The notes beneath the pieces are model-generated. The model had not been told where the DNA came from. It saw only the letters and a list, made by a program, of their open reading frames with translations, and did not search any database. A stretch of 64,000 nucleotides of DNA from Lentilactobacillus curieae (GTDB taxonomy: Bacteria > Bacillota > Bacilli > Lactobacillales > Lactobacillaceae): contig NZ_CP018906.1 of the NCBI RefSeq assembly GCF_000785105.2, positions 682,001 to 746,000 on the forward strand, in the 5' to 3' direction. Positions 1 to 64,000 of this stretch are shown piece after piece. The number at the start of each line of letters is the position of its first letter. Position 1 is the stretch's first letter. Made by a program: the position numbers and the translations under genes.

Positions 1-539
1 ACAGCAATCGAAATCAATGTAGCACCAGTAGTTGCCAAAACTTGGCGAACAGTACTGAATTTGACCCGTTCTTGAGGATCAGCGGTTAAACTTGGGAGCA
101 TTGAAGTAATTGGAATGTTAATACCTAAATATAAAATATCAATTGCAATGTACGTTACGTATGCCCAAATTAATTTTCCGAGTGGTCCCAGTGGAACTGA
201 TGAGAACGTCAGAATAAACATGATTGCGTATGGAATTGAGAACCAAAGGAAGTATGGCCGACTCTTTCCCCAGCGAGTATGGGTTCGGTCAATCATGATT
301 CCCCAAGTTGGTCCAGAAACAGCGTCCACAATTCTGGCAATGAAGAACAAAGTTCCAATTGCCCCGGCTGCTAAACCAAAAACATCGGTATAGTAGTACA
401 TCAAGTATGTTCCAACCATTCCGTTGGCAACGTTACATGCGAAATCACTCGCACCATAACTTAAACGTTCTTTATTAGTAATCGCATCATCAAGCGGCTC
501 AGTTGAAATGTTATTTTGCATAGTCCCTGTCACTTTCAT
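1..539 (-). CDS. GPH-family sugar:cation symporter, N-terminal part (runs off window)
   Basis: The frame opens at an ATG at 539 behind a GAAAGGA ribosome site and continues off the left edge, so only about 179 N-terminal residues are visible. The translation has the early membrane segments and the R-I-V-D-A-V-S-G-P-T-W-G-I-M-I-D-R stretch typical of the MelB/GPH symporters that take up glycosides, pentosides or oligosaccharides. It lies 24 bp downstream of the alpha-glucosidase on the same strand, so the two are probably one operon: import, then intracellular hydrolysis of an alpha-glucoside. The exact sugar cannot be told from this fragment. Confidence 0.8.
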   Translation of the reverse strand, partial: MKVTGTMQNNISTEPLDDAITNKERLSYGASDFACNVANGMVGTYLMYYYTDVFGLAAGAIGTLFFIARIVDAVSGPTWGIMIDRTHTRWGKSRPYFLWFSIPYAIMFILTFSSVPLGPLGKLIWAYVTYIAIDILYLGINIPITSMLPSLTADPQERVKFSTVRQVLATTGATLISIA

Positions 540-563
540 AATCTTTTTTCCTTTCTTCAAAAC

Positions 564-2219
564 CTACTGTTCAAACTTGAACATTGCGGCATCCCATGGT
601 GCCAGTTCAACTTTGCCCTCATCCTTCAAAGAATCATTATTAGAAATTACCAGTTTTAGCTGATTAAATGTAGTTGGCAACATGTAGCTTGTTGGTTCAT
701 CACTTAAATTAGTAACTATCAGATAACCGTGACCATTTTCTACTCGTTTATAAACAAACAGTTGGTGATCGTCAGTATCAACCAATTCGTACTTACCATC
801 TAATAATGCTGATTCAGTCTGGCGGAGTTTGATTAACTGCTTGTAAAAATTAAGGGTTGAGTTTGGCTGGTCGATTTCATTGTCAACGTTAACTTCGTGG
901 TAATTTTCGTTAGTTGCTAACCAAGGCTTGCTTTGGCTAAAGCCACCATTAACATCTGAACTCCACTGCATCGGTGTTCTTGCGTTATCCCGACTCTTAG
1001 CACGGAGACGCATTAATGTATCAGTCTTCGTCTCACCAGCAGCAAGTTGTTCCTTATAGAAACGAATTGAATCCAAGTCATCAAAATCATCAATGTTGTT
1101 AAAGGAAATGTTAGCCATTCCCAACTCTTGGCCCTGGTAAACAAATGGCGTTCCCTTCATCATCATGTACATAAGTCCCAATGCTGTGGCACTTTTTTTG
1201 CGGAACTTAGTATCATTACCGAAATAAGAAACGGCCCTTGGTAAATCGTGATTTTCTAGGAACAAAGCATTCCAACCAATTCCCTCAAGGCCTTCCTGCC
1301 AACGTGATAACGCTTGGCGTAGTTGAGCAATATCGACTTTCCCGACCGTAAACTTTTCCCAAAAACTTACGTGATCGAATTGAAAAATCATATCGAAGTA
1401 GCCGGTTTTTGAATTAACCCAACGCTTGGCTTCTTCAACGGGAATGCCACCAGCTTCACCAACTGTCATTAAGTGATTAGCTTTAAAATCATCACTTAAC
1501 TGTGCGAGAATCTTATCAATCCCCGGAACGTTATTCATTGCGGCCTCTTGATTAGTAACATCCGCAAATGTTTGGTCCTTCTTTAAATGCGAAATGGCAT
1601 CTAATCGGAAACCATCCACGCCCTTATCTGCCCACCATTTAATGATGTCAGAGACAGCTGAATGCACTTTAGGATTCTCCCAGTTTAAATCGGGCTGCTG
1701 CTTGGCAAATAAGTGATAGTAGTACTCATCGGTTGTTTCGTTATATTCCCATGCTGGACCACCAAATAGTGATACCCAATTATTTGGCAGCTTCCCTTCT
1801 GGTGCTTTCTTCCACATATAGAAGTCATGATATGGATTATCAACTGACTTCTTGGCCTCTTGGAACCACCTATGTTGATCAGAGGTGTGATTGATAACTA
1901 AATCAAAAACCACGCGGATTCCTCGTTCATGGAACTTAGCAATCATTTCAAACACATCATCAAGATTCCCATATTGAGGGTCAATATCTTGGTAGTCCGA
2001 AACATCGTAGCCATTGTCCACATTGGGAGACTTGAAGAATGGCGATAACCAAACAAAGTTGACTCCCAACGAAGAAATATATGGGATTTTTTCAATTATT
2101 CCGGGAATATCACCGATCCCGTCATTATTACTGTCATAAAAGCTTTTGGGATAAATTTGATATCCAACGGCATTTTGCCACCAAGTTGGATCTGACTTAT
2201 TATCGATCAAAGTTTTCAC
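564..2219 (-). CDS. GH13 alpha-glucosidase / oligo-1,6-glucosidase-like
   Basis: A cytoplasmic 551-aa glycoside hydrolase, the full length for the family, with no signal peptide. The GH13 catalytic set is visible: nucleophile D207 in GFRLDAIS, acid/base E255 in VGEAGG, and D325 in LENHD; the NHT motif lies near residue 110. The family (GH13 subfamily 31 type) releases glucose from the non-reducing ends of isomalto- or malto-oligosaccharides. The Ala-Ile after the nucleophile is neither the classical Val of oligo-1,6-glucosidases nor the Thr-Ala of maltases, so linkage preference is left open. It is co-oriented with the GPH permease downstream and divergent from a LacI regulator. A promoter, an operator-like palindrome and a cre-like site lie upstream. 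Confidence 0.9.
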   Translation of the reverse strand: MKTLIDNKSDPTWWQNAVGYQIYPKSFYDSNNDGIGDIPGIIEKIPYISSLGVNFVWLSPFFKSPNVDNGYDVSDYQDIDPQYGNLDDVFEMIAKFHERGIRVVFDLVINHTSDQHRWFQEAKKSVDNPYHDFYMWKKAPEGKLPNNWVSLFGGPAWEYNETTDEYYYHLFAKQQPDLNWENPKVHSAVSDIIKWWADKGVDGFRLDAISHLKKDQTFADVTNQEAAMNNVPGIDKILAQLSDDFKANHLMTVGEAGGIPVEEAKRWVNSKTGYFDMIFQFDHVSFWEKFTVGKVDIAQLRQALSRWQEGLEGIGWNALFLENHDLPRAVSYFGNDTKFRKKSATALGLMYMMMKGTPFVYQGQELGMANISFNNIDDFDDLDSIRFYKEQLAAGETKTDTLMRLRAKSRDNARTPMQWSSDVNGGFSQSKPWLATNENYHEVNVDNEIDQPNSTLNFYKQLIKLRQTESALLDGKYELVDTDDHQLFVYKRVENGHGYLIVTNLSDEPTSYMLPTTFNQLKLVISNNDSLKDEGKVELAPWDAAMFKFEQ

Positions 2220-2233
2220 CCTCCAAATTGTTT

Positions 2234-2247
2234 TGCAAGCACTTTCA
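2234..2247. promoter_or_regulatory. cre-like site (CcpA) for the alpha-glucosidase gene
   Basis: TGCAAGCACTTTCA matches the CcpA consensus TGNAANCGNTNNCA at 8 of its 9 fixed positions; the G of the central CG is A. It lies just downstream of the predicted start of transcription of the alpha-glucosidase, where CcpA would act as a roadblock. Binding is inferred. Confidence 0.5.
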
Positions 2248-2266
2248 GAAAACCCTTACAAGTGAT

Positions 2267-2304
2267 ATCATACTCATAAAATAATTTATGTCAAACGTTT
2301 ATCA
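2267..2304 (-). promoter_or_regulatory. Alpha-glucosidase promoter with LacI-type operator
   Basis: On the minus strand, TTGACA (2294-2289) and TATGAT (2272-2267) are 16 bp apart. The palindrome TGTCAAACGTTTATCA at 2289-2304 has a central CG, as LacI-family operators do, and covers the -35 box. The LacI-type gene begins 73 bp away in the other direction, so local repression by that protein is likely. Confidence 0.65.
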
Positions 2305-2376
2305 TATTTTTCCAGATATCCATTTTTTAGCAATGCTATAATTTAAATAAACAACTATCAATAAGGAGTAATCAAG

Positions 2377-3363
2377 ATGCAACCTAAGTTAGCTGACGTG
2401 GCAAAATTAGCAGGCGTCTCTGTCACTACAGTTTCAAGAGTAATCAATAATCGCGGTTATCTTTCTACAGACACTAAACAACGCGTCTCTGCAGCCATGC
2501 GCCAGTTAAACTACCAACCTAGTTCAGCCGCTCGGGCACTGAAGGGTAAACAGTTCAAGCTAATTGGTTTAATTTTTGCTAGTTTAGAAAATCCACTAAT
2601 CGCTGAAGTAGTTGAAGAAATTGAAGATAGACTATTTGGCCATGGATACAAGGCCATCATTTGTAACAGTAAGGATAATCCCGAAAAGGAACGTCAGTAT
2701 CTAAAGATGCTGGTCTCTAATCAAGTTGACGGAATCATCACCGGTTCTCACAATGAAGGAATTGATGAATACCGCATGTCAGGCTTGCCAATCGTTTCTT
2801 ATGATCGTTATTTTCAAACTCAAATTCCGACTGTCAGTAGCGATAACTACGCTGGTGGTCAGCTGGCCGCCAACACCTTGATAAATAAGGGTTCAAAGAA
2901 ACTGCTACTGGTTTCTGGTAGTTTAGAAAGCAAGACTCCAAACAATCTACGTTCTACCGGATTTCTTGACACCGCTAAGGACAAAGGCGTTACGGTTAAC
3001 CACCTTAAGTTTCCGTTTAATACCACCCCTACTATTAAGCGTGCAACCTTGAAGGATGAACTTTCAAAAAAACACCCTGACGGCATTTTTTGTACTGATG
3101 ACCTAACAGCTTTGCTGTGCATGCAAACAGCTAAGGAGGCTGGTTTAAAAATTCCTGAGGACGTCCAGATTATTGGCTACGATGGCTCAACTTATGTGCA
3201 GGAATATCATCCCGAGTTAAGTACCATTGTGCAACCAGTTAGCGACATTGCTGATATGGTAGTCAGATTGTTGTTTAATCGACTCCAACCAAACGACGAA
3301 AAACTATTAGATCAGTACTTGCTGCCTGTAAAGTTACTTCAACGCAATTCATTAAGAGAATAA
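2377..3363 (+). CDS. LacI-family transcriptional regulator (MalR-like)
   Basis: 328 aa. The N-terminal helix-turn-helix and hinge (LADVAKLAGVSVTTVSRVIN, about residues 5-24) are diagnostic of the LacI family. The rest is a periplasmic-binding-protein-like effector domain, including the usual IIGYDGS stretch near residue 265. The start has a strong AAGGAG site and an upstream TATAAT at 2337-2342. It is divergent from the alpha-glucosidase/GPH pair, whose promoter carries a LacI-like palindrome, so it probably senses the imported oligosaccharide and controls that pair. The EamA gene 18 bp downstream may be co-transcribed. Confidence 0.9.
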   Translation: MQPKLADVAKLAGVSVTTVSRVINNRGYLSTDTKQRVSAAMRQLNYQPSSAARALKGKQFKLIGLIFASLENPLIAEVVEEIEDRLFGHGYKAIICNSKDNPEKERQYLKMLVSNQVDGIITGSHNEGIDEYRMSGLPIVSYDRYFQTQIPTVSSDNYAGGQLAANTLINKGSKKLLLVSGSLESKTPNNLRSTGFLDTAKDKGVTVNHLKFPFNTTPTIKRATLKDELSKKHPDGIFCTDDLTALLCMQTAKEAGLKIPEDVQIIGYDGSTYVQEYHPELSTIVQPVSDIADMVVRLLFNRLQPNDEKLLDQYLLPVKLLQRNSLRE

Positions 3364-3381
3364 CCAATCGGAGATGATTTT

Positions 3382-4269
3382 TTGAAACGCCTTGCACCAC
3401 TATTCGTCGCAATTGGCGCAATCAGTTACGGGATTCCCGGATCCCTATTTAAATTAGCAAACCATGATCAGGTAGCAGACGGTGCCTTACTGATTGCTAC
3501 CTTTTTAATTGCGTTCATAATTTTTACACTAATTCGTAGTTTATTACCTAAGCGTCAAAAGCGAGTCGCAAACCGCAAACTAAAGTGGTTAGTGATTGTT
3601 TCCGGAAGCTCAATGGGCTTCACTAACACATTCTATCTACTATCTTTGAGTTACGTTCCTGTGGCAATTGCTGCGGTCATGATGATGCAGTCAGTGTGGC
3701 TGTCAATCGTAATCTCATGTCTGATCAACCGCAAACTACCGACCAAAACACAAGTTATCAGCGTGATTACCATCCTAATTGGAACTGTTCTAGCAACTGG
3801 ACTTTTCCCGTTAGATCATGCTGTATCACTCAAAGGAATGGCATTGAGCTTCCTGTCAGCTTTGGCATACGCGTTAACAATTCAATTTACTGGTAACGTT
3901 GGCCAAGAACTGCATCCCTTTACCAAAGCCCAACTAATGAGTGCCGGTGCGCTGATAGTAATCTTATTAATCTGGGTACCAACAGTTTGGCCACTTACCC
4001 ACATCAGTTCTGCTATCCATTGGGGAAGCATCACCTCATTCTTTGCCATGGTTTTACCACTAACTTGCTTTTCATTTTTCATGCCAAAACTTTCATTAGG
4101 AATTGGGCCAATCATCTCATCGCTTGAATTACCTTCATCCGTTGTTTTCGCCTTTATGCTGTTAGACGAAACCGTAACCGGAGCGCAAATTTTGGGAGTT
4201 ATCTTAATTATTCTAGCAGTGATAATTACAAATATTTTGCCGTTGAGAACTCAAAGGCAGTGGAAATAA
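3382..4269 (+). CDS. EamA/DMT-family transporter
   Basis: 295 aa with about ten hydrophobic segments arranged as two EamA repeats, the pattern of drug/metabolite transporters. The start is TTG with CGGAGA about 8 bp upstream; no better start lies nearby. The gene follows the LacI regulator by 18 bp and ends at a strong bidirectional terminator. Substrates of this family vary widely and nothing here fixes one. Confidence 0.85.
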   Translation: MKRLAPLFVAIGAISYGIPGSLFKLANHDQVADGALLIATFLIAFIIFTLIRSLLPKRQKRVANRKLKWLVIVSGSSMGFTNTFYLLSLSYVPVAIAAVMMMQSVWLSIVISCLINRKLPTKTQVISVITILIGTVLATGLFPLDHAVSLKGMALSFLSALAYALTIQFTGNVGQELHPFTKAQLMSAGALIVILLIWVPTVWPLTHISSAIHWGSITSFFAMVLPLTCFSFFMPKLSLGIGPIISSLELPSSVVFAFMLLDETVTGAQILGVILIILAVIITNILPLRTQRQWK

Positions 4270-4273
4270 AAAA

Positions 4274-4305
4274 CCTCGTAGACACTAGTCTACGAGGCTT
4301 TTTAT
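4274..4305. terminator. Bidirectional terminator between the EamA gene and pyrD
   Basis: A perfect 10-bp stem (CCTCGTAGAC / GTCTACGAGG) with a 4-nt loop, with T-rich runs on both sides. It serves the two converging genes. Confidence 0.9.
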
Positions 4306-4306
4306 A

Positions 4307-5251
4307 TTATAAAGTTTTCAATTTCCCTCTAAATTCATCTAGAGAATGATAACCCTTTTCTTCCATGATATCTTCTAGTTCTTGAGAAATTCTGTCAAAA
4401 ATTGGGGTACCCTCTGGACCAAATGCTGTTCCAATTTGAACTAAGTCTGCACCGCAAAGGACGTGTTCAAAAACGTCCATTCCTGACTTAATTCCACCAG
4501 TACCAATCATCTTGATCTCTGGTTTTAATCGTAATCGGAAACCGCGAACGTTGGCCAACGCAGTTGGTTTAACATATTCGCCACCGATTCCACCAAAACC
4601 GCCCTTAGGTTTGATCACAGCAGTTTCAGTTGCAGGATCAATAACCAAACCATTTCCAATTGAGTTAATTGAATTAACGTAAGCAATTGGGAACTTATTC
4701 AAAATTTCAGCCATTGCATCGAACTGGGTTAAGTCAAAGTATGGTGGTAACTTCAATCCTAATTTCTTATCGAAAAACTTAAATGCTTCAGTAAGTACAC
4801 GTTCAACGGCCTCAAAGTCATAACCAACCTGTGGTTTTCCCTTAACATTAGGGCATGAAAGGTTCAATTCTACTAAACCATTGAAGTTGCTACTTTGAAT
4901 TTCTTTAAGCATTTTAAGGTCATCTTCAATTGATAAACCGGCGACAGAAAAGATAATGTTGTTTCTACCTTCTGATTGTTCCTTCAATACGTACGCCATA
5001 TAGTAATCAAATCCGTGATTAGGTAATCCCATTGAATTGATACTACCCAATGGAAGTGACTTCATTCTTGGGCTTTCGTTTCCTTCACGTTCTTCAAGAG
5101 TGGCGCTCTTAGTAACTGCACCACCAGCTTGAGAATTAAGGATTTCATTGAGATCCTTGATACTTGAACAACGAACACCCGCAGCATTTAACATCAAGTT
5201 GTCGAACTTTACACCAGCGATTTCTGATTGAAGAGATACCTTAGTTTGCAT
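4307..5251 (-). CDS. pyrD: Dihydroorotate dehydrogenase, class 1A
   Basis: 314 aa. The chosen start is the ATG at 5251, behind AGGAGGAAGC; an in-frame extension to 5311 would lie wholly inside pyrE and lacks such a site. The enzyme oxidises dihydroorotate to orotate using FMN. The active-site loop has Cys133 in NLSCPNVKGKPQ, a pattern of class 1A enzymes, which use fumarate, rather than Ser (class 2). No pyrK-like electron-transfer gene is adjacent, which fits class 1A rather than 1B. Last gene of pyrFED, overlapping pyrE by 11 bp. Confidence 0.95.
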   Translation of the reverse strand: MQTKVSLQSEIAGVKFDNLMLNAAGVRCSSIKDLNEILNSQAGGAVTKSATLEEREGNESPRMKSLPLGSINSMGLPNHGFDYYMAYVLKEQSEGRNNIIFSVAGLSIEDDLKMLKEIQSSNFNGLVELNLSCPNVKGKPQVGYDFEAVERVLTEAFKFFDKKLGLKLPPYFDLTQFDAMAEILNKFPIAYVNSINSIGNGLVIDPATETAVIKPKGGFGGIGGEYVKPTALANVRGFRLRLKPEIKMIGTGGIKSGMDVFEHVLCGADLVQIGTAFGPEGTPIFDRISQELEDIMEEKGYHSLDEFRGKLKTL

Positions 5252-5888
5252 TAGCTTCCTCCTGTTTTGTCCAGTCCCATGGGGCTTTGTGCCAAGTTGA
5301 TAAGTAGTCAAACTGCTCTTTAGTCAAGCGACCCTCATCGTAACCCTGCTTGATTACGTCTGAGTAAGTTAGCAGCGGTTGAAGTTCAGTATCCGCATCA
5401 GCGAAGTTCTTATCTGCATCTGGAAATTGGTAAGTGTAGATTGAAGCAACCCCAGCAACATTGTATCCGGCGTCCCGGACCGCTTTAACAGCCTTCAAGA
5501 CACTACCACCGGTTGAGATTAAGTCATCAATCAGTACAACCTTGTCGTCTGATTTGATTCGTCCTTCAATTTGTTTATTAGCACCATGATCTTTGGGTTT
5601 GGAACGAACATAGATCAATGGCAAACCTAATTTTTGAGCAACCCATGATGCATGAGGAATTCCGGCGGTTGCAACCCCACCGATTACGGTTGCGTCTGGG
5701 TAGTTGGTTTTAATAATTTCTGCCAAACCTTCAGCAATCATTTCCCGCAAGTCTGGAATGGAGATTGTTAATCTAAAATCCGTGTAGATTGGTGCCAGGA
5801 TTCCACTGGCGTATCTAAATGGTTTATCAAGTGAAATACTTACAATTTCGTTGTCAATTAATGATTGAATGATTTTATCTCTTTGCAT
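5241..5888 (-). CDS. pyrE: Orotate phosphoribosyltransferase
   Basis: 215 aa, the normal length. It joins orotate to PRPP to make OMP. The PRPP-binding motif VVLIDDLISTGG is at residues 117-128, and the flexible-loop lysines lie in RSKPKDHGANKQ near 95-106. Its start overlaps the end of pyrF by 14 bp and its end overlaps pyrD by 11 bp, so translation is probably coupled. Regulation is through the attenuator upstream of pyrF. Confidence 0.96.
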   Translation of the reverse strand: MQRDKIIQSLIDNEIVSISLDKPFRYASGILAPIYTDFRLTISIPDLREMIAEGLAEIIKTNYPDATVIGGVATAGIPHASWVAQKLGLPLIYVRSKPKDHGANKQIEGRIKSDDKVVLIDDLISTGGSVLKAVKAVRDAGYNVAGVASIYTYQFPDADKNFADADTELQPLLTYSDVIKQGYDEGRLTKEQFDYLSTWHKAPWDWTKQEEANAN

Positions 5889-6597
5889 CTTCCCACTCCT
5901 CTAACATCTTATGGTATGCAGCAACTGGATCAGCTGCCTTGATAATTGGTCGACCAACAACTAGTGCACTACTTCCATATTCAGCAGCTTCCGCTGGGCT
6001 AGCAGTTCTTGATTGGTCATCCTTAGGAAAGTCCTTTGGCCGGATTCCCGGAGTAACGTACCAGAAATCGTCACCAACTTCACGTTTCAGTGCACTTACT
6101 TCGAGTGGTGAGGTGATAACTCCATCTGCACCTGAGCTTTTCGCAAGTTTTGCCAGAGAAACAACTTGGTCAACCATGCTGAGCTTACTATTTTGCTCGT
6201 TTGCTAACCCTTCAGGAGTGATTGAAGTCAACTCTGTAACGGCCAATAATTTAGGTGTTGGGACACCAGCTTCCTTGGCTCCTTCTACTAATCCTTGTTT
6301 AGCCTCGGCAATCATCTCTGATCCTCCAAGTGCGTGAACGGTAGTAAATGTAACGCCCAGGCGACCAATTTGCTTCATGCCATTTTTAACAGTGTTGGGA
6401 ATATCGTGTAGTTTTAAATCGAGGAAGATATCATATCCTCTATCAAGTAAATCCCGAACAATCTGCGGACCTTCACCGTAGAAAAATTCCATTCCAATTT
6501 TAACCGTGAGCTTTTCGTCCCGATCAAATTTATCAATTAATGAAAATAAGTCTCCCCTTGTGGAAACGTCTAATGAAATAATTAATGGTCCTTGCAT
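5875..6597 (-). CDS. pyrF: Orotidine 5'-phosphate decarboxylase
   Basis: 240 aa. It decarboxylates OMP to UMP. The catalytic D60-x-K62-x-x-D65 set is visible in FLDLKLHDIPNTV, with K33 in the preceding strand. First gene of the pyrFED operon, with AGGAGG before the ATG and a PyrR-type leader upstream. The other pyr genes (pyrR, pyrB, pyrC, carAB) are not in this window. Confidence 0.96.
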   Translation of the reverse strand: MQGPLIISLDVSTRGDLFSLIDKFDRDEKLTVKIGMEFFYGEGPQIVRDLLDRGYDIFLDLKLHDIPNTVKNGMKQIGRLGVTFTTVHALGGSEMIAEAKQGLVEGAKEAGVPTPKLLAVTELTSITPEGLANEQNSKLSMVDQVVSLAKLAKSSGADGVITSPLEVSALKREVGDDFWYVTPGIRPKDFPKDDQSRTASPAEAAEYGSSALVVGRPIIKAADPVAAYHKMLEEWEDAKR

Positions 6598-6621
6598 CGT
6601 TTACCTCCTGAAATTTGGCAC

Positions 6622-6733
6622 AAAAAAAGTCCGAGAAATTTGCGGTGGATAGAGTTCCTCTGAATTCTATCCAATTGTCCCGCAAGTTCACGGACATTAT
6701 CTATTCGTCCGCTTTTGGCTTCTCTGAACCAAA
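6622..6733 (-). promoter_or_regulatory. PyrR-type transcription attenuator of pyrFED
   Basis: Read on the minus strand, the leader holds three parts. First, a stem-loop at 6733-6713 with GGTTCAGAGAAGCC, close to the PyrR-binding consensus ARUCCNGNGAGGYU; its departures are paired (A-U to G-C and C-G to U-A), so the stem is kept. Second, an antiterminator pairing CGGAC with GTCCG. Third, a terminator in which that same GTCCG pairs with CGGAC (hairpin 6695-6629), followed by seven T. The mutually exclusive pairing supports UMP-responsive attenuation. Confidence 0.8.
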
Positions 6734-6757
6734 TTAAAGCTTTGTTATTTGATAACA

Positions 6758-6785
6758 ACTTTATCACGACAGGGAAATATGTCAA
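6758..6785 (-). promoter_or_regulatory. pyrFED promoter
   Basis: TTGACA (6785-6780) and TAAAGT (6763-6758) on the minus strand are separated by 16 bp, upstream of the attenuator. Confidence 0.65.
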
Positions 6786-6914
6786 GATGAATCTAAATTT
6801 TAGTTATTTTAATACCCGATCAATTTACCCTTGAATTATCTTTAAGTTCGTGGAATAATCTTAGGTAATCAAAAATAAGGAATGTCAGCGAGCATTCATT
6901 TGGAGGAACGACAC

Positions 6915-8150
6915 ATGGAAAATACTACTGTAAACACGCACACTCATGGCTTAACAACTAAGCAGAAATGGACAATTGCTTCAACTAGTTCAGGTTTTGC
7001 TTTGGAAAACATGGATGTGCTTTTTTTATCGTTTGCGATGAGTTCCATGATCAGTGACCTCCACCTTTCAGGTGGGGCTGCAGGTCTAATTGGTTCAATC
7101 ACAAACTTGGGAATGTTATTCGGGGGAATTTTATTTGGACTTGTCGGCGATAAATTTGGCCGAGTCAAAACATTCACATACACGATTTTCATCTTCGCTT
7201 TCGCTACAGCAATGATGGCAGTTGCAAACAACATTGCAATGATTTACATCCTCAGATTCCTAGCCGGAATTGGTGCTGGTGGTGAATATGGCGTTGGAAT
7301 TTCAATCATCGCAGAATCTTTCCACAAGAACCAAATCGGTAAGATGACTTCAATTGCCGCAATTGGAGGTCAAATCGGGGCAATCCTTGCCGCTATTGCA
7401 GCTGCTATGATTATCCCTACTCTTGGTTGGCACGGACTCTTCTTGCTCGGAATCGTCCCAGTAGTTCTAACCTACTTTGTTCGTCGCCATCTAACTGAAA
7501 CTGATGAATTTATCAACGCAAAGAAGGTTGAAAAGGAATCAACTAGTAAAGCCGTATTTGAATACATGTTTAGCTCACCAAAAGTGGCTTACCAAAGTTT
7601 TGCACTAATGATTATGACAACTGTTCAAATCGCCGGATACTTTGGTTTAATGAACTGGTTACCAATCATTGTTCAAAAGCAATTAGGACTTAACGTTTCT
7701 GGTTCATCCCTCTGGATGATTGCTACCATTGTCGGAATGAGTTTGGGAATGATGACCTTTGGTTCAATCCTTGATTTCTTCGGACCTAGAAGAGCGTTCG
7801 GAATCTTCTTGATTGCTTCAGCCCTTATGGTTTACACCATCACTCTTGCTCATAACACCGTTACTTTACTAATCATCGGTGCTATCGTCGGATTCTTCTC
7901 AAACGGAATGTTTGGTGGTTACGGAGCCGTCATTTCTCGCCTCTACCCAACCGAAATTCGCTCAACCGCCAACAACATCATCGTCAATGTCGGCCGGGCA
8001 GTTGGTGGCTTTTCATCAGTAGTAATCGGAATTTTGATGGATCATTATTCACTAACAGTCGTAATGACATTCTTATCAGTTTTATACATCATCAGCTTCA
8101 TCACCATGATGACATTGCCTGGTATGAAGAAATTATCAGTTAAAAACTAA
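6915..8150 (+). CDS. MFS transporter (sugar/organic-acid symporter type)
   Basis: 411 aa from the ATG at 6915, which has TTGGAGGAACG upstream; an in-frame ATG at 6882 has no ribosome site. Twelve membrane segments are apparent. The loop-2/3 motif GLVGDKFGRVK and the TM4 motif RFLAGIGAGGEYGVG resemble the SHS/AAHS branches of the major facilitator superfamily, which import carboxylic or aromatic acids or sugars by proton symport. It stands alone between the divergent pyr promoter and a terminator, so there is no context for substrate. Confidence 0.85.
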   Translation: MENTTVNTHTHGLTTKQKWTIASTSSGFALENMDVLFLSFAMSSMISDLHLSGGAAGLIGSITNLGMLFGGILFGLVGDKFGRVKTFTYTIFIFAFATAMMAVANNIAMIYILRFLAGIGAGGEYGVGISIIAESFHKNQIGKMTSIAAIGGQIGAILAAIAAAMIIPTLGWHGLFLLGIVPVVLTYFVRRHLTETDEFINAKKVEKESTSKAVFEYMFSSPKVAYQSFALMIMTTVQIAGYFGLMNWLPIIVQKQLGLNVSGSSLWMIATIVGMSLGMMTFGSILDFFGPRRAFGIFLIASALMVYTITLAHNTVTLLIIGAIVGFFSNGMFGGYGAVISRLYPTEIRSTANNIIVNVGRAVGGFSSVVIGILMDHYSLTVVMTFLSVLYIISFITMMTLPGMKKLSVKN

Positions 8151-8162
8151 CCATACTTTTCA

Positions 8163-8202
8163 AAAGCTCAATTCCGGCCAGTGCCTGAGTTGAGCTTTTT
8201 TA
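8163..8202 (+). terminator. Rho-independent terminator
   Basis: AAGCTCAA pairs with TTGAGCTT around an 18-nt GC-rich loop, followed by T6, just after the MFS gene. Confidence 0.8.
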
Positions 8203-8337
8203 TTATCCATAATTTAGAAATTGGTTATTAACCCTTTACAAAACTTGAAAATCGGACGATTATTTTAGTATGGAGTTTTCATATTTATCTACAAATGGCC
8301 ATGTACCACACAGAGAGAAAAGTAGAAGAGGTTTAAA

Positions 8338-9537
8338 ATGCAAAGAGAGAAAGAGAGTTCCAAATTGTTTGACCCCAAATCATTGGGGATTTTGTCATTA
8401 TCACTATTAACTATGGCAACGGGAATTGTCTCACCGGCCATCCCCGCCATTGCCAAGCAGTACCCAGCGGTATCTCAAAGCTTGGTTGATCAAGTTTCAA
8501 CCATTCCATCATTTCTGATGGCCCTATTCATCTTGATTAGTGGTTGGATCGTCCGAAAAATTGGGACAAAGAAAACAGTAATTATTGGTCTTTGGTTAAT
8601 TATTGCCTCAACAGTTCTATCGCTAATTGCCCCAAACATTTATGTCTTATTGGCTGCTAGAGCCCTTCTTGGCGCCGGGATTGGAATGTATAACTCCTTG
8701 GCAGTCAGCTTGATTACTGTTTCCTATCAAGGCGACAAGCAGTCACAGCTACTTGGCTGGCAAAACGCCTTTCAAGGAATTGGAGCGCTTGGTGGATCAT
8801 TACTTGTATCGGTCTTGTTACTGATTCATTGGCGAGCAAGCTTTATAATCTACTTCATCGCAATTTACATTTTGTTTGTTTACCAAAAGAACGTTCCTGA
8901 AATTGCCGTAACGGGAACCGCAGCTGAAGATAATGCGTCAGCTCCTCAAAAGACTAACTGGATGACAGTTATTGCTGCTGGAATAGTTACTTTCGTATTG
9001 ATGGCAGCTTACATGATTTCCGTAGTCAAAATTCCAACTTATTTGATTCAAAATAACATTGGTTCAGCTAGTACAAGTAGCTTGCTAATTGGGGCAATCT
9101 CCCTATTAATTATTTTTGCCGGAATCGTATATGGTAATTTATACAAACGTTTAGGTTATGGCGTTTTGATTATCGCTTCATTTTTAATGTTGGCAGCATA
9201 TGCCTTACTAGCTTTTAGTCACACGTTGATTACTAGCGCGCTTGCAACAATCTTAATCGGTGTAGCATTTGGATTCTTTGTTCCATTCACATTCGGTGCC
9301 GCAAGTAATGCCGCAGACATTTCACAGTCGGATAACGTTACGAAATTTATGATGATCATGAATAACTTAGCCAACTTTGCTGCTCCATTTTTAGCGGCTT
9401 CAATCAGTGGCAACAGCAGTTCTACTAACGCCGTATTTAGCGGCGGAACTATCGTTCTTACTGTAGCCTTTATCCTAATTTTATTAGTCGGCGTTAAAGA
9501 GTTGGCACACATAAGAAATCACAGTTTGAGTCGGTAA
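8338..9537 (+). CDS. MFS transporter (drug-efflux type)
   Basis: 399 aa with about twelve membrane segments. The N-terminal half has the loop motif GWIVRKIGTKKT and TM4 RALLGAGIGMYNSLAV, the pattern of DHA1-type exporters. The central loop (about residues 190-208) is hydrophilic, as usual between the two six-helix halves. It is a monocistronic unit with its own terminator. A hairpin-poor 190-bp region lies upstream. Substrate unknown. Confidence 0.85.
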   Translation: MQREKESSKLFDPKSLGILSLSLLTMATGIVSPAIPAIAKQYPAVSQSLVDQVSTIPSFLMALFILISGWIVRKIGTKKTVIIGLWLIIASTVLSLIAPNIYVLLAARALLGAGIGMYNSLAVSLITVSYQGDKQSQLLGWQNAFQGIGALGGSLLVSVLLLIHWRASFIIYFIAIYILFVYQKNVPEIAVTGTAAEDNASAPQKTNWMTVIAAGIVTFVLMAAYMISVVKIPTYLIQNNIGSASTSSLLIGAISLLIIFAGIVYGNLYKRLGYGVLIIASFLMLAAYALLAFSHTLITSALATILIGVAFGFFVPFTFGAASNAADISQSDNVTKFMMIMNNLANFAAPFLAASISGNSSSTNAVFSGGTIVLTVAFILILLVGVKELAHIRNHSLSR

Positions 9538-9598
9538 TTCTGCGCAGAAACTTGGTCTGATAACAAAATATGAAAACATACTAAACTAAATATATCTA

Positions 9599-9639
9599 GA
9601 GGCGGGAAACCCAAATATGGGCATTCCCACCTCTTTTTT
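9599..9639 (+). terminator. Rho-independent terminator
   Basis: GAGGCGGGAA pairs with TTCCCACCTC (one mismatch) around a loop that itself can pair CCC with GGG, followed by T6. Confidence 0.85.
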
Positions 9640-9697
9640 ATCTTAAGACAAAATGTGTAGTTATATCACCGTGAATGGAGTAGAATAAAGTTGTGGA

Positions 9698-9711
9698 TGA
9701 AAACGGTTCCA
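9698..9711. promoter_or_regulatory. cre site upstream of butanediol dehydrogenase
   Basis: TGAAAACGGTTCCA fits the CcpA consensus TGNAANCGNTNNCA at every fixed position. It lies 53 bp before the start codon and about 12 bp after a TAGAAT -10-like box, a position for carbon-catabolite repression. Confidence 0.75.
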
Positions 9712-9763
9712 CGAAATCTATCGCCCATTTTCAAAATTCAATTATTTAAGGAGACGATTAGTT

Positions 9764-10813
9764 ATGAAAGCAGCTGTATGGCACGGTGTTAAAGATATTC
9801 GCGTTGAAGATGTTGATTTAAAACCGCACAAGGACAATGAGGTTGTTGTTAAAGTCGCCTGGGCAGGGATTTGTGGAAGTGACCTTCATGAGTATTTGGA
9901 AGGCCCAGTGTTCATTCCGGTTGACCACACCGATGAATTAACCGGCGGTCATGCCCCATTAACAATGGGACACGAATTTTCTGGTGTAATTCAAGAAGTT
10001 GGTAAAGATGTCACTAAATTTAAAGTTGGGGATCACGTATCAATCAACCCAACCATCACCCATCATAATGTTCCTGACGACATTGATGTTTACGATGGGT
10101 ACAGTTTCATTGGTCTTAGTACTGATGGTGGGTTCACTTCACTTGTAAATGTTCCTGAAGAAAACCTATATTCATTACCTGCTGACTTCCCATTAGAACT
10201 CGCAGCAACCATCGAGCCAACTGCCGTAGCTGTGCAAGCAGTTAAAGAAGGTGGCCTAAAATTCGGTGAAACCGTAGCAATTTTTGGAGCTGGACCAATT
10301 GGCGTATTGGTTGCCGCGGCTGCTAAAGCAGCTGGTGCCACAAAGATTATTTCGGTTGATTTATCAGAAGTTCGTTTAGATAAAGCTAAAGAAATGGGTG
10401 CAACCGATGTAATTAACCCAGCTAACGACGACGCAATTAAGAAAATCCATGAACTCGTACCAAATGGTGTAGATGTATCCTTTGAAGTTGCTGGTGTTCA
10501 GCCAACATTTGAACAAGCAATTGACGCTACGAAGGCTCGAGGTAAGATGGTAATCGTGTCAATTTTTGCTCGACCAATCCAGTTCAACCCAATGCAATTA
10601 ATGAACTCCGGAGTTCAAATTACTACCACAATTGCATACTCAATGGAAACCTTCCAACAAACAGTTGACCTTGTATCAAGTGGTCAAATTAACGTCAAAC
10701 CAGTAATTACCAAACATATTGATCTTGATAATATCGTTAATGACGGATTTGAAGCATTAACTACGGATAAGTCACAGGCGAAGATTTTGATTAATTTGGA
10801 GAAGGAATCGTAA
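9764..10813 (+). CDS. bdhA: (R,R)-butanediol / threonine dehydrogenase-like zinc alcohol dehydrogenase
   Basis: 349 aa, a zinc-dependent medium-chain dehydrogenase. The catalytic zinc ligands C37 (AGICGSDLHEY), H70 and E71 (GHEFSG) and the NAD-binding GAGPIG (about 172-177) are present. The EGPVFIPVDH insertion is typical of (R,R)-2,3-butanediol dehydrogenases, which interconvert acetoin and butanediol to rebalance NADH in lactic acid bacteria. A perfect cre site lies upstream. Related sorbitol and threonine dehydrogenases cannot be fully excluded. Confidence 0.82.
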   Translation: MKAAVWHGVKDIRVEDVDLKPHKDNEVVVKVAWAGICGSDLHEYLEGPVFIPVDHTDELTGGHAPLTMGHEFSGVIQEVGKDVTKFKVGDHVSINPTITHHNVPDDIDVYDGYSFIGLSTDGGFTSLVNVPEENLYSLPADFPLELAATIEPTAVAVQAVKEGGLKFGETVAIFGAGPIGVLVAAAAKAAGATKIISVDLSEVRLDKAKEMGATDVINPANDDAIKKIHELVPNGVDVSFEVAGVQPTFEQAIDATKARGKMVIVSIFARPIQFNPMQLMNSGVQITTTIAYSMETFQQTVDLVSSGQINVKPVITKHIDLDNIVNDGFEALTTDKSQAKILINLEKES

Positions 10814-10827
10814 AACGTACTAAAGAA

Positions 10828-10854
10828 GACCAGGCAATAACTGCCTGGTCTTTT
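10828..10854. terminator. Terminator after bdhA
   Basis: GACCAGGCA pairs with TGCCTGGTC around a 5-nt loop, with T4 on the plus strand and an A-rich run on the other side, so it may also serve the converging DUF389 gene. Confidence 0.85.
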
Positions 10855-11850
10855 CTATGCCGATTTAAACGTCACCGCCACCTTCACACCCTCATGCTCC
10901 GCCTGGTCACTAACATATTTTTTGATTTGTTCTTTTACCTTACTATCATTATGATTTAAATAAATTATCAAAACACTTTGTTTATTGTCTCCCTGCTCGT
11001 CTAGATTACCAACAGCGACCCTATCAACATCTGAGCTAAATTTATTTTCAACTTGATTCTGTAATTGATTCAATTCTTCTGAATCTTGATTATTACCCTG
11101 ATCTGAAACTGAGTCGCTACTTGATTCCTTCATATACGACTTAAACTCCTTGGCCGTAATGTAGTTCCCCCTAGGAACCGCAATGACAATCGCAATTACC
11201 GTTCCCCAAATCTTATGCTTTAAAGAAAGTTTCACGTGTTCCCCATTTTTTATTCTAAAATAGGCGGTCCCGACTACAGTCGCCAGCATAATGAAGAAAA
11301 TATTAATTAAGAACAGGTAGCCTGCACCCAATATATAATGTAAATTCATCTGGGTGATACCAAATCCAACTGTACATACTGGTGGCAACAACGCTGTGGC
11401 GATTGCCACTCCGGGGATAACATTACCGCCATCCTGTTTAGATGCAGCGATAATTCCTGCTAAGCCACCGAAGAAAGCGATGATAACGTCCCAAAGCGTT
11501 GGGGCAGTCCTGGCAAGAATCTGATCATTGAGTTCTTTTAGTGGCGATGCGAAAAAATATAAAGTAGAAGCAACTAAAACAAACAGCACTTCCGTCAAAA
11601 ACAACTTAAAGGCGGTTCCCAATAACTTTGAATCACCGCTTCCAAATGCGTACCCCATCCCAACGATTGGTCCCATCATCGGTGAAATCAGCATTGCTCC
11701 AATCACAACTGGCGATGAATCCATGTTCATCCCCACGCAGGCAACAACCACTGCACACACCAAAATGGCCAGATTAGGAGCCCGAAGGTTCAAATCCGAC
11801 CTAACATTAGTATTTAAATTTTTGATTTCGGAAACTCGTTCAGTATCCAT
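10855..11850 (-). CDS. DUF389 (TIGR00341-type) membrane protein
   Basis: About 331 aa. The domain is recognised by MLISPMMGPIVGMGYAFGSGD, the glycine-rich FFGGLAGIIAASK and GVAIATALLPPVCTVGFG, all typical of DUF389. Six or so membrane segments are followed by a soluble Ser/Asp/Gln-rich tail of about 110 residues. The start is uncertain. A TTG at 11880 has no ribosome site; the ATG at 11850 has GGGG nine bases upstream and is preferred; 11859 is another option. The function of the family is not established. Confidence 0.8.
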   Translation of the reverse strand: MDTERVSEIKNLNTNVRSDLNLRAPNLAILVCAVVVACVGMNMDSSPVVIGAMLISPMMGPIVGMGYAFGSGDSKLLGTAFKLFLTEVLFVLVASTLYFFASPLKELNDQILARTAPTLWDVIIAFFGGLAGIIAASKQDGGNVIPGVAIATALLPPVCTVGFGITQMNLHYILGAGYLFLINIFFIMLATVVGTAYFRIKNGEHVKLSLKHKIWGTVIAIVIAVPRGNYITAKEFKSYMKESSSDSVSDQGNNQDSEELNQLQNQVENKFSSDVDRVAVGNLDEQGDNKQSVLIIYLNHNDSKVKEQIKKYVSDQAEHEGVKVAVTFKSA

Positions 11851-11921
11851 TAGGCTCATCCCCAAATAAGTATCTACCAAAAGTTTATCATTGTCTGGGG
11901 AATTCCTGCCAATATAGCGAC

Positions 11922-12704
11922 CTAACCAACAAATCCATACGCATCTAGGAACAGCCAGATTGAAAGTCCGATTGCTCCAATGACAACAATCCCTTTCATC
12001 AACCGTTCTGGAATTAATCTAACAATCCTAGGGCCAATAAATCCACCAACAAAAAATCCAATTGCCAATGGAATAACCAAAATCCAATAAATATGTGATT
12101 TAAACGCATAAATAATAGCTGCTAATAGATTTGATGCTCCTAAAGACACATTTTTCAGTGCATTATAAGTCGTGAATTTATACTTGCCACTTCTTGAAAG
12201 CAAAGCCAGCAACATGACTCCCCCGGCAGCTCCAAAATAGCCAGTATATGCCCCAACAACAATGATCAGAAGATCAAAACCGAAAGAACGCCACTTACTT
12301 CCCTGACGTGCTTCAAGTGACGCCGCCGATGGTGGAAAGGCAAGGATTAGACCTGCAGCCAAGACAAAAAATGGCACAACTTTTTCAAAGGTGTCTGCCG
12401 GCTGTTCAAGTAGTAAAATCGCCCCTAAAATACTCCCTAACAGCGTTAATGGCATAACCTTCATCAAATCACCATAATGGTGTTTAAGCTCCTTCTGCGA
12501 TGAAACAGTGGCTCCTGCTCCCGCCAATACTAGGGCAGTAGTATTGGTAACATTTGCAAAAACTGGAGGTACTCCCACAGCAAGTAAGGCCGGATAAGAA
12601 ACTAACGATGCCATCCCAGTAGTTGAACTCATAATCCCAGCAAGAATTCCAGCTGGAAATAATACAATAATTGCTTGAAACATATCGATATGGATAATCA
12701 CCAC
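11922..12704 (-). CDS. TauE/SafE-family (TSUP) permease
   Basis: About 260 aa with eight hydrophobic segments in two halves. The N-terminal GILAGIMSSTTGMASLVSYP and mid-protein GAYTGYFGAAGGVMLLALL stretches are the paired TSUP signatures. The family exports or imports sulfite, sulfonates or other small organosulfur or organic anions. The start is a GTG at 12704 without a clear ribosome site; an ATG at 12683 is possible. There is no neighbouring gene that points to a substrate. Confidence 0.82.
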   Translation of the reverse strand: MVIIHIDMFQAIIVLFPAGILAGIMSSTTGMASLVSYPALLAVGVPPVFANVTNTTALVLAGAGATVSSQKELKHHYGDLMKVMPLTLLGSILGAILLLEQPADTFEKVVPFFVLAAGLILAFPPSAASLEARQGSKWRSFGFDLLIIVVGAYTGYFGAAGGVMLLALLSRSGKYKFTTYNALKNVSLGASNLLAAIIYAFKSHIYWILVIPLAIGFFVGGFIGPRIVRLIPERLMKGIVVIGAIGLSIWLFLDAYGFVG

Positions 12705-12775
12705 TTCATTTCATTTAAATTACCATACTATTGAACCACAATAACCGTCTGAATGGAACTGATGTTACTACGTCA

Positions 12776-12805
12776 AAAGGAGAATTCGTTTCCGAATTCT
12801 CCTTT
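12776..12805. terminator. Terminator at the end of the purine operon
   Basis: AAAGGAGAATTCG pairs with CGAATTCTCCTTT around a 4-nt loop, just beyond the stop of purD. The T-run is short (four). Confidence 0.75.
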
Positions 12806-12818
12806 GTCTTAATAATTA

Positions 12819-14048
12819 TTAAATGTCCCTATATCCAATATCTTCCCGGTAGTAAAACTTAGATAGATCAATTTCTGCTAGTTCAGCATAAACTTTTTGT
12901 TGAGCATTTTTTAAGCTGTCGGCATGATCAACAATGGTAAAAATTCGACCGCCATGACTTACCAGTTGGTTTGCATTTTTTTGGACGCCCGCAAACACAA
13001 CGTTCTTTGGAAGATCAGGCATCGGAATCGATTGCTCTGGTTTTTCTGGATAACCTGGTGCTGAAACTACCACCCCAAGATAAAATCCATCGTGCTGAAA
13101 CTCAGTCTTAACGGGATTCCCAGCAATTAAATCCATGGTTAACTGATAAAAATCACTTTTTAGTTGAGGTAATAAAACTTGGGTTTCGGGATCACCAAAT
13201 CTAAGGTTGTATTCAATAACTTTGGGAACACCATGATCCAAAATACAACCAATATATATCACCCCATTAAAATCAAGGTGTTGAGCCTTTATTCCCTTGA
13301 TAGTGGGATCAACAATCGTTCTCTCAGTGATTCTTATTAATGAATCATCAATGTGTGGAACCGGAGAGTATGCCCCCATCCCTCCAGTATTGGGACCCTT
13401 ATCGCCAGCAAAAATTTTCTTGTGATCTTGGGAGACCGGAAAAATCACCCGATCATTCTTCCCTAACAACACCATCATTGAAAACTCTTCGCCATCAATA
13501 AACTCTTCAAGTAATACCCGGCCATCCTTAGAAATTGCGTCATTGATAGCAGCTTCCAAATCGGTTTGGTTATTGACGATGGCAACGCCTTTTCCAGCAG
13601 CCAAGCCAATCTGCTTAACTACTACCGGAAACCCTAGTTTAGTCGCAAATTTAAGGGCAGTTGCCGAATCGGTAAATGAACCAAATTGGGCCGTAGGAAT
13701 ACCATTCAGTAGCATAAAATGTTTAGCGAAATCCTTATCACTTTCTAGTCTAGCGGCATCCTTGTTAGGACCAAACACTGTTAATCCAGCTGCTTCAAAG
13801 GCGTCAACAACCCCTTTTGCCAGGGGAACTTCAGGGCCAACGAATGTTAAGTTAATTAGCTTATCCTTTGCAAATTCAACCAAACCATCAAAATCTAGTT
13901 CTGCAATATCAATAGTTTGAATATTATCACGAACCATTCCTGGATTTCCCGGAGCGCAGAACACGTCAGTAACTTGCGGACTCTTTAAGAATGTCTGTGC
14001 TAAAGCGTGTTCCCTAGCTCCTGAGCCAATTACTAATACCTTCGCCAT
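12819..14048 (-). CDS. purD: Phosphoribosylamine-glycine ligase (GAR synthetase)
   Basis: 409 aa, an ATP-grasp enzyme that joins glycine to phosphoribosylamine, step 2 of purine synthesis. It opens with the family's VIGSGAREHALA. The ATP-grasp core includes VVKQIGLAAGKGV, HKKIFAGDKGPNTGGMGAYSP and EYNLRFGDPETQ. Last gene of the pur operon, 11 bp after purH, followed by a terminator. Confidence 0.96.
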   Translation of the reverse strand: MAKVLVIGSGAREHALAQTFLKSPQVTDVFCAPGNPGMVRDNIQTIDIAELDFDGLVEFAKDKLINLTFVGPEVPLAKGVVDAFEAAGLTVFGPNKDAARLESDKDFAKHFMLLNGIPTAQFGSFTDSATALKFATKLGFPVVVKQIGLAAGKGVAIVNNQTDLEAAINDAISKDGRVLLEEFIDGEEFSMMVLLGKNDRVIFPVSQDHKKIFAGDKGPNTGGMGAYSPVPHIDDSLIRITERTIVDPTIKGIKAQHLDFNGVIYIGCILDHGVPKVIEYNLRFGDPETQVLLPQLKSDFYQLTMDLIAGNPVKTEFQHDGFYLGVVVSAPGYPEKPEQSIPMPDLPKNVVFAGVQKNANQLVSHGGRIFTIVDHADSLKNAQQKVYAELAEIDLSKFYYREDIGYRDI

Positions 14049-14059
14049 CGTTGTTCCTC

Positions 14060-15589
14060 CTAGTGTCTAAAGTGGCGTCTTCCGGTTACCACCATTGCGA
14101 TTCCGTATTTATTTGCCATATCAATTGAGTCTTGGTCTTTAATACTTCCACCCGGTTGAACAACCGCCTTGATACCATGTTGAGCAGCATATTCAACACA
14201 GTCATTCATTGGAAAGAATGCATCTGAAGCTAAAATAGCATTTTCGTAGCCATCTTTTGGCATTGCCTTTTCAATTGCAATTTTGGTTGAATCAATTCGG
14301 TTTGGCTGACCCATACCAACACCAAGAGTTTTAGTATCAGTTGTAACTACCACTGCATTACTCTTAACGTGTTTAACAACATGTTGGCCAAATTGAAGGG
14401 CTTTAAGTTGCTTGGCAGTTGGCTTAGCATCAGTAACCACTTTAAATTCTTCAATTTGATCCACGGTGTGATCAACTTCTTGCATCAGCATCCCTCCACT
14501 AACAGTGACTAATTCAAACTTGTCTGCCTTGTCCCGGTTAGTTAGGTCAACTTGAAGCAAGCGGATATTCTTCTTCTTAGCAAGCATATCGTAAGCTTCA
14601 TCGGTAAATGAAGGAGCAATGACAATTTCCAAGAATAGTTCGTGCATCTTAGTTGCCGTTTCTAAATCAACTTCTCGGTTAACCGCAATAATCCCACCAA
14701 AAATTGAAATTGGATCAGATGCGTATGCCTCGTCCCAAGCCTCACTTAATGAGCGAGCAACCCCAACACCACAAGGATTCATATGCTTCATTGCGATAAC
14801 GGTTGGATCATCAAATTCACTAACCATGTTAAGGGCGGCATTAGCATCCTTAATGTTGTTGTATGATAACTCCTTACCATGAAGCTGGTTAGCAATAATT
14901 GAAAGTTTAGATGGCAAAGCGTTCTTGTAAAATGCTGCCTTTTGGTGACTATTTTCACCGTAACGCAAACCTTGTTGCTTTTCAAAAGTCACGGTCAGCT
15001 TTTCAGGGAATTCTTCTTCAGTGAGGTAATTAGCAATTAGTGAATCATAGGCAGCGGTATGTCTAAAGACCTTAGCTGCCAAATGTTTTCTAAAGTCGTA
15101 GTCATCATCATTATTCTTAATGGCATCAGCAACTGAACTGTAATCTTTAGGATCAACAACCGTTAACACACCAGTAAAGTTCTTTGCGGCTGCCCGTAGC
15201 ATTGATGGGCCACCAATATCAATTTGTTCGATTGCTTGTCCTTCAGTCGTATCTGTGCGTTCAATGGTTTCTTTGAATGGGTATAAGTTGACAACTACTA
15301 AGTCGATTGGAGTAATTCCTGCTTGTTTTAACGCATCCATATGATTAGGATCATCACGCCGAGCCAAGATTCCTGCGTGAATCTTAGGATGAAGTGTCTT
15401 AACTCGACCATCTAACATTTCTGGAAATCCTGTAACTTCGTCAACACCAGTAACACTTAAGCCGGCATCTTCTAGTGCCCTTTTTGTACCACCGGTGGAA
15501 ACTAGTTCGAAATCCAGGTTTGCGAGTTGGTTTGCGAATTCAACTAAACCAGTTTTATCTGAAACACTTAACAAAGCTCTTCTTGTCAT
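14060..15589 (-). CDS. purH: Bifunctional AICAR transformylase / IMP cyclohydrolase
   Basis: 509 aa. The N-terminal IMP cyclohydrolase part (about 1-190) includes [15 protein letters not shown] and [17 protein letters not shown]. The C-terminal AICAR transformylase part includes [13 protein letters not shown] and ends in [10 protein letters not shown]. It carries out the last two steps to IMP. Its ATG overlaps the stop of purN by one base (TAATG), so translation is probably coupled. Confidence 0.96.
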
Positions 15590-16173
15590 TATATTTCTCC
15601 CTTTTCAAATAAATCTTTTACGACTTGTGGATACAATTTATGTTCAGTTGCGTGGATTCGAGTTTCTAATTCCGACAAAGAATCCGACTGATAAACCGGA
15701 ACCTCTGCTTGGGCAATGATCTGCCCTGAGTCAATTCCTGAATCAACCCAGTGGACTGTTACCCCAGTCTTAGAAACACCGGCTTCATATGCGTCTTCGA
15801 TTCCATGGCGTCCTGGAAAGCTTGGTAACAACGCTGGATGGATATTGATGATTTTTCCTTCAAACTTATCTAACAGTGTTGGTCCAATAATCCGCATATA
15901 GCCTGCTAAAATAATGAAGTCAATTTTTTCGTTTTCAAGTTGCTTTAGAATTTCTTCTTCTGCTGCAGCTTTGTTTTCGTAATTTTTAAAATTTATGATA
16001 AACGTTGGTACATTCGCTTTCTTAGCCCTGTTCAACACATTGACTTTTTGATGATCACAAACCAGCAACTTTACGTTGAAAGGTAATTTTTCAGATTCAA
16101 AATAATCAACTAATGATGTGAAGTTCGTTCCTTCACCTGATGCAAAAATGGCAATGTTTTTTTGCTGACTCAT
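15589..16173 (-). CDS. purN: Phosphoribosylglycinamide formyltransferase
   Basis: 194 aa, the folate-dependent GAR transformylase. Catalytic residues lie in the family stretches [14 protein letters not shown] and [17 protein letters not shown] (Asn/His), with the Asp in [13 protein letters not shown]. It is located between purM and purH in the usual operon order. The start has GAGGTG upstream. Confidence 0.95.
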
Positions 16174-16175
16174 CT

Positions 16176-17192
16176 TTATTTTTGCACCTCGCTTAATTCC
16201 ACTTTATCTTCTCCCTTAACAATGTGACCAATTTTAAATGCCGGTTGGTTGGCTGATTCTAATTCTTGGAGAACTTCGCCCTCATCTTTTTCATGAACAA
16301 CTAGAATAAACCCAATTCCTAAATTAAATGTTTGATCCATATCTGCCTGTGAAAGATTGCCCTGAGACTGAATAAACCGCATGATTGCTGGAACTTGCCA
16401 ACTGCTGCGCTCTAGCTTAGCCGTTAATCCGGCCGGAATAACTCGGCCAAGGTTATCAGCAATTCCACCGCCAGTGATGTGCGCCGCTCCTGCGATTAAT
16501 TTACGTTCAAAAAGCGGCATCAACTGTTTGACGTAAATTTGGGTTGGCTTTAATAATTCCTCACCTAGATCAGTTTCTAAACCTTCAGGGACGTCATTGA
16601 TTGATAAATGCTGTTGTTTAAACAACACATCCCTCACTAGACTAAACCCATTTGAGTGCAAACCTGACGAAGGCAAACCAATAACGGCATCGCCAGGTTC
16701 AATTTGACTCCCGTCAACTAACTTTGATTTGTCAGCAATTCCTACAGAAAATCCTGCAAGATCATAATGGCCATTTGAGTACATATCTGGCATCTCAGCG
16801 GTCTCACCACCGATTAGACTGCAGCCAGCCAGTTCACATCCCTGTTCAACCCCAGCAACAATTTTGGCAGCTTTTTCGGGAACTAACTGACCAATTCCTA
16901 AGTAATCCAGGAAAAACAACGGCTTAGCCCCCTGTGCCAACACGTCGTTGACACACATTGCAACTAAATCAATCCCAATCGTGTCGTGTTTATCAGCTTC
17001 AAGTGCAACCAATAACTTTGTTCCAACACCGTCAGTTCCAGAAACTAATACAGGATCTGAAACCCCAGCTAAATTCAATGGAAACATGCCACCAAAGCCA
17101 CCAAGATCAGCATTATTACTAATTCTTTTAACGGTATCTACAAACTTTTTGCCAGCCTCAACGTCAACTCCAGCTCGTTTATATGCGTCCAC
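16176..17192 (-). CDS. purM: Phosphoribosylformylglycinamidine cyclo-ligase (AIR synthetase)
   Basis: 338 aa. It closes the imidazole ring to form AIR. The N-terminal DAYKRAGVDVEAG, the DGVGTKLLVALE stretch and IGGETAEMPDMY identify the family. The start is GTG with GAGGTAG upstream, four bases after the stop of purF. Confidence 0.95.
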   Translation of the reverse strand: MDAYKRAGVDVEAGKKFVDTVKRISNNADLGGFGGMFPLNLAGVSDPVLVSGTDGVGTKLLVALEADKHDTIGIDLVAMCVNDVLAQGAKPLFFLDYLGIGQLVPEKAAKIVAGVEQGCELAGCSLIGGETAEMPDMYSNGHYDLAGFSVGIADKSKLVDGSQIEPGDAVIGLPSSGLHSNGFSLVRDVLFKQQHLSINDVPEGLETDLGEELLKPTQIYVKQLMPLFERKLIAGAAHITGGGIADNLGRVIPAGLTAKLERSSWQVPAIMRFIQSQGNLSQADMDQTFNLGIGFILVVHEKDEGEVLQELESANQPAFKIGHIVKGEDKVELSEVQK

Positions 17193-17196
17193 GTTT

Positions 17197-18636
17197 CTAC
17201 CTCATTTCTTGAAGTGATCGTAATTCGTAGTTGTACTCAGTTTGATAATCATAAAGTGGCGTTGGGTACTTACCGTCAAAGTAAGCAACACATAGACCTT
17301 GGTTTGGTGCATCGCTTTTTAAATTAATCGCCTTAATCAGGTTATCTGTGCTTAAAAATGCAAGTGAGTCAGCACCAAAGTACTCACGCATTTCTTCAAC
17401 AGTTTTATTCGCAGCAATCAATTCCTTAACACTTTGAATATCGATTCCGTAAAAGCATGGGTATCTTAATGCTGGTGATGCGATCCGAAGGTGAACTTCT
17501 GCTGCACCAGCATCTTTAAGGAGCTTAACAATTCGTTTGCTTGTAGTTCCACGAACGATTGAATCATCCACCAAAACGATTTTTTTACCGGCAACCACAC
17601 CCTTTACGGCCGAAAGCTTCATGTTAACTCCTTGTTCCCGTAGTTCTTGAGTTGGTTGGATAAACGTTCTGGATGAATATTGGTTTTTGATCAAGCCCAT
17701 TTCATAAGGTAAACCAGAAGCCTCGGAGTAACCGGTGGCCGCTGACAAAGAGGAATTGGGAACCCCAATTACCATATCTGCATCAGCAGGGTGTTCTTTA
17801 GCTAACATTTCTCCCATTCTTTTTCGTGCTGAATGGACGTTTACTCCGTATATATCTGAGTCAGGTCTAGCAAAGTAAATAAATTCCATGGAGCAAATCG
17901 CTAGTTGAGTATCTTCAGTATATTTATCAATTTTCAAACCATTGTCATCGATGATCAGTAGCTGCCCAGGTTTAACATCAAACTTAAACTCCGCACCAAC
18001 CGCATCCAGTGCACAAGTTTCGCTCGTCACAACGTAACCGCCATCCGGTAATTGACCAACAACTAAAGGTCGAAAACCATTAGGATCAAGAGCTGCATAC
18101 AACTTGTCGTTAGTCATAATTAGGTAAGCAAAGCCCCCCTTAATCGTGTCCAGTGCTTCCTTAACCTGATCATCTAGATTAGTTTGCCGACTTAAGCGGA
18201 TAAGGTGCATTAGGTTCTCGGTATCGGAACTTGAGTGATAGATTGCTCCACGACTTTCAAGTTGTTTTCTAATCGAAATCGCATTCGTTAGGTTTCCGTT
18301 GTGAGCTAAAGCAAATTGAGAGTCACTGAAGTTAAATGGTAGTGGTTGAATATTTTCTAACAGATTACTTCCAGCAGTTGAGTAGCGCACATGGCCAATT
18401 GCTGAAGATCCGGTTAATTCACCCACGGCTTCTTGATTAGGAAAAACGTCAGTTAACAATCCCATTCCCCGTTTAGTAGTAAGCACCCCATCATTATTAA
18501 CCGTAATTCCTGCACCTTCTTGGCCACGATGTTGAAGGGCAAACAGACCAACATATGTCAATCTGGCAGCATTTGGGGTTCCCCAAACTCCAAAGACGCC
18601 GCACTCTTCATTTAAACTTTTTACTTCATTTGGCAT
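17197..18636 (-). CDS. purF: Amidophosphoribosyltransferase
   Basis: 479 aa, the first committed enzyme of purine synthesis (glutamine plus PRPP to phosphoribosylamine). Cys12 after an 11-residue propeptide (CGVFGVWG) would be the N-terminal glutaminase nucleophile after processing. The PRPP motif is [15 protein letters not shown]. Cysteines near the end of the second domain may hold a cluster, as in Bacillus-type enzymes; I did not verify the set. The start lies 16 bp inside purL. Confidence 0.95.
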
Positions 18637-20840
18637 TCGAGTGCTCCCTTCCAGGTTTTCTTTGCATCCTTGATCGATAGTTTTAATTGATTGTCCGAAG
18701 TAGTGATATTAACCATTCCATCTGAAGTTGTCTGACCAACTAGAGTAGCTGCATTACCCATGATTTTTTCAAATGCCGACTGTTGTTTCTTGGAAACGGA
18801 AACCACAAACCGTGATTGAGTTTCAGCAAACATCTGACTAGCTGTTAAGTTAACAGTGACATCGAAACCAACTTCATGACCAAATCCGCTTTCAAGCAAA
18901 CCAACCATCAAACCACCTTCAGCCAAGTCATGGGCACTTTGGACAGTGCCCGCTTCGATAGCTGTTCTAACTTTATTTTGATTGGAAAATTCTGTATCAA
19001 GATTGAAATCGAACAGTTTACCTGAAACTTTTCCAGTTAACATTTTCTGAATTTCTGAACCGTTAAAGTCGTTACCTGTTTTACCAACAATGTAGATTAA
19101 GTCATCAGTGCCTTTAAAATCTTGAGTCGTAATGTATTCAAGTTTTTCAATCAATCCAACCATCCCCACCATTGGAGTTGGGTAGATAGCCTGACCGTCA
19201 AATTCATTATTCAAAGATACGTTTCCAGAAATTACTGGAGTGTCGAATAGCTTGCATGCATCAGTCATTCCCATTACGGCTTGGTCTAATTCATAAAATT
19301 GATCAGGCTTTTCTGGATTTCCAAAGTTTAGACAGTCTGTGATTCCGACTGGCAACCCACCTGAAGCAACAACATTTCTAGCTGCTTCAGCGACTGCCAT
19401 TTGCCCACCAACCCGTGGGTCTAAGTATAAGTAACGACCATTAACATCGGTAGTCATTGCCAGAGCCTTGTTAGTCCCACGAACTCGAAGGACCGCAGCA
19501 TCTGAACCAGGGGCAACCACTGTGTTAGTTTGTACTTGAGTGTCATAAGTTTCATAAATACTATGTTTTGAAGCAATGGTTGGCTGAGCTAGCATCTTAT
19601 TGGTGGTAGCTTCTAAATCCTTAACTTGAGGATCAAACTGTTCATTTGATGCATGAAGTAATCTATCAGGGACTTGTGATTCACGGTGATAAACTGGGGC
19701 ATCTGATGCTAGTGAATCAACGGGAACATCAGCAACAACTTCGCCATGATGAATCAACTTGTAGTTAGAGCCTTCAGTAACGTGACCAATGACTGCTGCT
19801 TGAACCCCAAAGTCATCAAACACATCAAGAATTTCTTGTTCATGTCCTGCGCGAACACACAACAACATTCTTTCTTGAGATTCTGAAAGCATAATTTCAA
19901 ATGGTGTCATGCCCGATTCACGTTGTGGGACTAAATCAAGATCAAGCGTCATTCCATTGCCGCCAGCTTTAGAACCCATTTCAGCAGATGACGAGACCAG
20001 CCCAGCGGCACCCATATCCTGAATACCAACCAAGGCATCTGGATGATTGTTAATAACTTCGAGGCAGGCATCCATTACTAATTTTTCAGTAAATGGATCA
20101 CCAACTTGAACAGCCGAACGTTGGCTTTCGTGTTCAGAATCAAATTGTGAAGAGGCGAATGAAGCCCCATTGATTCCGTCACGACCAGTACTTGCACCAA
20201 CATAAATAATACTGTTGCCAACACCGGCAGCCTTACCAACCTTGATTTTATCCAAATCCATCAAACCAACACACATAACGTTAACCAACGGATTTTTTGA
20301 ATACGCATCATCAAATGCAACGTCACCACCGACTGTTGGAACGCCGATACAGTTTCCATAAGCACTAATTCCAGCTACGATTTGGGAAATGAAGTAGCTG
20401 TCGTTCTGGTTTTTGATTTCCCCAAAACGCAAACTATCAAGACAAGCAATTGGCTGAGCTCCCATTGAAAAGATGTCGCGGAGGATACCGCCAACACCAG
20501 TTGTTGCACCTTGGAATGGCTCAACAGCTGAAGGATGGTTATGACTCTCGGCTTTAAAAACAATGCCCTTACCGTCACCAATATCGATAATTCCGGCTCC
20601 TTCACCTGGTCCTTGAACTACCCGACTAGATTTTGAATAAAACTTCTTCAAAACCGGCTTAGAGTTTTTATAAGAACAGTGCTCACTCCACATACCAGAA
20701 TATAGGCCAATTTCAGTATAATTAGGTTTGCGTTTTAAGACTTGGTTTGCGATTAGGTCATATTCATGATCTGTGAGACCCATATTCGCATACAACTTTC
20801 GATCCTTGATTTCTTGTGGTGACACGGCTTGTTTAATCAT
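18621..20840 (-). CDS. purL: Phosphoribosylformylglycinamidine synthase, large subunit
   Basis: 739 aa from the ATG at 20840, which has GAGG eight bases upstream; a TTG six bases earlier is too close to the site. This is the small-PurL type (about 740 aa) that works as a complex with PurS and PurQ, both encoded just upstream. Family stretches include [17 protein letters not shown] and [15 protein letters not shown]. It overlaps both purQ and purF. Confidence 0.96.
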
Positions 20841-21516
20841 AGACAATTCCTCTACTCATTACGTTTTCAATCATCGACTTAAACAATCTGATTCCATCAG
20901 TGGAACCAAGTAACTCTTCAACAGCTCGTTCAGGATGAGGCATCATCCCTAATACGTTGCCACTTTTGCTAACAATTCCGGCAATATCATCGACACTACC
21001 ATTAGGGTTTTCCGCGTATTTAAATGCTATTTGATTATTTTCTTCAAGCTCTTTTAAGGTAGTTGCATCGCAAAAATAATTTCCCTCTCCGTGAGCAATT
21101 GGCAATTCAATTTCTTCACCAAACTGATACTCACTAGTAAACATTGTTTGGTTATTTTGAACTTGAAGTTTAACTGGCTTACAGATAAACTTGGCCGTTT
21201 TATTGGTTAACAACGTTCCTGGCAATAAACCAGCTTCCGTTAAAATTTGAAATCCGTTACAAATTCCCACGATTGGTTTTCCAGTTCTGGCAAATTTAAT
21301 CAACTCAGTAATAATTGGTGAAAAACGAGCAATTGCGCCACCCCGTAAATAATCTCCGTATGAGAACCCACCTGGAATCAGCACTGCATCAAATTCGTTA
21401 AGAGAACCACCTTTGTATGAAACTAGTTCTCCCGTTTCCCCCATCACATCAGTAATTGCATGGAGTAAATCATACTCACAGTTTGAGCCTGGAAAACTTA
21501 AAATTGCAAACCTCAT
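20833..21516 (-). CDS. purQ: Phosphoribosylformylglycinamidine synthase, glutaminase subunit
   Basis: 227 aa, a class I glutamine amidotransferase that delivers ammonia to PurL. The nucleophile Cys lies in [11 protein letters not shown], and the His/Glu pair in [10 protein letters not shown]. The start overlaps the stop of purS by four bases (ATGA). Confidence 0.96.
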
Positions 21517-21779
21517 TTTGCGGCCTCCAATTCCTCGATTTCATATTTATAGGTTTCCATATTTACGTTTGCTAATAATTGATCACAAATTTCGTCAGTC
21601 TTTTTAGCTGCTTCATCTTTGTTCTTAACCCCGTCAATGGTTAATTCAAAATACTTACCAAGCTTGAGGTCGTTTACCTCATCATAGCCAAGCCGATTAA
21701 TAATTGCCCCTTTGATAGCTTGGGCTTCTGGGTTCAAAATTGATTGTTTGTAATTTACGTAGATTTTTGCCAGATACAT
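21513..21779 (-). CDS. purS: Phosphoribosylformylglycinamidine synthase subunit PurS
   Basis: 88 aa, the small subunit that bridges PurL and PurQ. The family pattern is visible in the N-terminal strand ([19 protein letters not shown]) and in [17 protein letters not shown]. The start has GGAGG eight bases upstream. Confidence 0.94.
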
Positions 21780-21781
21780 AA

Positions 21782-22507
21782 TTACGCCTCCACAGTTTTA
21801 AGTCTGTCTAGAATTTCATCATAAACGGGAACCAATTCTCCCAAACCTTTACGGAACACATCTTTATCAAGTGAGTTGCCAGTTGATTTATCTATTAGTC
21901 GACAACTATCAGGTGAAATTTCGTCTGCCAAGATTAGGTTTCCAGTGCCATCAATTCCAAATTCAACCTTAAAATCAACTAGATCAATGTTCATATTCAA
22001 AAAAATATTTTTAAGGCGTTTGTTAACCTGAAGAGCAATTGTAATCATGGTAGTCATTTGAGCAGGTGTAGCAACTCCGAGAGCTTCAGCTTGAGATTCA
22101 TTAATAAATGGATCATCAAGTTCATCACTCTTATAGAAAAATTCCACAACCGGTTTTTCGAATTTCATTAAATGTTCAGTGGCAAACTTTCTTTCAAAAC
22201 TACCTGAAGCCATGTTCCGAACTACGGTTTCCAATGGAATGATGTTTACTCGTTTAACCAACTGGTTGTTGTCATCAATTTGCTCGATAAAGTGGTTAGG
22301 AATGCTATTGGCTGTTAGGTCTTTGAAAATCAGGCTGGAGATATTGCAATTAGCAGCACCTTTACCACTCATTTGAACTTTTTTCTTACCGTTAAATGCA
22401 GTGACCTGGTCCATATAGTGAACCCAAACTACTTCTGGGTCCTCAGTTGAATACATTTCCTTTGCTTTGCCTTTATAAAGTAAATCTTGCTTAGTAAGTT
22501 CTGTCAT
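21782..22507 (-). CDS. purC: SAICAR synthetase
   Basis: 241 aa from the ATG at 22507, preceded by AAAGGAGAAATC; an upstream GTG at 22528 lacks such a site. It ligates aspartate to CAIR. Family stretches: LLYKGKAKEMYST, VVRNMASGSFERK and LADEISPDSCRLID. Only two bases separate its stop from purS. Confidence 0.95.
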   Translation of the reverse strand: MTELTKQDLLYKGKAKEMYSTEDPEVVWVHYMDQVTAFNGKKKVQMSGKGAANCNISSLIFKDLTANSIPNHFIEQIDDNNQLVKRVNIIPLETVVRNMASGSFERKFATEHLMKFEKPVVEFFYKSDELDDPFINESQAEALGVATPAQMTTMITIALQVNKRLKNIFLNMNIDLVDFKVEFGIDGTGNLILADEISPDSCRLIDKSTGNSLDKDVFRKGLGELVPVYDEILDRLKTVEA

Positions 22508-22517
22508 GATTTCTCCT

Positions 22518-23651
22518 TTAATTTTCACCGGTTAACATTGCAACTGTGTCTAATAACTTTTCTTGATCATCACCGACAACGGTAACGTGGCCCATTTTCC
22601 GCTGTGGTTTGAACACTGCTTTACCATAATCGTGAAAATGCCACTCTGGATGATTGATTAGTAATTCACGGGCAGTCGTTAAATCATTTCCAAGAATGTT
22701 TCTCATAACTGCTGGTTTGTACTGTTCAATCTTTGGGATTGGTAACCCACAAATACTACGAACGTGAGCTTCATATTGAGAAACGTTGCAGGCTTCAATG
22801 GAATAGTGACCCGAATTGTGTGGTCTAGGAGCAAGTTCATTAACCATCACCTGGCCATCTTCAGTGATAAACATTTCGATTCCCAAAACACCGAACAAAT
22901 TAAGCTTTTCAGCAATCTTCTTGGCGATTTCACTAGCCTGTTCGTGAACTGACTGTGAAAATCTACCAGGGGCAATGGTTGTATGGAGAATGTGGTTATG
23001 GTGAATGTTTTCAACTAATGGGAAACTAACGACCTCACCATTTCCAGCTCTCGTTACCATAACTGATGCTTCAGCGTGAAATTTAATCTTAGCTTCCAAA
23101 ATGCAACGACTGCCCTGATATAACTTTTGGGCCGCAAACAAATCTTCTTTGCCATTAATGTCCATCTGACCGTGACCGTCATAGCCACCAGACACAGTCT
23201 TTAAAATTGCTGGGTAGCCTGTAATCTCAACTGCTTTTTTCAGTGAAGACTCGTCTGTCACCTCAGCAAACTTAACGACTGGCACCCCAGAATCCTTAAG
23301 AAAGTTCTTTTCGTTAAGCCGATTTCCTGTTGTTCTAAGTAAGTCTGTTCCTTGTGGAAGTTCACTGTATTGTTTAGCTTCATCCAAGGTATTTTCATCA
23401 GCGTTTTCAAATTCGTAAGTCAGAACATCGCTGAGTTTCGCTAATTTCATAATGGCTTCATGGTCATCGTAATCAGCAACGATTTGGAAATCAGAAACCT
23501 GAGCTGCAGGTGCATCTGGCGTTGGGTCCAAGACAATCACCTTATAGCCCATTTCCTTAGCACTTTGAGCCATCATTTGTCCAAGTTGGCCAGCTCCAAC
23601 GATTCCAATTGTTGCTGGCGGGAGAATGGTTTTAATCAAGGCGTTGTTCAC
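22518..23651 (-). CDS. purK: N5-carboxyaminoimidazole ribonucleotide synthase
   Basis: 377 aa from a GTG at 23651, chosen because GAGGAGG lies nine bases upstream and because the family begins shortly before LPPATIGIVGAGQLGQMM. A longer frame reaching 23690 would overlap purE more and has no ribosome site; a TTG at 23639 is a second option. An ATP-grasp enzyme that carboxylates AIR. It overlaps the end of purE by 20 bp. Confidence 0.93.
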   Translation of the reverse strand: MNNALIKTILPPATIGIVGAGQLGQMMAQSAKEMGYKVIVLDPTPDAPAAQVSDFQIVADYDDHEAIMKLAKLSDVLTYEFENADENTLDEAKQYSELPQGTDLLRTTGNRLNEKNFLKDSGVPVVKFAEVTDESSLKKAVEITGYPAILKTVSGGYDGHGQMDINGKEDLFAAQKLYQGSRCILEAKIKFHAEASVMVTRAGNGEVVSFPLVENIHHNHILHTTIAPGRFSQSVHEQASEIAKKIAEKLNLFGVLGIEMFITEDGQVMVNELAPRPHNSGHYSIEACNVSQYEAHVRSICGLPIPKIEQYKPAVMRNILGNDLTTARELLINHPEWHFHDYGKAVFKPQRKMGHVTVVGDDQEKLLDTVAMLTGEN

Positions 23652-24123
23652 TGGCCTTTGCCTCCTCGCGTTGGTTTTGTTTAAATTCAAGCAATTTATC
23701 TCTTAGTGATGAATTACCTCTAGCGATTACTTGGACAGCTAGGATTGCCGCATTTTTAGCTCCTGCATCACCGATGCTTACAGTTGCAACCGGAGCACCG
23801 AATGGCATTTGGACAATTGAAAGCAAAGAATCCATTCCGTTTAATGTTCGTGTTTTAATTGGAACACCGATTACAGGCAAGACAGTGTTAGCAGCAAGCA
23901 TTCCTGGTAAATGTGCAGCTCCACCCGCCCCAGCAATTATCACTGAAAAGCCGTTTTGTTCGGCTTCTTTACCAAACGATGTCAACTCATCAGGCATCCG
24001 GTGAGCCGAAATTATGTGTTTTTCATATTCGATGCCTAAGTTATCTAGCACTTCACATCCGAGTTTCATTGTGTCCCAGTCGGAAATTGATCCCATTACT
24101 ACAGCAACTTTTTCGCTAGCCAT
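23632..24123 (-). CDS. purE: N5-CAIR mutase
   Basis: 163 aa from the ATG at 24123 (GAGGTG six bases upstream). Class I PurE that moves the carboxyl group of N5-CAIR to give CAIR. Family stretches: VAVVMGSISDWDTM, SAHRMPDEL and IIAGAGGAAHLPGMLAA. First gene of the eleven-gene operon purEKCSQLFMNHD; purB and purA are not here. Confidence 0.95.
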   Translation of the reverse strand: MASEKVAVVMGSISDWDTMKLGCEVLDNLGIEYEKHIISAHRMPDELTSFGKEAEQNGFSVIIAGAGGAAHLPGMLAANTVLPVIGVPIKTRTLNGMDSLLSIVQMPFGAPVATVSIGDAGAKNAAILAVQVIARGNSSLRDKLLEFKQNQREEAKASEQRLD

Positions 24124-24153
24124 CAATCACACCTCGTTTTATTTTGTGTCTAA

Positions 24154-24182
24154 ATAATACTTAACAATTGTTTTTAAGTCAA
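24154..24182 (-). promoter_or_regulatory. Purine operon promoter
   Basis: TTGACT (24182-24177) and TATTAT (24159-24154) on the minus strand are 17 bp apart, about 30 bp before the purE start. Confidence 0.75.
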
Positions 24183-24187
24183 TACCT

Positions 24188-24252
24188 AATGTTCGTGTTT
24201 TTTATTTTTCACTGAAATTTATAGTTTTCATAAGCACTATTGTTCGTGTTTT
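24188..24252 (-). promoter_or_regulatory. Two PurBox-like sites upstream of the purine promoter
   Basis: On the minus strand AAAACACGAACATT (24201-24188) and AAAACACGAACAAT (24252-24239) are near-identical direct repeats 51 bp apart. Both contain the CGAAC-A-W-T half of the PurR box AWWWCCGAACWWT known from lactococci and bacilli. The nearer box touches the -35 element, as for an activator of the lactococcal PurR kind. Binding is inferred. Confidence 0.65.
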
Positions 24253-24334
24253 GCTGGGGGCTGATTTTCAAATTCCTTTTCATCTCTAGTGGGAGTATGA
24301 TTTACCCAAGGAATTAAAAGGAGTAACGATAATT

Positions 24335-25309
24335 ATGAAATATAGAACTTTAGGTAAAACTGGATTCAAAGTCAGCGAAGTTTCTCTGGGTACATGGCAG
24401 CTTGGTGGCCAATGGGGGACCCCATTGGATTCAAAGGATGCAATGGATACACTTGAGGAAGCTTATAATAACGGGGTAAACTTTTTTGATACCGCTGACG
24501 GTTATCAAGACGGTGATAGTGAATACACAGTTGGAAAATTTTTAAAAACTCATCCAGACGTTCATTTCACTACTAAAATCGGTCGTAAGGATCCCCTTTC
24601 CGTTGAGAACTTTGATAAAAAGCATTTAAATCGTTATGTAGAAGAGTCATTAACCAACCTTGGTGTCGATTCTCTTGATATGGTGCTTTTGCACTGTCCA
24701 CCAATGAGTGTCTACTACATGCCAGAGACTTTCTTTGCATTGGACGAATTGAAGAAAGCTGGAAAGATTCAAAATTACGGAGTTAGTGTTGAACGCGTTG
24801 AAGAAGGTTTAAAGGCTCTAAGCTATGACATTTCAGCCGTAGAAATAATTTTCAATATGTTTAGACTTCGCCCAAGAGACCTTTTCTTCGAACAAGCCGC
24901 TAAACACAACGTAGGAATATTAGCCCGCGTTCCGTTAGCTAGTGGCCTCTTAACTGGAAAATATACCTTAGACACTAAATTTCCAAAGGAAGATCACAGA
25001 ACAAATAACCGAAATGGCGAGTTTTTTGATAAGGGAGAGACATTCTCTGGCGTTGACTACGCTACCGGAGTAAAAGCAGCAAGTGAACTTAAGGAGCGTC
25101 TCGGAACTGATAACTTAGCTGCAACAGCATTGAAATTCATTTTGATGTATGACTCTGTTTCAACGGTTATTCCCGGTGCAAGTAAGCCTAATCAAATTCA
25201 AAGAAATACAATTGCCTCTGATGAGCCAAGTTTAACCAATGAACAGATGAAAATTGTTAATGATGTTTACGACAAGTACATTAAGAACCCAGTTGAATAT
25301 TTGTGGTAG
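24335..25309 (+). CDS. Aldo/keto reductase
   Basis: 324 aa. The AKR catalytic tetrad can be placed: Asp in FFDTAD, the following Tyr in GYQDG, Lys in FTTKIGR and His in LLHCPP. It reduces aldehydes or ketones with NAD(P)H. The substrate is unknown. AAAGGAG precedes the start. The gene is divergent from the pur operon and ends in a near-perfect terminator, so it stands alone. Confidence 0.9.
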   Translation: MKYRTLGKTGFKVSEVSLGTWQLGGQWGTPLDSKDAMDTLEEAYNNGVNFFDTADGYQDGDSEYTVGKFLKTHPDVHFTTKIGRKDPLSVENFDKKHLNRYVEESLTNLGVDSLDMVLLHCPPMSVYYMPETFFALDELKKAGKIQNYGVSVERVEEGLKALSYDISAVEIIFNMFRLRPRDLFFEQAAKHNVGILARVPLASGLLTGKYTLDTKFPKEDHRTNNRNGEFFDKGETFSGVDYATGVKAASELKERLGTDNLAATALKFILMYDSVSTVIPGASKPNQIQRNTIASDEPSLTNEQMKIVNDVYDKYIKNPVEYLW

Positions 25310-25314
25310 TAGAA

Positions 25315-25348
25315 AAAAGGTCAGCAACTAATAAGTTGCTGACCTTTT
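25315..25348 (+). terminator. Strong terminator after aldo/keto reductase
   Basis: A perfect 15-bp stem (AAAAGGTCAGCAACT and its complement) with a 4-nt loop and flanking A and T runs. Confidence 0.92.
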
Positions 25349-25361
25349 CAGTTATATTTAA

Positions 25362-25609
25362 TTAGAGGTGGCGTTGTGGGGAAAATGTCACGGAATCACA
25401 GATTCCTTCGATTATCTACACAGTCGCCATCACGACTCAACGCCGCTCCTCACGGCGTTCAGTTAGAGGTGCCGTTGTGGGGGAACTGTCACGGAATCGC
25501 AGATTCCTTCGATTATCTACACAGTCGCCATCACGACTCAACGCCGCTTCTCACGGCGTTTAGTTAGAGGTGCCGTTGTGGGGGAACTGTCACGGAATCA
25601 CAGATTCCT
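25362..25609. repeat. 101-bp tandem repeat, two full copies and one truncated
   Basis: TTAGAGGTG recurs at 25362, 25463 and 25564, giving a period of exactly 101 bp; the first two units are about 95% identical. Each full unit holds two hairpins: GGAATC-nca-GATTCC, and AACGCCG with CGGCGTT around seven bases. The third copy stops after about 46 bp, at the stop codon of the ferritin-like gene, where it can form a longer hairpin with GGAACTGT. It fills the whole gap between the terminator and that gene. No credible protein is encoded. Confidence 0.85.
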
Positions 25610-26144
25610 ACAGTTCCTCCTCCTCCAACCCCTCCCTCGGATCATTACCCAACATTGCCTGCAATTCCGCAATGTTATGGTTGTTTTCACCTAGTAATCC
25701 AATCAAAAATTGGCCTACCACCGGGCGTTCTTCCTTATCCGCCAACTTAATTGCTCTAGTAATGAACAAGTTTTCCGTATCATAATCGCGAACCAAGTTT
25801 TCGATTTGCCATTCGGCACTCTCATACTTATTCTGACCGTTTTCCTCAAGCATTGCATACTCACTAAATTCCTTAGTCGTAGTTGGCGTCAATAGATTCT
25901 CATCCACTAGCAACGTACCTAGTTGATCTTTTTGCTGCTGCGCTTGCACAAGTAATTTTGCTGCCTGTTGCTTAATAACTGGCGCCTGTGGTCCTTTAGC
26001 ATACCATTTGACTAATTGTAGCTTATTAGCTAAAACTACCAAATTACTAACGATATGGCCAATCATCGCCCCGGCCGTTGGGGTATGGTGATCAATATCT
26101 GCTTGCTTTACTTCTTCTGCGAATAACTCTGCTGGGCTTTGCAT
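25608..26144 (-). CDS. Ferritin-like / Dps-like four-helix protein
   Basis: 178 aa, largely helical, with no signal peptide. Residues around D-I-D-H-H-T-P-T-A-G-A and the later E-N-G-Q-N-K-Y-E-S-A-E-W-Q-I-E pattern suggest a ferritin-superfamily bundle of the Dps-like sort found next to copper genes in lactobacilli, but I cannot assign the diiron ligands. The start is one base after the copZ-like stop, and its AAGGAGGAC lies inside the end of that gene, so it belongs to the metal operon. Its 3' end abuts the 101-bp repeats. A role in copper or iron stress is inferred. Confidence 0.6.
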   Translation of the reverse strand: MQSPAELFAEEVKQADIDHHTPTAGAMIGHIVSNLVVLANKLQLVKWYAKGPQAPVIKQQAAKLLVQAQQQKDQLGTLLVDENLLTPTTTKEFSEYAMLEENGQNKYESAEWQIENLVRDYDTENLFITRAIKLADKEERPVVGQFLIGLLGENNHNIAELQAMLGNDPREGLEEEEL

Positions 26145-26145
26145 A

Positions 26146-26373
26146 TTAGTCCTCCTTAACCTTCATATTTTGAACTTCGTAACCTAAATCACTAACAGTT
26201 TTTGCCAATGCATCAGCACTAATTTCACTGCTATCAAACTCTGTTTTTACCTTTGCGGCATTAAATAAAACTTTAACTGTTGAAACTCCCGCTTGCTTTT
26301 CAAGAGCACCTTGAATCTTTTGCATACATGAAGGGCATGACAATGCGTCTAATTGTAAGATTGCTTTACTCAT
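26146..26373 (-). CDS. copZ: CopZ-like heavy-metal-associated domain chaperone
   Basis: 75 aa, a single HMA domain with the metal-binding C13-P-S-C16 near the N-terminus, in place of the common MxCxxC (here ALSCPSC). Such proteins carry Cu(I) or similar soft metals to a P1B ATPase. It lies 28 bp downstream of the ATPase gene and just upstream of the ferritin-like gene on the same strand. Confidence 0.85.
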   Translation of the reverse strand: MSKAILQLDALSCPSCMQKIQGALEKQAGVSTVKVLFNAAKVKTEFDSSEISADALAKTVSDLGYEVQNMKVKED

Positions 26374-26401
26374 AACTATCTCCTCCTAATTTACCTTTAG
26401 T

Positions 26402-28321
26402 TTAATGGTTTCCAGATTCGTTTAAATTGACCTGCATCAAGTTTTTATCAACTTGCTGACTTTTTGGTCGATACTTTATTAATCTCATCGCGTTGAAAAT
26501 AACCACCAGGATACTTGCTTCATGGACAAACATTCCGCTAGCCATGTAGATGTATCCAAAAATCAATCCGACTAGTAAAAACACAACCGTACCAACAGCA
26601 ATAATAATGTTTTCCCAAGTATTTCTAACAGTTTGCTTTGAAATTCCGTAGGCGTGAACTAACTCGCCAAATTTAGATGACATCAAAACTACGTCTGATG
26701 TTTCAATTGCCACGTCAGTTCCCGCTCCCATTGCGATTCCAATGTCCGCCGTTACTAGTGAAGGGCTGTCATTAATACCATCACCAACAAAGACAACTTT
26801 TAGCCCGGCGGCCTGCATCTTTTTAACATATTCAACTTTCTCATCGGGTAACAGTTCTGCATGAACCTCATCGATTCCTAGCTGATCAGCCACGATTTGG
26901 GCAGTTGCGGCATTATCTCCAGTCAGCATCACCAATTGCTTAATTCCCATTTCTTTTAGAGTGGCAAGTTCTTCCTTGACTTCAGGCCTAATTGCATCTG
27001 CAATTCCAAACATTGCACTAACCTTACCAGCAATCGTTGCAATCGAAACTGACTGACCAGCCGAAGTCATTTTTTCGTAATCAGCATGTTGTTCGCTAGA
27101 TAAATCAATCGCATAATCTGCCAATAGTTTAGGATTACCAATCAACACATCCCCAGAATTAATCTGTGCCTTAACTCCCTTTCCCTTAATTGTATCAACA
27201 CTAGCAACCTTTTCTAGTTGGTTTGCAGTTTGCGTTCCTTGTGAATCCAAATAATCAGCAATCGCTTTGGCTAATGGGTGTTCAGACTGCCGTTCAATCT
27301 GGGCAAAATAGTCTAGGTATTCATCTGTTGCCTCATAGTTTTTAAATGAAACTACTTCTGGGTGGCCTTTAGTCAAGGTACCGGTCTTATCAAACACCAT
27401 CACGTCAGCCTTACTCAAAGTATCCATTACTTCGCCGCCCTTGATCAAAGCACCGTTATGAGCACCATTACCAATTCCGGCAACACTAGAAACGGGAGCT
27501 CCAATAACGAGGGCCCCTGGACAACCCAAAACCAAAACGGTGATTGCTAAAGGGACATCCCTAGTAATGAGCCACACCACAAACGCAATCATCAATACTG
27601 CTGGTGTGTAGTACTTAGCAAAATGGTCAATGAACTTCTCTGCATGCGATTTAGTGTCCTGAGCTTCTTCAACCAATTCCACGATTTTTCCAAACGTAGT
27701 GTCTTCGCCTGCTTTGGTAGTTTCGATCTTTATGGTTCCATTATCAACAATTGTTCCAGCAAACGTGTCTGAACCCGTAGTCTTCTCAACTAGCTTTGAT
27801 TCACCCGTAACGCTTGCTTCGTTAACGTTTGCTGTACCTTCAATCACACGACCGTCAACCGGAATTTGATTACCAGCCTTGACGATAACTACGTCTCCTT
27901 CATCAATGAAATCCACGTCTTCTTCAACTTCACCATAATCAGTCACTAGTGTGGCCGTCTTTGGTGCCAAGTCGGTTAACGCTTTAATCGAATTTCTAGT
28001 CTTTCCAAGTGTTTTTTCCTCAAGAAAAGTTCCAAATAAGAATAGGAAGGTGACAATCGCCGACTCTTCAAACTCCCCAATTAAAATAGCCCCGATTACT
28101 GCGATGCTAACGAGGAGTTCAATCCCAATCACTCGATATCGTAGTGCTGAAACAGCCTTTAAAATGATTGGCGTAGCAGCAATTATCGAAGCAATTAAAA
28201 AGAACGTTGCAACGATCGATTCATTTCCCAACAAGTGACCAGCAAAGGCAATCCCAATCAGAATTGCCGAAGCAATGGTAATTTCATTTGTATGTTTATA
28301 GATATATTTTGAAAATTTCAT
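26402..28321 (-). CDS. P1B-type heavy-metal ATPase with CPG motif
   Basis: 639 aa from the ATG at 28321; the ATG at 28330 is directly fused to the GGGAG site and so is less likely. It exports a soft metal ion from the cytoplasm. Visible parts: TGES actuator (about 172-175), membrane motif C267-P-G (LGCPGALVIGAP), phosphorylated D311 in DKTGTLT, and the GDGINDSPSL hinge. There is no N-terminal HMA domain; the separate CopZ-like protein may supply metal. The usual CPC, CPH or SPC is replaced by CPG, so specificity is unclear: copper is favoured by the chaperone, cadmium/zinc is possible. Confidence 0.88.
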   Translation of the reverse strand: MKFSKYIYKHTNEITIASAILIGIAFAGHLLGNESIVATFFLIASIIAATPIILKAVSALRYRVIGIELLVSIAVIGAILIGEFEESAIVTFLFLFGTFLEEKTLGKTRNSIKALTDLAPKTATLVTDYGEVEEDVDFIDEGDVVIVKAGNQIPVDGRVIEGTANVNEASVTGESKLVEKTTGSDTFAGTIVDNGTIKIETTKAGEDTTFGKIVELVEEAQDTKSHAEKFIDHFAKYYTPAVLMIAFVVWLITRDVPLAITVLVLGCPGALVIGAPVSSVAGIGNGAHNGALIKGGEVMDTLSKADVMVFDKTGTLTKGHPEVVSFKNYEATDEYLDYFAQIERQSEHPLAKAIADYLDSQGTQTANQLEKVASVDTIKGKGVKAQINSGDVLIGNPKLLADYAIDLSSEQHADYEKMTSAGQSVSIATIAGKVSAMFGIADAIRPEVKEELATLKEMGIKQLVMLTGDNAATAQIVADQLGIDEVHAELLPDEKVEYVKKMQAAGLKVVFVGDGINDSPSLVTADIGIAMGAGTDVAIETSDVVLMSSKFGELVHAYGISKQTVRNTWENIIIAVGTVVFLLVGLIFGYIYMASGMFVHEASILVVIFNAMRLIKYRPKSQQVDKNLMQVNLNESGNH

Positions 28322-28471
28322 CCTGCTCATCTCCCTTACAAATCAAGTTTAAAATACAGCCCTTCATAAAAAATTGATCCCCATCAAGTAAATTTCAAGT
28401 TGTTTTGGTTTTTAAATTCTCAATATGAAAGTATAATTTAATTGTTAAAATAACTATTAGGAGGGCACAAG

Positions 28472-29110
28472 ATGAAAATCACTGTGATTGGAGCCACCGG
28501 TCGTGTAGGTTCTACAATCGTAAAAAAGTTGACCAACGCCCCAGATGTTGAAGTATTTGCAGGCGCCCGGAGTCCCGAAAAAGTTGACAAGGGTAATAAC
28601 GTTACCCCGTTCAAAATTGACCTGCACGCATCTCCAGAGATAATTAATGAGGAGTTACCAGAAAGTGATGTTATCATTTTCGCAGCAGGCTCAGGTGGTA
28701 AGGACTTACTTCAAGTTGACCTCAATGGCGCCGTTAAGGTAATGCGGGGAGCTGAACATAAAGGAATCCGTCGATTTATTATGCTTAGTTCTCGAGATTC
28801 ATTAGATCTTGAAGCATTCAGCGAACCAGACGCATCTCCTTTGACTAACTACCTAATCGCTAAACATTACGCTGACAAATGGTTAATGAACAACACTGAC
28901 CTTGACTTTACAATTCTCCAGCCAACTTCATTAACTGAAGAACCCGGAACAGGAAAAATCACACTAGGGCAATTCACTTCAAGTACCAACACAATTGATG
29001 ACGTGGCGGAAACACTGATTACGATCATTAAGAATGAAAGAACTATCCGCAAAGTACTTGCTATGAGCAACGGGGATACACCGATTGAAGATGCTGTACT
29101 AGCGATTTAA
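28472..29110 (+). CDS. NAD(P)-binding protein (atypical SDR, YwnB-like)
   Basis: 212 aa with the N-terminal nucleotide-binding motif VIGATGRVGS (residues 4-13) and the atypical-SDR stretches DVIIFAAGSGG and IRRFIMLSSRDS. Such proteins reduce or sense small substrates with NAD(P)H, and no specific role can be assigned. TATAAT lies upstream and GGAGGG precedes the start. Monocistronic, followed by a terminator. Confidence 0.82.
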   Translation: MKITVIGATGRVGSTIVKKLTNAPDVEVFAGARSPEKVDKGNNVTPFKIDLHASPEIINEELPESDVIIFAAGSGGKDLLQVDLNGAVKVMRGAEHKGIRRFIMLSSRDSLDLEAFSEPDASPLTNYLIAKHYADKWLMNNTDLDFTILQPTSLTEEPGTGKITLGQFTSSTNTIDDVAETLITIIKNERTIRKVLAMSNGDTPIEDAVLAI

Positions 29111-29157
29111 TTTAGTGATAGCACTCTGCAATGTTACTTTATATGACATCACGTGGG

Positions 29158-29192
29158 ACACTTCCAAAAAAAATTTTGGAGGTGTTTTTTTA
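29158..29192 (+). terminator. Rho-independent terminator
   Basis: ACACTTCCAAAA pairs with TTTTGGAGGTGT (one G-T), followed by T7. Confidence 0.85.
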
Positions 29193-29272
29193 TATTTACC
29201 AATGAATTTTCATTTGTTTTCAAAAATTGGTATATGACATCTATAAAAAAATCCTTTTTATTTTCTAATCAG

Positions 29273-29293
29273 AATGTTAGAATTCTTAACATT
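29273..29293. promoter_or_regulatory. GlnR/TnrA box upstream of amtB
   Basis: TGTTAGAATTCTTAACA at 29275-29291 fits the GlnR consensus TGTNA-N7-TNACA exactly and is a perfect palindrome extending two more bases on each side. It lies 20 bp before the amtB start, downstream of a CTATAA -10-like box, as expected for repression when nitrogen is ample. Confidence 0.88.
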
Positions 29294-29313
29294 AAATAAA
29301 AGGGAGCGGTTCT

Positions 29314-30642
29314 ATGAGTTTGGCTAACACATCATTCGTTATACTTTCCAGTATCTTAGTATTATTTATGACTCCAGGCCTGGCATTTTTCTATGGTGGT
29401 CTAGTTTCAAAAAGAAACGTAGTCAATACAATGCTATCTGTTTTCATAATGACTGGAGTAGCAATTTTACTTTGGATCATCGTTGGCTACTCATTATCAT
29501 TCAGCGGTGACCACTTTGGATTCATCGGTGATTTGAATCACTTCTTTATGCACGGATTTAAAGCTGATAGTCTTACAGCTACTAAAATCCCTGAAAGCAT
29601 CTACTCTTTGTTTCAGATGATGTTTGCAATCATTACCCCCGCACTATTCGTTGGTGCGGTTGTCGGCAGAATCAAATTCAATTTCTTATTAGTTTTTTTG
29701 ATTGTCTGGTCAATTTTGGTTTATTACCCTATGGTGCACATGGTTTGGAGTACAGGCGGCATTCTTGCTAAACTAGGCACCCTTGATTTTGCAGGTGGAA
29801 CTGTCGTCCACATCAATGCCGGAGTTACAGCATTCGTTCTATCAGCATTTCTTGGCAAAAGAATTCACTATGGTGATATCCCTCACACCCATTACAACCT
29901 TCCATGGGTACTTCTAGGAACCGCAATTCTTTGGATTGGTTGGTATGGATTCAACGCCGGTTCAGCCTTGGCGGTCAACAACGTAGCCGTTGCCGCGGTA
30001 GTCACCACCACGGTCTCAACTGGGACTGCAATGGTAACTTGGATGATTCTTGACATGATTATTTCTGGAAAACCAACGTTAGTCGGGGTATGTACGGGAA
30101 CGCTTTGTGGTTTAGTTGGGATTACCCCCGCAGCTGGTTTCGTAACCATCCCCGGAGCATTTGCCATCGGAATTCTTGCCACACTAGCAAGTTACTTCTT
30201 TGTATCTCAATTAAAAGACCGAATCGGAATTGACGATGCTCTAGACGCCTTTGGTTGTCACGGAATTAGTGGAATCGTTGGTAGTATTGCGACTGGCTTG
30301 TTTGCCACTAAAAGTGTTAACCCTATCGTTACTTCAAACGGCTTGTTTTATGGGGGTGGCTGGAAACTACTCGGAATCCAAATCACAGCTACTTTATTTA
30401 CCATCGTATTTGTAATTATCGCCTGCTCCATCATCATTAAGGGGCTTTCTCTAGTTATGCCAATGCGCGTCAACCGAAAAGAAGAAGAGCTAGGATTGGA
30501 TAAAGGTGAACATGGTGAAGAAGTTGATTACACTATTGAGATGTCACAAGACATCGATACGTATCGCAGTGATCTCAGTGTTTACAGTAAAGAATTCCGC
30601 GGCCAGATTGGTCAGTTGACTAAGCATTCAGATCCAGATTGA
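29314..30642 (+). CDS. amtB: Ammonium transporter
   Basis: 442 aa, an Amt/Mep/Rh channel with eleven membrane segments. It has the family stretch LDFAGGTVVHINAG with pore H166 and DAFGCHGISG with the second pore H316, so the twin-histidine pair is intact, and W145 in HMVWSTGG. The cytoplasmic tail of about 60 residues is charged. No glnK gene is adjacent. A consensus GlnR box sits just upstream, so expression should follow nitrogen status. A second, diverged paralogue lies at 36973-38076. Confidence 0.95.
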   Translation: MSLANTSFVILSSILVLFMTPGLAFFYGGLVSKRNVVNTMLSVFIMTGVAILLWIIVGYSLSFSGDHFGFIGDLNHFFMHGFKADSLTATKIPESIYSLFQMMFAIITPALFVGAVVGRIKFNFLLVFLIVWSILVYYPMVHMVWSTGGILAKLGTLDFAGGTVVHINAGVTAFVLSAFLGKRIHYGDIPHTHYNLPWVLLGTAILWIGWYGFNAGSALAVNNVAVAAVVTTTVSTGTAMVTWMILDMIISGKPTLVGVCTGTLCGLVGITPAAGFVTIPGAFAIGILATLASYFFVSQLKDRIGIDDALDAFGCHGISGIVGSIATGLFATKSVNPIVTSNGLFYGGGWKLLGIQITATLFTIVFVIIACSIIIKGLSLVMPMRVNRKEEELGLDKGEHGEEVDYTIEMSQDIDTYRSDLSVYSKEFRGQIGQLTKHSDPD

Positions 30643-30701
30643 TGATTCAGGCTCTCAATGATTTGCTATACTAAATGTAAATCTGAGTTTGAGGTGAGCA
30701 A

Positions 30702-31175
30702 ATGACTTATTCACGTTCTGAACCAATTGAAATGGTTAATATGTGCATGATTTATAACCCCGAAACTAACGAAGTGCTAGTAGAGGATAAAACTGACGTT
30801 ACTTGGAAATTCGGTCACACTTTCCCCGGCGGCCATGTTGATAACCGCGAACGCCTTTATGATGCTATGGTCAGGGAAGTATTTGAGGAAACTGGGCTAA
30901 CAGTTAAAAACCTTGAGCTGTGTGGTAACGTTGAGTGGTTTGATACTAACCCTGATTATCGCAGAATTGGCTTTCTATATAGAACCAGCGACTTGTCTGG
31001 TGAGCTTAAGCAAAGCGAAGAAGGTAAGAACTTCTGGATGAATCTCGATGACCTAACTGAAGAAAATACGGCAGATAGTTTTATGGAAATGCTCGAAATC
31101 TTCACTAAACCACACGTAGTTGATGCTTTTTCAAACGAAATGAACGGTCATTTATCACTAAATCCTAAACAATAA
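30702..31175 (+). CDS. Nudix hydrolase (8-oxo-dGTP diphosphatase-like)
   Basis: 157 aa. The Nudix box Gx5Ex7REUxEExGU is complete: G44, E50, R58-E59, E62-E63, G65. The family removes pyrophosphate from nucleoside diphosphate derivatives. The N-terminus (MVNMCMIYNPETNEVLVEDK) resembles the MutT/YtkD group of lactic acid bacteria that may clean oxidised dGTP, but substrate is not provable here. TATACT lies upstream. Converges on the surface-protein gene. Confidence 0.88.
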   Translation: MTYSRSEPIEMVNMCMIYNPETNEVLVEDKTDVTWKFGHTFPGGHVDNRERLYDAMVREVFEETGLTVKNLELCGNVEWFDTNPDYRRIGFLYRTSDLSGELKQSEEGKNFWMNLDDLTEENTADSFMEMLEIFTKPHVVDAFSNEMNGHLSLNPKQ

Positions 31176-31232
31176 AAAACGGTAACCAAAAATTCACTTC
31201 AGACTTAGAAATGAATTTTTGGTTACCGTTTT
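31176..31232. terminator. Long bidirectional terminator
   Basis: A perfect 21-bp stem (from AAAACGGTAACC on the left to GGTTACCGTTTT on the right) around a 15-nt loop, with A and T runs on both sides. It separates the converging Nudix and surface-protein genes. Confidence 0.92.
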
Positions 31233-31240
31233 ATTTGTAT

Positions 31241-33025
31241 CTAATGAACAAATCCAGCATAAATCACGTATTTGTGACCATGACGATCACTAATTAAATC
31301 GTAGTTTAGCTTATGGCCTTGTTTCTCAATCACAAGTTTTGCTTTTACCGTGAATTGCTTGTGAGTCCTAGTTTTAACCCACTTGTTCAAATGGTAATTA
31401 CTATAAAATCTATGGCTTCCTGAAACCTTGACATAACGTTTCCCCTTAACAAACTTAGTAGCTAATAAGTCAGCGGAATTGTTCTTTTTAACCGGTTTTG
31501 CAGGCTGGCTAGTAGAACTATTTGAATTTACAACAGGAGCAGGATTTTGAACTGCTGGCGTTGAATTAGTTGATTCAGTTGGAGCTACCGGTTGGGAGCT
31601 TGGTTGTTGGGTCTGACTAACCGGTTGTTGCGTAGATGGTTGCTCAACCGGACTCGCCGGCTTAGCTGGAACTGATGGTTTTATGACTTTCGCAGGCTTA
31701 ACCTTAATAACTTCAACCTTATCGCCCTTTTCACCGCCAATTAGGTTAAAGTTCATCTCACCAACCTGAGTATAACCGTCAATATCGAAGTGATAAATAA
31801 CATCTCTAATAAATTCTTTGTCATCTGTCGATACGGTTACCAGACCATTCTTATCGGTACGTTTAGCGATTTTTTGGTTATCTTTAACGGCACCATTTAG
31901 ATTAGGAATTTCTGTTAAATTGGCATTCTTAACGGGTTTTCCAGTGTCTGCGTCAACAATCTTAAATACTCTTTTTCCAGCAAGGTATGCAAAGGCATCA
32001 ACTTCAACGTCTAGTTTCTGCTTATCACCAAATTTAAACGATTCTGTGAGTGGCTTGACTTTTTGATTATCTGAATACAAGACAAGTTTGTATGTTTGGC
32101 CCTTAACCAACCCATCTTTAGTTGTCAAAGTAGCTCCAGTATTTGCAAGACTAGGATATTCATCGGTAGTCTTTTTGATCACCTTGGTAGTAATGAGCTT
32201 TTGGCCATCGTAAACTTTCACCGTTAGGTCTTTGCCATAGGCAGCAGGAGAGCCATTTTGTAAGCTAAATACTAGCGCCTCACTGGTTTCGACCTGGGGC
32301 TTTGCGACTGTTACAGGCTTAACCTTGATGACTTCAACCTTATCACCTTTTTCACCACCGATTAAGTTAAAGTTCATTACACCAACTTGGTTGTAACCAT
32401 CAATATCGAAGTGGTAAATAACATCTCTAATAAATTCTTTGTCATCCGTCGATACGGTTACCAAACCATTCTCATCGGTGTGCTTAGCGATTTTTTGGTT
32501 ATCTTTAACGGCACCATTTAGATTAGGAATTTCTTTCAAACTAGTATTAGCAATTGGTTTTCCAGAATCAGCATCAACAATCTTAAATACTCTTTTTCCA
32601 GCAAGGTATGCAAAGGCATCAACTTCAACATCTAGTTCTTGCTTATCACCAAATTCAAATGTTTCTGTAAGTGGCTTTACTTGTTGATTATCCGAAGTCA
32701 AGACAAGTTTATACGTTCTCCCCTTAACTAACCCATCCTTTGTGGTTAACGTAACTCCAGTATTTGCAAGACTAGGATACTCGTCGGTAGTCTTTTTGAT
32801 CACCTTGGTAGTAACGAGCTTTTGGCCATCGTAAACTTTCACCGTTAGGTCTTTGCCATAGGCAGCAGGAGAGCCATTTTGTAAGCTAAATACTAATGCC
32901 TCACTGGTTTCGGCTTGGGGCTTTGCAGCTACTTGTGAGCTGGTAGTGGCCGCAACTGCATTATCTGCAAAAGCACCAACTCCCAATAATGCTGCTACTG
33001 ATAAAAATATGTATCTCTTTTTCAA
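31241..33025 (-). CDS. Secreted repeat-containing surface protein
   Basis: 594 aa. A signal peptide (KKR then a hydrophobic run, cleavage near AVA-A at about 25) is followed by two near-identical 207-aa repeats (621-bp period in the DNA), each with YGKDLTVKVYDGQKL and AGKRVFKIVDADSGK-type beta-rich stretches. Then comes a Pro/Gln/Ser-rich linker (about 440-510) and a basic aromatic C-terminal domain of about 80 residues resembling lactobacillar wall-binding modules. There is no LPxTG, so attachment is probably non-covalent. The start is TTG with AGGAGGAGA. A perfect-arm Zur-like box lies 20 bp upstream, so it is probably made when zinc is scarce. Its partner is unknown. Confidence 0.78.
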   Translation of the reverse strand: MKKRYIFLSVAALLGVGAFADNAVAATTSSQVAAKPQAETSEALVFSLQNGSPAAYGKDLTVKVYDGQKLVTTKVIKKTTDEYPSLANTGVTLTTKDGLVKGRTYKLVLTSDNQQVKPLTETFEFGDKQELDVEVDAFAYLAGKRVFKIVDADSGKPIANTSLKEIPNLNGAVKDNQKIAKHTDENGLVTVSTDDKEFIRDVIYHFDIDGYNQVGVMNFNLIGGEKGDKVEVIKVKPVTVAKPQVETSEALVFSLQNGSPAAYGKDLTVKVYDGQKLITTKVIKKTTDEYPSLANTGATLTTKDGLVKGQTYKLVLYSDNQKVKPLTESFKFGDKQKLDVEVDAFAYLAGKRVFKIVDADTGKPVKNANLTEIPNLNGAVKDNQKIAKRTDKNGLVTVSTDDKEFIRDVIYHFDIDGYTQVGEMNFNLIGGEKGDKVEVIKVKPAKVIKPSVPAKPASPVEQPSTQQPVSQTQQPSSQPVAPTESTNSTPAVQNPAPVVNSNSSTSQPAKPVKKNNSADLLATKFVKGKRYVKVSGSHRFYSNYHLNKWVKTRTHKQFTVKAKLVIEKQGHKLNYDLISDRHGHKYVIYAGFVH

Positions 33026-33045
33026 GAAAATCTCCTCCTTGTTTT

Positions 33046-33068
33046 TAAATAGTAATCGTTACTATTTA
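33046..33068. promoter_or_regulatory. Zur-like box 1 (surface-protein promoter)
   Basis: Ten-base perfect inverted arms TAAATAGTAA and TTACTATTTA flank a 3-nt centre TCG. This is the best of five related boxes in the window. It resembles Zur sites of Bacillus (TCGTAATNATTACGA type). It lies just before the ribosome site of the surface-protein gene. Confidence 0.75.
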
Positions 33069-33194
33069 TAGCAGTGCAACAAACATATTAGCGTAAAATG
33101 AGCATTTCGTCCACAACTTTTTGAAAACCACTTAATATTTTTCGAAATATGGATTATGATTAACAGAATAAATCCATTACTGAGAGGATAAATT

Positions 33195-33479
33195 ATGGAC
33201 GAAGAACAAAGCCGCAAATTGTATCACATCACCCGCGCACTCAATAACCCAATCCGATTGCAAATCTTGTATAGTTTGCTCAATAATGGCCACCAGAACG
33301 TCACTGCACTAGTAAACCAAGTGAAGGTCAGCCAGCCAGCCGTATCGCACCATATTCGTATTCTTGCCGACTCTGCACTTGTTTGTTTCCACACCCATGG
33401 AAAGGAAAAATTCTTTGATTTGGCTGATGATCACGTGAAGCAAATACTGGAAATCTTAAGTTCACATTTAACTGAGTAA
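33195..33479 (+). CDS. ArsR/SmtB-family zinc-sensing repressor
   Basis: 94 aa, a winged-helix repressor with the recognition helix in VKVSQPAVSHHIRILADSALV (about 44-64). The C-terminal helix carries D78-x-H80-x10-H91-x2-E94, the exact spacing of the alpha-5 zinc site of SmtB (D104, H106, H117, E120). It should release DNA when Zn(II), or a similar ion, binds. A 10-bp inverted repeat lies nine bases past its stop, over the promoter of the histidine-rich gene, its probable target. TTAATA-17-TATGAT lies upstream. Confidence 0.88.
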   Translation: MDEEQSRKLYHITRALNNPIRLQILYSLLNNGHQNVTALVNQVKVSQPAVSHHIRILADSALVCFHTHGKEKFFDLADDHVKQILEILSSHLTE

Positions 33480-33484
33480 ATTTC

Positions 33485-33514
33485 TTGATAAACATATCAA
33501 CATATGTTTATATA
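33485..33514 (+). promoter_or_regulatory. Promoter with ArsR-type operator for the His-rich gene
   Basis: TTGATA at 33485-33490 and TATATA at 33509-33514 form a promoter. Between and over them lies a perfect inverted repeat, ATAAACATAT-caac-ATATGTTTAT (33488-33511). A repressor bound here would block RNA polymerase. The adjacent SmtB-type protein is the obvious candidate. Confidence 0.75.
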
Positions 33515-33560
33515 TAGATGTAGGAAGAAACCGTTTTCATTATCTAGGGAGGAATTTACT

Positions 33561-33893
33561 ATGGCAGACAACAAAGCAGAAGTAATTAAAAACCATGTAC
33601 ACTCATTAGAGTGTGGACACACGAAATTACTGCATGAAGGCCACGTAGATTACGTAGAAGCAAATGGGCATCTTCATCATAAACATGAAGACCATTGGGA
33701 CGAGTGCAAGATTGAAGTAACCGACATGAATCCAGATGCTGAAACTCCAGTTAAAGGCGAGATCCATGACGAATACTGCGGACATGAAACTGTTCCTCAC
33801 GGCGACCACGTTGACTACTTGGTAAACGGACGTTTACAACACGTTCATGATGGTCACGTTGATGATCACGGACCTGTTGATGTGGTAAGCTAA
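33561..33893 (+). CDS. Histidine-rich, internally duplicated metal-binding protein
   Basis: 110 aa from the ATG at 33561 (AGGGAGGAATTTAC upstream); an earlier in-frame ATG at 33504 lies inside the promoter and is rejected. It is cytoplasmic and acidic. Two copies of the pattern C-G-H-x(4,5)-H-x-x-H-V-D-Y-x(4,5)-[GR]-x-L-x-H-x-H-x-x-H are seen, from about 10-44 and 67-103, giving more than 20 histidines. It sits behind an SmtB-type sensor and its operator, so a zinc-storage or buffering role under metal excess is likely but unproven. Confidence 0.75.
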   Translation: MADNKAEVIKNHVHSLECGHTKLLHEGHVDYVEANGHLHHKHEDHWDECKIEVTDMNPDAETPVKGEIHDEYCGHETVPHGDHVDYLVNGRLQHVHDGHVDDHGPVDVVS

Positions 33894-33911
33894 CTAATTA
33901 AATATAAATGA

Positions 33912-33944
33912 AAAGGACCACGAGATTTATTCTCGTGGTCCTTT
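33912..33944. terminator. Bidirectional terminator
   Basis: A perfect 14-bp stem (AAAGGACCACGAGA and complement) with loop TTTAT, between the converging His-rich and Mn-lipoprotein genes. Confidence 0.92.
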
Positions 33945-33964
33945 ATTAATGAATATGGACAGAA

Positions 33965-34915
33965 TTATTTTGCTAAACCTTCAGCAATCTTATCTAAGTT
34001 CCACTTCATCATGCCATAATAACTGTCACCAGTTTGGCCTTTTTTAGCAATTGAATCAGTAAATAGCGTTGAGTAAATTGGAATTCCCGTATCTCTAGAA
34101 ACTGTCTTCATTGGTTTTCTACTTACACTACTTTCAACAAAAATTGATGAAACCTTTGTCTTCTTTAGTTTGCGTACTAAAGTCTTAATTTGATCAGGTG
34201 AGCCTTCAACTTCAGTGTTAATTTCCCAAATGTAAGCTGAAGGAACATTGTATGCCTTACTGAAGTACTTAAAGCAACCTTCACTAGTAACAATTAATTT
34301 CTTGTCCTTAGGGATCTTATTAAATGCTTTCTTTGCTTTGGCATCAAGCTTTTGTAGCTTACCAACATAAGCATTCAAGTTCTTTTGGTAATCAGACTTA
34401 TGCTTAGGATCTACTCTTTCAAGTTGCTTAGCAATATTTTTGGCATAAATAATTCCGTTCTCAAGGTTTAACCATGCATGGGGATCTTCTTTATTAGTTT
34501 GACCCTTACCTTCTAAGTGAATGGCATCAACGCCTTCACTAGCAGCAAATGACTTTTTCTTAACTTTTTCACCAAGATTATTTTGCATCTTAGTGAACCA
34601 GGCATTCTTAGCATTTTCTAGGTTAAGACCATTGTAAAATACTAAATCAGCTTTAGCGGTTTTAGAAACGTCTTCTGGAAGTGGATCATATTCATGAGGG
34701 TCTTGACCTGTTGGAACGATTACATGAATATCAGCGTGATTTTTAGCAACGTTTTTTGCAATATCACCGATAATTGTGTCCGTTGCAACAACAGATACCT
34801 TGCATGATGCATTAGTATTTTGTGAACTATCTTTTGACTTTGATTGGCTACATGCAGTTAGTGTAAGACCTAGAACCGCAACAAGGGCTAGTCTAAGAAT
34901 CGATTTCAGTTTCAT
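33965..34915 (-). CDS. mtsA: Manganese-type ABC transporter substrate-binding lipoprotein
   Basis: 316 aa. The lipobox LTAC gives lipidated C22. The four metal ligands of the PsaA/MtsA group can be placed: H74 (DPHEYDP), H146 (DPHAWLN), E212 (TSEGCFKYF) and D287 (FTDSIA). This set is that of Mn/Fe binders rather than the three-His zinc proteins, and there is no His-rich loop. It delivers the ion to the permease encoded upstream, whose end it overlaps by 23 bp. Third gene of the ATPase-permease-lipoprotein operon; the promoter carries a weaker Zur-like box. Confidence 0.9.
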
Positions 34916-35753
34916 TGGATAATCTCCTCCGGTGGATTAGTGTTTGTTTTGGTGAAAAGATGAAGCTAATTGCAAAAATTATAGCCCCCACAATTACAAT
35001 GCATGAGCCAACAGCAATATTTAAGTTATATCCTATAAACAAACCTAGTACTGAGGTCACTCCACCGAGAGTTGCGGAAACAATAATCATCGACTTTAAT
35101 TTATTGCAGAACAAGTAAGCTGTTGCCGCTGGCGTAACAAGCAGTGAAACAATTAAGATTGTTCCCACACTTTGCATTGAAACGACTGATACCAACGTAA
35201 GCATTGCCATTAATAGGTAATGATATGCGTTGACACGCATTCCAAGTGCTTTGGCCATGGTTGGGTCAAATGAAGTTAATAATAATTCCTTGAAAAATAA
35301 TCCAACCAAAATTAAAACAACTACTGATACTCCAATAGTTAAATACATATCTTGATCTTGAACTGCCAACACATTTCCAAATAAAATATGAAACAGGTTG
35401 GTAGTAGTTGGAACGAGGGCAATCAAAATCACTCCTAGTGCCAAAAAGGTACTAAAGGTAATTCCAATGGCCGTGTCGCTTTTAATGACACTATTCTGTC
35501 TGATTAATGTTATTAAAAACGATGCGACAATCCCGAAAATTGCAGCTCCAATTAACGGATGAATTCCAAACATGAACGAGATTGCAACCCCTGGTAACAC
35601 CGCATGTGAGATTGCATCGCCCATTAAGGACATTCCCCTTAGAATGATAAAACTTCCGATAGTTCCGGCAATTATTCCGATTACTACCGAGGTGATCAAA
35701 GCGTTTTGTAAAAAGTGAAACTCTTGAAGTCCACTAATAAAATTAGTAATCAT
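34893..35753 (-). CDS. mtsC: Metal ABC transporter permease
   Basis: 286 aa from the ATG at 35753, behind AGGGAGGATAAT; an in-frame ATG at 35798 lies inside the ATPase gene. Eight or nine membrane segments of the ABC-3 family, with the stretches [21 protein letters not shown] and [16 protein letters not shown] characteristic of Mn/Zn permeases. Works with the adjacent ATPase and lipoprotein. Confidence 0.92.
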
Positions 35754-35763
35754 ATTATCCTCC

Positions 35764-36489
35764 CTATACTTCCAGCATTGGCAATCCGTACGCTGCACTC
35801 ATATTCTTTGAATTGAATGTATCGTCCGTTTTTCCTGCTGCAATCAAGTTCTTCTTAATGATTACCGTATTATCAAAATACTCTGAAACCTTATTCAAAT
35901 CATGATGAACCATCAAAATCGTCTTTCCTTCAGCTTTAAGTTCACGCAAGATTTTCATAATCGTTGCTTCACTATGAGCATCAATTCCAGCAAATGGTTC
36001 ATCTAACAGAATTAATTCTGGTTGTTGAATAATACAACGGCCAATCATAACTCGCTGAAGTTGTCCGCCTGATAGTTGGCCAATTTGTCGATCAGCGAAT
36101 TCGGTCATCTCAATTCGATCCATGACACTTTCGATTTCATGGCGATATTTCTTTTTGCTTAGTCGTTGAAACAACCTTAGCCTTGGCAAGATTCCCAAAC
36201 CGATTGTTTCTGCAACTGTAATCGGAAAGTTCAGATCAACCTTACTCTTCTGTTGTACGTACCCAATCTTTTTTGCCATTTGGGGAAGGCTCACACCATC
36301 AAAGGTTGCTCCTCCTTCGTGGGGGATAACTCCTAAAATGGAATTCAATAGTGTGGATTTCCCCGCACCGTTTGGGCCGATGATTCCAGTAATTGTACCA
36401 GTGGGAACTGAAAATGATACATCCGATAGCACTTTCTTCCGATTCTGGTAGACAACACTGACTCCGTTGACAATAAGTATGTGAATCAT
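35764..36489 (-). CDS. mtsB: Metal ABC transporter ATP-binding protein
   Basis: 241 aa. Walker A GPNGAGKST, signature LSGGQLQRV, Walker B LILLDEP and H-loop MVHHD are all present. First gene of the manganese-type ABC operon. The start is odd: the ATG at 36489 is directly fused to AAGGA, with an in-frame stop six bases before it, so there is no upstream alternative. A near-perfect AGGAGGTGA site lies 46 bp further upstream without its own long gene. Confidence 0.9.
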   Translation of the reverse strand: MIHILIVNGVSVVYQNRKKVLSDVSFSVPTGTITGIIGPNGAGKSTLLNSILGVIPHEGGATFDGVSLPQMAKKIGYVQQKSKVDLNFPITVAETIGLGILPRLRLFQRLSKKKYRHEIESVMDRIEMTEFADRQIGQLSGGQLQRVMIGRCIIQQPELILLDEPFAGIDAHSEATIMKILRELKAEGKTILMVHHDLNKVSEYFDNTVIIKKNLIAAGKTDDTFNSKNMSAAYGLPMLEV

Positions 36490-36499
36490 TCCTTAAAAA

Positions 36500-36543
36500 C
36501 TATACCTTAGTAACAAAACATTTTTGACGCTTACTCACCTCCT
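36500..36543 (-). other. Leader of the Mn ABC operon with isolated Shine-Dalgarno and 12-codon frame
   Basis: AGGAGGTGA (36543-36535) is the full complement of the 16S tail. The GTG within it opens a 12-codon frame ending at TAG (36502-36500). A second, 4-codon ATG frame is at 36521-36507. Whether either is translated is unknown. Confidence 0.3.
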
Positions 36544-36549
36544 CGTAAA

Positions 36550-36596
36550 AAGATATAGGAATTTCCCACCCCCGTCAATAGTAATTTTTACTCTTT
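36550..36596 (-). promoter_or_regulatory. Mn ABC operon promoter with Zur-like box 2
   Basis: TTGACG (36578-36573) and TATCTT (36555-36550) on the minus strand are 17 bp apart. A box at 36576-36596 (AATAGTAATTTTTACT core) matches box 1 at 17 of 21 positions and touches the -35 element. It is the weakest of the five. Confidence 0.55.
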
Positions 36597-36619
36597 AAGA
36601 AACAGTGGTCCGCAAAACA

Positions 36620-36670
36620 TTGACATTTCAGCAAAATGCTTTAATATTTAAATGGTATTAGTTACTATTT
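36620..36670 (+). promoter_or_regulatory. Promoter and Zur-like box 3 for L33 gene
   Basis: TTGACA (36620-36625) and TAATAT (36642-36647), 16 bp apart. Just downstream at 36650-36670 is a box with core GGTATTAGTTACTATT, matching box 1 at 17 of 21 positions, over the probable transcription start. Confidence 0.68.
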
Positions 36671-36687
36671 GTCAAGGAGGCATTCGT

Positions 36688-36837
36688 ATGCGCATCAATA
36701 TCGTATTACGCAATAAAGAAACTGGCGAAGAATACTTAACCAGTAAAAACCGTCGTAATAACCCAGATAGAATCAAATTGATGAAGTATTCACCAAAACT
36801 TCACAAACGAGTTATTTTCGAAGAAAAGAAAAACTAA
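36688..36837 (+). CDS. rpmG: Ribosomal protein bL33, zinc-independent (C-minus) form
   Basis: 49 aa, the normal length. The L33 fold signature ([19 protein letters not shown]) is intact, but both CxxC pairs of the zinc form are gone: the first is replaced by RNKET and the second by SPKL. In Bacillus and Streptomyces such cysteine-free paralogues replace the zinc form under zinc starvation through Zur. The upstream Zur-like box fits. AAGGAGG lies before the ATG. Confidence 0.93.
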
Positions 36838-36847
36838 TTAGTCTTTA

Positions 36848-36879
36848 GGGGATTTGCATTTTTGCAAGTCTCCTTTTTT
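36848..36879 (+). terminator. Terminator after rpmG
   Basis: GGGGATTTGCA pairs with TGCAAGTCTCC (two G-T pairs) around four T, followed by T6. Confidence 0.85.
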
Positions 36880-36894
36880 ATTTTAAATTTTATC

Positions 36895-36948
36895 TTGACA
36901 AATCTTTGTGATTGGATTCATAATGTTAAACCGTAACGATTACTATTT
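36895..36948 (+). promoter_or_regulatory. Promoter and Zur-like box 4 for the AmtB-like/flavoprotein operon
   Basis: TTGACA (36895-36900) and CATAAT (36919-36924), 18 bp apart. The box at 36928-36948 has core CGTAACGATTACTATT; its arms match box 1 while the centre differs. It lies downstream of the -10 element, in the repressing position. Confidence 0.65.
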
Positions 36949-36972
36949 ACGATTTTGGAGATGATAGGTCAT

Positions 36973-38076
36973 TTGAATGATAATTTTGTTTTGCTCTGCT
37001 CGCTCGTAATGATTCCCATGATTTTCTTTGTCCCGGTAATGTACATAAACAGCTACCCCGATAGCGAATCAGACAATCATCTAACATCAATGATTACCGC
37101 ATTACTCTGTGGAATTGCTTGTTGGATAATCTTCGGTAACTCTGAATCTTTCCACTTTGGTTTTTCTAGTCTAAGTCTCCAAAGTGGGAATCCAGACATA
37201 ACATTACTCTCACAAATGTGCTTTTATTTGTATTCAATCGTAATGTTTACCGGAACTGTTCTAAGAAATGCCAGCTGGAAATTCTTTGTCGGCTTTATCC
37301 CCCTCTGGACGCTATTGGTCTACGCCCCAATTGCGAACCTAATTTGGTCACCGACCGGAGTTCTCTATAAAATGGGAGCTCTAGACTTTTCCGGCGGGCT
37401 AGTTGTCCATTTGACCGCAGGATTGACCAGCCTAATTTTGTCAGTTTTTATGCGAAACAACCGAATTAAATTACCCAAAGATAACCAACTGCTAAATTAC
37501 GTTGCCACCTTGTTTATCCTAACCGGCTGGCTTGGCTTTAACCTTGCCCCCGCAGGTGTATTCAGCAACGGTGGATCCTCGATCATCGTAAATACCTTAG
37601 TTGCAGTTATCGGATCAGTAATTGGCTGGACATACAGCAGTAACCTTGGACTTTCTTCAGATGCAGGTGCCGTGTACAACGGGATTATCTGTGGACTCGT
37701 TGCCAGTACAGCTCTCGTAGCCTACGTTTCAACCTTATCAATGCTCATTGTAGCGTTAGTTAGTGGCATTATTTGCCACTACATGTGTGAGCTCCTGTCA
37801 GCATCAGACATCTTCCATGATCCAGTCGATTCATTTGCAATAAATGGTATCGGTGGAATTGTTGGAACTCTTGGTTTAATTCTGTTTGCAAGCCCAATTG
37901 TCAACAAAGATGGCGCAATTGGATTACTTGCAGGTGGTTTTAACTTTACTGGTGTTGAATTATTAACCCTCCTCACCACAACTCTAATTACGTTACTTGG
38001 CACATTGATCAGTTTAGGAATTGTAAAGGCTATAAAGGAGCTTAAAGTCCGAACAGGAAAGGAAGAAGCATTTTGA
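36973..38076 (+). CDS. AmtB-family paralogue lacking the second pore histidine
   Basis: About 367 aa from a TTG at 36973; the ATG at 36961 is fused to GGAG, and the frame reaches 36955, so the start is uncertain. Amt/Mep/Rh fold with about eleven segments. It retains LDFSGGLVVHLTAG (H146) and the Trp in NLIWSP, but DAFGCHG of true AmtB is SFAINGIGG here: Asn291 replaces the second pore His (codon at 37843-37845). The C-terminal tail is short. It follows a Zur-like box, not a GlnR box, and overlaps the flavoprotein gene by four bases. Ammonium conduction is doubtful; a role in zinc starvation is inferred. Confidence 0.8.
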   Translation: MNDNFVLLCSLVMIPMIFFVPVMYINSYPDSESDNHLTSMITALLCGIACWIIFGNSESFHFGFSSLSLQSGNPDITLLSQMCFYLYSIVMFTGTVLRNASWKFFVGFIPLWTLLVYAPIANLIWSPTGVLYKMGALDFSGGLVVHLTAGLTSLILSVFMRNNRIKLPKDNQLLNYVATLFILTGWLGFNLAPAGVFSNGGSSIIVNTLVAVIGSVIGWTYSSNLGLSSDAGAVYNGIICGLVASTALVAYVSTLSMLIVALVSGIICHYMCELLSASDIFHDPVDSFAINGIGGIVGTLGLILFASPIVNKDGAIGLLAGGFNFTGVELLTLLTTTLITLLGTLISLGIVKAIKELKVRTGKEEAF

Positions 38077-39188
38077 ACGTTAACTACTCAGTCGCAATAA
38101 TTGGGGCAGGTCCCGCTGGGATTGGCCTTGGAACAGCCTTGCAAAATTACGGAATCAATAACTTCGTAATTCTAGAAAAGGATTATGTGGGTGCTACTTT
38201 CGATAAATGGAATAAAGAGACTCACTTCATTTCACCATCCTTTACTACGAATGGTTTTGGTGCACCCGATTTAAATTCCATTACAACAGATACTTCACCA
38301 GCATATTCAATCAATTCAGAACATCCCTCTGGAAAGCAATATGCAAATTACCTTCGCTTAGTAGCGATGATGAATCATCTACCCGTCATTCAAAACACAG
38401 CGGTTAAAGATATTATCCCTTCTGGAAACCACTATGAATTGATGCTTTCATCATCAGAAGTGATTGAGGCTCAATATGTATTTATTGGAATTGGTGACTA
38501 TTCATATCCTTATCGCCCTGACATTTCAGGGAGCAACTATGGGCTGCACTACGTGGATATTCAAGATTACGACGATTTTGAACGCAAACCGCAAACCATC
38601 ATCGGTGGTAATGAAGCTGGCATTGATATCGCTGTCAATCTTGCCAAACGAGGTATCCCGTCAACAATTTATACCGACGAAAGTGGTCTCGAATCAAAAT
38701 CAGCTGATCCTAGCAAAAGATTATCAACCTACACCACCAGTCGTTATTTGAACTATGCGAATATGATTAATATTGAGTCTAATAAGAAACTCGTGGCTAT
38801 TAAAAAAACAACCTCTGAATATAACCTCACATTTCGTGATGCCTCAACAGCAATATCACAAACCAGACCAATATTTGCAACCGGGTTTGCGGTTTCGCAA
38901 AGCCCATTGATCAGTAATCTCTTCGAAGTTAGTTCAAATCGTCCTGTACTCACAGCCTCCGACGAATCAACAATCCATCCCAATGTCTTTTTGATTGGTC
39001 CACAGGTAACACATGACGACGTAGTACTTTGTTACATCTATAAATACCGCCAACGTTTTGCACCGTTGGCAGAAGAAATTCTAGCTCGCAACAATCTGGC
39101 AGCTAATCCACAAATCACTCAAGCGTACAAAAACGCAAACATGTTTTTAGATGACTTTGACGATTGTGATGTAAACTGCGAGTGTTGA
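38073..39188 (+). CDS. FAD/NAD(P)-binding flavoprotein with C-terminal Cys tail
   Basis: 371 aa. FAD motif GAGPAG at 11-16 and a second dinucleotide motif GGNEAG near 180 place it with flavin monooxygenase/thioredoxin-reductase-like enzymes. There is no CxxC redox pair in the body. It ends in D-D-C-D-V-N-C-E-C: C365, C369 and C371 are the last residues, after a run of Asp, a plausible metal or thiol site. The TTG start overlaps the AmtB-like stop (TTGA), with AAAGGAAG upstream, so translation is coupled. Substrate unknown. Confidence 0.8.
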   Translation: MNVNYSVAIIGAGPAGIGLGTALQNYGINNFVILEKDYVGATFDKWNKETHFISPSFTTNGFGAPDLNSITTDTSPAYSINSEHPSGKQYANYLRLVAMMNHLPVIQNTAVKDIIPSGNHYELMLSSSEVIEAQYVFIGIGDYSYPYRPDISGSNYGLHYVDIQDYDDFERKPQTIIGGNEAGIDIAVNLAKRGIPSTIYTDESGLESKSADPSKRLSTYTTSRYLNYANMINIESNKKLVAIKKTTSEYNLTFRDASTAISQTRPIFATGFAVSQSPLISNLFEVSSNRPVLTASDESTIHPNVFLIGPQVTHDDVVLCYIYKYRQRFAPLAEEILARNNLAANPQITQAYKNANMFLDDFDDCDVNCEC

Positions 39189-39209
39189 TGTACCGAAAGG
39201 AGAATTCCT

Positions 39210-39341
39210 TTGGAGAAACAAGATCTTGCTTCTGCTTACCGGCGAATGAAGAGTCCTAACATTAAGACTCGTAAGCGTGCCTTGAAAATCATTCACGAAG
39301 TTAAGCGACAAAAGAAGCACAATGCATTGGCAAGTAAGTAA
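39210..39341 (+). CDS. Small basic protein, putative metal homeostasis family
   Basis: 43 aa, TTG start with AAAGGAG seven bases upstream, 21 bp after the flavoprotein stop and before a strong terminator, so third gene of that operon. The sequence is very basic (AYRRMKSPNIKTRKRALKII in the middle). I recall similar short lactobacillar proteins catalogued as putative metal homeostasis proteins, but the function is unknown and no metal ligands except two His are visible. Too short for most gene callers. Confidence 0.7.
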   Translation: MEKQDLASAYRRMKSPNIKTRKRALKIIHEVKRQKKHNALASK

Positions 39342-39343
39342 TT

Positions 39344-39393
39344 AAAAAATAGACCTAATTCTGAGTTGCCCCTCAGCGTTAGGTCTATTTTTT
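39344..39393. terminator. Bidirectional terminator
   Basis: A 15-bp perfect stem (AAAAAATAGACCTAA and complement) with an inner CTGAG/CTCAG stem, between the small-protein gene and the converging protease gene. Confidence 0.92.
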
Positions 39394-40294
39394 ATACTCC
39401 AGCTTTTTTCATGTTCAAAGCTAGTTTAGTTCTCATTAAATCCGTTTGTGTAATTGGATTAAACCCATTTTTACTCTTAGCAACCTTCTGATAATCAAAA
39501 ATCTCAGGTCTTTGACTCGACCAGTACATTACGTCAGTTTTGTTTGGTGAATGCTCTAGTCCAAACACATGCCCAAATTCATGGGTGATGATATTTGCAT
39601 ATTGGAATTTACGTGCCTTATAAGCCGTACCATTCTTGTCAATTGAGCTTTGGACTTCTTCTAATTGCTTCTGAACATAGTCAATTTGCTGTTGTCTGTA
39701 ATGTTCCACTTTTGAATAATAATCTGGATCAGACTTTCCTATCTGGTTCGCATACGCCACAATCTTGCGATTAGCGACCGCAGAAAACTGGCTCAAGGAT
39801 TTCTTCAACATTTCATTTCGGATGCCACTAACGGACAATTTATAGTAATAATCACGAACTTGCATTTTCTTTAGTTTTGGAATCCACCATGCATCGCCTG
39901 TATCTACTCCAGAGGTAATTGGTTCCTTAGAAACTGAAAACGTCAGAGTATGGCTACGCTTAGTCCCATACGTAATTACCTTCTTACCTAATTTTTGGTT
40001 CCAATAGTTAACTGCTAATTTAATACTAGATCTTAGAGTCTTGTTTTTAGTTGCCACATAGATTTTGGCGTGACCATTCTTAGTCAGGGCAGTCTGTAAA
40101 CTATAAGTAATGCGATACTTCTTGGCAATTGTCTTAGCATGACTTCGATAGTAAGTTTTCGTTTTTTTAAGCATCGTCGCAGACGGTTTAACACTGCTAG
40201 CATGCACATTAGAGCTTGTTGGAAAGGCAAATAGTGTCAAGGATAAAACTGAAATCATCAGTAGTTTTATCCGTAAGTTAAGCTTGGTTGTCAT
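39392..40294 (-). CDS. Secreted matrixin-like zinc metalloprotease
   Basis: 300 aa. A signal peptide (about 1-32, ending near HAS) is followed by a basic N-terminal region that may act as a propeptide. The zinc motif H238-E-F-G-H242-V-F-G-L-E-H248 is complete, with a Met-turn candidate M256 in TDVMYW, as in metzincins of the matrixin type. Acts outside the cell; substrate unknown. GAGGAGGG precedes the ATG. It has no Zur-like box of its own but lies inside the zinc island. Confidence 0.85.
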   Translation of the reverse strand: MTTKLNLRIKLLMISVLSLTLFAFPTSSNVHASSVKPSATMLKKTKTYYRSHAKTIAKKYRITYSLQTALTKNGHAKIYVATKNKTLRSSIKLAVNYWNQKLGKKVITYGTKRSHTLTFSVSKEPITSGVDTGDAWWIPKLKKMQVRDYYYKLSVSGIRNEMLKKSLSQFSAVANRKIVAYANQIGKSDPDYYSKVEHYRQQQIDYVQKQLEEVQSSIDKNGTAYKARKFQYANIITHEFGHVFGLEHSPNKTDVMYWSSQRPEIFDYQKVAKSKNGFNPITQTDLMRTKLALNMKKAGV

Positions 40295-40361
40295 GAAAAT
40301 CCCTCCTCAAAAATAAGCATACCACGTTTCCGCATGTTTGCAGTTTTGGATAAACTAAAAA

Positions 40362-40393
40362 ACACAAACAGTTTCATTAGAAAATGTTTGTGT
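40362..40393 (-). terminator. Terminator of the zinc-binding lipoprotein gene
   Basis: ACACAAACA pairs with TGTTTGTGT around a 14-nt loop; on the minus strand it is followed by T6. Confidence 0.8.
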
Positions 40394-40414
40394 CCAATAG
40401 GTTATGAAGTTTAA

Positions 40415-41329
40415 TTATTTTTCAGCGTTCTTCAAAATCTTTTCAAGTTGGCTGTATTGGCTAACCATCCATGATTTGTATGTCTTACCAGCTGGTAAGG
40501 TTTCCGTTACAGGTAATACGGGAACTCCGCTTTTCTTTGAAAGAGAAACCATGTTATCAACGGTCTTTGAATCAACTTGCTTGTTAAATACGAAGAAAGC
40601 AATCTTCTTTCCTTTGATTCCTTCTTGCATATTCTTAATTGTACTTGGAGCTTGATCAACATCGTTTTCAGTGTCTTCTTCAAACTTCTTATTTCCAACC
40701 TTAAAGCCAGCAGCTTCAAGAGCGTAATCAAAAACAGGTTCACTTACATAAACTAATTTTGAATCTGACTTCTTAGCAATTGCATTCAAACTATCAATCT
40801 TTTCATTAATTGGCTTCAATGAATTGATGTACTTTTGAGCATTCTTTTTAAAGTATGCCTTGTTCTTAGGTTGAATTTTACCAAAACGAGCTGCTAATGC
40901 ATTAGCAAGTTTGGGCATAGTTTCTGGCTTGTACCACAAGTGAGGATTGTCACCATCTTTTTTGTTTAATAGTGATTCCCCAACCTTAATGTACTTAACA
41001 TCTGAATTGTTCTTAACCAGTTTATTCATCCAGCCATCATAGCCCACACCATTAGCTACGGCAACGTTTGCCTTAGCAACTTCAGTACCGACTTTAGTAG
41101 TTGGTGTGTAATCATGAGGGTCTACATTAGGATTATTAATAATTGAAGTAACCTTACCCTTGTCCCCAACAACAGCCTTGGCAACTTCACCATAAAAATC
41201 AGTGGTAGTAACAACATTAATCTTACCGCTCTTGGCGTTAGATCCCCCATTAGATGAACAACCAGCGATAAAGAAAATTAGTGAAAACAACGCAGCGAGT
41301 AGAACAAAAAATCTTGATTTCTTGACCAA
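40415..41329 (-). CDS. Orphan zinc-type ABC substrate-binding lipoprotein (AdcA/ZnuA-like)
   Basis: 304 aa. The lipobox IAGC gives lipidated C24. Metal-site residues H72 (VDPHDYTP) and H130 (DNPHLWY) are visible; the third and fourth ligands I cannot assign firmly. It has no permease or ATPase next to it and is diverged from the MtsA-type protein at 33965, so it may feed a transporter encoded elsewhere. The start is TTG with AAGGAG about nine bases upstream. A Zur-like box matching box 1 at 18 of 21 positions lies 20 bp upstream. Confidence 0.85.
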   Translation of the reverse strand: MVKKSRFFVLLAALFSLIFFIAGCSSNGGSNAKSGKINVVTTTDFYGEVAKAVVGDKGKVTSIINNPNVDPHDYTPTTKVGTEVAKANVAVANGVGYDGWMNKLVKNNSDVKYIKVGESLLNKKDGDNPHLWYKPETMPKLANALAARFGKIQPKNKAYFKKNAQKYINSLKPINEKIDSLNAIAKKSDSKLVYVSEPVFDYALEAAGFKVGNKKFEEDTENDVDQAPSTIKNMQEGIKGKKIAFFVFNKQVDSKTVDNMVSLSKKSGVPVLPVTETLPAGKTYKSWMVSQYSQLEKILKNAEK

Positions 41330-41349
41330 AACGACGATCTCCTTTTTCT

Positions 41350-41370
41350 AAATAGTAATCAATACTTTTT
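41350..41370. promoter_or_regulatory. Zur-like box 5 (zinc lipoprotein promoter)
   Basis: The core TAGTAATCAATACTTTTT matches box 1 at 18 of 21 positions (counting the full 21-bp window). It is just upstream of the ribosome site of the lipoprotein gene. From here to about 41545 I see no gene; the region is AT-rich. Confidence 0.68.
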
Positions 41371-41549
41371 ACATTATGATGTATAAGTTTTAACTTGTCA
41401 ATAAGTTTTAGACAAATGTCACAAGATGGGAAATTAATTTAATTGTTGATACATTTTGAAAGAATGTGGTTACATCCAGGAGATATAGCAAAATTACCAA
41501 TTAATAGTCAATGATTCCATCAATTTTTGCCGCTAAACATAAAAAATGC

Positions 41550-41585
41550 CCACAAGATTAAATAATAATCTTGTGGACGCTTTTT
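41550..41585. terminator. Bidirectional terminator-like hairpin
   Basis: CCACAAGATTA pairs perfectly with TAATCTTGTGG around AATAA, with six A before and T5 shortly after. It marks the end of the repeat region or of the aldehyde dehydrogenase transcript. Confidence 0.75.
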
Positions 41586-41599
41586 AAAGTAGTGATTAG

Positions 41600-41866
41600 T
41601 GATTACCGCTTAGCACTCTATTTAGAACGGCTTCACCGAGCAGTTCACTCTCCTAAGCACAAATTTTTGTCCGCGCGTTTCACTTGCTCGCTCCAAAATT
41701 TGCGACTTAGTGCTCGTGAACTCCCGCTGGGTTCAGCACTCTTTCTTAGAACGGCTTCCAACCTCAGACTTTTCTCTTAGCTCCAAATTTTGCCTTGCGC
41801 ACTTCGTTTGCTCGCTTTCGATTTTTCCGTTAATGATCGATGAATCCCGTTTAGCTCAGCACTCTT
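41600..41866. repeat. Degenerate 123-bp tandem repeat downstream of the aldehyde dehydrogenase
   Basis: AGCACTCT recurs at 41612, 41735 and 41858, a spacing of 123 bp both times. Around it the blocks TTAGAACGGCTTC, TTGCTCGCT and CCCG repeat in the same order with substitutions. It covers the gap up to the aldehyde dehydrogenase stop codon. No protein is convincingly encoded: the small open frames shift and have no ribosome sites. Confidence 0.7.
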
Positions 41867-43294
41867 TTACTTTCCATTCTTATCCACCGCTACAAGGCCA
41901 CCAGCCAAATTATCAAAGTTTGGCTTGTCCGCCTTGACGATGAGTTGTTCATTAACGAACGCCATCTGACCAATATGGCTCATTTCACGGCCATATCCTG
42001 AGTTCTTAACTCCACCAAATGGAATTTCTGGCAATGAAACCATGAAGTTATTTACAAAGACCATTCCAGTCTCAACTTGGGAAGCAACTTCAGCAGCATG
42101 TTCTGTATCACCGCCAAATACAATCCCACCTAATCCGAACATTGAATCATTAGCAAGTTCAATTGCCTCTTCTTCGCTATGGACCTTGTATACATGAGCG
42201 ACTGGTCCGAACATTTCTTCACTGTATGCTGGGTTGTCCTTAGTAATATTAGTCAAAATAGTTGGCTTGAAGAATTGACCGGGAAGATCAATTGGTTCAT
42301 TATCATATTCAACGGTAGCACCAGCAGCAACCGCACGATCAACTTGATCTTGTAGCTTATTCTTAGCTTTTTCTGAGTTCATTGGTGCCAACGTTGTGTC
42401 ATCATCCATTGGATCACCAGGTTTAACTGCAGCAAAGTTTTCCTTTAATTTTTCAACAAACTCATCGTAAAGGTTATCCATAACAATGAATCTCTTTGAT
42501 GAAGTACATACTTGACCGGCATTATAGAGTCTTGCTCTCCACGCAACGTTGTTAACATCATCGATATTGGCATCACCGAGAACAATAAACGCATCCATTC
42601 CACCAAGTTCCATAGTGTTTTTCTTCAAGTTTTTACCAGCAGCTTCAGCAACTGAACGGCCACCACGTTCTGAACCAGTCAAGGCAACACCCTGAATTCT
42701 AGGGTCAGAAACAGCTTCAGTAACTTGGTCGTAGCTTAAGAACAAATTAGTAAGTGAACCCTTAGGAGCACCTGCCTCTTCAACAACATCTGCAAACATT
42801 TGTGCTGATGTTGGGGTGTTTGATGCATGCTTCAAAATCATTGTATTCCCAACCATGAAGTTTGGTGCAAACACACGCATAATTTGGTAATAAGGGAAGT
42901 TCCATGGCTCAACCATCATAATTACCCCGGTAGCGTGCTTTTGAACTTCTGCTTCACCAGTGGCAATAGTATCAATCTTATCAGGTTTTAATAATTCTTC
43001 TGAATGATCTGCAAACCAGTCTGCAATAATTGCACAAAGCTCAACTTCACCCTTTGATTCGCGAAGAAGCTTACCCATGTCCACGGTTGCAGCTTTAGCT
43101 AATTCATCAGAATGTTTACGAATATTTGCGGCTACAGCATGCAAAATCTTTGACCGCTCTGAAATAGGTTGTTTCTTGAACTGTTTAAACAGTTTGTAGC
43201 TAGTATCAATTGCCGAGCTTAGTTCAGCTTCTGTTGTCTCTGGGTACTCTTTCACTACTTCATTTGTATATGGATTTACTGTCTTGTATGCCAT
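41867..43294 (-). CDS. gabD: NAD(P)-dependent aldehyde dehydrogenase (succinate-semialdehyde type)
   Basis: 475 aa from the ATG at 43294, behind TAGGAGGAATC; the longer frame to 43363 lacks a site. The catalytic Glu lies in MELGGMDAF and the catalytic Cys in NAGQVCTSSKRF. The length and the N-terminal YKTVNPYTNEV resemble the succinate-semialdehyde dehydrogenases common in lactobacilli, though other short aldehydes are possible. A cre-like site lies about 100 bp upstream. Its 3' end abuts the 123-bp repeats. Confidence 0.88.
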   Translation of the reverse strand: MAYKTVNPYTNEVVKEYPETTEAELSSAIDTSYKLFKQFKKQPISERSKILHAVAANIRKHSDELAKAATVDMGKLLRESKGEVELCAIIADWFADHSEELLKPDKIDTIATGEAEVQKHATGVIMMVEPWNFPYYQIMRVFAPNFMVGNTMILKHASNTPTSAQMFADVVEEAGAPKGSLTNLFLSYDQVTEAVSDPRIQGVALTGSERGGRSVAEAAGKNLKKNTMELGGMDAFIVLGDANIDDVNNVAWRARLYNAGQVCTSSKRFIVMDNLYDEFVEKLKENFAAVKPGDPMDDDTTLAPMNSEKAKNKLQDQVDRAVAAGATVEYDNEPIDLPGQFFKPTILTNITKDNPAYSEEMFGPVAHVYKVHSEEEAIELANDSMFGLGGIVFGGDTEHAAEVASQVETGMVFVNNFMVSLPEIPFGGVKNSGYGREMSHIGQMAFVNEQLIVKADKPNFDNLAGGLVAVDKNGK

Positions 43295-43391
43295 GTCTAT
43301 GATTCCTCCTAAAATTGTGAAAAAATAATCAATCTCTCTAAGAAACAGAAAAGCAACCAGCAAGTGGTTGCAAGATTGGTTTAATAGATTG

Positions 43392-43405
43392 TTAAAGCGA
43401 TTTCA
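43392..43405. promoter_or_regulatory. cre-like site upstream of the aldehyde dehydrogenase
   Basis: On the minus strand TGAAATCGCTTTAA matches TGNAANCGNTNNCA at 8 of 9 fixed positions, 98 bp before the start codon. CcpA control is inferred. Confidence 0.5.
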
Positions 43406-43524
43406 TTTCGCCCAACTAGAATCATAGCACGCTTTGAAAATGTAATCAATATAAAAAGGCTACGTTTTCAAAAATAACTAAAAACGCTGCCTTTTAAGTA
43501 AATAGACCGTGAAAATAATTTTAA

Positions 43525-44883
43525 TTAATCCATCTTTTTAGTCGAATCTTTAATAATAAATACCAAAATCATGGCAAAAATTTCCAAAAGCAAAAAAGTT
43601 AGGAATACCGCGGAAAAGTTCCCGTTTCCTAAAATAACCGTAGCGATAACCACCGCAGTCGATCCCATGATTTGCCGAATTGTAGCAATAATCGACGACC
43701 CATGAGGAATCAAATCATCTGTAAGTGAATTGGCACCTAAAGTTGTGGCGGGCATCATCGCAAATGCGTTACCCGCTTCAACAACCATCGATCCAATAAT
43801 TGCTAGCCAAACATTGTGTAATCCACTAATTGAAAGTAATAATAACCAGCCGACGATAAATAGACCAAATCCAATCATAATTGTTGGCTTAAAACCAACC
43901 CTATCAGCCATTTTACCGCTTCTACGGTTTAACCAAGATAATAATGCAGCAGCTGGAACCAAGGCTAATCCAGACCAAAGAGGTGTCATTCCAAGTACTT
44001 GTTGATAGTAGAGCGGCATGATAATTGTCACAGTTATTAGTGACATATAGGAAAGTGAAGTTAATGCAACACCTAAATCAAAATTACCGATTTTTAAAAT
44101 GTCCAGTCGCAATAAAGGTTCCTTTGATGCCAGTTGCCGTTGTACAAACAAACCCAGTAGCACTAAAGAAATTACTAAGATAATCCAGTTACCGTAATTG
44201 CCACTAGTCATTTGTTTGATTTCATTAATAAAATACAACAATCCAATTATTCCGAGCGAGTAAAACACTGATAGAAAGTCAAAACGAGTAGCTTTAATTT
44301 CTCTTGGGCTAATAATCGTTCTCGATGCTAACAAAAATACCACAACCAATACGATTAAAAAGAGACCAAAAATCGCTTGCCAATTTAAAACTTGGAGAAC
44401 AACACCTGAAATGATTGGTCCAACTGCTAAAGCAGAACCCATTACAAGACCAACAGTACCCATAATTGCACCACGGTGCTCCTGTGGTGTAATCTCCAAA
44501 ATAATTGATTGGTACGAAGGAAATAAGATTCCGACACTGACTGCTTCCATTAGCCGACCAACCATCATAATTGGAAAGTTTGGCGCAAATATTATTATGA
44601 TTGTCCCAATCGCAAAAATTGCCAGTAAGGTTAAATACAGTGGTTTGAATTTAAAGTTATCCATCAGCCAAGGAGATAGTGGCATAACCACAGACATAAC
44701 TAGCATAAACCCAGTGGTTAGCCATGCGACTGTACTAGCTGGTAGGTTAAAGTAGCGCATAAACGTTGGGTATGCAGTCGATAGTGCTGACTGACTAATT
44801 GACATTGTAAAAGTTCCAACCAGCAAAGTGGCAACAAACCACTTTCTGGCTTTATTTGAAAGTTCCAAAGTAGATTCCCCCAA
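43525..44883 (-). CDS. MFS drug transporter, DHA2 (EmrB/QacA) type
   Basis: About 452 aa with some fourteen hydrophobic segments. LSTAYPTFMRYFNLPASTVAWLTTGFMLV and GRLMEAVSVGILFP are typical of the 14-segment proton-antiport multidrug exporters. The start is uncertain: a TTG at 44883 has no site, while a TTG at 44868 has GGGGGAA six bases upstream and is preferred by spacing. It stands alone; no regulator is adjacent. Confidence 0.85.
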   Translation of the reverse strand: MGESTLELSNKARKWFVATLLVGTFTMSISQSALSTAYPTFMRYFNLPASTVAWLTTGFMLVMSVVMPLSPWLMDNFKFKPLYLTLLAIFAIGTIIIIFAPNFPIMMVGRLMEAVSVGILFPSYQSIILEITPQEHRGAIMGTVGLVMGSALAVGPIISGVVLQVLNWQAIFGLFLIVLVVVFLLASRTIISPREIKATRFDFLSVFYSLGIIGLLYFINEIKQMTSGNYGNWIILVISLVLLGLFVQRQLASKEPLLRLDILKIGNFDLGVALTSLSYMSLITVTIIMPLYYQQVLGMTPLWSGLALVPAAALLSWLNRRSGKMADRVGFKPTIMIGFGLFIVGWLLLLSISGLHNVWLAIIGSMVVEAGNAFAMMPATTLGANSLTDDLIPHGSSIIATIRQIMGSTAVVIATVILGNGNFSAVFLTFLLLEIFAMILVFIIKDSTKKMD

Positions 44884-44900
44884 AAATATATTTATAAAAA

Positions 44901-44934
44901 AGGCAGGAAATCAACATTCTTCGATTTCCTGCCT
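44901..44934 (-). terminator. Terminator of the mntH-usp operon
   Basis: AGGCAGGAAATC pairs with GATTTCCTGCCT; on the minus strand the stem is followed by T6. Confidence 0.88.
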
Positions 44935-44966
44935 ATAAGCTAAATTGCTTGCCAATTTTAATTAAA

Positions 44967-45419
44967 TTATTCTCTTACAACCATAACTGAAATTGGTGAA
45001 TACTTAGCCATGTATGCAGCTTGGGAACCAAAATACTTTCTGATTCCTGTTTTTGAAAGTGAACCAATAATTAACAAATCAGCATCCGCAGCTGGAATAA
45101 CGTTCTTAACGATTGTTTCTCCGGCTTCGCCTTCATCAATAATCATTTCAACATTCTTAACACCGGCTCTAAGTGCCAAATCACGATATTTAGAGATATG
45201 ATCCGCTAACTCATCACGCTTACCGTGAACAAAGTCCTTATTGAGAGCTTCATAAACATTCATATCTTCATGTTCAAGAATTGAAGCAATGATTAATGTT
45301 GCATCAGAACTTCTTGCTTCACGAATTGCGTATCTAAATGCTAGTTGGGCATCTTCTGAATCATCAACTCCAACCAGAATTCTTTTAAAATTTTTATGTT
45401 CTTCCTGCTTTTGTTGCAT
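44967..45419 (-). CDS. Universal stress protein (UspA family)
   Basis: 150 aa. N-terminal KRILVGVDDSEDAQLAFRYA and C-terminal LLIIGSLSKTGIRKYFGSQAAY have the nucleotide-binding pattern of ATP-binding Usp proteins. It follows mntH by 31 bp on the same strand, a pairing common in lactobacilli, so it may be tied to manganese or acid/oxidative stress. Followed by a terminator. Confidence 0.9.
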   Translation of the reverse strand: MQQKQEEHKNFKRILVGVDDSEDAQLAFRYAIREARSSDATLIIASILEHEDMNVYEALNKDFVHGKRDELADHISKYRDLALRAGVKNVEMIIDEGEAGETIVKNVIPAADADLLIIGSLSKTGIRKYFGSQAAYMAKYSPISVMVVRE

Positions 45420-45450
45420 GGAATTCCCCTTCTTTCAACCATCACAATTT

Positions 45451-47013
45451 TTATTTATCTGAACCAGAAACAACTCTCTTGTTACCACGATATAAATCAT
45501 AAATTGTCCAAGCTAATAGCGCCAAAATGAGAACGATTAAAACATAAGCAATTATGTTCGCCATATCAGTCTGGGCTGGGGTAGGATTTGCACCAAAGAA
45601 TTCAGCAATTGAATCTGGTAATCCCTTTAAGTTCAAGAATGTTAAGGCAATAACTGATATCCAGCCAAATAACTTAACTAAGAATGAGTTCTTAAATCTG
45701 TCACCCATTTCTTCCTTTGAGTTAGTCATCAAAAGAAGTGGCAACATTGAAAATGGTAAAGCGAAAGCAAGGAACACCTGAGAATTATTCATCAGCGTAT
45801 TCAGAGCCTCATGTTGCTTAATAGCTGATTGACCACTTGTCATTGCCACACTAAGAAGTACGGGAATAACTGAAATCAAACGGGTTACCAAACGACGAAG
45901 CCATAGTGGCATCTTCATGTGGATGAAACCTTCCATAATAACTTGCCCTGTCAAAGTACCCGTAATGGTTGAATTTTGACCTGAAGCCAATAAGGCAACG
46001 GCGAACAGAACTGACAAGATTCCTGATTTAGCAACTGCGATTAAAATTCCGTTACTCAATACAGAAGTATCTGAAAGAGCTTGGAACAAACCGAAGAACG
46101 ATGGATCCTTAACTGCACCAGTCTTGAACACAGCAACACCCATGATCAATAGTAATGAGTTAACGATGAATGCAAATGAAAGTTGGATGTTTGAATCCCA
46201 TGTTGAGAATCGAACAGTTCTTGCAACATCTTCTTCATCATCATGATCAACTTTTCTTGTTTGAGAAACAGCTGAATGCAGATATAGGTTATGGGGCATA
46301 ACAGTTGCTCCGATGATTCCCAAAGCACCTTGAAGTGGGTTCATCCCACCAATTTCAGGTGAACTTGAAAATGTTTGTGGAGTTGGGATTAATCCCTTAG
46401 CAACTCCAAGCCAGTCTGGTTTTGATAATGCTACTTGATAAACGAAAACAAATAGGATAACCATGATTAAAGCAACAACGATTGCTTCGATCTTTCTGAA
46501 ACCAATTTTCGTTAACAATAGTAAAAGCAAAACATCAAATACTGTGATAAATACCGCATAAACTAATGGAATGTGGAACAACAAGTATAGGGCAATCGCA
46601 GCACCAATAACTTCTGCGATATCTGTTGCCATAATTGCTAACTCTGTTAAAATCCATAAAACAATTCCTAATGATTTACTTGTTCTTGCCCGAATAGCTT
46701 GCGCCAAATCCATCTGCGTCACAATGCCCAGTTTAGCCGCCATGTATTGAAGTAACATTGCAATTAAACTCGACATTAAGATTACAGACATCAATAGGTA
46801 TTGAAAACTTTGTCCACCAGAAATTGATGTTGACCAGTTACCTGGATCCATGTATCCAACAGCTACTAATGCGCCAGGTCCTGAATACATAAATAGTGTC
46901 TTCCAGAATCCTTTACCCTTTGGTACTTCAACGGTTCCGTTGATTTCCTCTAAAGAACGACCATTTGCGTAGTGAATTAAGCCCTTCTTCTTTGGATTTT
47001 TGTTATTATCCAT
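45451..47013 (-). CDS. mntH: Nramp-type Mn(II)/H+ symporter
   Basis: 520 aa with eleven to twelve membrane segments. The two Nramp metal-site motifs are present: DPGN in [14 protein letters not shown] and MPHN in [13 protein letters not shown]. It imports manganese, which lactobacilli accumulate to high levels. AGAGGAGGT precedes the ATG. It forms an operon with the usp gene. I see no MntR-like palindrome upstream. Confidence 0.94.
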
Positions 47014-47081
47014 AGCGGATACCTCCTCTTAGTGCGTGTTTAACACCACCGTTTATACTATCACAATTTTTTCAAAAAGAA

Positions 47082-47120
47082 ACCCCCAAAAATGCCCGTA
47101 GACGGGCATTTTCAGGGGGT
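47082..47120 (-). terminator. Terminator of the EF-hand-like-loop gene
   Basis: CCCCC and AAAATGCCCGT pair with ACGGGCATTTT and GGGGG; on the minus strand a T-rich run follows. Confidence 0.85.
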
Positions 47121-47191
47121 AATTAGTTCAAAAACTTCAACAGTCATAGCTATGAAAGCGTTCCCTATAAGTTGAATAATCTGTAATGGTT

Positions 47192-47749
47192 CTAATCTAA
47201 TTTAACAATTTTTCCAGTAGCAATTGGTAATGTCGTGTGGGGGTCATACATCCCCACTGATCCTTGAACTGTATCAGGAAATTCCATATCTGCAGGAACG
47301 CCATGAATATAGATTACCCGTTTATCCAAGCGTAAATCATCATCATTGAAAACTTCTTTAAACTTGGCACTAATTTCTGATAGCGGAACTTTTTTCTCAT
47401 AGTGATAGTGACCAGTAGAATCAGAAACTGGGTAAGTATCAGTCAAGACATTCATCTCTTCAGGGGCATCGTTAAAAGGCACCATTGTAGTCCCTGAAAC
47501 CGGCTCAGTTTCCGGCAAGTCTACATAACCATCACCATTAGTGTCTTGGGCTTCAGTTGCTGGTTCCGCATCTTTACCATCTGGGAATCCATGAAAATGC
47601 ATCCAGTGCTCTGTATTTGGAGAAGTTCCTTCCATAGTAATTTCTACATCTAGTTGGTCGCCATCAATAGTAAAAGTAGCCACTCCTGTAGCACTGGTTC
47701 CAATCTTGTTGCCATTTAACGGTTCAATCTTTGCTTCATACTTTGTCAT
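47192..47749 (-). CDS. Unknown cytoplasmic protein with EF-hand-like loop (CHRD-like)
   Basis: 185 aa from the ATG at 47749 (AAAGGAG seven bases upstream). No signal peptide. The N-terminal half (ATGVATFTIDGDQLDVEITMEG, then HWMHFHGF) resembles CHRD/SOD-like beta domains. Residues 69-80, DTNGDGYVDLPE, are a textbook EF-hand loop with Asp/Asn/Asp/Asp/Glu at positions 1, 3, 5, 9 and 12. A second His cluster GHYHYEKK follows. Metal binding seems likely, but function is unknown. It stands alone next to mntH. Confidence 0.65.
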   Translation of the reverse strand: MTKYEAKIEPLNGNKIGTSATGVATFTIDGDQLDVEITMEGTSPNTEHWMHFHGFPDGKDAEPATEAQDTNGDGYVDLPETEPVSGTTMVPFNDAPEEMNVLTDTYPVSDSTGHYHYEKKVPLSEISAKFKEVFNDDDLRLDKRVIYIHGVPADMEFPDTVQGSVGMYDPHTTLPIATGKIVKLD

Positions 47750-47835
47750 CAAATCACTCCTTTTGTTTAGTTGACTTAAGTATAGTCAATAAATAGATTG
47801 CGAACAATTTATATGCAATATTTTTTATTTGGTTA

Positions 47836-47871
47836 TTGACTTTAGATGCCGTGGTGTTTATATTTACCACG
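47836..47871 (+). promoter_or_regulatory. Promoter with inverted repeat for the MacB-like gene
   Basis: TTGACT (47836-47841) and TATATT (47859-47864) are exactly 17 bp apart. CGTGGT at 47850-47855 and ACCACG at 47866-47871 form an inverted repeat that brackets the -10 box, a likely operator. The regulator is not identified. Confidence 0.7.
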
Positions 47872-47897
47872 TGTTGCATAAATAAGGAGGAACATCC

Positions 47898-49880
47898 ATG
47901 GCATTTCTAGAACTACATGACATCCATAAGTCATACTACCTAGGAAGCGAAGAATTTCCCGTTCTAAAGGGAATTGACCTCAATCTCGAACGAGGCGAAT
48001 TCGTTTCCATTTTAGGTGAGTCTGGTGGCGGTAAATCAACGTTGATGAACATTATCGGTGGGCTTGACCGAAACTTTGATGGTGCGGTCATCGTTGATGG
48101 TAAGAAACTGGATCACAGTAAAGAAAAACAATTAGACAATTATCGGAGAAGTACCATTGGTTACATTTACCAATCTTACAATCTAATAAGTCATCTAAAC
48201 ATCGTTGATAATATTTTGGTGTCACTAGATATGACCAAATTAAGCAACGCTGAAAGAAAGCAACGGGCAATCGACTTGCTAACTCAAGTCGGCCTAGGAG
48301 ATCAGCTAAAAAAGCATCCCAATCAATTGTCTGGTGGTCAAAAGCAACGGGTCGCAATTGCTAGAGCGTTAGCTAGTGACCCCGATATCATTATCGCAGA
48401 TGAGCCAACTGGTGCCTTAGATTCACAAAACACTAAAGAAGTTTTAGAAATTCTAGAAAAAATTGCTGCCGAAGGTCGGCTAGTAATAACCGTTACTCAT
48501 TCACAGGATGTTGCTAATTACGGGACTAGGATTGTCCACCTTGCGGATGGAAAGCTAGATGGTGATACTCGATTAAAGCCAGCTTTCCCAATTCCTAGTA
48601 ATACTGAAAAAATCGAATCCAAACCACTTTCAGCTGGTGCCAGCTACAACAATGCCTTTAAGCATTTAAAATACAACTTCTGGCGTAATTCTTTGATTAT
48701 GATTGGAACCGCAATTGGGTTGTTTGCGGTCTTACTATTTAGTGGACTTGGGAACGGAGTTAGTGCGTTTATTCAGAACCAAATCAACTCTATGGTTAAC
48801 CCAAACTCAGTCACCGTAATGAAAAATCCGTCTGGTAAAAAGATGAGTACCGCTGCATTCCAAGCATCAATGAGCAAGTTTGCAAGCCAGCCACAAAAGA
48901 TGTTGGTTAAAGACTCGGAAGTTGCTAAACTGAGGGATATAAAAAATGTAGATAAAGTTGAGCCTGGATACCAACTCAGCACATACACCCTCTCTAGAGG
49001 TAGAAAGAACTCAAACGGAAACGGACTACAAACTTGGTCAAAGGCGTTTGCGACTAACACCATTCAAACCGGTCACAAACCTGGAAATAATGAAATTGTC
49101 ATCAGTAAGAACGAGGCCATTTCATTATCAAGTGGTAAAAATTACAAAAATCTGATTGGCAAAAAGATCAAGCTATCACTACCTTGGATCACTTCTAAAA
49201 ATCATCCCGTTCAAGTAAAAGGAACCTTGAAAGTTGTTGGTTTTACAAAGGGTGGCAGCGCATCAATTCCTGCCGCAACAAACTTCAGTACAATGAAACA
49301 ACTACTTAAAGATGCCAAGGCGGAAACTAAGGCAAACTACATTTCCGTCAACATCAAAAAGAGTACTCAAGTTAAGCAAGCTGCCAAAGACATTAAAAAC
49401 ATCAAGTCAGATGGTAAATACACCTTTGGTTCAATTACCGTCGGTGAAATTTTAGATACCGTTAACCAATACGTTCAAATCGCTACAATCTTGTTGGCTG
49501 CAATTGCGGGAATCTCATTAATCGTTTCTGCTCTGATGATCATCGTCACGATGTACATGTCCGTTTCAGAAAGAACTAAAGAAATTGGAATTCTGCGTGC
49601 ATTAGGCGCTAGGAAGAAAGACATTAGACGATTATTCACAGCTGAATCAGTATTTATTGGTTTATTCTCCGCTGCAATTGCCTTAGTTATCGCGTGGGGC
49701 GCAGCAATTGGACTGAACAATGTCCTATACGGAATCGTCAAATATAACATGGTGCAGATAACTCCAACTAATATAATTGTTACGGTTATTATCGCACTAA
49801 TTATTTCATTCATCGCCGCGCTAATGCCATCACGTCGGGCTTCTAGACTTAACCCAATTGATGCGTTAGCTGCAGATTAA
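47898..49880 (+). CDS. MacB-like ABC transporter, fused ATPase and FtsX-type permease
   Basis: 660 aa. Residues 1-230 are an ABC ATPase: Walker A GESGGGKST, signature LSGGQKQRV, Walker B IIIADEPTGALDS. After a linker come one membrane segment (about 255-280), a large extracellular domain of about 240 residues, and three C-terminal segments of the FtsX fold (VSERTKEIGILRALGA). ATPase and permease fused in one chain is the MacB arrangement; it exports peptides or lipidic compounds, or senses cell-wall stress. No histidine kinase is next to it. Confidence 0.88.
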   Translation: MAFLELHDIHKSYYLGSEEFPVLKGIDLNLERGEFVSILGESGGGKSTLMNIIGGLDRNFDGAVIVDGKKLDHSKEKQLDNYRRSTIGYIYQSYNLISHLNIVDNILVSLDMTKLSNAERKQRAIDLLTQVGLGDQLKKHPNQLSGGQKQRVAIARALASDPDIIIADEPTGALDSQNTKEVLEILEKIAAEGRLVITVTHSQDVANYGTRIVHLADGKLDGDTRLKPAFPIPSNTEKIESKPLSAGASYNNAFKHLKYNFWRNSLIMIGTAIGLFAVLLFSGLGNGVSAFIQNQINSMVNPNSVTVMKNPSGKKMSTAAFQASMSKFASQPQKMLVKDSEVAKLRDIKNVDKVEPGYQLSTYTLSRGRKNSNGNGLQTWSKAFATNTIQTGHKPGNNEIVISKNEAISLSSGKNYKNLIGKKIKLSLPWITSKNHPVQVKGTLKVVGFTKGGSASIPAATNFSTMKQLLKDAKAETKANYISVNIKKSTQVKQAAKDIKNIKSDGKYTFGSITVGEILDTVNQYVQIATILLAAIAGISLIVSALMIIVTMYMSVSERTKEIGILRALGARKKDIRRLFTAESVFIGLFSAAIALVIAWGAAIGLNNVLYGIVKYNMVQITPTNIIVTVIIALIISFIAALMPSRRASRLNPIDALAAD

Positions 49881-49892
49881 TCGAAACCAAAT

Positions 49893-49929
49893 AAGCACGA
49901 CTAATCGTTTGAATTAGTTGTGCTTTTTA
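49893..49929 (+). terminator. Rho-independent terminator
   Basis: AAGCACGACTAAT pairs with ATTAGTTGTGCTT (one G-T), followed by T-rich sequence. Confidence 0.85.
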
Positions 49930-50019
49930 TTTGTCCAAATTTTTAGCTGGTGCTATATTATCTCCCATAAAAATAAAAGTTACTTTTTGTAAGCCATTAT
50001 CCATAAGGGGGATCTTGTC

Positions 50020-50844
50020 ATGATTAATGCACAAAAAAAGGCAACTTTAACTCAATCAAACATGGTCAGACCATTAATTTTCGTAACAATTGGAATTTAT
50101 CTTGTTTATATTTTTGCATCACGATTAATAGAATTACTGGTTCCCAATTATGGAATCAATTCAGTGATTCACATTGTGCTGGTAGCTTCAATTTCATTTG
50201 GAATCATGGCCATCGCTAAGAAATTCAACTTTCATTTAAACTATTCACTTGGAAACTTACGTGGATTAGTTAGAGTCCTACCAATGATTGTAATTGGTAT
50301 GTGGTACTTCTTTTTAAATACACTGCCACAGGTAATTAATAATACCAGCGATTGGCTTAATATGGGTATTGGTAAGAATATGGCAGACGTTTTGTATGGA
50401 ATTTCAGCAGGATTTTGGGAAGAAACTTTTCTTCGTGGATTCTTACTAGCCGGTTTATTATTAGCATTTAGCACTGGTAAAAATTCCGGAATAAAAGCGG
50501 TGATTTACTCAGCACTAATTTTTGGTGCAATGCACATTACTAACTTGATGAACCCTGGGTCATCCCTTTTAGGCGTCTTTCAACAAATGGTTTACGCAGC
50601 AATCTTTGGCGTTTTATTCGGAGTACTCTACCTCCACACCCATACCTTAGTTTATGGAATCATTATCCACTCTGTCTATGATTTTGCCAGTTTCATGTCA
50701 GCACCTAAAGGCGCTTTAGCTGGCGATGCCGTGATACAGTGGAATGGCTTTATTGTGGTATTCGGTTCGATGTTATTAGTAGCTTTATTTTATCTATTTG
50801 CGTTTAGAAAATATAACCAAACGTTGGTAGAACATATTAAATAA
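50020..50844 (+). CDS. CPBP-family intramembrane metalloprotease
   Basis: 274 aa with about eight membrane segments. The CPBP motifs are present in order: EETFLRG (Glu-Glu-x3-Arg), FGAMH (Phe-x3-His) and IIIHSVYD (His-x3-Asp). Gram-positive members often cleave peptides or confer immunity to their own bacteriocins, but no bacteriocin gene is near. AAGGGGG lies upstream of the ATG, and the gene ends at a strong terminator. Confidence 0.88.
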   Translation: MINAQKKATLTQSNMVRPLIFVTIGIYLVYIFASRLIELLVPNYGINSVIHIVLVASISFGIMAIAKKFNFHLNYSLGNLRGLVRVLPMIVIGMWYFFLNTLPQVINNTSDWLNMGIGKNMADVLYGISAGFWEETFLRGFLLAGLLLAFSTGKNSGIKAVIYSALIFGAMHITNLMNPGSSLLGVFQQMVYAAIFGVLFGVLYLHTHTLVYGIIIHSVYDFASFMSAPKGALAGDAVIQWNGFIVVFGSMLLVALFYLFAFRKYNQTLVEHIK

Positions 50845-50851
50845 CTAAGTT

Positions 50852-50883
50852 AAAAAACTGCTAACAGATGTTAGCAGTTTTTT
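50852..50883. terminator. Bidirectional terminator
   Basis: A perfect 14-bp stem (AAAAAACTGCTAAC and complement) with loop AGAT. Confidence 0.92.
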
Positions 50884-50889
50884 AGTTTA

Positions 50890-52251
50890 TTATTTATTTT
50901 TTCTAGTCAATCTCATAATGACAACATACAAAATTGCTGCCAAAATCATCGACACGAAAGTCGCACCAACTGTATTTACAATCCATGGTACCATCTTGAA
51001 CAGGCTATAGCTGACAACAGCAACTGCCCACACAATAATAGCAACCCAATTAATTCCAAACTGATACCAGTACTTACCATTAATTCTGGTAAACTCAGTG
51101 GTATCATACGTTGATTTTTCAAGAAGATAATAATCAGCTAAGAATATTGCAATTTCTGGGCCCAGGAACATCCCAATTCCATCCAAGAATGCTGTGAAAA
51201 CTCCTAGGAAAGTTGAATAAAAAACAGGAATAAAGGTAACGAATGTCGCAATAATTGTAACTAGGATAATGCTAGGAGTTAGCTTTAATCGCTTAGTCAT
51301 ATTGGTCAACGCAGAACCCGCAGCCATTAAGTTGACCGCATTGGCAGTGGTACTAGTAATAATAATTACTAACATTGCTAAGATCCCTAAACCAAGTTTG
51401 CTGGCAATCGTTGATGGGTCCGAATTATTCGCATCAAAGTGACCCAAAGTAATGGCAGTTGCTAATGTTGAAATTGTCCCGACCATAGTAAACCAGAACA
51501 ATCCGAGGTTGGCACCCAAGAACGGTGCCCACGTCGCACTACTTTCTCGTTTAGAAAATCTCGTAAAATCACTGCCGGCAGTGACCCAGGCAAGGTTAAA
51601 TGCTGCCAAAACGTCAATTGCCTGACCAGGTGTCATTCGCACGTCTGCAGCTGGACGGTAGGAAACAATTTGGCTAAATGATACATGTTTAAACACAACA
51701 TAACTTTCCCAAATTACCAAAATGAAAACTAGCACAATTCCGACTCGCTCAATGATTCTGACGGATTTTTCTCCCATTGAGGTGCTAAGAATGTGGAGAA
51801 TACTCATGACGATGATTCCACATATTAGCCCCTTCATCCCTCCTGGCTTTCCGTAAACTGGCCATCCTAGAAGGTCATGCAAGATGTAACTAATTGATGT
51901 TGCAGCGATAAACGTATTAACCGCTGCCCAACCAATAAATTGAACTAGATTGATTACGGAAGGCAAAAAGCTACCTCGAAGCCCAAATGATGCTCTAGTC
52001 AAGGCCATCGATGAAATTCCAGTATCGTAGCCCATCTTCGCCGCAAGGGCTAACAGAATGTATGAAATTACTCCCGCAACTACCATTGTTACAGATGCCG
52101 TCGCAAATCCACACGCAGCCATTACTCCCCCAACGTACCAAGTTCCATTATTAGCATTGGCTCCAACCCAAGTGGCAAACATGTCCCAGAACGACTGATG
52201 CCGATGTTGTTTTTCAATAACTTCAATTTGACCAAACCGTTTTTCTTCCAT
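50890..52251 (-). CDS. NCS1-family nucleobase permease (CodB-like)
   Basis: 453 aa with twelve membrane segments of the NCS1 cytosine/uracil/allantoin family: N-terminal FWDMFATWVGANANNGTWYVG, then FIGWAAVNTFIAATS and GSDFTRFSKR. The leader has a textbook PyrR-type attenuator, so the substrate is most likely a pyrimidine base (uracil or cytosine) that feeds salvage when UMP is low. No deaminase gene is adjacent. Confidence 0.88.
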   Translation of the reverse strand: MEEKRFGQIEVIEKQHRHQSFWDMFATWVGANANNGTWYVGGVMAACGFATASVTMVVAGVISYILLALAAKMGYDTGISSMALTRASFGLRGSFLPSVINLVQFIGWAAVNTFIAATSISYILHDLLGWPVYGKPGGMKGLICGIIVMSILHILSTSMGEKSVRIIERVGIVLVFILVIWESYVVFKHVSFSQIVSYRPAADVRMTPGQAIDVLAAFNLAWVTAGSDFTRFSKRESSATWAPFLGANLGLFWFTMVGTISTLATAITLGHFDANNSDPSTIASKLGLGILAMLVIIITSTTANAVNLMAAGSALTNMTKRLKLTPSIILVTIIATFVTFIPVFYSTFLGVFTAFLDGIGMFLGPEIAIFLADYYLLEKSTYDTTEFTRINGKYWYQFGINWVAIIVWAVAVVSYSLFKMVPWIVNTVGATFVSMILAAILYVVIMRLTRKNK

Positions 52252-52267
52252 AATAGCTCCTAACTAA

Positions 52268-52406
52268 AAATCCCCTTATGCGCCGTGGCATAAGGGGATT
52301 TCAGCAGTCTATAACTGTTGTTAAGTCGTTCCTTATAGCCTCACGGGACTAATTAAAGGTTTAATTTCTAATGATTGATTATACGGTCAAATTGACATTC
52401 GCGCAA
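52268..52406 (-). promoter_or_regulatory. Promoter and PyrR-type attenuator of the nucleobase permease
   Basis: On the minus strand TTGCGC (52406-52401) and TATAAT (52383-52378) are 17 bp apart. Downstream, AGTCCCGTGAGGCT (52350-52337) fits the PyrR consensus ARUCCNGNGAGGYU at every position. It is followed by a 14-bp perfect terminator stem (52301-52268; TCCCCTTATGC arm) and T5. When UMP-bound PyrR holds the first loop, the terminator should form. This hairpin also blocks read-through from the adjacent dehydrogenase gene. Confidence 0.9.
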
Positions 52407-52411
52407 TAGCT

Positions 52412-53170
52412 TTATTGAGCTAAATATCCACCATCAACAACAAATTCTGATCCAGTAGCAAATTTAGATTCGTCGGATGCAAGGTAAACACACATATATG
52501 CAATATCGTTAGGTTCGCCGATATGTCCCATTGGTGTTTGAGTTCTTTGTGATTGAGCCTCTTCAGCACCTGGAATATCATCTACCAATGGTGTCTTAAT
52601 GTAACCTGGGTGAACTGTGTTAACCCGAACATCATAATCATTCAGCGAGCAGTGCAAAGCTGCTGACTTAGTCAATAAACGAACTCCACCCTTTGATGCG
52701 TTGTAGGCAGCTAAATTAGGATCCCCAACGAAGCCTTCAATTGATGACATATTGATAATTGAAGCCCCTAAATTCTTATTCTTCATGCGAATAATTCCTA
52801 ATTTAGTACCATAAAATACACCGTCAAGGTTAATTGACATCAACTTACGCCATTCTTCTGCAGTGGTATCTTCAATATTCTTAGCAAGTGCAATCCCAGC
52901 ATTATTTACTAATGTAGTAACCTGACCAAACGCTTTTTCCGTTTCATCAAATAGGTCAGTCCAACCCTGCTCATCTGATGCATCATGCTTAATAAACCGA
53001 ATTTGGTCTGGGGTGCCAATTTCTTTAGCAGCCTTTTCGCCAACCTCTTCTCGACGACCAGTGATTACAACCTTAGCGCCTTCTTCAACAAACTTTTGTG
53101 CAACTGCGTAACCAATCCCTAAAGTACCTCCAGTAACGATTGCAACTTTACCTTTTAATCTATCTGCCAT
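52412..53170 (-). CDS. adhR: (R)-specific alcohol dehydrogenase (short-chain)
   Basis: 252 aa from the ATG at 53170 (AAGGGGG upstream). It resembles the NADP- and Mg-dependent (R)-alcohol dehydrogenase of L. brevis/L. kefiri through its whole length as I recall it: same length, TGGTLGIG cofactor loop (13-20), NNAG, catalytic Ser in INMSSIEG, Tyr and Lys in YNASKG, and the final GGYLAQ, whose terminal Gln is typical. It reduces ketones such as acetophenone; the physiological substrate is unsettled. Confidence 0.92.
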   Translation of the reverse strand: MADRLKGKVAIVTGGTLGIGYAVAQKFVEEGAKVVITGRREEVGEKAAKEIGTPDQIRFIKHDASDEQGWTDLFDETEKAFGQVTTLVNNAGIALAKNIEDTTAEEWRKLMSINLDGVFYGTKLGIIRMKNKNLGASIINMSSIEGFVGDPNLAAYNASKGGVRLLTKSAALHCSLNDYDVRVNTVHPGYIKTPLVDDIPGAEEAQSQRTQTPMGHIGEPNDIAYMCVYLASDESKFATGSEFVVDGGYLAQ

Positions 53171-53242
53171 AAAAAAATCCCCCTTACTTGTTTTCATGTA
53201 AACGATATCACAATTTACCAATCAGCTGAAATAATTACTCTG

Positions 53243-53303
53243 GTGAGTTGACACTCACTTTGAAATTGATATAATTAGTTTGAAAAGTGAGTGGCCACTC
53301 ACT
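53243..53303 (+). promoter_or_regulatory. ABC-exporter promoter with two TetR-type operators
   Basis: TTGACA (53248-53253) and TATAAT (53270-53275) are 16 bp apart. Operator 1, GTGAGTTGACACTCAC (53243-53258), contains the -35 box. Operator 2, AGTGAGTGGCCACTCACT (53286-53303), is a perfect 18-bp palindrome just past the start of transcription. Their centres are 44 bp apart, close to four helical turns. The TetR gene at the end of the operon is the likely ligand. Confidence 0.85.
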
Positions 53304-53317
53304 AAGGAGGCAAACTA

Positions 53318-54058
53318 ATGACTGACCTTATTAAAGTAACCAACGTTAATAAGTCTTATAACGGTAAGTTAACGCTTGAATCAATTAATTTAGTAGCTAA
53401 ATCCAACCAAGTACTAGGTTTACTCGGTCCTTCTGGGGCCGGGAAAACCACACTAATCAAAATCATTATGGGCATGGAACATCCTGATTCTGGAACTGCG
53501 ACCGTTTTTGATCAGCAAATGCCAAATCGAGAAGTATTACAGTCTATCGGGTTTATGGCTCAAGAAGACGCTTTATATTCAAGTTTATCCGCTCGCGAAA
53601 ATCTTCGGTTCTTCGCAGAGTTATTTCAACTAAATAAAGATGATATTGAGAACCGAATCAACTACGTTGCCAGTATCGTCGACCTAGTTCCCGATTTAAA
53701 TAGGCGGGTCAGCAATTTTTCCGGCGGAATGAAGCGGCGCTTATCACTAGCAATTAGCTTAATTGCAGATCCCAAAATTTTGATTTTGGATGAACCAACC
53801 GTGGGAATTGATCCTGAGCTTAGACGGCAAATCTGGAACGAACTCCATAAGTACCGCGATGAAGGAAAGACAATTATCATCACAACGCACGTAATGGAAG
53901 ACGCCGCTCAGTGTGATAACCTCGCTATGATTAGGAACGGTAAGATAATTAGTTCTGGTTCGCCTGAAGAAATGAAACAAGCGTACCACGCAAAAGATTT
54001 GGAAGAAGTATTTTTAACAGCGGGGAGGGTTACAAATGAGAATTCTGTCAATAACTAA
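53318..54058 (+). CDS. ABC exporter ATP-binding protein
   Basis: 246 aa. Walker A GPSGAGKTT, signature NFSGGMKRRLS, Walker B ILILDEPTVGID, H-loop TTHVM: the DrrA/CcmA type that works with ABC-2 permeases in drug or antibiotic export. TAAGGAGG precedes the start. It overlaps the permease gene by 23 bp and is the first gene of an exporter-permease-TetR operon. Confidence 0.92.
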   Translation: MTDLIKVTNVNKSYNGKLTLESINLVAKSNQVLGLLGPSGAGKTTLIKIIMGMEHPDSGTATVFDQQMPNREVLQSIGFMAQEDALYSSLSARENLRFFAELFQLNKDDIENRINYVASIVDLVPDLNRRVSNFSGGMKRRLSLAISLIADPKILILDEPTVGIDPELRRQIWNELHKYRDEGKTIIITTHVMEDAAQCDNLAMIRNGKIISSGSPEEMKQAYHAKDLEEVFLTAGRVTNENSVNN

Positions 54059-55205
54059 GCGAATCATTAAGGAAATGCGCCGTGATAAAAGAACTTTGGC
54101 GTTGATGTTTGTCGCCCCTCTATTTATTCTGACGTTAATGTTCTTTTTGTTTCAGCAAAATTCTGACGTTGTAGCAAAAGTTGGAGTACACAATGTTCCA
54201 GCAGCTGTCACTAAGCAAATCAAAAATAAGCACATTGAATTTAAACATTTCGATAACAAGCAATCAGCTAAAGAAAACATTCGCAATCATGATTTAGACG
54301 GCTACATTTCAAAAAACGGAAACCAGTTACACGTAACTTACCAAAATGCGAGCCAAACCCAAGCTGGAATCATAAAGAAATCAGTTCAAGCTGCGTTAGT
54401 AAAACTACAAATCAAAAAACTTGCTACCGGTGGTCAAAAAGCCCGTTTAGCAATTAACAAAATGCAGTCACAGATTAAACAAATCTCCGCTCAACTACCA
54501 GCCCAAGCACGTTCACGGATTAAGCAACCGCAAACCACAAACCAAGGGTTTTCAAATTCGACCCTAACGATGAAGAATGGTTACTTATATGGCAATAGTG
54601 ACTCAACATTTTTCTCAACGATGTTCCCCATTTTTGTAGGTTTCGTTGTCTTCTTCTTCGTTTTCTTAATCTCAGGAATTTCCCTGCTTCGCGAACGTAA
54701 TACCCGTACGCTGGACAGATTACTGGCAACTCCAGTTAAACGAAGCGAAATTATCTTTGGTTATATTTGCGGTTACGGTTTGTTTGCGATTGTGCAAACA
54801 TTAATCGTTGTTCTTTACTGCATTTATGGTCTTCAAGTCCAAATTTTAGGTAGCATTTGGTTAGTATTGTTAATTTGTTTCCTATTAGCTTTAGTTGCCT
54901 TATCGATTGGACTATTTGTATCAACATTTGCTGCCTCAGAATTTCAAATGATGCAGTTCATTCCAATCCTAGTCATCCCCCAAATTTTCTTCTCTGGAAT
55001 TATTCCCGTTGAAAACATGGCTGGTTGGTTACAAGTCATTGCCCATATAATGCCACTCTATTATGGAGCTAGTGCATTAACCGACGTGATTCAAAAATCA
55101 GCAACTTTGAGCTCCGTTTCAATTCCGGTGCTAATACTCTTATTCTTCTTCGTTGTGTTTACAGTTCTCAATGTAGTAGGCATGCGTCGTTACCGGAAAG
55201 TGTAG
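54036..55205 (+). CDS. ABC-2 type permease
   Basis: 389 aa. One N-terminal membrane segment (about 20-42), an extracellular region of about 140 residues rich in Gln/Lys, then five C-terminal segments with LLRERNTRTLDRLLATPVKR, the ABC-2/YhgE-like signature. It forms the pump with the ATPase upstream. Its stop is directly followed by the tetR start. Confidence 0.92.
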   Translation: MRILSITKRIIKEMRRDKRTLALMFVAPLFILTLMFFLFQQNSDVVAKVGVHNVPAAVTKQIKNKHIEFKHFDNKQSAKENIRNHDLDGYISKNGNQLHVTYQNASQTQAGIIKKSVQAALVKLQIKKLATGGQKARLAINKMQSQIKQISAQLPAQARSRIKQPQTTNQGFSNSTLTMKNGYLYGNSDSTFFSTMFPIFVGFVVFFFVFLISGISLLRERNTRTLDRLLATPVKRSEIIFGYICGYGLFAIVQTLIVVLYCIYGLQVQILGSIWLVLLICFLLALVALSIGLFVSTFAASEFQMMQFIPILVIPQIFFSGIIPVENMAGWLQVIAHIMPLYYGASALTDVIQKSATLSSVSIPVLILLFFFVVFTVLNVVGMRRYRKV

Positions 55206-55862
55206 GTGAATATAGTGACCTCAACTTCAATCAAATCTTTTTACAACGAAGACATAAACACCGATGAGAACTTACCTAATAAGCAAAAGCAAGTGATCAA
55301 AGCTGCCTTAGAATTATTTTCGACAAAGGGATTTAGCCAAACAACCACCACTGATATTGCCGAAAAAGCCGGTGTGTCTCAAGGAACTGTTTATAAACGA
55401 TTTCGCACTAAAGACGAATTGCTTCAGGCAGTCTTATCACCAATCTTCCAAAAAAGTCTCCCTAAAGCAATCGATGAATTTAAAAACCAAGTTGAAAGTG
55501 CAGATCAAAGCGATTTACGTAAACTACTGAAGTATAGTTTTCAAAATCGGTTTGAATTTATTATCGCAAACCAGCAATACATCAAAATAATGTTTACTGA
55601 AGCGCTTAGTAACGATCAATTAAAATCAGAACTAATCCAAGCATTTAGCGCCCTTTCTTTAGGAGCATTACCTAAAATTATCGAAAAGTTTAAAGCAGAA
55701 AAAAAGATCGTTGATTGGCCAACAAAACGAATAGTTCAATATTTAATTGCGACTGGAGCTAGTTACGCTGTCCAACCAATTCTTTTAGACTTACCTCTTG
55801 ATCCGGATCAGGCATCAACTGATGCAGCCGAATTTTTGTACCAAGCATTGTCTGTAAAATAA
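55206..55862 (+). CDS. TetR-family repressor of the ABC exporter operon
   Basis: 218 aa. The helix-turn-helix TTTTDIAEKAGVSQGTVYKRF (about residues 45-65) is standard for TetR. The start is GTG at 55206, immediately after the permease stop; another GTG nine bases on is possible. As the last gene of the operon whose promoter carries two TetR-like palindromes, it probably represses its own operon and is released by an exported compound. Confidence 0.9.
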   Translation: MNIVTSTSIKSFYNEDINTDENLPNKQKQVIKAALELFSTKGFSQTTTTDIAEKAGVSQGTVYKRFRTKDELLQAVLSPIFQKSLPKAIDEFKNQVESADQSDLRKLLKYSFQNRFEFIIANQQYIKIMFTEALSNDQLKSELIQAFSALSLGALPKIIEKFKAEKKIVDWPTKRIVQYLIATGASYAVQPILLDLPLDPDQASTDAAEFLYQALSVK

Positions 55863-55881
55863 AAAACATTTAAAAATAGCC

Positions 55882-56206
55882 TTGACAAAAAATTACGACA
55901 CGATTAGTATTATCATTAAATTTTAATGAATATCGAATTTAAGGCTCAGACGAGAAGAGTAACTTCTAAGTGGCTTTCAAAGAGAACCCGGCTGGTGTGA
56001 AAGGGTAAAGCTAACGGAAGTGAATATGAACTCGAAATAGCCATCCCGCAGTTAACGCTGTGGTATCGGGAGCAACCGTTACATTGCCGAAGTATCAACA
56101 GGTACTTTTTGAGGTAACGTCTGCGAGGGCGCTACAAACCAAGGGTGGTAACGCGAAAGCACTCGCCCCTTCATCAGAAATGGTGTTGGGGTGAGTGCTT
56201 TTTTAT
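55882..56206 (+). promoter_or_regulatory. T-box riboswitch (methionine) with promoter
   Basis: Promoter TTGACA (55882-55887) and TAGTAT (55905-55910), 17 bp apart. The leader has the Stem I start (GGCTCAGACGAGAAGAGTA), the conserved T-box AAGGGTGGTAACGCG (56141-56155), and a terminator (AAAGCACTCGCCCC with GGGGTGAGTGCTTT, then T-rich). TGGT in the bulge pairs with an ACCA acceptor end, as in tRNA-Met. ATG at 56026-56028, in the GTGAATATGAAC loop, is the likely specifier codon. It controls luxS-metE-metF. Confidence 0.9.
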
Positions 56207-56280
56207 TTACTCATATTCAATATTGAATTCGAAATTCATTAAAAAAAAATGCTAATTAAAGTTAAAAGGAGATTTTTATT

Positions 56281-56754
56281 ATGGCAAAAGTTGAAAGTTT
56301 TACACTGGATCACACAAAGGTTAAGGCACCATACGTACGGTTAATCACTGAGGAACATGGCGACAAGGGTGACGTGATTTCAAACTATGATTTACGATTA
56401 GTTCAACCTAACGAAAATGCAATTCCAACAGCCGGATTACACACAATTGAACATCTGCTGGCTGGCCTACTTCGCGATCGTTTAACCGGCGTAATTGATT
56501 GTTCACCCTTTGGCTGTCGAACGGGATTTCATCTAATCACTTGGGGTGAGCATTCAACTACTGAAGTTGCTAAGGCACTAAAGAGTTCTCTAGAAGAAAT
56601 CGCAACAGTAACCAAATGGGAAGATGTTCCTGGCACCGACATTACTAGTTGCGGTAACTACCGTGATCATTCACTTTTCTCAGCAAAAGAATGGAGTAAG
56701 AAAATTCTCGATGAGGGAATTTCTGACGAACCATTCGAACGCAATGTAATCTAG
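56281..56754 (+). CDS. luxS: S-ribosylhomocysteine lyase
   Basis: 157 aa. It splits S-ribosylhomocysteine to homocysteine and DPD, the precursor of AI-2. The metal ligands H54, H58 (HTIEH) and C124, and the catalytic C79 (FGCRTGF) are present. AAAGGAG precedes the ATG. It is first in an operon with metE and metF under a Met T-box, so here its main job is likely to be supplying homocysteine for methionine synthesis. Confidence 0.96.
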
Positions 56755-56781
56755 TTACTAAACCTTAAAGGAGGCTATGCT

Positions 56782-59067
56782 ATGACAACCACTATTATCG
56801 GATTCCCAAGAATTGGTCACCATCGTGAACTTAAATTCGCTACTGAACATTACTGGAAAAACAAGATCAGCAAGGAAGAATTGCTTGAAAAGGCAAAAAC
56901 AATTCGGCAAAACCACTGGCAAGCTCAGTTAGATGCTGGGATTGATTTGATTCCCGTCGGCGACTTTTCTTTTTTTGATGGTCTGTTGGACACCGCAAAC
57001 CTATTGAACGTGGTTCCCAATCGGTATAAGCAATTAAACTTATCACCACTTGATGAATACTTTGCTCAAGCCCGTGGTCGTCAAAGCGATGGCACTTCGA
57101 TTAAGGCACTCTCCATGAAAAAATGGTTCAACACCAATTATCACTACATTGTTCCTGAATTTTCAAAAACTACCGAGATTAAATTAGTTGGAAATAAACT
57201 GTTCGAAGAAGTTGCAGAAGCTCAAGCACTTAACGTTCCTGTAAAAGCTGTTATTACTGGCCCCTACACGCTATTAAGACTTAGCCGTTTCGTAGACGGC
57301 ACCACTCCAAACGAATATGTAAATAGCTTAGTTTCTGCATATAAAGCCGTTCTGGCAAAACTGGCTAGTCAACATGTTGAATGGGTTCAAATTGATGAAC
57401 CAGCACTTTGTTTTGACGTTACCACTCATGAGAAAAACGTATTTGACCAGTTGTATGACGGAATCCTAGCTGAAAAATCTGGGGTAAAGGTTCTATTACA
57501 AACCTACTTTGGTGATATTCGTGACATTTACAATGACGTAGTCTCAAAGGATTTTGACGGAATTGGTTTGGACTTTATTGAAGGTAAATACAACCAAGAA
57601 TTAGTAGAAAAATCTGGTTTTCCAGCTGACAAAGTATTATTTGCCGGGGTTCTAAACGGTAAGAACATCTGGAGAAACCATTATTCAGAAACCATAAAGA
57701 CTTTGAATCAACTAGGTATAAAGTCAAATATCATTTTGAACACCTCATGTTCTTTACTCCATGTCCCATATTCCGCTGAAGACGAAACCGAATTACCGGG
57801 CGATGTTAAACAACACTTATCATTTGCCATTCAAAAACTGTCAGAACTAAAGGATATCGATTGGATTTTTTCAAATAAGGATAAAGAAGATAAAATTCTC
57901 AAAAACAATGATGCTTTGTTTAGCAACGTTAAACATCCCGTAAATGAAGATGTTCGAAAGGAAATTACCTCATTAACCGATGCAGACTACACTCGTTTAC
58001 CAAAGCGCAGTGAACGCGAACAAATTCAAAAAGATGAATTTAAGCTCCCTATTCTGCCAACTACTACTATTGGATCGTTTCCACAAACTAAAGATGTGCG
58101 CCAAAATCGTTCCAAGCTCCGCAAAGGTGAAATCACCCGCGAAGAATACGACCAATTTAATAACGATAAAATTAAACGAATCATTAAGTTCCAGGAAGAG
58201 ATTGGCTTAGATGTATTGGTTCATGGTGAATATGAACGAAACGACATGGTTGAATATTTTGGTGAAAAACTTGATGGGTTTGTATTTACCCAAAACGGTT
58301 GGGTTCAATCATACGGTACTAGAGGTGTTAAACCTCCAATCATCTGGGGCGATATCTCTAGAAACGCTCCGATTACTGTTAAGGATACCGTTTTCGCAAA
58401 GAATTTAACTAACAAACCAGTTAAGGGAATGCTAACTGGCCCAGTGACGATTTTCAACTGGTCTTTCCCACGTGAAGATGTTTCTCCTAAAGAATCAGTG
58501 ACTCAAATTGCCTTAGCTCTCCAAGATGAAGTTCTTGATTTGGAAAAAAATGATATCAAAATTATTCAAATTGACGAGCCAGCACTTAGAGAAAACCTAC
58601 CACTTAGAAAATCAAACTGGTATTCAAACTATCTCGATTGGGCAGTACCGGCATTCCGCCTAGTTCATAGTAAAGTTGCCCCTTCAACCCAGATTCATAC
58701 TCATATGTGCTACAGTGAATTTGGCGATATCATTAAGGCGATCGATGCGTTAGACGCTGATGTTATTTCGTTCGAAGCATCAAGAGCAGACTTTACCTTA
58801 ATTGATCAATTGGTTGAAGCTAACTTCCAAACAGAAGTTGGCCCTGGAGTTTACGATATTCACTCACCAAGAGTCCCATCAGAGGACGAAGTCGAAAGTT
58901 TGATCAAGCAATTAGTTGATAAACTGCCACTTGAAAAGATCTGGGTTAACCCCGACTGTGGTTTAAAGACTCGTTCAGAGGATGAATCATTCCAAAGCTT
59001 AAAGAATATTGTTAATGCTACCAGGAAAGTTAGGAGTGAAATCCATGAACCTAACGGAGTTATCTAA
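56782..59067 (+). CDS. metE: Cobalamin-independent methionine synthase
   Basis: 761 aa, full length. It transfers the methyl group from methyl-tetrahydropteroyl-glutamate to homocysteine. The zinc site is visible in IHTHMCYSEF (His, Cys) and NPDCGLKTR (Cys), with the catalytic core ILPTTTIGSFPQT in the second half. Starts 27 bp after luxS with AAAGGAGG. It needs zinc, unlike the cobalamin enzyme. It overlaps metF by 23 bp. Confidence 0.96.
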   Translation: MTTTIIGFPRIGHHRELKFATEHYWKNKISKEELLEKAKTIRQNHWQAQLDAGIDLIPVGDFSFFDGLLDTANLLNVVPNRYKQLNLSPLDEYFAQARGRQSDGTSIKALSMKKWFNTNYHYIVPEFSKTTEIKLVGNKLFEEVAEAQALNVPVKAVITGPYTLLRLSRFVDGTTPNEYVNSLVSAYKAVLAKLASQHVEWVQIDEPALCFDVTTHEKNVFDQLYDGILAEKSGVKVLLQTYFGDIRDIYNDVVSKDFDGIGLDFIEGKYNQELVEKSGFPADKVLFAGVLNGKNIWRNHYSETIKTLNQLGIKSNIILNTSCSLLHVPYSAEDETELPGDVKQHLSFAIQKLSELKDIDWIFSNKDKEDKILKNNDALFSNVKHPVNEDVRKEITSLTDADYTRLPKRSEREQIQKDEFKLPILPTTTIGSFPQTKDVRQNRSKLRKGEITREEYDQFNNDKIKRIIKFQEEIGLDVLVHGEYERNDMVEYFGEKLDGFVFTQNGWVQSYGTRGVKPPIIWGDISRNAPITVKDTVFAKNLTNKPVKGMLTGPVTIFNWSFPREDVSPKESVTQIALALQDEVLDLEKNDIKIIQIDEPALRENLPLRKSNWYSNYLDWAVPAFRLVHSKVAPSTQIHTHMCYSEFGDIIKAIDALDADVISFEASRADFTLIDQLVEANFQTEVGPGVYDIHSPRVPSEDEVESLIKQLVDKLPLEKIWVNPDCGLKTRSEDESFQSLKNIVNATRKVRSEIHEPNGVI

Positions 59068-59923
59068 AACGAAAACTATTTTCTCACTAGAAGTTTTTCC
59101 ACCCAAGAAAACCTCCCCCAACTCAACTGTTCTGGACACCATTTCAAAATTTAAAGCCGTCAATCCAGACTTTATCTCAGTTACGTTAGGAGCCGGTGGA
59201 AGTAACCACTTTGAGGGAACCATTGAAGTTGCAGATATCATCCAAAATCAATTGGGAATTGAAGCAGTTGCCCATGTGCCAGGCCTTTATCAGTCAAAGC
59301 AAGATGTATTAAAGTTGCTGGATAAGCTAAATTCAATTAACGTCGAAAATGTTTTGGCGCTTCGTGGTGACCACATTCCAGAACGCAAACCGGTTGGCGA
59401 TTTTAACCACGCAAACGAATTAGTTGAATTCATTAAAGAAAACCGACCAGAGTTTGATGTCACTGGGGCTTGCTACCCAAACTGCCATCAAGATTCTAAA
59501 GATTTTATTGACGATATCGCAAACCTAAAACGAAAAGTGGAATGTGGTGCTGACCACCTAATCACACAATTGTTCTTTGATAACAACGCCTTCTACGATT
59601 TTTACGAAAAAACTAGAATTGCGGGAATCAACGTACCAATTGAAGCTGGAATCATGCCATGTACTAATAAGAATCAAATTGATAGAATCACTGCCATCAC
59701 CGGTGTACCAGTTCCTCGAAAATTCAGAGCGATTCTCGATCGTTATGCAGATAATAAGGAAGCAATGCGCGATGCAGGGATCGCCTTTGCAGTTGACCAA
59801 ATTATCGACCTAGTTTCACAAGGGGTGGATGGAATCCATCTCTACACGATGAATCGAGCAGATATTGCTTGTAGAATTTATGAAGATACAAAGTCCGTGT
59901 TCAAGGCAGCAGAAGTTAAATAA
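59045..59923 (+). CDS. metF: Methylenetetrahydrofolate reductase
   Basis: 292 aa from the ATG at 59045, behind AGGAGTGAAATC; an in-frame ATG at 59009 lies inside metE. It makes methyl-THF for MetE. FSLEVFPPKK (catalytic Glu), VTLGAGGS and LALRGD are family stretches. Last gene of the operon, so homocysteine supply, methyl donor and methyl transfer are co-regulated. Confidence 0.95.
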   Translation: MNLTELSKTKTIFSLEVFPPKKTSPNSTVLDTISKFKAVNPDFISVTLGAGGSNHFEGTIEVADIIQNQLGIEAVAHVPGLYQSKQDVLKLLDKLNSINVENVLALRGDHIPERKPVGDFNHANELVEFIKENRPEFDVTGACYPNCHQDSKDFIDDIANLKRKVECGADHLITQLFFDNNAFYDFYEKTRIAGINVPIEAGIMPCTNKNQIDRITAITGVPVPRKFRAILDRYADNKEAMRDAGIAFAVDQIIDLVSQGVDGIHLYTMNRADIACRIYEDTKSVFKAAEVK

Positions 59924-59946
59924 TAACAATATCAATTGTGAAAATC

Positions 59947-59982
59947 AAAAAGCTGATGAACTGTAAAGTTCATCAGCTTTTT
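59947..59982. terminator. Bidirectional terminator
   Basis: A perfect 16-bp stem (AAAAAGCTGATGAACT and complement) with loop GTAA, between metF and the converging azlD. Confidence 0.92.
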
Positions 59983-59991
59983 CTATATCTA

Positions 59992-60312
59992 TTACATAAT
60001 CAATCGCACCACAGCCATCGAGATTACCCCTACGATTACAACCACCATTAAGCTTTTTGAAATTACACCACTAATAATGGTTGGAACTGAAGCAATTAAA
60101 TTTTCAATGTTAAATGCTGGCCAGGCACCCTTTTGGTAAACCAACAAACTTTCCACAAAAATTGCGGTCAAGATTGCAACTGGAACAAAACTAAGAAAGC
60201 TCATCACTCCCTTAGAAATCTTAAACTTCTGAACAATAATAAACGGCACTACTCTAAGCAACCACGTTACTACCCCACTTGCAATAATCGTTCCATAAAC
60301 ATAACTAGTCAC
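59992..60312 (-). CDS. azlD: AzlD-family branched-chain amino acid exporter subunit
   Basis: 106 aa from a GTG at 60312; GGTGGAG lies five bases upstream and the start overlaps the azlC stop as GTGA, the usual coupled arrangement. A longer frame to 60342 lies inside azlC. Four hydrophobic segments with VVTWLLRVVPFIIV near the start are typical. The AzlCD pair exports branched-chain amino acids or their analogues. Confidence 0.9.
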   Translation of the reverse strand: MTSYVYGTIIASGVVTWLLRVVPFIIVQKFKISKGVMSFLSFVPVAILTAIFVESLLVYQKGAWPAFNIENLIASVPTIISGVISKSLMVVVIVGVISMAVVRLIM

Positions 60313-61010
60313 TTTTTCTCCACCACCATTCCGAAGAAACAACCAAGAATTGTTGCTACCAAAATTGCACTGTTACCAGGCATAAACCTCATTAATACAA
60401 AGACACACACTGCAACAAAACCGGCAACTTTAAGGTGCATTATTAATGGTTTGCTTCTATCAGTAATCATCTGAAGATAAAGCAGGCCAATGAACATTGC
60501 TACTACAGCAAAGTCTAGTCCTAATGTTTTGGGATCTGATACAGCACTACCTAAAATAGCTCCAATCGCAGTTGATAATGCCCATACTAAATATGCAACT
60601 ATGTTTGCGGAATTGAACCAAGAGCTGTTTAACTTTCGTTCTGTGTAATTCATTTTGTTCATCGACAACGCAAAAGTTTCGTCAGTTAGTAATGTTCCAA
60701 TCCCAATATTAGTAAGCATGTTTTCGCCCTTAAGATGCGGAGCGACCGTCATACTCATAAGACTCATCCGCGCATTAATCAAAAAAGTTGAAATTGTAAT
60801 GGCCAATATGGGACTATGTGACAACATCATTGACACGATTAAAAATTGGGCTGAACCTGCATAAACCACTAGCGACATGATAAAGACAGAGATAATTGAG
60901 AGGCTCGCAGCTTTGGCAACCACCCCAAAAGCTAGTCCAACCCCAATGTAACCGACCAAGGTGGGTACGACATCCTTGAGTCCTGCTTTAAATGTAAGTT
61001 CCTGATCCAA
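60309..61010 (-). CDS. azlC: AzlC-family branched-chain amino acid exporter subunit
   Basis: 233 aa with TTG start (GGGAG nine bases upstream). N-terminal GLKDVVPTLVGYIGVGLAFGVVAKAA and the NARMSLMSMTVAPHL stretch identify AzlC. It forms the export complex with AzlD, with which its stop overlaps. Confidence 0.92.
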   Translation of the reverse strand: MDQELTFKAGLKDVVPTLVGYIGVGLAFGVVAKAASLSIISVFIMSLVVYAGSAQFLIVSMMLSHSPILAITISTFLINARMSLMSMTVAPHLKGENMLTNIGIGTLLTDETFALSMNKMNYTERKLNSSWFNSANIVAYLVWALSTAIGAILGSAVSDPKTLGLDFAVVAMFIGLLYLQMITDRSKPLIMHLKVAGFVAVCVFVLMRFMPGNSAILVATILGCFFGMVVEKK

Positions 61011-61105
61011 TGAATATCACTCCCACTTAATTAAAAAAGTTTTAATATTAATTATACCAACATAACCGTTGTTATCAACGAGTTTTTGAAACACAGTTTG
61101 TGAAT

Positions 61106-61133
61106 TTGACATTGCTTATAGAAATGATAAGAT
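61106..61133 (+). promoter_or_regulatory. Promoter of the Spx-like gene
   Basis: TTGACA (61106-61111) and TAAGAT (61128-61133), 16 bp apart, leaving a leader of about 58 bases before the ATG. Confidence 0.7.
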
Positions 61134-61197
61134 ATAAGTGTAGAGAGGGGTAGGCTCTTTAAACCGTAAGTCGTTAAATTAGGACGGAGGTTTTAAT

Positions 61198-61599
61198 ATG
61201 ATTAACCTATATGTATCTTCAAGTAGTGCGTCGAGTCGTAAGGCAAAAGAATGGTTGGAAGCCAATGGTATTGAATTTAAAGAAAGAAATATCGGACGGA
61301 AACCACTTACGCGAGATGAAATTAAACAGCTCCTCTCTCTAACAGAAAATGGTAGTGAAGATATCGTATCTACCCGCGCAAGAATGTACGGCAAGATTAA
61401 GTCAAAAATCGATAACTTAACGCTATCACAGTTAATTGATGTGTTAGTGAAAAATCAGGAACTGATCAAGCGGCCGATCATTTTTAATGACCGAATCATG
61501 CAGATTGGGTTTAGCGAGGAAGATATCCGAGCTTTCCTACCGCGGAGTGTCCGGAAACAGAATTTAGAGTTAATGACCAAGAAGGCATTGACCGTATAA
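61198..61599 (+). CDS. Spx-family regulator paralogue without cysteines
   Basis: 133 aa, normal Spx length. The ArsC/Spx fold signatures are present (SSRKAKEWLEANGIEFKERN; KRPIIFNDRIMQIGFSEEDIRAFLP with the expected RPI). In Spx the residues at 10 and 13 form the CxxC redox switch; here they are S10 and S13 (SASS), and the whole protein has no Cys. If it binds RNA polymerase alpha, it cannot sense thiol oxidation itself. GGACGGAGG precedes the ATG. Confidence 0.88.
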   Translation: MINLYVSSSSASSRKAKEWLEANGIEFKERNIGRKPLTRDEIKQLLSLTENGSEDIVSTRARMYGKIKSKIDNLTLSQLIDVLVKNQELIKRPIIFNDRIMQIGFSEEDIRAFLPRSVRKQNLELMTKKALTV

Positions 61600-61625
61600 A
61601 AGGAGCGCCTAGGGCGCTCCTTTTT
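61599..61625 (+). terminator. Terminator overlapping the Spx-like stop codon
   Basis: AGGAGCGCC pairs with GGCGCTCCT around two or three bases, followed by T5. Confidence 0.85.
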
Positions 61626-61679
61626 ACTTGAACAATGTACGAATCAACAATCAAATTTCTTATAATTAGTCTTCCTAGT

Positions 61680-61695
61680 TTAGAATTGTTATAAT
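61680..61695. promoter_or_regulatory. PerR/Fur-like box over the -10 of the P1B ATPase gene
   Basis: TTAGAATTGTTATAA (61680-61694) matches the PerR box TTATAATNATTATAA at 12 of 14 fixed positions and overlaps a TATAAT -10 (61690-61695). Binding is inferred. Confidence 0.5.
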
Positions 61696-61736
61696 GTAGA
61701 TGTGAAAGATTCGACTAAACTAAAGGGGAGGATTAC

Positions 61737-63536
61737 ATGATTAAACTAAGCAACTACACCAGACTGATGGGGGTGTTAGGGGTTGCCATTATTGCGTCCA
61801 TTTTAGAATTTATCTTGCACCAACAAATGACCGCTCAAATATTAATTACCATCGCTGGTTCGATAATCGCCCTACTCATGTTTATTGATATGATCAATAC
61901 CTTGCGATCAGGAAAATTTGGTGTTGATTTACTGGCAATTACCGCTGTGATTGCAACGCTAGTAGTATCAGAATACTGGGCAGCATTAATTGTGTTACTG
62001 ATGCTAACTGGTGGTGATGCCCTTGAAGATTATGCAGCTAGTAAAGCAAACAGCGAACTGCAAACCTTACTTGATCAATCACCGCAAACTGCGCATCTCA
62101 TTAAACAAGATACAGTTTCGGACGTTAAGGTTGAACAGGTAAAAGTCGGCGATAGAATACTGGTTAAACCGGGGGAGGTTGTCCCCGTTGACGGAACAAT
62201 TTTTTCAGGTTCTGCAACTGTAGATGAATCCTCGCTAACTGGCGAGTCTAGGCCAATAGATAAAACAGTCGGTGATCAGATTATGTCAGGATCGCTTAAC
62301 CAAGATACTTCATTTAAAATGATGGCTGACAAATCGGCCAAAGATAGCCAGTACCAAAATATCATTAAATTAGTTAGGGAGGCTGAGGAGCACCCTGCTC
62401 CATTCGTAAGAATGGCTGACCGGTATGCTGTACCATTCACAATCGTGGCATATATTATTGCTGGGATTGCTTGGTACCTTTCTGGCGACCCGGTAAGGTT
62501 TGCTGAAGTATTGGTTGTTGCATCACCGTGTCCATTAATTCTTGCCGCTCCAATTGCTTTAGTTTCAGGAATGAGTCTCTCTTCTAGAAACGGAATCATC
62601 GTTAAGAGTGGAATTACTATCGAACAACTCTCTAAAGCTAAAACATTCGCATTTGATAAAACGGGAACCATTACTAAAGGTCAATTAACGGTTTCCGATA
62701 TTTACTCAGTTAATGGCTACACAGATGAACAAGTTCTAAGTTTAGCCGCTAGTGCTGAGCAACAATCAGGTCACATCCTCGCCCGTTCCTTAGTAAAGGC
62801 AGCTTTGGGAAACATTCCTGAAGCAAGTGATGTCACCGAAGTAACCGCACAGGGTGTCCAAGCAACAATTGACGGTAAATTAGTCAAAGCCGGAAAGTCA
62901 TCTTTTGTAAGCGAAGAAAGTTTTGAAACGGTTGATAAAACCGCTGTCTACGTTTCAGTTAACGGCAAATACGTTGGCTATGTAGCCTTCGAAGATGAAC
63001 TTCGTCCTGAAGCAAAATCAGTTATGGATAGTTTGCATGACCTTGGGGCTAAAAACTTACTCATGATTTCGGGAGACAAATACCCAATTGCTAAGAAAAT
63101 TGCCAATGCCGTTGACATTGATAAAGTTTATGCTGAAAAGTTGCCTAAGGAGAAAATCCAGGTACTTTCACAACTTGATAAACATGAAAAACCTGTCGTA
63201 ATGGTCGGCGATGGGGTTAACGATGCTCCATCATTAGCAACTGCAGACGTGGGGATTGCAATGGGGGCTCACGGAGCTACAGCAGCCTCTGAATCAGCAG
63301 ATGCAGTTGTTTTAAAAGATGACCTATCTCTAGTCAGCAAAGCCCGTCAAATTGCAGATCACACTATGGGCGTTGCTAAAAACGCGGTTTTAATTGGAAT
63401 TGCCATCTGTATTATTCTAATGTTAATTGCTAGTACCGGAGTTATCCCCGCAATTATCGGTGCTCTTTTTCAAGAAGTTGTTGATACAGTTACGATTCTG
63501 TGGGCATTGCGGGCAAGAATAGATCCCACTAAATAA
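61737..63536 (+). CDS. P1B-type metal ATPase with SPCP motif (PfeT/PmtA-like)
   Basis: 599 aa with no N-terminal metal-binding domain. TGES actuator (about 168-171), S263-P-C-P266 in the transport helix (VASPCPLILAAP), D307 in DKTGTIT and GDGVNDAPSL. SPC motifs mark ATPases for Co/Fe/Zn-type ions; PerR-controlled Fe(II) exporters of Bacillus and Streptococcus belong here. The PerR-like box at its promoter supports iron or manganese-linked export. The extra Pro after SPC is less usual. AAAGGGGAGG precedes the ATG. Confidence 0.85.
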   Translation: MIKLSNYTRLMGVLGVAIIASILEFILHQQMTAQILITIAGSIIALLMFIDMINTLRSGKFGVDLLAITAVIATLVVSEYWAALIVLLMLTGGDALEDYAASKANSELQTLLDQSPQTAHLIKQDTVSDVKVEQVKVGDRILVKPGEVVPVDGTIFSGSATVDESSLTGESRPIDKTVGDQIMSGSLNQDTSFKMMADKSAKDSQYQNIIKLVREAEEHPAPFVRMADRYAVPFTIVAYIIAGIAWYLSGDPVRFAEVLVVASPCPLILAAPIALVSGMSLSSRNGIIVKSGITIEQLSKAKTFAFDKTGTITKGQLTVSDIYSVNGYTDEQVLSLAASAEQQSGHILARSLVKAALGNIPEASDVTEVTAQGVQATIDGKLVKAGKSSFVSEESFETVDKTAVYVSVNGKYVGYVAFEDELRPEAKSVMDSLHDLGAKNLLMISGDKYPIAKKIANAVDIDKVYAEKLPKEKIQVLSQLDKHEKPVVMVGDGVNDAPSLATADVGIAMGAHGATAASESADAVVLKDDLSLVSKARQIADHTMGVAKNAVLIGIAICIILMLIASTGVIPAIIGALFQEVVDTVTILWALRARIDPTK

Positions 63537-63561
63537 TTGGAATAAAGCAATCTTAAAAACA

Positions 63562-63599
63562 AAACAAGCTATGATGTTGAAAAACATCATAGCTTGTTT
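63562..63599. terminator. Bidirectional terminator
   Basis: A perfect 17-bp stem (AAACAAGCTATGATGTT and complement) with loop GAAA, between the converging ATPase gene and the last gene. Confidence 0.92.
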
Positions 63600-63612
63600 G
63601 CTTGTTTTATTA

Positions 63613-64000
63613 TTAATAACGACTTGTCGACATCAACACTTCTGGATTTCTGTTAGAAAGTAACATCCCATGACCAGATGCATCATAGAACAAACTTTCA
63701 AATTCTCTACCAGACTTAAATCTTGTGTATTTGAATGATCCATTAGTTAATGAACCGCGACCTTTTAGGCGTTTTGCTGGCAAGCTAGCAATTGAATCAT
63801 CGGAAACTAGGTACAAGCGACCATTCTTTGGGTTATAGCCCATAGATTGTTGGTGGGTACCGGTTTGATGTGCTAATAACTGCTTGGTTAGCGTTACAGA
63901 GATATGGTTTCCGGAAATCGTGGCCTTGTAAATTTTTACTTTACCACCAGATATTCCCCACCAGTATGCGTGACCAGTCGTATCAAAAGTCAAATTATGC
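63613..64000 (-). CDS. C-terminal part of an unidentified protein (runs off window)
   Basis: The frame is open up to the right edge, so the TTG at 63993 is probably not the start; about 129 residues are visible. The fragment is rich in Gly, Ser and aromatic residues with repeated short strands (YNPKNGRLYLVSDDS, FYDASGHGMLLSN), suggesting a beta-propeller or similar beta domain of a secreted protein. It has no Cys. I do not recognise the family, and without the N-terminus secretion cannot be checked. Confidence 0.6.
   Translation of the reverse strand, partial: HNLTFDTTGHAYWWGISGGKVKIYKATISGNHISVTLTKQLLAHQTGTHQQSMGYNPKNGRLYLVSDDSIASLPAKRLKGRGSLTNGSFKYTRFKSGREFESLFYDASGHGMLLSNRNPEVLMSTSRY

Follow-up and report, generated by a model that had tools for sequence, protein, structure and literature searches.

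The window, a stretch of 64,000 nucleotides of the Lentilactobacillus curieae genome, carries at positions 36895-39394 a short operon that sits inside a zinc island. The features of the operon and its neighbours are:

33965..36489, minus strand: zinc-type ABC uptake operon (binding protein, permease, ATPase; ORFs identified by reading)
36688..36837, plus strand: upstream neighbour, a Cys-free ribosomal protein L33 paralogue (PF00471, E 2.1e-14)
36895..36924, plus strand: sigma-70-type promoter serving the operon (TTGACA-18-CATAAT, 11/12 matches)
36928..36948, no strand assigned: predicted Zur-type operator (17/20 matches to a Zur consensus)
36955..38076, plus strand: Amt-like channel (HN-Amt), TTG start, Asn replacing the second pore His
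38073..39188, plus strand: FLAV, an NAD(P)/FAD-dependent flavoprotein with a Cys tail (Pyr_redox_3, E 8.5e-84)
39210..39341, plus strand: 43-aa 'putative metal homeostasis protein' of the RsaX20 sORF family (NF038026, E 1.5e-22)
39343..39394, plus strand: intrinsic terminator hairpin (-27.3 kcal/mol, z -10.4)
40415..41329, minus strand: second zinc-type binding protein (ORF identified by reading)

The three genes are tightly coupled, with a 4-bp overlap between the Amt-like and FLAV ORFs and a 21-bp gap before the 43-aa ORF, and the single promoter, Zur-like box and single terminator described in the initial annotation were all recovered. The hairpin was missing from the pattern-scan list. The Zur consensus used to score the window was that of B. 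subtilis; in 30 simulated 64-kb sequences 17/20 was never reached (maximum 16), and scores of at least 16/20 arose by chance 0.067 times per window. The L33 paralogue has its own Zur-type box (36650-36670, 16/20 matches), as does the second binding protein (41350-41370, 16/20), a homologue of which adjoins HN-Amt in genome G264. The ABC uptake operon has a weaker box (36576-36596, 15/20); one match of that score per window is expected from chance. A genome-wide scan with a loose 11-base pattern gave no enrichment (902 matches vs 1256 in its own control). Two Fur-family genes scored above the cut-off in a profile search of the genome and are candidates for Zur. The true start of HN-Amt is probably TTG 36973, because its relatives begin near there. 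Counted from that codon the pore Asn is residue 291, as first numbered, and counted from 36955 it is residue 297.

HN-Amt and FLAV occur in the identical 15 of 395 Lactobacillales genomes (P = 1.9e-27 under random distribution, kinship ignored). They are adjacent, in tandem or divergently, in 12/13 Lactobacillaceae genomes, 11/11 genomes of other families and 7/7 Streptococcus genomes; the last are the best-scoring 7 of the 24 matches among 98 Streptococcus genomes, the weaker 17 (E 2.1e-51 to 6.3e-41) having been taken as ordinary Amts by score alone. HN-Amt and FLAV are thus shown to form an obligate pair, mostly behind zinc-regulator boxes. The co-occurrence search across Lactobacillaceae that had been proposed therefore upholds the pair, but the proposed three-gene system is really a pair, because the 43-aa gene is next to the pair, or next to FLAV, in 5/13 Lactobacillaceae genomes and in 0/11 loci of other Lactobacillales families. 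The 43-aa protein, here directly behind HN-Amt and FLAV, scores 79 bits against the curated NF038026 cut-off of 30 and is a loosely attached member of a known zinc-regulated family. According to the accessible parts of the two papers, S. aureus RsaX20 lies behind a Zur motif (PMC5826253), and in S. agalactiae AdcR controls a gene that carries the annotation 'putative metal homeostasis protein' (PMC11580457).

By box predictions, the pair appears to be under Zur in most lineages and under AdcR in Streptococcus. The box at 36928 recurs in most relatives: Zur boxes were found at 14/16, 7/11 and 10/14 promoters (background 5/4100) and AdcR boxes at 9/9 streptococcal loci, with no convincing box of either kind at three non-streptococcal loci (L095, L098, L101). 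Homologues mostly outside zinc contexts, which would have spoken against the initial annotation, are not what was found. A comparable pair in S. agalactiae has already been published as zinc-controlled: the available text lists two AdcR targets, sak_RS07375, annotated 'potential ammonium transporter', and sak_RS07380, annotated 'flavoprotein involved in potassium transport', says that their roles remain to be defined, and mentions neither pore residues nor partner exchange (PMC11580457). These annotations match our pair, and judging from the Streptococcus relatives the two are probably orthologous. Among the literature matches listed, this paper was the only one to cover the HN-Amt/FLAV pair or the FeoB-like partner described below; term searches of two papers on Zur (PMC6336718, without a hit; PMC2770081, with two irrelevant ones) and passages of a third (PMC6103462) turned up no such flavoprotein or FeoB-like gene.

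Outside Lactobacillales, FLAV has a different membrane partner. A FeoB-like permease lies beside FLAV in 22/22 non-Lactobacillales FLAV genomes of the class sample, and was found in 0/24 HN-Amt genomes and, save for one weak match (8.6e-16), in 0/34 genomes not among the FLAV-positive ones. The two partners never occurred together in one genome among those examined. The FeoB-like partner keeps GFGCN and C-x2-C-x4-C in 7/7 and has a Gate domain in 6/6, yet at 52-95 bits it is below the TIGR00437 (FeoB) cut-off of 315.65 in 6/6. The S. aureus flavoprotein of PDB 3d1c (NP_373108.1) belongs to the FLAV family and shares its Cys tail; unlike the flavoprotein here, the staphylococcal type is partnered by a FeoB-like 'nucleoside recognition' protein, and probable Staphylococcaceae genomes have a FeoB-like partner (without a GTPase domain in the two scanned). 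HN-Amt was also sought in Bacilli with the FeoB-like partner and rejected, all 16 Amt matches (13/22 genomes) having His. Beyond Firmicutes FLAV adjoins zinc-limitation genes, with annotated ZigA and Fur-family regulators as neighbours in Acaryochloris, a GTP-binding protein and S14 in two haloarchaea, and a GTP-binding protein, a repressor and aztAB in Paracoccus. The Paracoccus FLAV and one Acaryochloris plasmid FLAV have neither membrane partner alongside. The earlier interpretation is partly supported: that a FeoB-like partner has been exchanged for an Amt-like one supports recruitment of the channel to another role during zinc scarcity, and a particular substrate, sensing, or a flavoprotein that modifies a ligand or moves metal are possibilities. 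We infer that HN-Amt stands in for the FeoB-like permease.

HN-Amt itself is a member of the Amt fold family (PF00909, E 6.7e-43), with AmtB among its Foldseek matches (TM about 0.8). At 149.8 bits it falls far below the TIGR00836 ('ammonium transporter') cut-off of 343.3, compared with 424.9 bits for the paralogue at 29314, whose His316 shares an alignment column with the channel Asn, as first described. Its likeness to the Amt/Mep/Rh proteins (E. coli AmtB, A. fulgidus Amt-1) extends to the Phe gate (Phe107, Phe215), Trp148, Asp160 and the first pore His (His168), whereas its zinc-regulator boxes, its obligate FLAV partner and several pore changes set it apart. Over the pore, 28/28 channel relatives have Asn at the second His, Pro for Ser219, Met for L114 and Tyr for I110, and 27/28 have Ser for Val314, with Thr in G488 (AmtB numbering); the corresponding residues here are N297, P199, M97, Y93 and S293. 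The twin-His motif is absent from the clade, and with Asn in every relative compared, the change goes beyond one strain and a strain-specific oddity is ruled out. Asn is also present in G248 and in three broken copies, two of them streptococcal and the third that of G278. A pseudogene or relaxed channel was dropped as a general reading because ten positions separate 22 HN sequences from 33 ordinary Amts (at least 90% of the former, at most 10% of the latter). Broken or split Amt copies do occur in G278, G474 (start in a second ORF), S. penaeicida and S. bovimastitidis.

What such a pore might conduct can be framed by work on AmtB. The available text of a 2020 paper gives first His to Glu, in fungi, as the only natural variation of the twin-His motif; loss of the motif in the laboratory turns AmtB from a transporter into a channel, and the mutants H168A and H318A, the latter a channel, pass K+ (PMC7447429). 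These mutants, together with the less hydrophobic pore expected from the Val314, L114 and I110 substitutions, would fit a non-selective monovalent cation (K+/NH4+) channel that adjusts the ion balance when zinc is short and has FLAV for its redox gate; a constant K+ leak would be costly, however, and it would be left unexplained why a FeoB-like permease can take the place of the channel, which makes this account quite improbable. We regard as unlikely, though less so, that the substrate of HN-Amt is ammonia, ammonium or a small amine used or made by FLAV, the pair providing an amine route when zinc enzymes fail. The retained Phe gate, Trp148, Asp160 and first His fit such a route, as do the flavin monooxygenases among the FLAV fold matches and, in the accessible parts of two papers, ammonium growth still supported by AmtB H318A (PMC3647058, PMC10433425). 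However, Pro replaces Ser219 of the S1 site in 28/28, the ordinary Amt genes of non-Lactobacillales FLAV genomes lie away from FLAV, and the alternative partner resembles FeoB, whose fold is known from divalent-metal permeases. A permease as alternative partner also speaks against a non-conducting sensor controlling FLAV, which we consider very improbable: the sensor Amt structures 6eu6 and 8qj3 are among the fold matches, but the ORF stops just past the last helix, without a signalling domain.

The flavoprotein is of one family with PDB 3d1c (E 3.5e-94; 39% identity in structural alignment) and, as noted at the outset, its ORF translation ends in C-x3-C-x-C. C320 is invariant in 46/46 sequences and the tail Cys are kept in 43-44/46; the tail is absent from two Periweissella FLAVs, and one L. 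fungorum FLAV (L062) stops after the second Cys. In the AlphaFold model confidence is low for the tail (363-371) as well as for the surroundings of C320 (316-326). Many non-Cys residues are also conserved across the 46 sequences, a pattern expected of an ordinary enzyme whose substrate is fixed. Broken or short copies were seen in G089, G087 and S. bovimastitidis, and G291 is short N-terminally. FLAV is below the cut-offs for ArsO (ArsO/flavin monooxygenase; 45.5 vs 425 bits) and for YpdA/Bdr (57.6 vs 339.9 bits; TIGR04018, E 8.5e-16), although its fold resembles YpdA/Bdr (TM 0.67-0.80), from which C320 and the Cys tail set it apart. This bacillithiol disulfide reductase is the closest characterised fold, and together with C320 and the Cys tail it suggests that FLAV could produce or modify a ligand, either a small thiol or one that binds zinc, or be a zinc-free stand-in for a zinc enzyme, with the membrane partner moving the molecule concerned. 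However, the GPCG of the YpdA structure, the site of its reactive Cys, is GPAG in FLAV, and it would be a stretch for one small molecule to be moved by permeases of two unrelated folds; we consider this reading improbable.

We favour, at a probability of about 40%, the reading that HN-Amt and FLAV form a low-zinc scavenging module, with zinc the most likely cargo. In the mechanism proposed, Asn in place of the second His and Ser in place of the Val gate would give a wetter, channel-mode cation path, in keeping with the K+-passing channel formed by AmtB H318A, FLAV would dock at the cytoplasmic mouth of the pore, and NAD(P)H and FAD would keep its thiols (C320 and the tail) ready for incoming metal; our best guess is that channel and FLAV together replace the FeoB-like permease in zinc scavenging. 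The mercury system MerT/MerA, a membrane importer and a flavoprotein whose C-terminal Cys accept metal, offers a possible analogy of mechanism, with no membership claimed: the mercuric reductase 8k41 resembles FLAV in fold only distantly, and zinc is not redox-active. Against a metal cargo, HN-Amt has no conserved Cys (22 HN vs 33 ordinary Amts aligned) and retains most of the monovalent-cation entry site. The FLAVs with an incomplete tail or without a membrane partner alongside, the many conserved non-Cys residues and the three loci without a box also count against the favoured module. We know of no Amt-fold protein that carries a divalent metal, and the specific step by which an Amt-fold protein would have become a zinc (divalent-metal) channel in place of the FeoB-like permease, by losing the second His and the hydrophobic gate, is possible but doubtful.

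Neither the pore change nor the partner swap was reported in the literature covered, which takes in few subscription journals and no supplements. A natural clade without the second His offers a direct test of the transporter-to-channel model of AmtB, and even with a cargo other than zinc HN-Amt would be the first natural Amt working in channel mode. The strict exchange of FeoB-like and Amt-like partners around FLAV exposes an apparently uncharacterised, widespread zinc-starvation module, and two independent membrane partners provide a handle on its function. Because relatives of FLAV elsewhere pair with an iron-transporter-like protein, our results suggest that a role in the response to low zinc has passed to this unusual channel; if the Amt-fold protein did become a zinc channel, it would be the membrane half of a flavoprotein-coupled metal uptake system spanning Bacteria and Archaea.

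The initial annotation had described a three-gene unit under a single promoter with a Zur-like box and a single terminator. ORF calling bore out the three genes, with a 4-bp overlap between the first two and a 21-bp gap before the third. The other elements held as well: a promoter at 36895 (11/12 positions matching), a Zur-type box at 36928 upstream of the operon and a hairpin at 39343-39394 that folds well above shuffled sequences (z -10.4).

36955-38076 (+), Amt-like channel with Asn at the second pore His (HN-Amt)
38073-39188 (+), NAD(P)/FAD-dependent flavoprotein with a Cys tail (FLAV)
39210-39341 (+), 43-aa protein

We scanned the entire window against a 20-position Zur consensus and report the five top sites.

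Zur-type boxes in the window (position, location, matches)
36928, HN-Amt/FLAV operon, 17/20
33047 (33047-33067), upstream of a 594-aa apparently secreted protein, 17/20
41350, upstream of a zinc-type binding protein, 16/20
36650, upstream of a Cys-free L33, 16/20
36576, upstream of a zinc-type ABC operon, 15/20

In 30 simulated windows, scores of at least 16 arose at 0.067 per window and scores of at least 15 once per window, so the site at 36576 is convincing by position alone. The operon thus lies within a zinc island. The genome (2.1-Mb contig) has two Fur-family genes. The 594-aa protein (31241-33025, -), whose box equals the operon's in score, had no Pfam match over cut-off; in another Lactobacillaceae genome (G264, locus L103) an L33-FLAV-43-aa cluster comes after a protein of 570 aa that begins similarly. 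The stretch 33195-33893 (+) encodes an ArsR/SmtB-type metalloregulator and, after it, a 129-aa protein rich in His (HVHSLECGHTKLLHEGHVDY), which had no match in NCBIfam; a close copy adjoins FLAV in L103. A secreted-looking protein with the zinc-metalloprotease motif HEFGHVFGLEH (39392-40294, -) is convergent with the operon inside the island.

HN-Amt matches PF00909 and scored 149.8 bits against a TIGR00836 cut-off of 343.3, compared with 424.9 bits for the paralogue at 29314. Relatives were taken from 301 family genomes (13, by score), 395 order genomes (15) and 98 Streptococcus genomes (7). The pore set (n=28) comprised 22 pore-covering sequences, including G474, whose start is in a separate ORF, and six further streptococcal ones. 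Asn occupies the AmtB His318 position in 28/28, and likewise in two broken streptococcal copies, in G248 and in broken G278; the proposed loss of the second pore His thus extends beyond a single strain. The second His is present in 33/33 ordinary Amts compared. His168, Asp160, Trp148, Phe107 and Phe215 are retained, and Ser219 is replaced by Pro, in all 28 relatives. Ten positions separate HN-Amt from ordinary Amts (at least 90% of 22 HN members vs at most 10% of the 33 ordinary Amts, one gap column left out). They include Y93 and M97 (28/28; aligned with AmtB I110 and L114) and S293 (27/28, Thr in G488; aligned with V314). The HN group forms one side of a 100/100 branch in the Amt tree. PMC7447429 gives first-His-to-Glu in fungal Mep proteins as the only natural variation of the twin-His motif and reports that AmtB H168A and H318A become K+-passing channels. 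PMC3647058 describes single His mutants that lack methylamine uptake yet, in marked contrast, support growth on ammonium, a point spelt out in PMC10433425.

The proposed association of the three genes stood for HN-Amt and FLAV, which adjoin in 12/13 Lactobacillaceae genomes, but not for the 43-aa gene, found beside the pair or FLAV in 5/13 (the window, G278, G138, G056 and, beside FLAV only, G264) and beside the pair in 0/11 loci of other Lactobacillales families. In the order sample HN-Amt and FLAV occur in the identical 15/395 genomes (chance 1.9e-27, kinship ignored). In the family sample FLAV occurs in 15 genomes, the 13 with HN-Amt plus G291 and G087, where it is partial or broken. The arrangement varies: in G256 some 770 bp separate HN-Amt from FLAV, in G089 a split FLAV comes first, and in G264 HN-Amt adjoins the second binding-protein gene, with FLAV on a different contig, flanked by the Cys-free L33 on one side and the 43-aa gene on the other. 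Elsewhere the pair adjoins in 11/11 loci of other Lactobacillales families (6 tandem, 5 divergent) and in 7/7 Streptococcus genomes, all divergent. Six E. faecalis plasmid records carry FLAV and an Amt match of HN-like score, 343 bp apart where coordinates were compared; the pair may therefore be mobile. NCBIfam assigns the 43-aa protein to NF038026, a family whose zinc control is already known: PMC5826253 places its S. aureus counterpart, RsaX20, behind a Zur motif, and PMC11580457 an S. agalactiae 'putative metal homeostasis protein' gene under AdcR regulation.

Zinc-regulator boxes recur upstream of the relatives. Zur-type boxes (at least 16/20, within 200 bp) stand at 14/16 Lactobacillaceae promoters, with a fifteenth at -229 (L036) and none in L041, at 7/11 promoters in other Lactobacillales and at 10/14 outside the order, where two further loci (L132 and L139) have the box before the preceding GTPase gene, over a shuffled-promoter background of 5/4100. 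The four misses in other Lactobacillales include one Streptococcus locus with an AdcR box (L097); the scan found no convincing site in L095, L098 or L101. The pair in L101 (5893-8522) has as neighbours one gene resembling a COG0523-type GTPase and one resembling a regulator of the Fur family. An AdcR box lies between the divergent genes in 9/9 streptococcal loci (8 perfect, 1 with one mismatch), and Streptococcaceae use AdcR where Lactobacillaceae use Zur, according to PMC3616900. The same pair thus appears, by prediction, to be controlled by two unrelated zinc regulators. The S. agalactiae AdcR targets in PMC11580457 include a flavoprotein and an ammonium transporter whose locus tags are consecutive, likened to our pair by annotation; the paper describes the roles of many such genes as still to be defined.

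FLAV (E 1e-70 or better) was present in 23/398 class genomes, 22 of them outside Lactobacillales. At each of 14 fetched loci the next ORF, of 444-563 aa, has an earliest start that abuts or overlaps the FLAV end. Six of these ORFs were run through Pfam: all have the Gate domain and four a GTPase domain, absent from two probable staphylococcal ones, with scores under the FeoB cut-off. Seven aligned proteins share GFGCN and C-x2-C-x4-C, and a profile built from them placed a FeoB-like protein beside FLAV on the same strand in 22/22 genomes outside Lactobacillales (in two pieces in G821), with matches in 0/24 HN-Amt genomes and 0/34 further genomes outside the FLAV-positive set, bar one at 8.6e-16. 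Thirteen of these 22 genomes also have ordinary Amts, away from FLAV, and 16/16 of those Amts keep the His. In plasmid records from Acaryochloris (pREC2), Haloferax, Halocatena, Paenibacillus, S. epidermidis and S. arlettae, FLAV precedes a protein that carries the annotation 'FeoB small GTPase' or 'nucleoside recognition', with a spare S14 gene between them in Haloferax and Halocatena; Acaryochloris pREC1 and Paracoccus have no FeoB-type partner after FLAV. Neighbours include annotated ZigA and Fur-family regulators in Acaryochloris, GTP-binding proteins in haloarchaea, and GTP-binding proteins, aztAB, a repressor and CysRS in Paracoccus. In Paracoccus sp. MA (L179, 3341-9923) two GTP-binding-protein/flavoprotein gene pairs, each with a 4-bp overlap, adjoin a repressor, zinc ABC genes and CysRS; COG0523-type chaperones may be further partners of FLAV. 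Plasmid records with FLAV-like proteins also include 484 from Klebsiella and 20 from Escherichia (Klebsiella at 31% identity among the matches listed). In the FLAV tree the Lactobacillales and staphylococcal proteins group together and the Amt group requires two label changes, which suggests that partners were exchanged at least once, perhaps with reversal, or that FLAV moved between lineages.

FLAV itself matches Pyr_redox_3 and, at E 3.5e-94, the S. aureus structure 3d1c, which has no assigned function; YpdA/Bdr is the nearest characterised enzyme by fold, although FLAV falls under its NCBIfam cut-off. Of 46 sequences from Bacteria and Archaea, all have C320 and 43-44 have the tail cysteines, the exceptions being two Periweissella proteins without the tail and one from L. 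fungorum (L062) that stops after its second Cys. The tails of the archaeal and Paracoccus proteins have C-x4-C-x-C spacing, and the structure model has low confidence at the tail and the C320 stretch.

That a similar S. agalactiae pair is under zinc control was already known. Against the literature searched, the naturally occurring clade that lacks the second pore His, the strict HN-Amt/FLAV coupling and the FeoB-like/Amt partner exchange appear new. From the regulators, the neighbouring genes and the FeoB-like partner we infer zinc as the most likely cargo. Two features of HN-Amt speak against a zinc permease: its monovalent-cation entry site is largely intact and it has no conserved cysteines. 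The most economical reading is nevertheless that FLAV would serve a membrane permease during zinc shortage, a role in which HN-Amt would have succeeded the FeoB-like protein.
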